Both the position numbers and the translations under genes were made by a program. A stretch of DNA of 21,428 nt from a virus. The stretch spans positions 1 through 21,428 of the IMG/VR virus record IMGVR_UViG_3300012532_000017; one strand, 5' to 3'. Under the pieces are notes generated by a model. The model ran no database searches, was not told the DNA's origin, and was given only the letters and a program-made list of their open reading frames with translations. Below are positions 1-21,428 of the stretch, piece by piece (position 1 is the first letter of the stretch; each line of letters begins with the position of its first letter).

Positions 1-133
1 CCGCCCCCGCCTGCGCCGCCACCGTGCCAGCAAGCCCCCGCGCCGCATCGGTGTGCGCGCGCGAGAGGGCTTGCTGGCGGGTGAGGCCGAAGCCGAGAAC
101 CTGGGGAGTCGTTCGCTTCGAGATGCGGAGCAT
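1..133 (-). CDS. Partial CDS, N-terminus only, unknown function
   Basis: The gene starts with ATG directly before the window edge and gives 44 codons, beginning MLRISKRTTPQVLGFGLTRQ. A strong Shine-Dalgarno sequence (GGGAGGAG) lies in the last codons of the gp16-like gene, whose TAA stop abuts the ATG, so the two are translationally coupled. The visible part is basic and then Ala/Gly-rich, with no signal peptide or motif I recognise. In T7-like order, tail fibre or lysis genes would follow gp16, but nothing here proves either. The start is well supported; the function is unknown. Confidence 0.6.
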   Translation of the reverse strand, partial: MLRISKRTTPQVLGFGLTRQQALSRAHTDAARGLAGTVAAQAGA

Positions 134-3100
134 TTACTCCTCCCACATGTTGAACAGGCTCACTGGCTGCTGGTGGTTCATCTGCTGCCCGTACGTGAGG
201 CCCGAGACGACGTGCCCGTAGCGACCGCGTTCGAGGTCGCGACCGAGGTTGTGCATCACGTACCCGCCGGTCTTGCGCGCCTGGCCAAAGCCGGGCGAGC
301 CGCCGAGGATGAACAGCGCATCCATCGCGGACATGGCTGGGTTCTCGGAGTCGTACTGCGCCGTGCCCGCGATGTGCTTCTTCACGTTCGAGGCATCCCT
401 CATCAGCCGGTCAATGAGCGCGAAGCCGGGCGCCGTCTTCATGTTGGCCGGCTTCCCGTCGATCATGGAAAGGGCAGCGGGGCCGAGGATGGGTGCGCCG
501 TAGAGCGAAGTCAGCGTCGCCCTCTTCAGCGCCCACTCCGGCGCGTCCTCCGGCTTGCTCGGCCCGCGGTTCGCGAGGAAGTCACCGACGCCGCCGACCA
601 CGAGACCAAGAGCCACGATGTGGCCCGTGAACTTCGCGACCGCGGTGGCCTTGTCCATCTTCGTCGCGCCGGGCTCGCGCCAGGCGTCGAGCATGTTGAC
701 GACCTCCTGGCGGTGCATCCCGTAGACCCGGTTCGCGAAGCCGTACAGGAATGTCATCGCGCCCAGGAACCCCTTGTCGCGGAGCAGGGCGGCCTTGCCG
801 CCAACGTCGTGCGCCGGCATGAACTTGCGGAGCGTCGCGTCGGCGTCGCGAACAGCCTCGGCCTCCAGCGACCCGGCGGCGGACAGCTCATTGAACTTCG
901 CCAACCAGATGGACGTCGAGGACATCGCGTCCGTGCGCTCCATTGCCCAGTACGCCGCGGTCTCCACCTTGCGCTGGAGATCGCCGCGACCGGCGGCCAT
1001 CGAGCCCAGTTCGAGGCCGACGCTGTTGCCGTGGCCCTCGGCGCGGTACCGAAGCTCCGGCGAGAGGCGGAGTGCCTCGGCGCGGAGCGTCGGGTAGTGC
1101 GCCGCCAGCTTCACGGTGACGAGGGCCAGGTGCTTGGCCGAGACGTCGCCGGTCGCGAACGCCATAAGCGGGTTCGAGAGGTCGGACAGCGGAATGGCGA
1201 GGTTGAACCCGCACGCCGCCAGCGCGACCTTGCTCTTGATGGACGCCACCCAGCCGTTCACCGTCGCCATCGAGTCGGCGAGCGAGTCGGCCTGCTGCGA
1301 TGCGACGGCCTTCAGCCACGGCATGAACTGCTTCGCGTACTCCTTGCCCATCGTCTTCTGCACGAGGGACTCGAAGCGCGGGTCGAGGAACAGTCCGCCG
1401 ACCTGCTTCACGAACTTGCGGTACGCGACGTCGTGCAGTACCTGGCTGACGTGCGCGGGGACGACGCGCCAGTCGAGGTTGAGCAGGTCGGTCGCATTCT
1501 CCGAGCGCGCCTGCGCGTGCGTGGTTGCCGTCTTCGCGCCGCGGTAGTTCGGCGACATGAGCGCCGCGATGCCGGCCGCCTCCTGCTTCTCGCCGACGCG
1601 ACTCTCCGAGGGGACCCGGGAGTCGTAGCGCGCGGGGAAGTAGCCGCCCGCGAGGGTCAGCTCCTCGCCCATCTCGCCCGCCTCGCCAGCGCCGATGCGG
1701 ACCTTGAGCGGCGTCGCCTCGATGCGCTCCGGCGCGAGCCCCGTATCCTCACGGTGAACGCGCTCGATGTGCGGGTAGAGCTTCGACAGCGAGTTCCACA
1801 CGTCCTGCACCCAGAGCCACTCGGCCTTGGTCATGCGCTTCTGCAGCGCGTCCATGACCTGGCGCTCGGACCAGCCATACCCGTCGAGCATGCGCTGCTT
1901 GTTGCCGGCGTTGCCGAGGTTCAGGGCGATCATCCAGAGGTACGAGCGCGGGACCTCGTTGTCCTTCAGGAAGCTCTGCGCGTGCTCCGGCAGCGGGAGT
2001 TCGGCGGACAGGTCCGTCGTCCTCTCGTTCGCCCGGTCGCGCATGCGCTTCGGCATCGCGTCCCACTTCTCCTGCAGCCCTTCGAGGAAGTCGCGGGAGA
2101 GCTGCAGTTCGTAGTCGCGCGCCCTGAGGCGCTCGCCGACGAGCAGCTTCCACAGCGGGGCCTCGCGGTCGCCACCCACGAGCTGGGAGACGAGGTCCTC
2201 CATGTTCGTGAGGTTCGCGTCCATGGAGCTGAGCACGCGGCTCGCCACCTCGAAATACTTCGCCTTGCCGGGCGCGCGGTCGTACTTCCCTGCCTCGGGC
2301 AGGCGCTTCGCGCGCTCGGCCGTGTCATCGAGCAGCTCGGCGCGCTCCAGGGCGCGACCGGCGACGTCGACCTTCGTCTTGCCGGCGGCAGCATGGCGGA
2401 TGTTCTCAACCGCGTCCCGCAGGTTCAGCGCCTCGTCGACCGTCATGGTCTCGAAGGGGTGCGGCTGGGCGAGCAGGTCGCGGATGGACTGCGCGTCCCA
2501 CAGCCCGGACTGCAGGTTGCCCTGCGAGTCGCGAGCGACGCCAGCGGCGTCCCGCTCCATGCGCGCGAGCATCGACTCGAACGCGGCGGCGTTGGGGACC
2601 GTGCCCTCGCGCCCCTTGAGGAAGCCGGCGGCCTGGAGGATGGCGTCGCCGCCATCGGCGTACGACGCGTCGGCCTTGCCGAGCTTCGTGCGGGACGCGA
2701 CCTCAGCCATCGCCCGGAGGCGCTTGTCGGCGCGAGCGACCTCGACGCGACGGTCGCGGGCGGCGCGCCAGAGCAGCTTGTTGAGGATGACGTTGTCGTA
2801 CTCGGCGTACGCGCCCTCGTAGAACCTGTCGGCCATCTCCTGCTGGCCGCGGTCGCGCGCCTCGGCCGCCTTCGTCATCAGCCCGAAGGCGCGCTTCAGT
2901 GCGCCGCGCTCGGCGTCGAGGTGGTACCGCTCATTGAGCGTGTCGACGCGGGTGCCGTCCACGATACGCTTCGCGTTCATGCGAAGCACGGACATTGGCA
3001 TGTCCTGACCGAGGACGCGGACACCCTCGCCCTTCTTCGTGCCGCGCAGTGCGCGCGCGAGAGCGTCGTGGACGCGGACGGCCTCCTCAATGTCGGGCGC

Positions 3101-5983
3101 GTTATGCAGCCCGTCCTCGCCCACGGCCACGAGAGCGTCGTGGCTCTTCGCGAGCGCGGGGCCGAACGCCTCCTCGAACCGCGAGGTGGTCTCGCGCTCG
3201 ACGACGGCGTCCTTGGGCTCGGCATGCGCGAGGTCGAGGGCCAGCTCCTTGCCCGACGACTCCGGCGCGAACAGCGAGGCGAACTCATCGGGGTGCATGC
3301 CGCCCTTCTTGGCGATCATGCCCTTCTGCCTGAGCGCCTCGAACGCCTTCTTGCCGGCGACTTCGAGGACGGCCTCGCCGTCGAGTCGCACGGGCCGCCC
3401 GGCCTCGTCACGCAGCGCCTCGGGGAGCTGGCTCTTCGCGAACACCCTGCCGGTGCCCGGGTCGAGCAGCTCGCCGGCACGGAGGAAGTCGTGGGCGCGA
3501 TAGAGCGGCGAGGCGGAGACGGATGCGTGCGCCTCGGCCCTCATGCTCTCGCGGGCGTCGCGCAGCGCGCCCGTGGTCCCGCGTCCGTCGGACTTCGCGG
3601 TCTCGACATCAAGCCGCGCGCGAGCCTCGGCGTACTTCTGCTCGCGAACGGCTTCGAGCTGCGCGCGCTCCTCGGGCGTGAGGTTCAGCAGCGAGGCGAC
3701 ATCAACCGAGCGGTCGCGCGCGCGCATCGCCTCGACGGTGTCGGCGGCGGGGGCGGCAACGAGGGCGCGAGCCAGCTCCTGGGCGCCGATCGGCTTCCGC
3801 CGATTCAGCTTGCCGAGGTCGGTGGCGGCAAGCTCCTTAGGCGAGAGCACGTACCGGTCGGAGAGCGTGCCCTCCACGGGAACGAGCTTGAACGGGACGC
3901 CCTGCGCGATGAGCCGCTGGTACATGCGCTCCGAGGCGTCGGAGCGAGTCTTGTCGGAGACCCAGCCCTTGCCATCCTTCTTCGCGTCGACGAGCGCAGC
4001 GACGTACGACTCGGTCGCGAAGCCCTTGCCGCGCAGGGGCGCGTGGAGGGCCTCAGAGTCCTTGCCGGACCCATGGACGTAGCCGCTGACCGAGCGGTGG
4101 TCGGTGTACTCACCGTGCGGGTCGTTCTCCTCGACCGTGAGCCGCATCGGCGACTCAGGGTGTGTGTAGACGATCTGCCCGCCGTCGCGCGCCGAGGTGA
4201 CGGGTGACGCGCCGCCCAGAGCGGCGGCGGCGGCGCGCGCGGCGGCGCCGGCCTGGTTGAGCTTCACGAGCCTCTGAATGGTGTCGACCGTTTGCCGCTC
4301 GGTCATGCCGCCAAGGTCGGAGCGGACGTCGAGCGCGAGCGCCTTGTCGTGCCCGGCCAGGACCATCTTGGTGGCCCACTTCGACAGGGGCACCGCGACG
4401 TCGCCGCCGCCGGACGTGGCCGCGTCGTAGCCCTGGCCCTCGTCGCCGATTACCTTGGCCGCGACCTCGCGCGGGCTCACGCCCTCACCGGTCTTCGTGA
4501 AGTAGGCGTCCCACGCCTCCTTGGTCACGTACACCGTGCGCCCGGGGCCGATCTTGTTCACCAGCTCCTCGAACTTCTCGGGCGAGCGCGTGGCGAGCTT
4601 GGATGTGCGGGTGCCCTCGGCGACGTCGCGCAGGGCGGCGGCCTGGTTCTGCGACTCGCTCACGCGACCGAGGTCGGACATGAGGCCGCGGAAGGGCTTG
4701 TAGAGGGAGAGGGCCCAGAAGTCGGACAGGCCGGTGGTGAATCCGTGGCCGAAGGCGTCGGTGACGTTCCCGACATCGAAGCCCTCGCCGTGCGTGCTCT
4801 TCGCGGTCTCCATGGTCGCAGCGGCGACGGCGCTCTGCCCCGCCATTGCGAGCGCGCCCGAGGCCGCGTGCGACCCGTAGTCGAGCGCGAACTTGCGGAG
4901 GGCCAGCGGGATGGTCTCGCTGGCGAGGAGCTTCTCGGCCGTCTTCGGCAGCGCGGCCGCGAGGAGCTTGGTCGCCATCGGCGCCGTCGCCTTCGAGAGC
5001 ATGGCGCCGGGGCCGCCCGACATGAGCAGGCCGGTCGGCAGCGCGCCCGCGAGCGCGTAGCCGCGAGCCTCGTCCTCGGTGAGGAGCGGCTCGCCCGACG
5101 GGCCCTTCATCTCACGGAGCTGCCAGAACAGCGGGCCCGCGGTCTCGGACGACCAATAGGCCGTGCCGGCCGCAGCGCCGCCCACGCCAGCGCCGAGCGC
5201 AGCGCCGCCGATCGAGGCGGCCGTGCCCTTCACCATCTCGGGGCCCATCGTGGTGAGAAGGCGCGCGAGCTTCGCAACCTGGCGCGTGACGCCGTCCATC
5301 TCGTCGATGAAGTCGTTCGCGTGCGCAAGCCTCGCCTCGTTGATGCGGATGCGGTCCTGGCGCCCCTTCACCTCGTCGGGCGTCATCGGCCTGGTGGCCG
5401 GCATCTCCATCGGCCCGAGGTTCGGGTCGATGTACGTCTCCGTGCCCGGCGCGTCGGCAAGGCGGGTGCCGGTCAGCTCGGCCGTCTGCAGTTCGAGCGT
5501 CTCCCGCTGGAGCGCGCGCACGCTGAAGCCCTCGCGAATGGAACGCGAGAGCTGCTGCAGGACGTTCATGTCGCCCGCCACGAGCGCCTCGTGGCCGGGC
5601 TTCGCGACGAACTCAGCCAGCTCCGGGTGCTGTGCGGAGACCAGCTCCCAGTTCACGCCCTGTGCGTCGACCTCCCTCTTTACGCCCTCAAGGTTCGCCG
5701 CAACGAGGTCGGGCGAGAGGCCGGAGGCGGCCGCGTACTTGAAAACATCGGCCTGGCGCTGCGGGTCGAGCTTGGCGTTCGCCGCCTTGAAGCGCAGGAA
5801 TGCGGCGCGCTGCGATGAGCCGACCTCGCTGTCCACCGCGTCGGCGAGCGGGTCGGCCCCGGGCGCGCGCGGGAGCAGGGGCGCGGGCGGGGTGGACTCG
5901 ACGGGCGCGGCGGCGACGGGAGCCTGGGCCACGGGGGCGGACAGCTCCGCATCGACGGCGGTGGACAGCGGGTCGGCAATCAT
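134..5983 (-). CDS. gp16-like giant internal virion (ejection) protein with embedded GNAT-like domain
   Basis: This 1949-aa protein is the last and largest of a gp13-gp14-gp15-gp16 ejection series. In T7-like phages gp16 is ejected first and helps draw the genome into the cell. The start ATG has a GGAG site 8 bases upstream. Residues 1-60 are Ala/Pro-rich. Residues 250-275, 305-345 and 365-390 are Gly/Ala-rich hydrophobic stretches, and 1785-1805 and 1825-1840 are hydrophobic segments near the C-terminus, as expected for membrane insertion. Residues 600-715 look like an acetyltransferase of the GNAT fold: RGKGFA (651-656) fits the R/Q-x-x-G-x-G/A acetyl-CoA loop and is followed by a helix and a short strand. 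The rest is mostly charged helix. It is longer than T7 gp16 (about 1300 aa), and I see no lytic transglycosylase motif. The family call rests on position, size and composition; the GNAT domain is inference from the motif. Confidence 0.75.
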   Translation of the reverse strand: MIADPLSTAVDAELSAPVAQAPVAAAPVESTPPAPLLPRAPGADPLADAVDSEVGSSQRAAFLRFKAANAKLDPQRQADVFKYAAASGLSPDLVAANLEGVKREVDAQGVNWELVSAQHPELAEFVAKPGHEALVAGDMNVLQQLSRSIREGFSVRALQRETLELQTAELTGTRLADAPGTETYIDPNLGPMEMPATRPMTPDEVKGRQDRIRINEARLAHANDFIDEMDGVTRQVAKLARLLTTMGPEMVKGTAASIGGAALGAGVGGAAAGTAYWSSETAGPLFWQLREMKGPSGEPLLTEDEARGYALAGALPTGLLMSGGPGAMLSKATAPMATKLLAAALPKTAEKLLASETIPLALRKFALDYGSHAASGALAMAGQSAVAAATMETAKSTHGEGFDVGNVTDAFGHGFTTGLSDFWALSLYKPFRGLMSDLGRVSESQNQAAALRDVAEGTRTSKLATRSPEKFEELVNKIGPGRTVYVTKEAWDAYFTKTGEGVSPREVAAKVIGDEGQGYDAATSGGGDVAVPLSKWATKMVLAGHDKALALDVRSDLGGMTERQTVDTIQRLVKLNQAGAAARAAAAALGGASPVTSARDGGQIVYTHPESPMRLTVEENDPHGEYTDHRSVSGYVHGSGKDSEALHAPLRGKGFATESYVAALVDAKKDGKGWVSDKTRSDASERMYQRLIAQGVPFKLVPVEGTLSDRYVLSPKELAATDLGKLNRRKPIGAQELARALVAAPAADTVEAMRARDRSVDVASLLNLTPEERAQLEAVREQKYAEARARLDVETAKSDGRGTTGALRDARESMRAEAHASVSASPLYRAHDFLRAGELLDPGTGRVFAKSQLPEALRDEAGRPVRLDGEAVLEVAGKKAFEALRQKGMIAKKGGMHPDEFASLFAPESSGKELALDLAHAEPKDAVVERETTSRFEEAFGPALAKSHDALVAVGEDGLHNAPDIEEAVRVHDALARALRGTKKGEGVRVLGQDMPMSVLRMNAKRIVDGTRVDTLNERYHLDAERGALKRAFGLMTKAAEARDRGQQEMADRFYEGAYAEYDNVILNKLLWRAARDRRVEVARADKRLRAMAEVASRTKLGKADASYADGGDAILQAAGFLKGREGTVPNAAAFESMLARMERDAAGVARDSQGNLQSGLWDAQSIRDLLAQPHPFETMTVDEALNLRDAVENIRHAAAGKTKVDVAGRALERAELLDDTAERAKRLPEAGKYDRAPGKAKYFEVASRVLSSMDANLTNMEDLVSQLVGGDREAPLWKLLVGERLRARDYELQLSRDFLEGLQEKWDAMPKRMRDRANERTTDLSAELPLPEHAQSFLKDNEVPRSYLWMIALNLGNAGNKQRMLDGYGWSERQVMDALQKRMTKAEWLWVQDVWNSLSKLYPHIERVHREDTGLAPERIEATPLKVRIGAGEAGEMGEELTLAGGYFPARYDSRVPSESRVGEKQEAAGIAALMSPNYRGAKTATTHAQARSENATDLLNLDWRVVPAHVSQVLHDVAYRKFVKQVGGLFLDPRFESLVQKTMGKEYAKQFMPWLKAVASQQADSLADSMATVNGWVASIKSKVALAACGFNLAIPLSDLSNPLMAFATGDVSAKHLALVTVKLAAHYPTLRAEALRLSPELRYRAEGHGNSVGLELGSMAAGRGDLQRKVETAAYWAMERTDAMSSTSIWLAKFNELSAAGSLEAEAVRDADATLRKFMPAHDVGGKAALLRDKGFLGAMTFLYGFANRVYGMHRQEVVNMLDAWREPGATKMDKATAVAKFTGHIVALGLVVGGVGDFLANRGPSKPEDAPEWALKRATLTSLYGAPILGPAALSMIDGKPANMKTAPGFALIDRLMRDASNVKKHIAGTAQYDSENPAMSAMDALFILGGSPGFGQARKTGGYVMHNLGRDLERGRYGHVVSGLTYGQQMNHQQPVSLFNMWEE

Positions 5984-6027
5984 TGACTGGACTCCGGTGA
6001 CGGTGGGTGAGGTGCTGTGGGGCGGGG

Positions 6028-7884
6028 CTACTCGCCGCTACTCGACCCCGGTGATGGTGCGACGGCGGACGGCGCGGCCTGCTCGGCGCTGAACACCGGC
6101 GTGCTGCCGGTCGCGGGGGTACGGAGGAAGCGGAGGTACGCGCTGCGAAGCTGCTCGGACGTTGGGTTCTTGACGCCCTTGTCGAGGAAGAGCTTCTGCA
6201 GTCGCGGGAGCATGGCGCTCGGGACGTCGACCTTGAAGCCTTGCTCCTTGCCGAGGCGCCTGGCGTCGAGGACTGTGACGTTGCGCGTGTCGCGCTCGTA
6301 CAGGTGACCGCTATCGATGCGACCCTTCGCGAGCGTCGTGGCGATCTCGGCGTTGTACTCCTGCAGCGTGGGCGGGCGCGGGACGCCGCTCTTGTTGTCG
6401 CCCTTGCCGTTCTTGAAGTCCGCCTCCCACTGAATCATGTGGTCGTGGGCGTCCGCGAGGCGCGCGTCCTGCGCCTGCATGAGGTACGGGTCCTTCTCGG
6501 CCGGGTTGTAGAGCCCGTTGTTCTTCATCGTCTGGCGCAGCTGCGCCTCGATGGGGGGCGGGAGGGCCAGGCCTGGCTTCTGGAAGCGCGCGACCCCTGC
6601 GGCGATGCGCGGGACCATGGTGTCGAGGTCCTTCTTCGCGAGCACCGGCGCGTACGTCGCGATGATCTGCGGCTCGGTCTTGCCGGCGAACTGGCCGGGG
6701 TTGCTGTCGAGGTCGCCGATGAGCTTCGAGAGGGCGGCGAGCTGCGCGTTCGTGCGCGGAGCGCTCTCGGCCTCGTGCTTATACCGCCACTCCAGCGCCT
6801 CCAGCTCGATGCGCCCCTGCGGCGTTACCTTCGCCATGAGCGCGGGAGGGATGGCGCCGACGGTGCGCCTCGTCGGGTCGGCGCTCTGGGCCTCCATCGC
6901 GCGGAGCGCGTTGGTGAAGCCGAGCGACTCGTCCGCGTTCTTCTCGTTGTGCGCCCGCTCGACGCGGTGCTCGAAGCGCGCGACCGCCTGGTCGCGCTCG
7001 AGGCCGGCGGGGATGTTGCCGTCAATCCAGGCGCGCCCGTCCTCGCCGTCGATGCTGCCGTCGGGGCGGCCGAACTTCACCTCCAGCGCCTGCGCGGCCT
7101 GCTCGCCCTTCTGTGCGACGGCGACGGACTGCGCCTCGCCGATGAGGGGGACGGCCTTCGTTCCGAGGTCGTCGCGGTGAGCGTTGATGACCTCCATGGC
7201 CTCGATGCCGCGACCGGACTTCAGCAGCGTCTCGGCCTGCGCGACGTAGACCTTCGAGGCCTCGTCGAGCGCGAGCGCCGAGGTCTGCTCGGGACTCATC
7301 CCGCGCGCCTTCGCGAACATCTCGGCGCGCCCCTTCACGTTCGTGACCTCGACCGCGATGCCGCCGACGTCGCCTGGGAAGCGGACGGCGTGCTGCACGG
7401 AAAGCTCGTTCGCTGAGACGAACTGATGAGTCTGGTACTCGTCGACCTGCTGGCGGACGTGCGCCTCGCCGAGCCGCTTCGCGCCGAGCAGCTCGCCCTC
7501 GGCGTGTGCCGCGAAGAGCCGCTTCTGCTGGTCGTTGACGAGCCCGCCGAAGATGGCCTTCGCGTCCGCGTCGTTGGCCGTGTAGGCGTCGCCGGCAGCC
7601 GCCAGCGCGTCCTTACCCTTGGCCTGCTGCACGGCGTCCATGCGCTGCTGCGTGTTCGCCTTGAGCGCGTTCAGCGCCTCCAGCGCCTGAGCCTCGTCGG
7701 CCTTGTTGCGCTCCTGCTGGTAGAGCTGACCAATGTGACTGGCCGCGCCGGAGACCGCGTTGAGGCCCTGCGTGAGCCCGGCGCCCATCGCCTCGGGACT
7801 GGCGTCACCGAGGGACTCGGGGTTGACGGGGAGCGGCCGCGAGGAGGCCTGCTGCTGGTCGTAGACGGGGATGCGAAGGGCCAT
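6028..7884 (-). CDS. gp15-like internal virion (ejection) protein
   Basis: This 618-aa protein sits between gp14-like and gp16-like genes, the position of T7 gp15, which joins gp16 in the tube that carries DNA across the periplasm. The start (MALRIPVYDQQQ) resembles the N-termini of podoviral internal virion proteins, which often open with a short RIPVY-type stretch. Residues about 45-95 are rich in Gln, Ala, Lys and Glu and look like a coiled coil. The whole protein is helical and soluble, with no membrane segment, and ends in a Ser/Pro/Ala tail. A TGAGGA site precedes the ATG, 8 bases after the stop of the gp14-like gene. A 44-base gap separates it from the gp16-like gene. The role is inferred from synteny and composition; no catalytic motif is visible. 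Confidence 0.7.
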   Translation of the reverse strand: MALRIPVYDQQQASSRPLPVNPESLGDASPEAMGAGLTQGLNAVSGAASHIGQLYQQERNKADEAQALEALNALKANTQQRMDAVQQAKGKDALAAAGDAYTANDADAKAIFGGLVNDQQKRLFAAHAEGELLGAKRLGEAHVRQQVDEYQTHQFVSANELSVQHAVRFPGDVGGIAVEVTNVKGRAEMFAKARGMSPEQTSALALDEASKVYVAQAETLLKSGRGIEAMEVINAHRDDLGTKAVPLIGEAQSVAVAQKGEQAAQALEVKFGRPDGSIDGEDGRAWIDGNIPAGLERDQAVARFEHRVERAHNEKNADESLGFTNALRAMEAQSADPTRRTVGAIPPALMAKVTPQGRIELEALEWRYKHEAESAPRTNAQLAALSKLIGDLDSNPGQFAGKTEPQIIATYAPVLAKKDLDTMVPRIAAGVARFQKPGLALPPPIEAQLRQTMKNNGLYNPAEKDPYLMQAQDARLADAHDHMIQWEADFKNGKGDNKSGVPRPPTLQEYNAEIATTLAKGRIDSGHLYERDTRNVTVLDARRLGKEQGFKVDVPSAMLPRLQKLFLDKGVKNPTSEQLRSAYLRFLRTPATGSTPVFSAEQAAPSAVAPSPGSSSGE

Positions 7885-7892
7885 CTGATTCC

Positions 7893-8453
7893 TCAGGGAC
7901 GCGCGAGGTAGTAGGGGATGCTGCCGCCGCCAGGGGCCTTGGGTGTCGACTGGAACAGGCCGCCCGCCGAGGCCGCGCTCATCCCCGCGCTCGCCGCGCC
8001 GGAGATGCCGCCGAGAATGGAGCTGAACGCCGCGGAGTCGTCAGCGGCCTTGGCGGCCTTGCCCTGCGCGATGAAGTTCGCGCCCTGCGCTCGCATGCCC
8101 CAGGCCTCGCGGGCAGCGTTGTTACGGACGGTGTCCTCGTCCATTGAGGCGAGCATCGCGGTATCGGTGAACGCGCGCGCCGTCGAGCCGGAGCTGACGT
8201 CGACCCCGTTCTCGGCGGCGATGGTCCTGCCGGAGCCGATGATCTGCGAGGCCTTCTGCGCGACCTTGCCGGCGTCGACCTCGCCGGACTGGAGGGCGTA
8301 GTCGGCCGACTGGTTCGCGAGGCGCGCGTTGGCCTCGGCGATGGACATCGCCTTGTCGCCGGCCGCCCTGTTCGAGAGGTAGCCGTTGACGCCGCCAGCA
8401 ACGGCGCTCGCGGCGGCGACGGAACCGAGAGTGATGGAGACCGGGTCACACAT
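7893..8453 (-). CDS. gp14-like internal virion protein
   Basis: This 186-aa protein opens with MCDPVS and a small-residue hydrophobic segment (residues 7-27), a start common among gp14-type virion core proteins of podoviruses. The middle (35-150) is Ala-rich helix with many charged residues, and 145-165 is a second Gly/Ala/Ser-rich hydrophobic stretch. T7 gp14 is the smallest ejected core protein and ends in the host outer membrane; the two hydrophobic ends here would fit that. The ATG overlaps the end of the gp13-like gene by 8 bases and has an AGGAG site 8 bases upstream. The family call rests on the N-terminus, size and position. Confidence 0.72.
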   Translation of the reverse strand: MCDPVSITLGSVAAASAVAGGVNGYLSNRAAGDKAMSIAEANARLANQSADYALQSGEVDAGKVAQKASQIIGSGRTIAAENGVDVSSGSTARAFTDTAMLASMDEDTVRNNAAREAWGMRAQGANFIAQGKAAKAADDSAAFSSILGGISGAASAGMSAASAGGLFQSTPKAPGGGSIPYYLARP

Positions 8454-8928
8454 GGACGCTGCTCCTGCGGACGACGGGGTGGAAGGGGAGGCCGGAGGCG
8501 CCGAACGGGGATGCCGGATGGACCTCGAAGCCGAGGGCCGAGAGCCAGCGCAGGGCGGCGGTGTACCGGGCGTCCACCATGTTTACGAGCGCGCGGTGCT
8601 CGCCCTGGAGGAACGGCAGCACCTCGCGGCAGGTCCGCACGAAGGCGCGCGGGTGGCGCGTCAGGGTGTCGGTGCCGAGGAGCCAGATGACGCCCACCGG
8701 GTCGAGCACCTGGCCCACGTCCACGAGACCGAAGCAGCAGGCCAGCTCGCCGTCGAACCGCACCGCCCAGGCGCGCTCGCCGGAGGCCTCGATACTCTTC
8801 GCCACCGCGGCGTAGGCGTCGAAGCCTCCGGCCGCCAGCACCTCGGCGGCATCCGCGGCGCGCAGGCGCGGGGCCATCTCGCGCGCGTGCTCCAGCGTGG
8901 CCGGTACGATGGTGACGACGGGGCCCAC
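8446..8928 (-). CDS. gp13-like GNAT-fold acetyltransferase-related protein
   Basis: This is a 160-aa protein starting at GTG 8928. The start is chosen because GGAGGG lies 5 bases upstream and the GTG shares one base with the TAG stop of the gp12-like gene. It looks like the DUF2833/T7 gp13 group, a GNAT-related family encoded beside the internal virion proteins. Visible features are an N-terminal strand (VTIVPATLEHAREM), a central strand pair (WAVRFDGELACCFGL), the WLLGT stretch, and a C-terminal segment NMVDARYTAALRWLSALGFE, typical of the last helix of GNAT proteins. The usual R/Q-x-x-G-x-G/A acetyl-CoA loop is not obvious, so it may not be an active enzyme. T7 gp13 is needed for correct assembly of the internal core, which is the likely role here. 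Confidence 0.75.
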   Translation of the reverse strand: MGPVVTIVPATLEHAREMAPRLRAADAAEVLAAGGFDAYAAVAKSIEASGERAWAVRFDGELACCFGLVDVGQVLDPVGVIWLLGTDTLTRHPRAFVRTCREVLPFLQGEHRALVNMVDARYTAALRWLSALGFEVHPASPFGASGLPFHPVVRRSSVHV

Positions 8929-10982
8929 TAGAACCCTCCAATCTCGACGTCGCGAACGGCGGCGAGCACGGTGACGGGGAGAGGCGCGGACTGGCGCAGG
9001 CATGCGCGTCCGCCGCGATTCCAGGCGCTGTCGACGGACACGACGAACGAATCGTTCACGATGCCTTCGGCCGGCATCTGGTAGCCGAGCGGCATCGTCC
9101 AGGGGCGCAGGGCGGCGAAGCTCTCGCCGGCCGTCAGCGTCGCGGCGCGGTCCACCTCGAACACGACGCGCGAGACGAGCTTCTCGTTCGTCGAGACCTC
9201 CAACATCTGCGAGGAGTCGCCGTGCGAGTGGATGTCGAGCAGTTCGAGGTCCGAGAGGTACGACAGCCCGACGATGACGTGCACGGCCGCGACCGGGAGC
9301 GTGATGGCGCCGCCGACCGAGACGGTGAACGGCCCCCGCACGACACCGTCCGCGAGCGCGTAGACGGTCTTGTTTGCGAGGTGGCCGAGGCCGGTGACGC
9401 TGGTCGACGAGGCCTGGTCGATGACGAGCGAGCAGTCGAGGAAGATGCCGAGCTTCGCGTCGAGCACCGTGCGGGTGGCGAGGCGCTCGATGTAGCGGCG
9501 CGTGGCGCTGTTCACCGTGCGTCGAACGACCGCGTAGACGACGTCCTCGCTGCCCTCGGCGACGGAGCACACTGACTCGAAGACGCCGTCGCTGTCGTGC
9601 CACGCCCAGGCCGCCGTATCGTTCTCCTTCGAGAAGGTGAGCGAGAGGAGCTTGCCGTCGTCGCGCACCATCCAGGCCTGCGAGAACGGCGTGCGCGCGT
9701 AGCACCAGTCGATGACGGTGCGCGCTGAGGCGCTCAGGAGGTGCGCGGCGGGCAGGGACATGTCGCCACCGCCCCAGCCCTGGCGGCTGGCATCGTAGTC
9801 CAGTGCGCGGACGGAGGCCTGCTGCGCCTGCACGTAGAGGACGGTGTTATTGAGGACGAGCGGCTGGATGCGGGCGCAGCCGTTGGCGCTGATAGGGTTG
9901 ACCGACACATTGGTCGGGGCGAGCGCCGCGGTCCCTGAGCCGTTGACGGCGAACTCGCTGTTGGCCGTGAGGATGAGCAGATCACGAAGCGCGACGAGCG
10001 CGCGAACCTCTTCGTACTGGCGCGAGCCGACAGTGAAGTCGATGCTGTCGTCGTCCTTCTGCGGCAGCGAGTAGTCGAAGTTGTGGAGGGCGCCAGTCTT
10101 CGACAGCAGCACGCGCTGCGGGAAGGAGGGCTGGTTGGCGAAGGCCAGGCGCTGCTGGAAGTACGTCGCGACCGCGGGGTTCTGACCGCTCGCGAGCGGC
10201 GTGGCCCCGGTGGGCGGCTGCTCATCCAGGTTCGGGACCTGGCCCTCGTCGGTGAAGTAGGCCGTCTTCGACGTGCCGACGTAGCCCCACACGCCATCAC
10301 GCCCGCGGTACCAGCAGTACGCGGTCACGTTCGACCCCAGCGCGACCGAGAGCTGGATAGGCTTGTCGGGGTAGACGCACGTCGTCATCGAGGCGGCGAC
10401 GGACGGGAGCGACTCCTCACCGTCGATGGACGAGATGGCTGTGACGACCCACTGCCACGCCTTCGCCAGGTGCGTGCCGTCCGTCGCGATGGCGCCCGTG
10501 AGGAACGTCGGCGTGGCGGGCGTCGCCGTCGCATGCGTCGTCGAGTACGGCGAGATCGTCCAGTTCGCGTGCGCGACGCGCTTCAGCTCCTGCGGCGCGT
10601 AGCCGAGCGCAGTGATGGTCATCACGTCGCCGGCCTGCGTGAATGAGAGGGTCCAGAGGTCGGCCGCCACGTACGGGACGGTGCCGGTGACGGTGGTCAC
10701 GACGGCGCCGTTCTGGAGGACTCGGATGTACTGGTGGCCGAACTCGAGAACGTACGCCTGCGACGTCGAGAAGGTGAAGTCGCGCAGGCGCACCGCCGTC
10801 GCCTCGGCCTGGGCGGGCAGGCAGTACCGGAAGCCGGGGCGATTGGCTGCGGTGCCCGTCGGCGTGAGGATGAAGTTGCGCGCCGTCTTCAGCGAGAATG
10901 CGCGCTTCGGGAGGTCCGTCCGACCGTAGAGGCCGGGGGCGATCTCGCCGCCATGGAAGCTCGTCTGCCGGACCTGGGCCAT
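8928..10982 (-). CDS. Tail tubular protein B, gp12-like (tail nozzle)
   Basis: This 684-aa protein follows the gp11-like gene with no gap: the ATG directly follows its TAA. In T7 gp12 forms the nozzle below the gp11 adaptor ring, through which DNA leaves. The N-terminus is characteristic of the family: QTSFHGGEIAPGLYGRTDL, then a KTARNF stretch and RPGF (about residues 7-52), where Gly, Pro and Arg are usually conserved. The rest is mostly beta structure, as expected of this beta-propeller-like protein, with no membrane segment. Size and position match the family (T7 gp12 is about 790 aa). Confidence in the call is high. It also carries the ribosome binding site of the next gene in its last codons. 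Confidence 0.9.
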   Translation of the reverse strand: MAQVRQTSFHGGEIAPGLYGRTDLPKRAFSLKTARNFILTPTGTAANRPGFRYCLPAQAEATAVRLRDFTFSTSQAYVLEFGHQYIRVLQNGAVVTTVTGTVPYVAADLWTLSFTQAGDVMTITALGYAPQELKRVAHANWTISPYSTTHATATPATPTFLTGAIATDGTHLAKAWQWVVTAISSIDGEESLPSVAASMTTCVYPDKPIQLSVALGSNVTAYCWYRGRDGVWGYVGTSKTAYFTDEGQVPNLDEQPPTGATPLASGQNPAVATYFQQRLAFANQPSFPQRVLLSKTGALHNFDYSLPQKDDDSIDFTVGSRQYEEVRALVALRDLLILTANSEFAVNGSGTAALAPTNVSVNPISANGCARIQPLVLNNTVLYVQAQQASVRALDYDASRQGWGGGDMSLPAAHLLSASARTVIDWCYARTPFSQAWMVRDDGKLLSLTFSKENDTAAWAWHDSDGVFESVCSVAEGSEDVVYAVVRRTVNSATRRYIERLATRTVLDAKLGIFLDCSLVIDQASSTSVTGLGHLANKTVYALADGVVRGPFTVSVGGAITLPVAAVHVIVGLSYLSDLELLDIHSHGDSSQMLEVSTNEKLVSRVVFEVDRAATLTAGESFAALRPWTMPLGYQMPAEGIVNDSFVVSVDSAWNRGGRACLRQSAPLPVTVLAAVRDVEIGGF
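8934..8939 (-). promoter_or_regulatory. Ribosome binding site inside the end of the gp12-like gene
   Basis: GGAGGG lies within the last codons of the tail tubular protein B gene, 5 bases before the GTG at 8928. It fixes the start of the gp13-like gene and implies translational coupling across the one-base TAG/GTG overlap. Confidence 0.75.
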
Positions 10983-11930
10983 TTACCAATTCCTTCCAGT
11001 GATGAACTCGGAGTCCGGCATGGGCGACCGGTGCTGCTCGTTGAGATCGCTCACGGCCGCGTCGGCTGCGAACTGCTTGGCCCACTGCAGCGCGTTCGCC
11101 GCCATGTCCGGCTTCACGGCGAGCGGCATGACGAGGCGCGCCGCGAGGGACCACACGACGGCTTCAAGGAACTCAGGGCTCCAGACTGACGGGTCCGTGA
11201 TGCGCGCGACGTAGACGAGCGAGGCGTCGGGAATGTCGGTGCAGAGGACGCGGCCGGTGCCGATGTTATTCGCCTCGATGGCGAACGGGGCGGCCGGCGT
11301 GATGTTCAGCGGGTTGCTGGGGTCGCGTCCGTACGGCGCCGGGTACGCGATCGAGAGCGGTACGCCGCCGCGGTAGCCGGAGCCCTCGATGTCGACGGCC
11401 TGGAGCAGGTCGGGCGGGAGCCGGTAGACGTACGCCCAGCCGGGGCGCAAGGCCGTGGTGTCGAGGGCCAGCGGGGCACGGCGAACGGCCCACTGCGGCT
11501 TCAGCAGCTTGAACAGCCGGTCACGCAGGCGCGGGTAGAAGAGGGCGACGAACCTCTCCTCCTTCGACACGGGGGCCGCGATGCTGGTGACGGTGGCCGT
11601 GCTGCCGAGGCACGCGAGCGCCATCTGCGCGACGTCGACCTCGGAGGTGGCGATGACGGTGCTGGAGGTGCCGACCTGAAACACTGCCGACGGGTCGCTG
11701 GTCTGGCTGGCGGCGTCGGTCGCTGAGAGCCGGTACCATGTCGATAGCGTGCCGGCGGCGTGCGCGACGAAGAACTGGGCGGGCGGGCCGGCGACGTAGT
11801 TCGGGCCGGGGCGCGCGTCGACCACTGCCGCGACCGTCGTCCACGGGCCCGTTGGGGCGGGAGCCGATTCGATGAGGTACGACGCGATGTCCGCGTCGGC
11901 GGACGGGTCCCAGTAGATGGTGTTCGACAT
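10983..11930 (-). CDS. Tail tubular protein A, gp11-like adaptor, with N-terminal Fn3-like domain
   Basis: In this 315-aa protein residues about 97-315 match the gp11 adaptor family, the ring joining portal and tail nozzle. Visible are the opening helix ALACLGS (104-110), a helix with FYPRLRDRLFKLLKPQWAVR (131-150), YRLPPDLLQ (169-177), and the late stretch from VARITDPSVWSPEF (241-254) to ARLVMPLAV (264-272). Residues 1-90 are extra. They read as a fibronectin type III-like beta sandwich: an early WDPSADADIASYLIE strand, GPW, a WYRLSATD stretch, and an SDPSAVFQV end. T7 gp11 is under 200 aa, so the extra domain explains the length. The ribosome binding site is weak (GGGA about 11 bases before the ATG). 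The fusion may put an adhesive or spacer domain outside the tail ring. Confidence 0.87.
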   Translation of the reverse strand: MSNTIYWDPSADADIASYLIESAPAPTGPWTTVAAVVDARPGPNYVAGPPAQFFVAHAAGTLSTWYRLSATDAASQTSDPSAVFQVGTSSTVIATSEVDVAQMALACLGSTATVTSIAAPVSKEERFVALFYPRLRDRLFKLLKPQWAVRRAPLALDTTALRPGWAYVYRLPPDLLQAVDIEGSGYRGGVPLSIAYPAPYGRDPSNPLNITPAAPFAIEANNIGTGRVLCTDIPDASLVYVARITDPSVWSPEFLEAVVWSLAARLVMPLAVKPDMAANALQWAKQFAADAAVSDLNEQHRSPMPDSEFITGRNW

Positions 11931-11983
11931 GGGGTGTGTTTCCCGATTGCTGAGGATTTACTGGGGGTGACGCGACGGCAGGA

Positions 11984-12049
11984 CTACCGGGGCGACGTGC
12001 TCGCGTCGCCGCCGAGCGCCGCAGGGAGTGTGGCGGGGAGACCGGACAT
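11984..12049 (-). CDS. Possible 21-codon peptide, MSGLPATLPAALGGDASTSPR
   Basis: A short frame from ATG 12049 to TAG 11984 lies in the gap between the fibre-like gene and the gp11-like gene. GGAGG, inside the last codons of the fibre gene, sits 8 bases before this ATG, a good distance for initiation. The peptide has no recognisable feature, and its codons overlap a 7-bp hairpin at 11991-12010. It could be a leader peptide or chance. I keep it only because the ribosome binding site is good. Confidence 0.2.
   Translation of the reverse strand: MSGLPATLPAALGGDASTSPR
11991..12010 (-). other. Hairpin in the gap before the gp11-like gene
   Basis: The transcript would form a perfect 7-bp stem, GGCGACG with CGTCGCC, closed by the 6-base loop CGAGCA. 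No T-run follows, so it is not a standard intrinsic terminator. It could be an RNA-processing or stability element, or chance in GC-rich DNA. The surrounding gap (11931-12052) otherwise holds only the possible 21-codon peptide. Confidence 0.3.
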
Positions 12050-12052
12050 GGA

Positions 12053-13099
12053 TCAGGCCTCCGCCCGGAAGGTGACGCCGTCGAGGGATACGAATGCGGT
12101 TACGCTCGATCCCGTGGTCAAGTTGGCGGGGGTCACGATTCCGGTGGCGTCCACGGTGACCTGCGCCGCGCCCGCCGATGCGAATCCTGGGAACTGGATG
12201 TAGTAAGCAGGCCTGTATCCCGCCGGGAGCGTGAACGCGCCGGCTCCGCTGGCGCCGCTCTTAATCAGCCCGCGGAGGTGGACCACGCCGGATGCGTCCC
12301 GGTAGTAGCCGGCCGGCGGCCACGGAGAGGCTCCGAAGTTGACCCACGAGTTAGTGAGCCCCGGCGCGACCCACGGCTCGCTGGCGGTGGTCCACGAGAT
12401 CTGCCAGTTCGCGCCATCGAAGACGAGCGCGAGCGAGCCATAATTCGTCGCGAGCACCTTCGAGTTCGCGCCGTCGATCGTCTGCGCGCCGTTGCGGTTG
12501 ATCGTGATGTTGTTCGTCCCGGCGTCGCCCTTCCCGTCCTTCACGGTGATGACGGTACCGGTCGCGAGGCCGGCGGAGGCGGGGAGGTTCACGGTCACCG
12601 GGCCGGCGGCGTTGAGGTTTGTGAGCACGGTGCTATCGGTTGCCGTGACGGTGACGGGCGTGGTCGTCGCGGTGCGGACGCCTTGGGCCAGAGTGGGGGC
12701 GGACGGAACCCCGGTGAACGTCGGAGAGGCGAGCGGGGCGTATCCAGGGACCACCGGAGTGCCGGTGAACGTCGGAGAGGCGAGCGGGGCGTATCCAGGG
12801 ACCACCGGAGCGCCGGTGAACGTCGGAGAGGCGAGCGGGGCAATGCCGGCAGCGGCGAGCGACGCCGCGCCCGTGCCACCCTGCGCCACCGGTAATGGGG
12901 CGGCGAGGTGCGTCGCCACGACCAGCGGCGCGGCTGCCGAGCCGCTCAGGTCGGCGGCGAGCTGGACGCCGCCCTTCGAGGAGGTTGTCGCGTCCGGTGT
13001 GATTGAGTCGGCGATAGCCCACCCCTGCTGCGTGGGCGGCGAGGGGTTCGTCGTGCTGGCGTACGCGCGTCCCGGCGCGAGAGGTGCGGGGTTGGACAC
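12053..13099 (-). CDS. Fibre-like protein with short tandem repeats (tail or head fibre)
   Basis: This 348-aa protein starts at GTG 13099, with AGGAG 5 bases upstream. Residues 35-75 hold motifs common in phage fibres (SSKGGVQLAADLSGSAAAPL and PLPVAQGGTGA). Residues about 86-130 repeat PLASPTFTG three times at 17-residue spacing, separated by PVVPGYA linkers, as in trimeric fibre shafts. Residues about 140-230 form a Thr/Val-rich beta region with NGAQTIDG. The C-terminal 110 residues (GYYRDASGVVHLRG, then LPAGYRPA) look like a beta-sandwich tip of phage fibres. There is no C-type lectin or diversity-generating variable region. The place, between the cement protein and gp11, is unusual for a tail fibre and leaves open a head fibre fixed to the capsid. 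It is certainly a fibre-type protein; its attachment site is unknown. Confidence 0.75.
   Translation of the reverse strand: MSNPAPLAPGRAYASTTNPSPPTQQGWAIADSITPDATTSSKGGVQLAADLSGSAAAPLVVATHLAAPLPVAQGGTGAASLAAAGIAPLASPTFTGAPVVPGYAPLASPTFTGTPVVPGYAPLASPTFTGVPSAPTLAQGVRTATTTPVTVTATDSTVLTNLNAAGPVTVNLPASAGLATGTVITVKDGKGDAGTNNITINRNGAQTIDGANSKVLATNYGSLALVFDGANWQISWTTASEPWVAPGLTNSWVNFGASPWPPAGYYRDASGVVHLRGLIKSGASGAGAFTLPAGYRPAYYIQFPGFASAGAAQVTVDATGIVTPANLTTGSSVTAFVSLDGVTFRAEA
12711..12840 (-). repeat. 51-bp direct tandem repeat, about 2.5 copies, within the fibre-like gene
   Basis: Copies start at 12711, 12762 and 12813, exactly 51 bases apart. The first two differ at only one visible position (t/c near the end of the unit). 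The third matches for 28 bases to 12840 and then diverges. Each unit encodes 17 residues around PLASPTFTG and GYA. The near-identity at DNA level points to recent duplication, and copy number could change by slippage or recombination without breaking the frame. Confidence 0.9.
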
Positions 13100-13172
13100 T
13101 GGCTCTCCTGTCGAGGGAATGCTGCTGCGGGGCTTCCGCGAGCCCCCCGCTCTTCGCGAGGGGACCGAGGAA

Positions 13173-13190
13173 GCCCCCGAGGCCGGGGGC
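13173..13190 (-). terminator. Terminator-like hairpin between cement and fibre genes
   Basis: Read on the minus strand, GCCCCCG and CGGGGGC form a perfect 7-bp GC stem around a GCCT tetraloop, followed only by TTCCTC. The stem is strong, but the T-tract is too poor for a classic intrinsic terminator. Weaker GC hairpins follow in the same gap (13100-13205). It could lower transcription into the fibre gene or protect the 3' end of the cement mRNA. Confidence 0.4.
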
Positions 13191-13205
13191 CTCAGGGGCT
13201 AGGTG

Positions 13206-13598
13206 TTACGGGTTCTGGTAGTCCGCCGGGACATCCATCGCGAAGCTCGCGGTGATGACCACGTTCGGCGTGCCGCCGCCGACCGTGTAGACGAGCCGGT
13301 AGTAGCGGAGCGCCTTCACGACCGCGGCGTCGAGGATGACGTTCTGGTTCACGCCGGCCGCGAGCGTGGGCGTGACGGCCGAGAGCTGCACCGGCGTGGT
13401 GAACGCGGAGTCCGTCGAGCCCTGGAGCGCGATGGTCAGCGTGGGCGTGCCGGTGATGCCGGTGAGGTTCGCGAGGACGTAGAGCTGGGCGAGCCCGACG
13501 CGGACGTTCGCGGTGAGGTCGACGGTGTTCGTCGAGTTACCCGTCGCGGTGACGACCTGCGCGTCGCTGAAGTGGGTCTGCTGGTCGAGGTAGGCCAT
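13206..13598 (-). CDS. Capsid cement protein, Bbp16-like
   Basis: This 130-aa protein has the N-terminus MAYLDQQTHFSDAQVVTATG followed by STNTVDL. It strongly resembles the Bbp16 family of capsid cement proteins, named after the BPP-1 protein that binds the outside of the capsid lattice. The rest is beta-rich (TLTIALQGSTDSAF, YYRLVYTVGGG, VVITASFAMD), fitting a small jelly roll. Length fits the family. It follows the major capsid gene after a 103-base gap that holds a hairpin, and has an AGGAG site 10 bases before the ATG, the same long spacing as the capsid gene. Its likely role is to stabilise the expanded head. The family is recognised from memory of its N-terminus and position, not by search. 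Confidence 0.87.
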   Translation of the reverse strand: MAYLDQQTHFSDAQVVTATGNSTNTVDLTANVRVGLAQLYVLANLTGITGTPTLTIALQGSTDSAFTTPVQLSAVTPTLAAGVNQNVILDAAVVKALRYYRLVYTVGGGTPNVVITASFAMDVPADYQNP

Positions 13599-13635
13599 GA
13601 AGCTGCTTCTCCTGTGGGGTGGGGCGGAGAGACGA

Positions 13636-13667
13636 GAGTGTCGTCAGCCTGTCTGGCGCCGACACTC
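13636..13667 (-). terminator. Hairpin between major capsid and cement genes
   Basis: GAGTGTCG and CGACACTC form a perfect 8-bp stem on the minus strand, which a G-T and a G-C pair can extend outward. An inner 3-bp GCC/GGC stem lies in the loop. The 3' flank (TCGTCTCTCC) has no T-run. It may be a weak or factor-dependent terminator, or a stem that stabilises the capsid mRNA, so that capsid protein is made in excess over downstream products. Confidence 0.4.
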
Positions 13668-13701
13668 CCAGTCTGGTTGACCGTGCGTTACATCAGCCGG
13701 A

Positions 13702-14703
13702 CTAGCTGATGACGGCCTCGGTGGACGTGATGGCGTCCGTGATGCGGATGGGGACGCCGAGGAAGTGCGGGATGCGGCGCCCGCCGCGGTCCACCCACTC
13801 CAGCAGGTTGGCCTGCTTCTTCTGGAGCTGCTTGTTGAACATCGAGAACGTGGTCCGGTTCACGTAGAAGATCGGCTGGCACGCATCCATGTCGAAGATG
13901 GCCGCGATGGCGTCCGTCATCGACGCCACGAGGTCGGCGCCGGCCGAGAGGTCGGCCTTCCACGCGCTCGTGTCGACGTTGCAGATGCGGGCGACGTAGC
14001 GGTAGTCCTGCACCACCAGGCCGAGGTCCCACTTGTGATGGGTGACGTAGGCCGTGAACTCGTTGGTGCCGCCCGCGTCCTTCGTGAGGATCTTGCCGAG
14101 GTCCTCGGACTTGAAGCCGGCGACGCTGCCCTTCGGGTAGATGCCGTACACCGAGGTGGGCGACCAGCCGACAAGCCAGATCGAGGTCTGGTCGGAGCCG
14201 GACGCGGTCGCGTCGGCCTTGATGATCTGGGCCGCCGCCACGTTGCCAGCGGTGTAGCCGAACCGCTTGTCGAGGCCCTGGATGCGCTCCGGGTTCGCCG
14301 AGACGTCCGAGTAGACGAGGGCGCTCGCGACGGTGAGGCCGAAGCCCTGGACGAACGCGTTGTCCTCGTCCAGGCGGTACGCGGCCGCGTTGCCGTTCAG
14401 GTCGGCGAGCGCGCAGTCGACCTTGGACAGGCCCTCCAGCATGCCGCAGGTCTCGGTGTACGCATCGACCTGGCTCTTCGCGGCCGCGATGCCCTGGTTG
14501 ATCTTGCGCCACGTCGGCGACGGGAGCGCCACTCGTGCGCTGTACTTGTGGCCGGTGGGGAGGTTGCCCTCCTTCCAGGCCAGGTCCTCCATGAAGGCGT
14601 TCTTCTTCTGGAGCAGCTCGACGACGTTCGCGACCCCGCCCTGCGGGTCGAACTTCTTCGCGATGTCCGCGAGGGTGGGGAACAGCGTGCCGATGACGGC
14701 CAT
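13702..14703 (-). CDS. Major capsid protein, GP7-type HK97 fold
   Basis: This 333-aa protein forms the head shell. It matches the GP7 family (epsilon15 gp7 and BPP-1 capsid type). Evidence is the N-terminal LLQKKNAFMEDLAWKEGN stretch (residues 30-47), then LPTGHKYSARVALPSPTWR, a run of helix through KSQVDAYTETCGMLEGLSKVD (77-97), and the C-terminal part with FYVNRTTFSMFNKQLQKK and GVPIRITDAI. Length fits the family. It lies between scaffold and cement genes, the usual order. An AAGGAG site lies 10 bases before the ATG, in a 102-base leader that contains two hairpins. No separate protease domain is seen nearby, so maturation may occur without cleavage, as in epsilon15. Confidence is high. Confidence 0.92.
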   Translation of the reverse strand: MAVIGTLFPTLADIAKKFDPQGGVANVVELLQKKNAFMEDLAWKEGNLPTGHKYSARVALPSPTWRKINQGIAAAKSQVDAYTETCGMLEGLSKVDCALADLNGNAAAYRLDEDNAFVQGFGLTVASALVYSDVSANPERIQGLDKRFGYTAGNVAAAQIIKADATASGSDQTSIWLVGWSPTSVYGIYPKGSVAGFKSEDLGKILTKDAGGTNEFTAYVTHHKWDLGLVVQDYRYVARICNVDTSAWKADLSAGADLVASMTDAIAAIFDMDACQPIFYVNRTTFSMFNKQLQKKQANLLEWVDRGGRRIPHFLGVPIRITDAITSTEAVIS

Positions 14704-14741
14704 GAGGGTGTTACTCCTTGTGCGTGTTACTGGGGGTGCGC

Positions 14742-14754
14742 GCGCAGCTTGCGC
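14742..14754 (-). other. Small hairpin in the leader of the major capsid gene
   Basis: GCGCA and TGCGC form a perfect 5-bp stem around the triloop AGC, just downstream of the larger hairpin at 14759-14778 and about 40 bases before the capsid ATG. Such a short GC stem could be chance. Confidence 0.3.
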
Positions 14755-14758
14755 TGAA

Positions 14759-14778
14759 CGCCGCCGTTACCGGCAGCG
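14759..14778 (-). other. Strong hairpin with GTAA tetraloop between scaffold and major capsid genes
   Basis: The minus-strand transcript reads CGCTGCCG-GTAA-CGGCGGCG: eight consecutive pairs, one of them G-U, closed by a GNRA-type loop. The G-U pair would be a C-A mismatch in a plus-strand transcript, so the structure suits the direction in which the genes are read. No T-run follows. It may mark an RNA-processing site or stabilise the 5' end of the capsid mRNA. Confidence 0.45.
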
Positions 14779-14805
14779 CGTCAGCAGGCTCTTAGGATGG
14801 CCGCG

Positions 14806-15477
14806 CTAGCTCTTGAACATCGACGGATACCGCTGGCGCAGGACGTCCTCGTCGGACGCGCCGGCCGCCGCGGGTGCTGCCCTGCCGGCGACGGAGTCCT
14901 CGCTGATGGCCTTCGCCGCGCGAACAGCGAGCCGCACCAGCGCGGGGTGAGAGCCGATGCCCAAGGCGTCCAGCTCCTTGCGGATGGAGCCGTCCTTGTC
15001 GAAGGTCGCCATGAACTTGCGCGCCTGCGTCACCGACTTGTCGAAGTTCACGCCGCCGACCTCGGGGTCGGTCTTGATGCTCTCGGACCACTGCTTCTGC
15101 TGCTCGGTCCAGGCGGCGGTCACCTTGTCCGACTGACCCTTCTGCGACCCGAGGTACAGGTCGAGGAGCTTCTGCGCCTTCGGGCCATCGAGCCCTAGCT
15201 CCTTCGCGAGGGGCCTGAACTGCGACAGGAGCGCCTCGTCGGGCTTCACGCCGTCGGGCAACTTCAGCTCGATCTCGGCGACGGGCGCGGGGGCGGCGGC
15301 GGCAGCAGCGGCAGGGGCTGCGGCGGGCGCCTCGGTGCCGGTGAGGACGCTGCCGGCGGCGGGCGCAGCGGCGGCAGCCGGCGCGGGGGCCGCAGCGGCG
15401 GCGGGGGCTGCGGCTGCGGCGGGCGCAGCGGCGGCGGGCGCGGCCGCGGGGGCGGCGCCGGTAAGGATGGTGTCCAT
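14806..15477 (-). CDS. Capsid scaffolding protein
   Basis: This 223-aa protein lies directly before the major capsid gene. The first 68 residues are almost only Ala and Pro, with the ILTG/VLTG motif occurring twice. The conserved part starts near residue 68: LKLPDGVKPDEALLSQFRPL, AKELGLDGPKAQKLLDLYL, WTEQQKQWSE, then DPEVGGVNFDKSV, IRKELDALGIGSHPALVRLA (helical, about 165-184), and a C-terminal tail ending YPSMFKS. This pattern (PLAKELGL, paired Trp, D-x-E-x-GG, GxGxHPxLVR) is typical of podoviral scaffolding proteins. It guides assembly of the head around the portal and leaves before packaging. The ATG overlaps none of the preceding gene; its GGAG site lies in the end of the Bbp19-like gene. 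Confidence 0.85.
   Translation of the reverse strand: MDTILTGAAPAAAPAAAAPAAAAAPAAAAAPAPAAAAAPAAGSVLTGTEAPAAAPAAAAAAAPAPVAEIELKLPDGVKPDEALLSQFRPLAKELGLDGPKAQKLLDLYLGSQKGQSDKVTAAWTEQQKQWSESIKTDPEVGGVNFDKSVTQARKFMATFDKDGSIRKELDALGIGSHPALVRLAVRAAKAISEDSVAGRAAPAAAGASDEDVLRQRYPSMFKS
15280..15456 (-). repeat. Low-complexity Ala/Pro-coding tract at the 5' end of the scaffold gene
   Basis: Nearly every codon is GCN or CCN. The segment after ILTG (residues 4-7) recurs after VLTG (44-47), each time followed by a PAAAPAAA run, so the tract looks internally duplicated. It is prone to slippage in units of three bases. Confidence 0.8.
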
Positions 15478-15852
15478 CTATTCTCCGGGGGTGGGTTCGT
15501 CCGACGGGACGGTGGTGGCGGCCTCGCGCGTCTGCGCGTCGACTCGCTTCGCCGCGAGCTGCTCTTGCAGCGCCGTGACGTAGAGGTCGGTCGCGTCACG
15601 CTGGGCCGCGACCATGAGCCCGAGGCCGACGGAGCGCCGGCCCTCGTTGAAGTCGGTGGTTGCTGCAGTACCGGTGAACGACGGCGCGAAGGCGCCAGCG
15701 TCCTCGATGAGCCCCCAGACGAACCGCCGGCCCGCCTCCGTCGACATAACGGACTTGAGGTCGGCGGCCGCCTGGGCGAGGGCGTCCTCCTCGCGATTGC
15801 GGAGGAGGTTCTGCGCCGCCTCGCTCGCGGTGATTCCGCGGCGGCGGCTCAC
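15478..15852 (-). CDS. Bbp19-like virion-associated protein
   Basis: This is a 124-aa protein starting at GTG 15852. The GTG overlaps the TGA of the upstream 63-aa gene (GTGA), and GAGGG lies 4 bases upstream; a longer frame reaching back to 15915 would overlap that gene heavily and is less likely. The core (residues about 30-95) reads STEAGRRFVWGLIEDAGAFA, SFTG, TDFNEGRRSVGLGL and then a helical stretch. This is the pattern of the Bbp19 family of podoviruses, where GRRFVW and FNEGRR are the conserved blocks. The family always sits near portal and capsid genes, but its role is not established as far as I know. The C-terminus is Thr/Pro/Glu-rich. Confidence 0.83.
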   Translation of the reverse strand: MSRRRGITASEAAQNLLRNREEDALAQAAADLKSVMSTEAGRRFVWGLIEDAGAFAPSFTGTAATTDFNEGRRSVGLGLMVAAQRDATDLYVTALQEQLAAKRVDAQTREAATTVPSDEPTPGE

Positions 15853-16040
15853 AGGTCCCTCGGAATCTCGTCGCCGAGGAACTGCTTCACGGTGCCAGGG
15901 AGCGGCTCGAAGCACTCGTTCTCGCGCATCACCTCGACGAGCCGTGCCGAGACGCGCTCACGGTAGACGTGGCGTCCGGCGACAGCGCCGAGGAAGAATG
16001 AAGCGGTGATCAGCGCGAGGACGAGGGCCAGGCTTCGCAT
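15849..16040 (-). CDS. 63-aa membrane-anchored small protein
   Basis: The protein begins MRSLALVLALITASFFLGAV, a clear N-terminal membrane segment or signal anchor, then a basic stretch (GRHVYRERVSARL) and a short charged tail ending DEIPRDL. No signal-peptidase or lipobox motif is evident, so it probably stays anchored with the tail in the periplasm or the cytoplasm. The ATG lies one base after the portal stop, with GGAG in the portal's last codons, and the end overlaps the Bbp19-like gene by 4 bases, so it belongs to this operon. I do not recognise the family. A spanin or holin role is possible but unsupported. Confidence 0.7.
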   Translation of the reverse strand: MRSLALVLALITASFFLGAVAGRHVYRERVSARLVEVMRENECFEPLPGTVKQFLGDEIPRDL

Positions 16041-16041
16041 C

Positions 16042-17757
16042 TCAGGCTCCGGGGATGGGCGCCCCGCCGCCCTGGACCGCGAGCAGCCGGTTGAGGGCGG
16101 AGGTGCCGTTGACGTCGGTCTGCGAGAGGACCTGCGCGGACTGGGCGAGCGCGGGCCCCTGCTTCAAGGCCAGCTCGGCCTGCTGCTGCTTCTGCTGCGC
16201 GGCCGCTCGGGCCTGCCGCATCTGCGCCACCTCGGCGTCGCTGCGGAGAAGCTCGGGCTTCGTGCCGAGCATGTCGGCGTACTCGTCCACGACCTTGTCG
16301 AGGTTCACCTTGTCGAGCGTCTCGGGCGAAGCCGAGACGAGGTTCCCGACGAAGGAGGCGAGGCGCTCGACGGCGCTGACGCCGAGCAGCCGCTGCGCGG
16401 CCGCCATGACACTGATGTACTCGACGTGAACGTCGGAGCCCTGTAGCTCGGGCGGCGGCAGCGGGAGCAGCCCGCGGCGCAGCGCGATGCCGTATACGCG
16501 GTCGATGAGCTTGTCGAGCAGCTCGTCGTGGAGGCGCTCCAGCACGGGGCCGAGCGCGAGCAGCTTCTCCTCGTGACGCTCGGCGACCTCGCGCGCGGTG
16601 GCGCGCTGGTTCCGGTCGTCCATCGTGAGCGCGAGCCAGAGGTCAGCGTAGAACGCCCGCTGGATGCGGTCTTCGTGCTGATGGATGGTCTGGTCAATGG
16701 CCGCGATGGCGCCGGACTCGACCTTGATGAGCGGCTCGAAGCCCTGGCTGCCGGAGACGCGGTCGACGTACGTGACGTCGCCCGGGAGCAGCGAGGGGCG
16801 GCCGGCGCGCAGCGAGGACGGCGCGGCCATGGGCGGCTTCGTCAGCAGGTCGACGAGCGTGGCCTTCCGCTTCTCCAGGAGCTGCAGCGCCTTCGCGTCG
16901 CCAAGCGCGTCGAAACCGGGGCCGGTGCCGTAGGTGTCGTTGCCGGTGACGTTCCAGCGCGGCGCGAGGACGGGGAACTCGTGGAAGCCGGACTCGCGCA
17001 GGTACGTGTTGTCGTCGCCGCCCTTCTTCTCGAACCAGGCAGAGCGGAACGCCATGGCGTCGGGCGAGAGCTTCTGTGGGTCGCGCTTCGGGTTCGGCTC
17101 GACGACGTGGATGACCTCGACGACTCGGTCGAGATCGCCGCGGTCGTGCGAGTCACGAACCTGCGGGCTGCAGACGCTGTAGCCGAACTGCTCGACGAGC
17201 TGCCCGACAGTGAACGGGACCTCGCGCATCATCGTGTCGACCTGGCCGCGAGCGGAGCAGGCGAGGACGAAGGTGCCGAGCGCCAGCACGTAGCTACGGA
17301 TGACCTCCTGCTCGTCCTCCTCGATTAGGAGCGCGGCGGTGCAGAAGGTGCCGAGGTCGCCAAAGGCGTGAGCCAGGCCGTTGTAGACGTTCGAGCGGAT
17401 GAGTAGCTCGCGGAGCACGTCCTCGACCGCGGCGAAGTACATCTTGGCGGCGGGGCTCAGGCCCTTCATCGGATTGCGCGAGCCAAGGCGGAACCACGGG
17501 CGCGCGGGCGAGGTGAGACCGCCCATGAGGCCGGAGGCCAGCGTGCGTGCGGCCTGCGTCGGCGTGTTGTTGATGAGCTTGTCGTTGGTCGCCGGCCGGT
17601 TGCGCTGCGCCGCGGAGTCGCGGAAGCGGCGCGGCAGGATGTGCTCGGCGAGCTGCTTCCAGACCGTCACCCACGGTGCGCGCTCCTGACGGAGCACTTC
17701 GTAGCGACGGAGGTCGCGCTTCTTCTGACTCTCGGTGAACTTCTGCTGGAGGGCCAT
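16042..17757 (-). CDS. Portal (head-to-tail connecting) protein
   Basis: This 571-aa protein forms the twelve-subunit ring at the head vertex through which DNA is packaged and released. The family blocks are clear: an N-terminal helix with ERAPWVTVWKQLAEHILPRR (residues 25-44), NNTPTQAARTLASGLMGGLT (63-82) then SPARPWFRLG, an acidic stretch IEEDEQEV (145-152), and RATAREVAERHEEKLLALGP (385-404) followed by a DELLDKLIDRVY helix. The last 60 residues are Gln/Ala-rich, as usual. Length matches the family of head-to-tail connecting proteins found in T7-like and BPP-1-like phages. GGAGGG precedes the ATG, which follows the upstream gene's stop by 3 bases. Confidence is high. Confidence 0.95.
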   Translation of the reverse strand: MALQQKFTESQKKRDLRRYEVLRQERAPWVTVWKQLAEHILPRRFRDSAAQRNRPATNDKLINNTPTQAARTLASGLMGGLTSPARPWFRLGSRNPMKGLSPAAKMYFAAVEDVLRELLIRSNVYNGLAHAFGDLGTFCTAALLIEEDEQEVIRSYVLALGTFVLACSARGQVDTMMREVPFTVGQLVEQFGYSVCSPQVRDSHDRGDLDRVVEVIHVVEPNPKRDPQKLSPDAMAFRSAWFEKKGGDDNTYLRESGFHEFPVLAPRWNVTGNDTYGTGPGFDALGDAKALQLLEKRKATLVDLLTKPPMAAPSSLRAGRPSLLPGDVTYVDRVSGSQGFEPLIKVESGAIAAIDQTIHQHEDRIQRAFYADLWLALTMDDRNQRATAREVAERHEEKLLALGPVLERLHDELLDKLIDRVYGIALRRGLLPLPPPELQGSDVHVEYISVMAAAQRLLGVSAVERLASFVGNLVSASPETLDKVNLDKVVDEYADMLGTKPELLRSDAEVAQMRQARAAAQQKQQQAELALKQGPALAQSAQVLSQTDVNGTSALNRLLAVQGGGAPIPGA

Positions 17758-17760
17758 GGC

Positions 17761-18171
17761 TTACCCTCCGCCGCCCGTGTCCACTACCTGCCCCGCGCTA
17801 GGGTCCTCCCAGCGCTTCGACTGGGGGCTCCAGACCAGCCCGCGCGCCTCGCCATCCCAGTTCGGGTCGCTCAGGTTCGGGTCGACCGCCGCGTGCGGCG
17901 CAGCGGGCGCCATGCGGGGGGCGGTGGGGACGGGGCCGGGCGTATTCTGGCGGCCGAGGGCCGGCGTGCCAATGATCGGTGGCAGGCCCGGGGTGACCTG
18001 CGGGCCGCCCTCGGTGCCGCGCAGGCCGGTGAGGAAGTTCGACTTCATCCCCTGCGCGGCGAGCAGCCGGAAGTTCTCGCGGTCGCGTGCGTTGCTCGCG
18101 AAGGAGTCGAAGATGTCCTTCGGAGCCGGGGGCGGGATGGCCGCCACCGTGTCCTTGGAGCCGTCACCCAT
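17761..18171 (-). CDS. Gly/Pro-rich protein of unknown function between terminase and portal
   Basis: This 136-aa protein begins MGDGSKDTVAAIPPPAPKDI. The first 50 residues are charged and probably helical (SFASNARDRENFRLLAAQGM), the middle is Pro/Gly/Thr-rich and likely disordered, and the end has SDPNWDGEARGLVWSPQSKR with two Trp, then Gly4 before the stop. No membrane segment or signal is present. It has a GGAG site 7 bases before the ATG, begins 2 bases after the terminase stop and ends 3 bases before the portal ATG, so it is translated with the packaging genes. A role in head assembly or packaging is guessed from place only; I do not recognise the family. Confidence 0.72.
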   Translation of the reverse strand: MGDGSKDTVAAIPPPAPKDIFDSFASNARDRENFRLLAAQGMKSNFLTGLRGTEGGPQVTPGLPPIIGTPALGRQNTPGPVPTAPRMAPAAPHAAVDPNLSDPNWDGEARGLVWSPQSKRWEDPSAGQVVDTGGGG

Positions 18172-18173
18172 GG

Positions 18174-19472
18174 TTAATCTCCGCCCGCGAACGGGTCGTA
18201 TTCCGTGAGGCAGTGGTTGGAGGCGGCCGCCCGCGCGTCAGCGTTCAGCGAACGCGACATCAGCGGGGAGGCGAAGGTGAGCGCGAGCGCGTCGCCGAAG
18301 TCGGGGGACTTCAGGCCGCGCGACTTCATCGCGTCCTTCGACTCCAGCACGATGCGTGACTGCGCGTCGTACTTGTAGGTCGGCGAGGCGAGGTCGAGCT
18401 TGAGGCGCTCGTCGTCGGGGATGGTGCCGGCCTTGAGCCAGTCGGCCATCTCGCCCCACATCTGCGACCGCTTGTTGAGGTACTTGGGGTCCGACGAGCG
18501 CGAGCCGAAGTTGACGCCGACGACGCTGTGGCCGAGCTGGCGGAGCCGGTCGACGACGCCCGCACCGAGCCCGCCCTCGTCCACGAAGATGCCGTCGGGC
18601 ATCTCATTGATGGCGAGCGACGCGATTGCGTCTGCCGTCTCCATCGTGTCGGCGCCGCGGAGGTAGCGGAGCCCGTGGGCGGCGAGGCCCTGCCGCAGGA
18701 TGATGACCGTGGCGTCGTCGCCGAAGCGCGCGGGGTCGCAGGCCAGCGCCTTGCCCGCGTGATGGTATGCGCTCTGGGGGATGACGCGCTCGGAGGCGGC
18801 CTGCACCCGCTCCAGCGTGATGAGAATGTTGTCGCCGCCGGCCGAGAAGACGCAGCGGAACTCGGCCTCGAACTGGGCCTCGCTCATCCCGCGGCGCGCC
18901 GACTCGACCTCGTCGGGGTGGAGCGCGCCGGAGTCCTCGACCCGGAGCAGCAGCGTGTACCAGTCGGGGTCGCGGAGGGCCGCGTAGTACAGCTCGGAGA
19001 AGAGGTTGATGCCGTGGGCGGTGCCGATGAAGATGGCCCACCCGCGCTTGTCCGCGAGCGCCGGGCGGAGAATCTCGCCCCAAACCGACGGCACAATGTC
19101 AGCGACCTCGTCGACCACCAGGCCGTCGAGACCGATGCCGCGGAGCGCCTGCTCGTTGTCGGCGCCATAGAGCCGCACTCGCGCGCCGTTCGGCAGCTCG
19201 ACCTGCAGGTCCGATTCACGGACGGTGACGCCGGGAATCTTAAGGGCGTACTGCTTGAGGATGTCCCACGCAACCGCCTTGGCCTGAGCATAGAAGGGCG
19301 CGACGTAGGCGAAGCGTCCATTAGCCTTCGCGAGCGCGCCGAGCAGAAGCTCCAGAACGGCGAAGACCGTCTTCCCCGCACGACGGTGACAGACGAGCAC
19401 GTTGAAGCGTTTGCGCTCCGCGTGAACCTTCCGCTGCCACGGTCGGGGAGTGAAACCGAGATCGACGTTCAT
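18174..19472 (-). CDS. terL: Terminase large subunit
   Basis: This 432-aa packaging motor cuts phage DNA and pumps it into the head. Residues 28-35 (CHRRAGKT) are the Walker A motif, 117-122 (GLVVDE) the Walker B motif with its catalytic Glu, and 150-152 (GTA) the coupling motif. The C-terminal RNase H-like nuclease shows its acids at D246 (ACDPARFGDD), D298 (FVDEGG) and D394 (FGDALAL). Both halves look intact. ATG 19472 is chosen because the family usually begins near the FTPRPWQ motif; a GTG at 19529 would add 19 Pro/Arg-rich residues with no good ribosome binding site. It follows the tRNA-Asn gene and starts the packaging cluster. No small terminase subunit is recognised beside it. Confidence 0.93.
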   Translation of the reverse strand: MNVDLGFTPRPWQRKVHAERKRFNVLVCHRRAGKTVFAVLELLLGALAKANGRFAYVAPFYAQAKAVAWDILKQYALKIPGVTVRESDLQVELPNGARVRLYGADNEQALRGIGLDGLVVDEVADIVPSVWGEILRPALADKRGWAIFIGTAHGINLFSELYYAALRDPDWYTLLLRVEDSGALHPDEVESARRGMSEAQFEAEFRCVFSAGGDNILITLERVQAASERVIPQSAYHHAGKALACDPARFGDDATVIILRQGLAAHGLRYLRGADTMETADAIASLAINEMPDGIFVDEGGLGAGVVDRLRQLGHSVVGVNFGSRSSDPKYLNKRSQMWGEMADWLKAGTIPDDERLKLDLASPTYKYDAQSRIVLESKDAMKSRGLKSPDFGDALALTFASPLMSRSLNADARAAASNHCLTEYDPFAGGD

Positions 19473-19566
19473 GGATGGGCGAGCCCCCCGAGGTGTCGAC
19501 CCTCGCGCGCGCGGATTTGGAGTTCCCACACTAGGCGCCGGCCGAAGCTCGTGACGGTTGGTGAAG

Positions 19567-19642
19567 TGGCTGTGGGGGCTGGGGTCGAACCAGCGACGAG
19601 GCGATTAACAGTCGCCCGCTCTGCCTACTGAGCTACCCCACA
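19567..19642 (-). tRNA. tRNA-Asn (GTT)
   Basis: The sequence folds as a full cloverleaf. The acceptor TGTGGGG pairs with CCCCACA. The D arm is GCTC/GAGC. The anticodon stem GGCGA/TCGCC encloses the loop CTGTTAA with anticodon GTT. A 5-base variable loop follows, and the T arm is GCTGG-TTCGACC-CCAGC. The discriminator is G and CCA is encoded. It is read with the phage genes, between the tRNA-Gln and the terminase. Confidence 0.93.
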
Positions 19643-19775
19643 ACGGAATGGTTTGGCCCGGGGGACGATCGACCCCCGCGAAGCCGGCGCGCGCGCCGAA
19701 AGCCGCACTGAAATGTCGGGAGTCCGGCTCGCCCTTGCCGGCGTGCCCGCGGAGCGCCGCGGGACCCTCGATGAC

Positions 19776-19850
19776 TGGAAGGCGCCCGGGGAATCGAACC
19801 CCGATGAGCGGATTCAGAGACCGCTGTCTTCCCGTTAGACTGAGACGCCT
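19776..19850 (-). tRNA. tRNA-Gln (CTG)
   Basis: The acceptor AGGCGTC pairs with GGCGCCT (one G-T pair), the D arm is GTCT/AGAC, the anticodon stem GCGGT/TCCGC encloses CTCTGAA with anticodon CTG, and the T arm is CGGGG-TTCGATT-CCCCG. CCA is encoded. Oddities are three bases instead of two between acceptor and D stem, a T-T mismatch at the base of the anticodon loop, and a T discriminator, unlike the G usual for tRNA-Gln. Its first 16 bases overlap the end of the RuvC-like gene. Confidence 0.85.
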
Positions 19851-20353
19851 ACGAATGCGTGAATTGCTGCGACCGCATCGGCGAGGTGCTCGTGCAGGTC
19901 GCGACGCCGGGGCCAGATGACCTCGGGGTACTGCTCGCGCACTGCCGCGATCATCTCGTCCTTCTTCGCGGTCTGGTTGCCGGTGAGCGCGCGCTTCAGC
20001 GCCATCGGGCTCTTGCCCTCGACGGGCAGGTTGTAGCGGGCGGCCGTAGCGGCGATGACGCCCCAGCTCATGGAGAGCATGGCGGCGGCGCGCGCGTCGC
20101 GCGGGTGGCTCATGGCCTCGGCGACGATGCGGCTCGGCTTCTCACGCTCGATGACCTCGACGAGCGCGTCGGCGACCTCGCGCGCGCGCCGGACGTTGTC
20201 GCCGGCCGCGGTGCCCTCGGAGCACTTCGTCGTCTCGATGACGGCGCCGAAGATGATGCGGGGCTTCGAGCCGGCGGGGACGTGGGCGAGGGCCAGGCCC
20301 ATGTGCGCGAGGCCGCCGTCGATGCCGAGGACGACCTCGGGGGCGGAGGCCAT
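19835..20353 (-). CDS. ruvC: RuvC-like Holliday junction resolvase
   Basis: The 172-aa protein is close to E. coli RuvC in length. The four metal-binding residues are present: D12 in VVLGIDGG, E79 in RIVAEAMS, and H156 and D159 in HEHLADAVAAI (H-x-x-D, as in Thermus RuvC). The basic stretch KSPMALKRALTGNQTAKKDE, before the last helix, fits the family's DNA-binding part. It would cut branched replication intermediates, which block packaging; the terminase lies just downstream after two tRNAs. ATG 20353 has GGGG 8 bases upstream; a GTG at 20362 would add three residues. The C-terminus stops just after the catalytic helix because its last five codons and TAA lie within the tRNA-Gln gene. Confidence 0.88.
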   Translation of the reverse strand: MASAPEVVLGIDGGLAHMGLALAHVPAGSKPRIIFGAVIETTKCSEGTAAGDNVRRAREVADALVEVIEREKPSRIVAEAMSHPRDARAAAMLSMSWGVIAATAARYNLPVEGKSPMALKRALTGNQTAKKDEMIAAVREQYPEVIWPRRRDLHEHLADAVAAIHAFVGVSV

Positions 20354-20354
20354 G

Positions 20355-20672
20355 TCAGCCACCCCAGCCGATCTTGCCCTGGCCGTCGGAATTGAGGCCG
20401 CGGTAGGGCGTCACGGCGGGCTCGCCGGCAGGGATGGCGGGAGCCGTGGCGGCCGGGCCGGCGTCGACCACGTAGCGCGGGTTGACGGGCGTCCACATCG
20501 GGACGACGGGCGGTATCATCGGGGCCGGGTCCACGGTGCTGGCGCCAGTGGTGATGACGTACGGGGCGGTCGGGACCGGCACCCACGGGAGGGCGGGCGC
20601 CGTCGGACCGTACGGCGAGACATCGAAGGGCGGCAGCGTCCTGCCGCAGTGTGGGCAGAAGTTCCAGTTCAT
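20355..20672 (-). CDS. Small zinc-ribbon-like, Pro-rich protein
   Basis: This 105-aa protein starts MNWNFCPHCGRTLPP: one CPHCG knuckle (C6, C9) typical of zinc ribbons, then a long Pro-rich region (PTAPALPWVPVPTAP, DPAPMIPPVVPMWTPV) without a second Cys pair. A full zinc site would therefore need a partner or dimer. There is no signal or membrane segment. Its ATG shares one base with the TGA of the upstream gene, and its stop lies one base before the RuvC ATG. Small knuckle proteins of this kind are frequent among phage accessory genes, but I cannot assign a role. Confidence 0.75.
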   Translation of the reverse strand: MNWNFCPHCGRTLPPFDVSPYGPTAPALPWVPVPTAPYVITTGASTVDPAPMIPPVVPMWTPVNPRYVVDAGPAATAPAIPAGEPAVTPYRGLNSDGQGKIGWGG

Positions 20673-20995
20673 CAGGACACCGTGAGCGCGGCGAGCGCGA
20701 AAGCGAGGAGGGCGGCGGCGCCCGCGACGCGCGTGGCGTTACGGAGCGTGAAGCGGCTGCCGGCGTACGGCGGCTCGACCATCTCGCCGTGGTCGCACGG
20801 GCCGATGAGGTCGAGGCGGATGCGAGCCTCCTCGTCCGTCGCGCCGACGGCGGCGGGGAAGCGGCCGCACACGTCGCAGGTCCGATCGCGGTCAGTGACC
20901 ATGTGCGGGGGTGACCCGAAGATGCGGTCGAAGTTCTCGCGGTACGCGTCGGTGGCCGGCATGCTGCGGAGCCCCTGCGTCTGGCGGCCGCTCAC
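20672..20995 (-). CDS. CxxC protein with C-terminal membrane segment
   Basis: This 107-aa protein starts at GTG 20995, which overlaps the TGA of the upstream gene as GTGA and has GGAGG 7 bases upstream. It has C40 and C43 (CDVCGR) and later C67 and H69 (PCDHG), a spacing that could bind zinc. The last 18 residues (VAGAAALLAFALAALTVS) form a hydrophobic segment right at the C-terminus, as in tail-anchored proteins, so the zinc-like part would face the cytoplasm. I do not recognise the family. A role at the host membrane is inferred from topology only. Confidence 0.7.
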   Translation of the reverse strand: MSGRQTQGLRSMPATDAYRENFDRIFGSPPHMVTDRDRTCDVCGRFPAAVGATDEEARIRLDLIGPCDHGEMVEPPYAGSRFTLRNATRVAGAAALLAFALAALTVS

Positions 20996-21348
20996 GGCGA
21001 GACCTCCGCGGAAGCCCCGGTGCGGGCGGCGGCGAGCTGGGCGCGCTGCTCGACGGCGAGGGCCAGGCTCTTCTCGAACTCGGCGCGCTGCTCGGGGGTC
21101 ATCGCGAGGATGGCCTTCTCGGCGGCGGCGAGCAGGCGGCGCTCCTGCAGCCGGCGCGCGCGCGTGAAGGCGGGCGCGGACAGCGAGGACGCGGGGCCCT
21201 TCGGCGGCGGGGGCGGGCCCTTGCGCTTCCACTCGCCCACGGCGCGCAACTGCGCGCGGGTGCGGTAGTCGCGGGCGCGACGGATGCCGGCGGGGGTCTT
21301 CTCGGGGGCGGCGGGCGCTTCGACGGCGGGGGACACGTCGGTGGTCAC
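20992..21348 (-). CDS. 118-aa charged protein of unknown function
   Basis: This small protein starts at GTG 21348, with AGGAG 5 bases upstream inside the end of the preceding gene. Residues 20-50 are rich in Arg, Lys and Pro (RRARDYRTRAQLRAVGEWKR, then five Pro), and 60-105 is a highly charged helix, likely coiled coil (RRLQERRLLAAAEKAILAMT). It may bind nucleic acid or form oligomers, but no family is recognised. A small terminase subunit is one conceivable guess, since these are short, helical and encoded upstream of the large subunit, but no DNA-binding helix-turn-helix is visible. Confidence 0.6.
   Translation of the reverse strand: MTTDVSPAVEAPAAPEKTPAGIRRARDYRTRAQLRAVGEWKRKGPPPPPKGPASSLSAPAFTRARRLQERRLLAAAEKAILAMTPEQRAEFEKSLALAVEQRAQLAAARTGASAEVSP
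21003..21007 (-). promoter_or_regulatory. Ribosome binding site for the GTG start at 20995
   Basis: GGAGG lies 7 bases before GTG 20995, inside the end of the upstream 118-aa gene. It fixes the GTG as the start of the CxxC membrane protein instead of the ATG 11 codons later, and implies translational coupling. Confidence 0.7.
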
Positions 21349-21350
21349 GT

Positions 21351-21428
21351 CTACTCCTGGGTCTTCGGGGGAACACGCTTGCGCACGACGGGCGCGCGGG
21401 CGGTAACGGCGGGAGCTGCGGGGAGTGC
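21351..21428 (-). CDS. Partial CDS, C-terminus only, unknown function
   Basis: An open frame enters from the right edge and ends at TAG 21351 with PVVRKRVPPKTQE, after an Ala/Pro-rich stretch. The end contains the AGGAG used by the next gene, 2 bases before its GTG, an arrangement like the rest of the operon. Twenty-five codons are too few to assign a function. Confidence 0.5.
   Translation of the reverse strand, partial: ALPAAPAVTARAPVVRKRVPPKTQE

What the first reader, a model, noticed from the sequence alone, without database searches (positions are those of the whole stretch)
3839..4186. GNAT-like acetyltransferase domain inside the giant gp16-like ejection protein
Seen: residues 600-715 carry a strand pair, then RGKGFA, which fits the acetyl-CoA loop R/Q-x-x-G-x-G/A, a following helix (ATESYVAALVDAKKD), a strand (GWVSD) and a helix with S-x-x-A-x-x-x-Y. 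Known: gp16-like proteins are injected into the host with the DNA. Inference: the phage may deliver an acetyltransferase into the cell at the first moment of infection, to modify a host target or restriction factor. I know of no described case for a gp16 protein.
Basis: partly seen in the sequence, partly recalled or inferred. Interest (0 to 1): 0.65.

Follow-up and report, generated by a model that had tools for sequence, protein, structure and literature searches.

The report
Acetyltransferase-fold domain in phage ejection protein
A very large protein that this phage probably injects into bacteria with its DNA really does carry an acetyltransferase-type domain in a spot where related phages carry other effector enzymes, but injected proteins with such domains were already predicted in 2017, and nothing here shows that this one is active.

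Summary
Residues ~596-720 of the 1949-aa protein (window 3824-4198, minus strand) form a GNAT (GCN5-related acetyltransferase) domain. The loop motif alone proves nothing: it occurs 4 times in this protein against 4.2 expected. The proof is a family. A spacing signature drawn from the domain and three relatives matches 73 viral contigs; a one-base-misspaced control matches 4. Of 67 aligned members 52 hit Pfam Acetyltransf_1. The window domain scores E=7.5e-20 on a subfamily profile built without it. An alignment-based AlphaFold model (core pLDDT ~90) matches almost only GNATs in the PDB (Z up to 9.6).
The host protein is a Bordetella BPP-1 Bbp10-like 'polyvalent' protein: LPD22, a variable effector slot, a conserved C-terminus. 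The slot in relatives holds ADP-ribosyltransferase, PBECR nuclease, GGDEF, RadC or GNAT domains; 12 other contigs join this GNAT family to the same C-terminus. The window protein lacks the zincin protease motif that most relatives keep beside the slot.
'No described case' is wrong: Iyer et al. 2017 (PMC5512222) predicted GNATs in phage-injected polyvalent proteins. T7 gp16 homology was not found. Activity, substrate and ejection remain inferred. New member of a known kind.

The parts
134..5983 (-). giant Bbp10-like polyvalent ejection-type protein, 1949 aa
   Evidence: ORF; phrog_9880 E=3e-127 over residues 763-1910; tblastn to BPP-1 Bbp10 and others
5534..5776 (-). LPD22 (large polyvalent protein associated domain 22), residues 70-150
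   Evidence: Pfam PF18834, 32.8 bits, cut-off 28.6
4268..5239 (-). N-terminal conserved segment, about residues 249-572, ending at the slot
   Evidence: phmmer matches in relatives end at residue 547-572; blastp L002 451-572, L004 276-564
3824..4198 (-). GNAT-fold domain, residues 596-720, filling the variable effector slot
   Evidence: subfamily profile E=7.5e-20; blastp to L136 35% over 128 columns, E=5e-12; AF2 model core pLDDT ~90; VIA-align top rows GNATs, Z 8.4-9.6
4016..4033 (-). RGKGFA, residues 651-656: acetyl-CoA pyrophosphate-binding loop R-x-x-G-x-A, N-terminal to the model helix 655-669
   Evidence: sequence; alignment; model secondary structure
3953..3958 (-). S676-D677 at the end of strand beta5, a signature pair of this phage GNAT family
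   Evidence: alignments A3 and A5; imposed by the search pattern, but shared beforehand by window, L080, L101 and L102
3920..3922 (-). Tyr688, in the position of the GNAT general-acid tyrosine of helix alpha4
   Evidence: alignment with family; the role is inference from GNAT knowledge
254..3697 (-). conserved C-terminal part, residues 763-1910
   Evidence: phrog_9880; 574 related stretches in viral contigs
6028..7884 (-). structural lysozyme/endolysin-like virion protein, 618 aa
   Evidence: phrog_10475 E=1.8e-19; same position as 'structural lysozyme' in Pseudomonas phages
7893..8453 (-). internal virion protein
   Evidence: phrog_418 E=7e-32
8446..8925 (-). internal virion protein; true start probably near 8925
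   Evidence: phrog_308 matches only residues 264-413 of the mechanical ORF 8446-9705

Best explanation
The window protein is a Bbp10-type polyvalent ejection protein of a podovirus-like phage. Between its conserved N- and C-terminal parts lies a variable slot where related phages carry interchangeable effector domains; here it carries a GNAT domain. Shown: family membership, GNAT fold, the slot, and an acquisition separate from the other GNATs found in that slot. Inferred: the protein is packaged, enters the cell with the DNA, and the domain uses acetyl-CoA to acetylate a host macromolecule (most likely a protein, perhaps of transcription or translation) early in infection. Loss of the neighbouring zincin motif suggests the domain is not released by that route and acts as part of the larger protein. 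Confidence: GNAT-family domain in an effector slot about 0.93; ejected and catalytically active on a host target about 0.55. The score given is for the joint statement.
For: Family: signature matched in 73 viral contigs against 4 for a misspaced control; 72 of 73 are in-frame domains, 34 of them in ORFs of at least 1000 codons; 52 of 67 aligned members hit Acetyltransf_1 and 49 hit phrog_37402. Window membership. Profile of the family against PDB sequences: 14 of 14 matches are acetyltransferases or GNAT-type proteins, best E=1.2e-5. Fold. Slot: homology stops at residues 547-572 and resumes near 763-822; other slots hold ART-PolyVal (8), LPD3 (6), PBECR5 (4), GGDEF (3), LPD23 (2), PBECR1 (2), PBECR3, RadC, GNAT. 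Same GNAT family with the same C-terminus in 12 contigs. Separate acquisition: window groups with L126/L136 (95/81) inside a 20-row clade (100/99) that holds no other slot GNAT; starred branches force at least 5 changes. Gene order terminase, connector, protease, capsid, tail, internal virion proteins, lysozyme, giant protein. Literature: PMC5512222, PMC7552054 on Rac.
Against: No Pfam model is hit by the window domain itself. The strand before the CoA loop (about residues 639-650) is modelled as low-confidence coil, so the active site may be altered; L126 and L136 share the shortened stretch, which argues against simple decay. Foldseek E-values are modest (best 2.5e-3, TM about 0.4-0.5). Coordinates were not inspected, so the pocket itself is unchecked. 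No proteomic evidence of packaging was found. The broad-profile masked test is weak.
Confidence: 0.6

Rival explanations
1. A GNAT-fold domain that no longer catalyses: it binds acetyl-CoA or a partner as a sensor or structural module within the ejection protein.
For: The best VIA-align rows are the C-terminal domain of M. tuberculosis ICL2, which to my knowledge binds acetyl-CoA as a regulator rather than as an enzyme. The strand before the CoA loop is short and poorly modelled.
Against: Loop glycines, the S-D pair and the alpha4 tyrosine are all kept, and the nearest relatives share the shortened stretch. Slot neighbours in other phages are enzyme families.
Confidence: 0.2
2. An acetyltransferase aimed at RNA (for example aminoacyl-tRNA) rather than protein, in the manner of AtaT/KacT toxins.
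For: AtaT, KacT and TacT structures are among the top structural matches, Z 8.5-8.9.
Against: RimI, NAT and aminoglycoside acetyltransferases score the same within 1 Z unit, so the fold does not discriminate. Iyer et al. place their polyvalent GNATs in the RimI-like clade and predict protein substrates.
Confidence: 0.15
3. A coincidental run of GNAT-like motifs in an alpha/beta stretch of unrelated fold.
For: The loop motif occurs at chance frequency; no Pfam hit for the window domain alone; the single-sequence model failed, pLDDT 41.
Against: Profile, masked and structural tests.
Confidence: 0.04

Closest known systems
GNAT domains of phage polyvalent proteins (Iyer et al. 2017, PMC5512222)
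   Same: GNAT inside a very large multidomain protein with LPD domains, predicted to be injected; in relatives such as L080/L115 an ART-like segment is a neighbour, as that paper describes
   Different: In the window protein there is no recognised ART domain and no HExxH zincin. Sequence identity with either family of that paper could not be tested because its accessions are not in the collections
Bordetella phage BPP-1 Bbp10 (LPD22, PBECR1, CLCA_X zincin, conserved C-terminus)
   Same: LPD22 at the N-terminus, about 25% identity over the C-terminal part, comparable place in the virion gene cluster
   Different: Bbp10 carries a PBECR1 nuclease domain and a zincin (HESGH; residues 700-1000 seeded CLCA_X in PMC3650047); the window protein carries a GNAT and no zincin
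phrog_37402
   Same: 49 of 67 family members match it; window domain E=0.0087 on its positions 1007-1066
   Different: Unannotated giant-protein profile, function unknown
phiKMV-like Rac acetyltransferase (PMC7552054)
   Same: Phage GNAT reported to act on host transcription through the RNA polymerase alpha subunit
   Different: Rac is a stand-alone protein, not part of an ejection protein; sequence relation not tested
T7 gp16
   Same: Large protein at the end of an internal-virion gene cluster
   Different: No sequence relation detected to it

Membership tests
GNAT superfamily | R/Q-x-x-G-x-G/A acetyl-CoA loop followed by helix alpha3 | tested here: met
   RGKGFA 651-656, model helix 655-669; conserved in family
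GNAT superfamily | beta-sheet core with alpha3-beta5-alpha4-beta6-beta7 order | tested here: met
   model elements H71-85, E89-91, H98-109, E115-118, E125-129; top PDB rows almost all GNAT, Z up to 9.6
GNAT superfamily | strand beta4 running straight into the loop, splayed from beta5 to hold acetyl-CoA | tested here: inconclusive
   residues about 639-650 are low-confidence coil in the model; coordinates not inspected
GNAT superfamily | acetyl transfer activity | not testable with these tools
   needs biochemistry
Phage polyvalent proteins (Iyer et al. 2017) | two or more unrelated domains, LPD domains, large size, late/virion gene context | tested here: met
   LPD22 + GNAT + phrog_9880 C-terminus, 1949 aa, virion gene cluster
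Phage polyvalent proteins (Iyer et al. 2017) | zincin-like metallopeptidase beside the effector (common, not universal or defining) | tested here: not met
   no HExxH in the protein, nearly invariant in 67 aligned relatives
Iyer GNAT family 1 (gammaproteobacterial prophages) | sequence membership in that family | not testable with these tools
   its accessions are not in the collections searched
T7 gp16 | sequence homology to gp16 | tested here: inconclusive
   no match in PHROGs or by profile against PDB sequences; distant relation not excluded

The most novel reading that the evidence does not exclude
A distinct S-D-type GNAT family, found here only in uncultured phages, serves as an interchangeable effector of ejection proteins; in the window phage it has displaced the usual protease-flanked effectors and acts as the only recognised enzyme of the protein, modifying a host target as soon as the DNA enters.
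Probability: 0.3. Interest if true: 0.6.

Novelty: new member of a known kind. Interest (0 to 1): 0.36.

Why it matters
It gives a concrete, alignable family (signature, subfamilies, a fairly confident model) for a class of predicted injected acetyltransferases, and a clear case of an effector slot in ejection proteins into which different enzymes have been swapped. If active, it would be a test case for immediate host modification by virion-delivered enzymes other than T4 Alt.

Tried and rejected
Searches with the window domain alone found nothing: phages, plasmids, viral contigs (10), genome contigs (34), Pfam, PDB sequences. The weak tblastn hits H38, H47 and H48 proved to lie in large S41-peptidase-type proteins (one annotated so) and were rejected as chance. 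The whole protein as query in viral contigs found nothing. The genome-contig scan with a GNAT alignment found none. The first signature pattern had a one-base spacing error; it missed the window and was kept as a control. Single-sequence structure prediction failed (pLDDT 41). The blastp alignment of phage Jess A reaching back to residue 622 is not GNAT homology. No cultured phage matched the L080, L102, L170, L177 or L117 GNATs. T7 gp16 was not found by profile against PDB sequences. PMC4819975 on a related podovirus was not held. Recent insertion judged by composition was rejected: GC3 0.90 in the domain against 0.93-0.94 around it (115).

Full report
Observation. The ORF 134-5983 on the minus strand encodes 1949 aa, and the finding's residues 600-715 correspond exactly to 4186-3839.

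Context. The window is a 21.4-kb virus record, probably a fragment. On the minus strand it runs terminase, connector, protease, major capsid protein, tail proteins, two internal virion proteins, a structural lysozyme-like protein and the giant protein. The giant protein has Pfam LPD22 at residues 70-150 and matches phrog_9880 over 763-1910. About 25% identical C-terminal parts occur in 37 phage records, among them Bordetella BPP-1 Bbp10, Pseudomonas AF and HU1, Xanthomonas CP2 and Caulobacter Jess A. A profile of that part finds no T7 gp16 structure, so 'gp16-like' is a positional label.

A variable slot. Matches of the N-terminal part in relatives end at residues 547-572 and matches of the C-terminal part begin near 763-822. 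What lies between differs from phage to phage. In 67 relatives Pfam finds ART-PolyVal in 8, LPD3 in 6, PBECR5 in 4, GGDEF in 3, LPD23 in 2, PBECR1 in 2, and PBECR3, RadC and GNAT in single members. Bbp10 itself has PBECR1 at 643-729. A zincin motif HExxH is nearly invariant in those relatives but absent from the window protein. In Bbp10 this is the CLCA_X metalloprotease region (PMC3650047).

Is it GNAT? Searches with the window domain alone failed, and so did single-sequence folding. One relative, L080, carries in its slot a domain that passes the Pfam Acetyltransf_1 cut-off (24.7 against 20.7 bits) and aligns with the window domain without gaps from the loop glycine to the alpha4 tyrosine. 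From these and two further sequences (L101, L102) I drew the signature G-x-G-x-[AG]-x3-Y-x6-A-x3-G-x4-S-D-x10-Y. As DNA it matches 73 viral contigs; the same pattern with one base missing in a spacer, run first by mistake, matches 4. Of the 73, 72 are in-frame domains. Of the 67 rows of the alignment made from them with the window, 52 hit Acetyltransf_1 and 49 phrog_37402. A profile of that alignment hits 14 PDB sequences, all GNAT-type.

Is the window domain a member? Against profiles that exclude it, E=4e-13 (all) and 7.5e-20 (the subfamily ending G-[VI]-P-[FL]). The best single relatives are L136 (35% over 128 columns, E=5e-12 at a database size of 1e8) and L148 (44% over 90). Because the relatives were collected by a signature the window also carries, I masked those nine residues. 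The domain then still ranks first of 20,001 on the subfamily profile (28.0 bits, next 9.9), and L136 still matches with E=1.8e-4. On the broad profile the masked domain is only 44th, 3.8 bits. The subfamily was picked after looking at the sequences, which weakens that test somewhat.

Fold. With the 67-row alignment AlphaFold2 gives mean pLDDT 77, about 90 from residue 655 to 724. Foldseek's best PDB rows are almost all GNATs at probability near 1 but modest E (best 2.5e-3). VIA-align gives Z 8.4-9.6 for the top 50, almost all GNATs: ICL2 C-terminal domain, GCN5, RimI, AtaT, KacT, AAC(6')-Ib. Rows within 1 Z unit are ties, so no subfamily or substrate can be read from this. The best viral match is a giant phage protein, A0A516MAA7, 26% identical, E=3.3e-8. 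A weak point is the stretch 639-650 before the loop, modelled as low-confidence coil where GNATs have strand beta4; L126 and L136 have a similarly shortened stretch.

Distribution and history. Twelve contigs join a GNAT of this family to the same C-terminal part, with L180, L182 and L130 closest in layout: GNAT 160-263 residues before the C-terminal part and no HExxH, against 151 in the window. In the tree the window groups with L126/L136 (95/81) in a 20-row clade (100/99) holding no other slot GNAT; the label needs 9 changes, at least 5 by supported branches. The slot has therefore probably received GNATs more than once. None of five members tested matched a cultured phage.

Mechanism. Shown: family, fold, slot, separate acquisition. 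From established knowledge: GNATs transfer acetyl groups from acetyl-CoA to amines; T4 Alt sets the precedent of a virion-delivered modifier (PMC5512222), and Rac that of a phage GNAT acting on host transcription (PMC7552054). Inferred: packaging, ejection, activity and a host macromolecular target. A non-catalytic GNAT-fold module remains a real rival.

Novelty. Iyer et al. 2017 describe two GNAT families in polyvalent proteins and predict delivery with the DNA, and a 2021 review repeats this. This is a new member, in a subfamily found here only in uncultured phages, with the added point that the usual zincin is missing.

Noticed in passing
window 134-5983: The protein lacks the HExxH zincin that is nearly invariant in 67 aligned relatives; L130, L180 and L182 also lack HExxH and carry a GNAT close to the C-terminal part.
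   Followed up: partly
L126:4305-5909: Tandem GNATs in one ORF: a Pfam-detectable one at residues 176-235 and the S-D-type one with its loop near residue 340.
   Followed up: no
L020:6030-8063: The closest relative of the giant protein (31% over the C-terminal part) carries a GGDEF diguanylate cyclase domain in the slot (E=3.3e-15), a possible injected nucleotide-second-messenger enzyme.
   Followed up: no
L124:4314-7907: A slot-type protein with GNAT, HSP90/histidine-kinase-like ATPase and metallopeptidase-like domains together.
   Followed up: no
window 19567-19850: tRNA-Asn (gtt) and tRNA-Gln (ctg) genes between the terminase gene and a RuvC-like resolvase gene.
   Followed up: no
window 8446-9705: The mechanical ORF overlaps the tail gene 8928-10982; the family match begins at residue 264, so the real start is probably near 8925.
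   Followed up: no
window 2-4207 (+): A 1401-codon open frame opposite the giant gene, probably a mirror of its GC-rich third positions (GC3 about 0.93).
   Followed up: no
L120, L123, L135, L140, L155: Near-identical solo versions (159-164 aa ORFs) of the same GNAT subfamily in several contigs.
   Followed up: no

Follow-up and report, generated by a model that had tools for sequence, protein, structure and literature searches.

Gene neighborhood of the ruvC-like gene and the tRNA pair

The window analyzed here is a virus record of 21,428 bases with a G+C content of about 70%. According to Pfam and PHROG profile matches, its minus strand encodes proteins of the tail, the head-tail connector and the capsid as well as the terminase. 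Two tRNA genes were detected between a ruvC-like gene and the gene of the terminase large subunit (Table 1). The terminase was assigned from PF03237 (E = 1.4e-8) and PHROG 2 (E = 3.9e-48) with a 451-aa frame from an upstream GTG at 19529; the start retained here, ATG 19472, was chosen from the alignment with relatives (59-65% identity). For the ruvC-like gene, an alternative GTG start at 20362 would give a protein of 175 aa. Elsewhere in the window, a 1401-aa open frame on the plus strand (2-4207) lies opposite a 1949-aa gene-like frame on the minus strand (134-5983), and is probably a by-product of the high G+C content.

Table 1. Features at the ruvC-terminase junction of the window
Feature	Coordinates	Strand	Details
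ruvC-like gene (Holliday junction resolvase family)	19835..20353	-	ATG 20353, TAA 19837-19835, 172 aa
tRNA-Gln(CUG), 75 nt, CCA encoded	19776..19850	-	ARAGORN; Rfam RF00005 41.6 bits
tRNA-Asn(GUU), second of the two tRNAs at this junction	19567..19642	-	ARAGORN; Rfam 62 bits
Terminase large subunit	18174..19472	-	Next protein gene downstream of ruvC and the tRNAs
ruvC/tRNA-Gln overlap, 16 bases	19835..19850	-	Identity verified by script

Both tRNAs scored above the Rfam cut-off of 29 bits. ARAGORN, Rfam and the fold together support the cloverleaf, the CUG anticodon and the encoded CCA of tRNA-Gln, whose acceptor stem has seven pairs. The cloverleaf is also its minimum-energy fold, and 9 of 200 shuffled sequences folded equally well or better. 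Two further viral contigs share a 17-base stretch of its anticodon arm, in each case within a tRNA-Gln(CUG). The identity bases for glutamine charging are the pairs 1-72, 2-71 and 3-70, the anticodon and base 73; at these positions the tRNA has a weak 1-72 pair, G2-C71, G3-C70 and the CUG anticodon, but U at base 73. By its Rfam score, acceptor pairs and encoded CCA, the tRNA-Gln looks sound. An extra base between the acceptor and D stems is a little unusual and, together with an Rfam score lower than that of tRNA-Asn, could indicate a tRNA that is drifting or non-functional. In nine coding sequences of the window, glutamine is encoded by CAG 207 times vs CAA twice, and asparagine by AAC 136 times vs AAT 13 times. 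From this codon usage, the tRNA pair most likely serves the translation of a genome that writes glutamine almost only as CAG.

The ruvC-like gene ends inside the tRNA-Gln gene

A script comparison showed that the first 16 bases of tRNA-Gln are the last 16 bases of ruvC on the same strand. The ruvC codons GGC GTC TCA GTC TAA correspond to tRNA bases 2-16, and tRNA base 1 is the third base of a Val codon, GTA. The 16 shared bases reported in the earlier note were thus recovered, but not its five whole codons, since only four (G V S V) lie entirely in the overlap, together with the stop and the last base of the Val codon before them. The Rfam alignment of tRNA-Gln starts at 19849, giving an overlap of 15 bases, and the ARAGORN start at 19850 gives 16. 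From a direct reading of the sequence letters we prefer the ARAGORN start, because seven acceptor pairs, U73 and the encoded CCA result from it. Neither start lies below 19835, the limit set in the earlier note. A wrong 5' end of tRNA-Gln was rejected as an explanation, as the Rfam start alters the overlap by just one base. With the ARAGORN tRNA, the ruvC frame and the identity over 16 bases, the overlap is real. It is also more than a chance frame, the ruvC frame being a real gene and both tRNAs scoring above the Rfam cut-off. No bases are common to tRNA-Asn and ruvC.

The RuvC-like protein is not cut short

The protein matched Pfam family PF02075 (E = 3.7e-11, 43.6 bits vs a cut-off of 22.2) and PHROG 159 (E = 1.9e-27), with the family profile covering its core, and solved RuvC structures were also matched with the family profile. 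Its scores were below the NCBIfam equivalog cut-offs (NF000711, 56.2 of 163 bits; TIGR00228, 23.7 of 100.65 bits), and the product is therefore called RuvC-like and not cellular RuvC. The best match in named phages, among the 40 of 171 records listed, shares 34.5% identity over 94%. Residues D12, E79, H156 and D159, which we take to be catalytic, are invariant in five RuvC sequences and align with Asp, Glu, His and Asp of the solved RuvC 6s16. The protein is by homology a member of the RuvC-like Holliday junction resolvase family, with junction cutting as its predicted activity. It resembles the phage resolvases of PHROG 159 and PF02075 in scoring above the Pfam cut-off and in keeping the active-site Asp, Glu, His and Asp, but differs in that the 3' end of its gene lies within a tRNA. 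The codons for all four residues are located upstream of tRNA-Gln.

Relatives were sought with a RuvC profile, a RuvC DNA pattern (12 stretches) and a terminase profile in viral contigs (best 80 of 566). At least five contigs, L003, L004, L005, L009 and L010, carry this RuvC adjoining this terminase. The 3' end of ruvC in L010 equals that in L003, so four different junctions were counted (L003, L004, L005 and L009). Three of the relatives have a RuvC 67-71% identical to that of the window, and L009 has one that is 57% identical. In the former, one RuvC ends at the last residue of the window protein and the others 3 and 11 residues later. Counted after a conserved H-x-F, five residues remain in the window (HAFVGVSV, then the stop) and in L004 (HAFHGVTP, then the stop), eight in L005 (HAFTWGMEVPA, then the stop), 16 in L003 (HAFIGVGASTPLPPGRRIL, then the stop) and 29 in L009. 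The statement in the earlier note that RuvC stops soon after its last catalytic Asp is correct, but the relatives stop likewise. The proposed loss of a C-terminal tail did not hold: L004, which lacks the tRNA, ends at the identical residue and L005 is only three residues longer, which rules out a truncated RuvC. As these alignments indicate, RuvC is not cut short and tail length is variable in the family.

The junction between ruvC and the terminase gene is packed in relatives

No tRNA was called by ARAGORN between RuvC and terminase in any of the five relative contigs, and no further phage of the family among them has the overlap in intact form. The junctions of L003, L004 and L005 showed no tRNA traces (289, 444 and 93 of 500 shuffles, respectively, aligned equally well). 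In 19 bacterial and archaeal terminase loci, neither a RuvC match at E 1e-4 nor a tRNA was found. At each of the four different junctions, the stop of RuvC shares bases with the start codon of the open frame that follows, as TAG/GTG in L003, where this frame is the terminase, as TGA/ATG in L004 and as GTGA in L005 and L009. The junction is therefore always packed; the neighbor that shares bases with ruvC is an open frame in the relatives and a tRNA in the window. The next open frames in L004, L005 and L009 are short (52-59 aa), and those of L005 and L009 look alike by eye. These last two (L005 3010-3168, 52 aa; L009 4414-4593, 59 aa) lie between RuvC and terminase, end in ...LGPF...WR and have a GTG start overlapping the RuvC TGA. 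Nothing similar was seen by eye in the three minus-strand frames of the intergenic stretch of the window.

The Gly-Val codons at the end of ruvC read GGCGTC in the window and in L003, and GGGGTC in L004. As L003 and L004 have them without a tRNA there, these codons belong to ruvC. The arrival of a tRNA at the 3' end of ruvC, suggested in the earlier note, agrees with the five relatives free of an ARAGORN tRNA and with the four packed junctions. From these comparisons we infer an insertion of the tRNAs in the lineage of the window rather than a loss in the relatives.

The tRNA supplies the stop codon

The TAA of ruvC is formed by tRNA-Gln bases 14-16, in the D arm/D-loop. Given the extra base before the D stem, these are positions 13-15 in canonical numbering, and A14 among them is nearly invariant. 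Of 544 viral tRNAs, 226 have a stop triplet beginning at base 8 and 103 have one beginning at base 13. In the frame from tRNA base 2, which is that of ruvC, 290 of the 544 (53%) contain a stop that begins no later than base 25, vs 27% of shuffled sequences; the corresponding values for the other two frames are 41% vs 30% and 25% vs 28%. A tRNA landing on a gene end would therefore often supply a stop, and since the TAA consists of D-loop bases, the tRNA appears to have brought its own stop to ruvC.

Other viral genes ending inside tRNAs

To place the overlap among other viral tRNAs, we used a sample of 204 loci, 81 of them obtained via a RuvC or terminase match and 122 via tRNA-Gln patterns (among the matches listed), plus the window; the loci were picked mostly for tRNA-Gln, not at random. 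Its 545 tRNAs comprise 472 distinct sequences, so that not all are independent. Setting aside 16 tRNAs within 330 bases of the upstream end left 529 assessable ones. For 22 of these, including that of the window, the longest nearby same-strand frame of at least 100 aa ends inside the tRNA. A fuller list holds 23 frames of at least 100 aa, and the 13 of them that cross other tRNAs are probably not genes. When frames of at least 60 aa were considered, 76 ended in a tRNA, and 23 of the 75 other than that of the window were compared with PHROGs and/or Pfam. Of the frames compared, 22 were the complete set that runs across no other tRNA, and one does run across another; the remaining 52 cross another tRNA and were left out.

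Family matches were obtained for five of the 23 frames (two in L157 and one each in L219, L193 and L120). The two in L157 are well supported: a PD-(D/E)XK gene ends in tRNA-Asn and an HNH gene in tRNA-Arg, both at tRNA base 10. In L219, a phosphoesterase gene ends with a TAG at base 18 of tRNA-Thr. In L193, an HNH gene overlaps a tRNA by 57 bases, and its family match reaches only about the tRNA border. The L120 frame (PHROG 26944, 10-base overlap) was set aside as doubtful support, having a low-complexity look and overlapping opposite-strand frames; it is unannotated in the three Pseudomonas phage records examined. By homology, two to four genes other than ruvC are thus recognized as ending inside a tRNA. 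A gene ending inside a tRNA is uncommon, though not unique; the lower bound for its frequency is below 1% of tRNAs. In the literature searched, from which subscription journals were mostly absent, we encountered no description of a phage gene with its end in a tRNA, a negative that carries little weight. The L157 and L219 genes resemble ruvC in lying on the same strand as the tRNA, matching a known family up to or near their end and taking their stop from the 5' bases of the tRNA. Unlike in the window, their overlaps measure 10, 10 and 18 bases and their stops are all TAG; they are unrelated genes from two contigs.

Some further features were observed in viral records. L219, a viral contig with 27 tRNAs, encodes a CUA-anticodon tRNA (4275-4346; tRNA-Pyl in ARAGORN). 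TAG may be read as an amino acid in this contig, and, given this tRNA, the stop of the phosphoesterase gene may be read through. ARAGORN called a tmRNA in Stenotrophomonas phage vB_Sm_QDWS359 (L245, 1937-2354), where the record has an opposite-strand hypothetical protein. In Gordonia phage GMA4 (L242, 2503-2530), a T-arm, acceptor strand and CCA lie between Orf41 and Orf42, where neither ARAGORN nor the annotation has a tRNA.

Possible effects of tRNA processing on ruvC

Mitochondria complete stop codons by polyadenylation. Human mitochondria, as described in PMC4394434, generally have protein genes bordered by tRNAs within a shared transcript. The window is like these compact mRNA-tRNA junctions of the tRNA punctuation model in that a tRNA directly borders a protein gene; in mitochondria, RNase P and RNase Z excise the tRNA (PMC4394434). 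Unlike this punctuation, the stop of ruvC is formed by tRNA bases 14-16 and a cut would leave a non-stop mRNA. The system also differs in being that of a phage, in which such processing is putative.

The earlier note had raised the possibility that processing limits RuvC synthesis. RNase P cutting at the 5' end of the tRNA would strip the RuvC stop, the non-stop product would be tagged and destroyed, and tRNA maturation would limit RuvC, while ribosomes finishing RuvC would keep the tRNA unfolded. The geometry is suitable, as a cut at 19850/19851 would detach the final 16 bases of ruvC together with its stop, downstream of every catalytic codon. Co-transcription is plausible too, since no promoter- or terminator-like minus-strand site was found in 19400-20800 by a consensus scan, a method that misses many phage promoters and terminators. 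Against such a switch, the intact overlap was found in none of the five relative contigs. Moreover, any gene ending inside a tRNA would lose its stop likewise, and others exist. We consider this mechanism improbable. Slightly more doubtful still is the idea that RNase P turns off a phage resolvase by removing its stop codon, with ruvC translation and tRNA-Gln maturation mutually exclusive on one transcript. The stop-less cut mRNA follows from the geometry alone, and regulation by the cut is putative.

History of the junction

In L009, positions 4367-4394 contain a T-arm and acceptor strand without mismatch, followed by CCA. They lie in the appropriate orientation within the RuvC frame, which continues to a TGA at 4415-4417. 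This pattern occurred once in 200 shuffles of the 10.7-kb L009 locus (one strand). Across 77 further terminase loci (1.13 Mb, counting both strands), its single occurrence was the 3' end of the ARAGORN-called tRNA of L027. The L009 codon aligned with the TAA of the window is CAA. Counted from the first base of the Gly codon after H-x-F-x, the L009 piece starts 36 bases on, vs 46 in the window.

A tRNA could therefore have adjoined ruvC at its 3' end already in the common ancestor of the window and L009; L009 would keep a damaged copy of it, read through by RuvC, and L003, L004 and L005 would have lost it. This history is a serious candidate, somewhat short of an even chance. It draws on the secure T-arm, acceptor strand and CCA near the same place in the L009 frame, and on the terminase tree, in which the window lies outside and L009 branches first among the rest (supports 100/99 and 93/91), an order compatible with a single gain and a single loss. 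From the RuvC tree, the branching order does not emerge. Other observations also weigh against this history. In L009 only the 28-base 3' end is statistically secure, and the proposed 5' acceptor strand pairs at five of seven positions by eye, which was judged easy by chance. Direct alignment with the window is weak (57 of 1000 shuffles were as good), and homology of the piece to the window tRNA by local alignment was rejected as not significant. No Rfam tRNA family match was listed at the piece with E up to 1; the matches shown were mascRNA (20.5 bits) and tmRNA (13.7 bits), both below cut-off, in a listing that omitted one lower-scoring tRNA-clan match. The piece could also be an attachment-site fragment or an independent insertion. 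Still, it may mean that the tRNA is ancestral and was lost in relatives, which counts against a fresh gain in the lineage of the window.

The tRNA sequence at the end of ruvC might alternatively be the relic of an attachment site, derived from site-specific integration at a host tRNA gene. Phage attP sites typically carry the 3' half of a tRNA, according to PMC10865867, and a secure 3' end only is what L009 has; two of the five relative records also match the tyrosine integrase family. The window differs from such tRNA-linked integration, as PMC10865867 presents it, in having two whole tRNAs, with no 3' halves, and no integrase match (PF00589). Its record, possibly a fragment, shows no tRNA 3' half beside an integrase gene. 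In the two relatives, whose records may be fragments too, the integrases lie about 15 kb and 27 kb from RuvC, and the 6 kb around each holds neither an ARAGORN tRNA nor a T-arm with CCA. Of the explanations weighed, we regard this one as the least likely.

A packed junction with a probably borrowed stop

Ordinary genome compaction is the most likely explanation, with a probability of roughly 80%: the overlap, itself real, would reflect tight packing and a borrowed stop rather than control of RuvC. A compact tailed-phage junction, with ruvC followed by the terminase gene, would have gained the tRNA pair Gln-CUG and Asn-GUU precisely where ruvC ends. On its acceptor strand, tRNA-Gln would coincide with Gly-Val codons present also in relatives that lack the tRNA, and the UAA within the tRNA would close the ruvC frame, giving a protein of normal length without a stop of its own. 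Such an overlap would be tolerated because the residues past the last catalytic one vary in the family; with the tail of RuvC free to vary, it is cheap. One transcript would yield either full-length RuvC mRNA or mature tRNA-Gln, not both, and we infer that this is a tolerated cost and not a selected switch. The locus would thus be a clean example of how a phage gene can have a tRNA on its 3' end and remain unharmed, since the 5' regions of tRNAs carry stop triplets.
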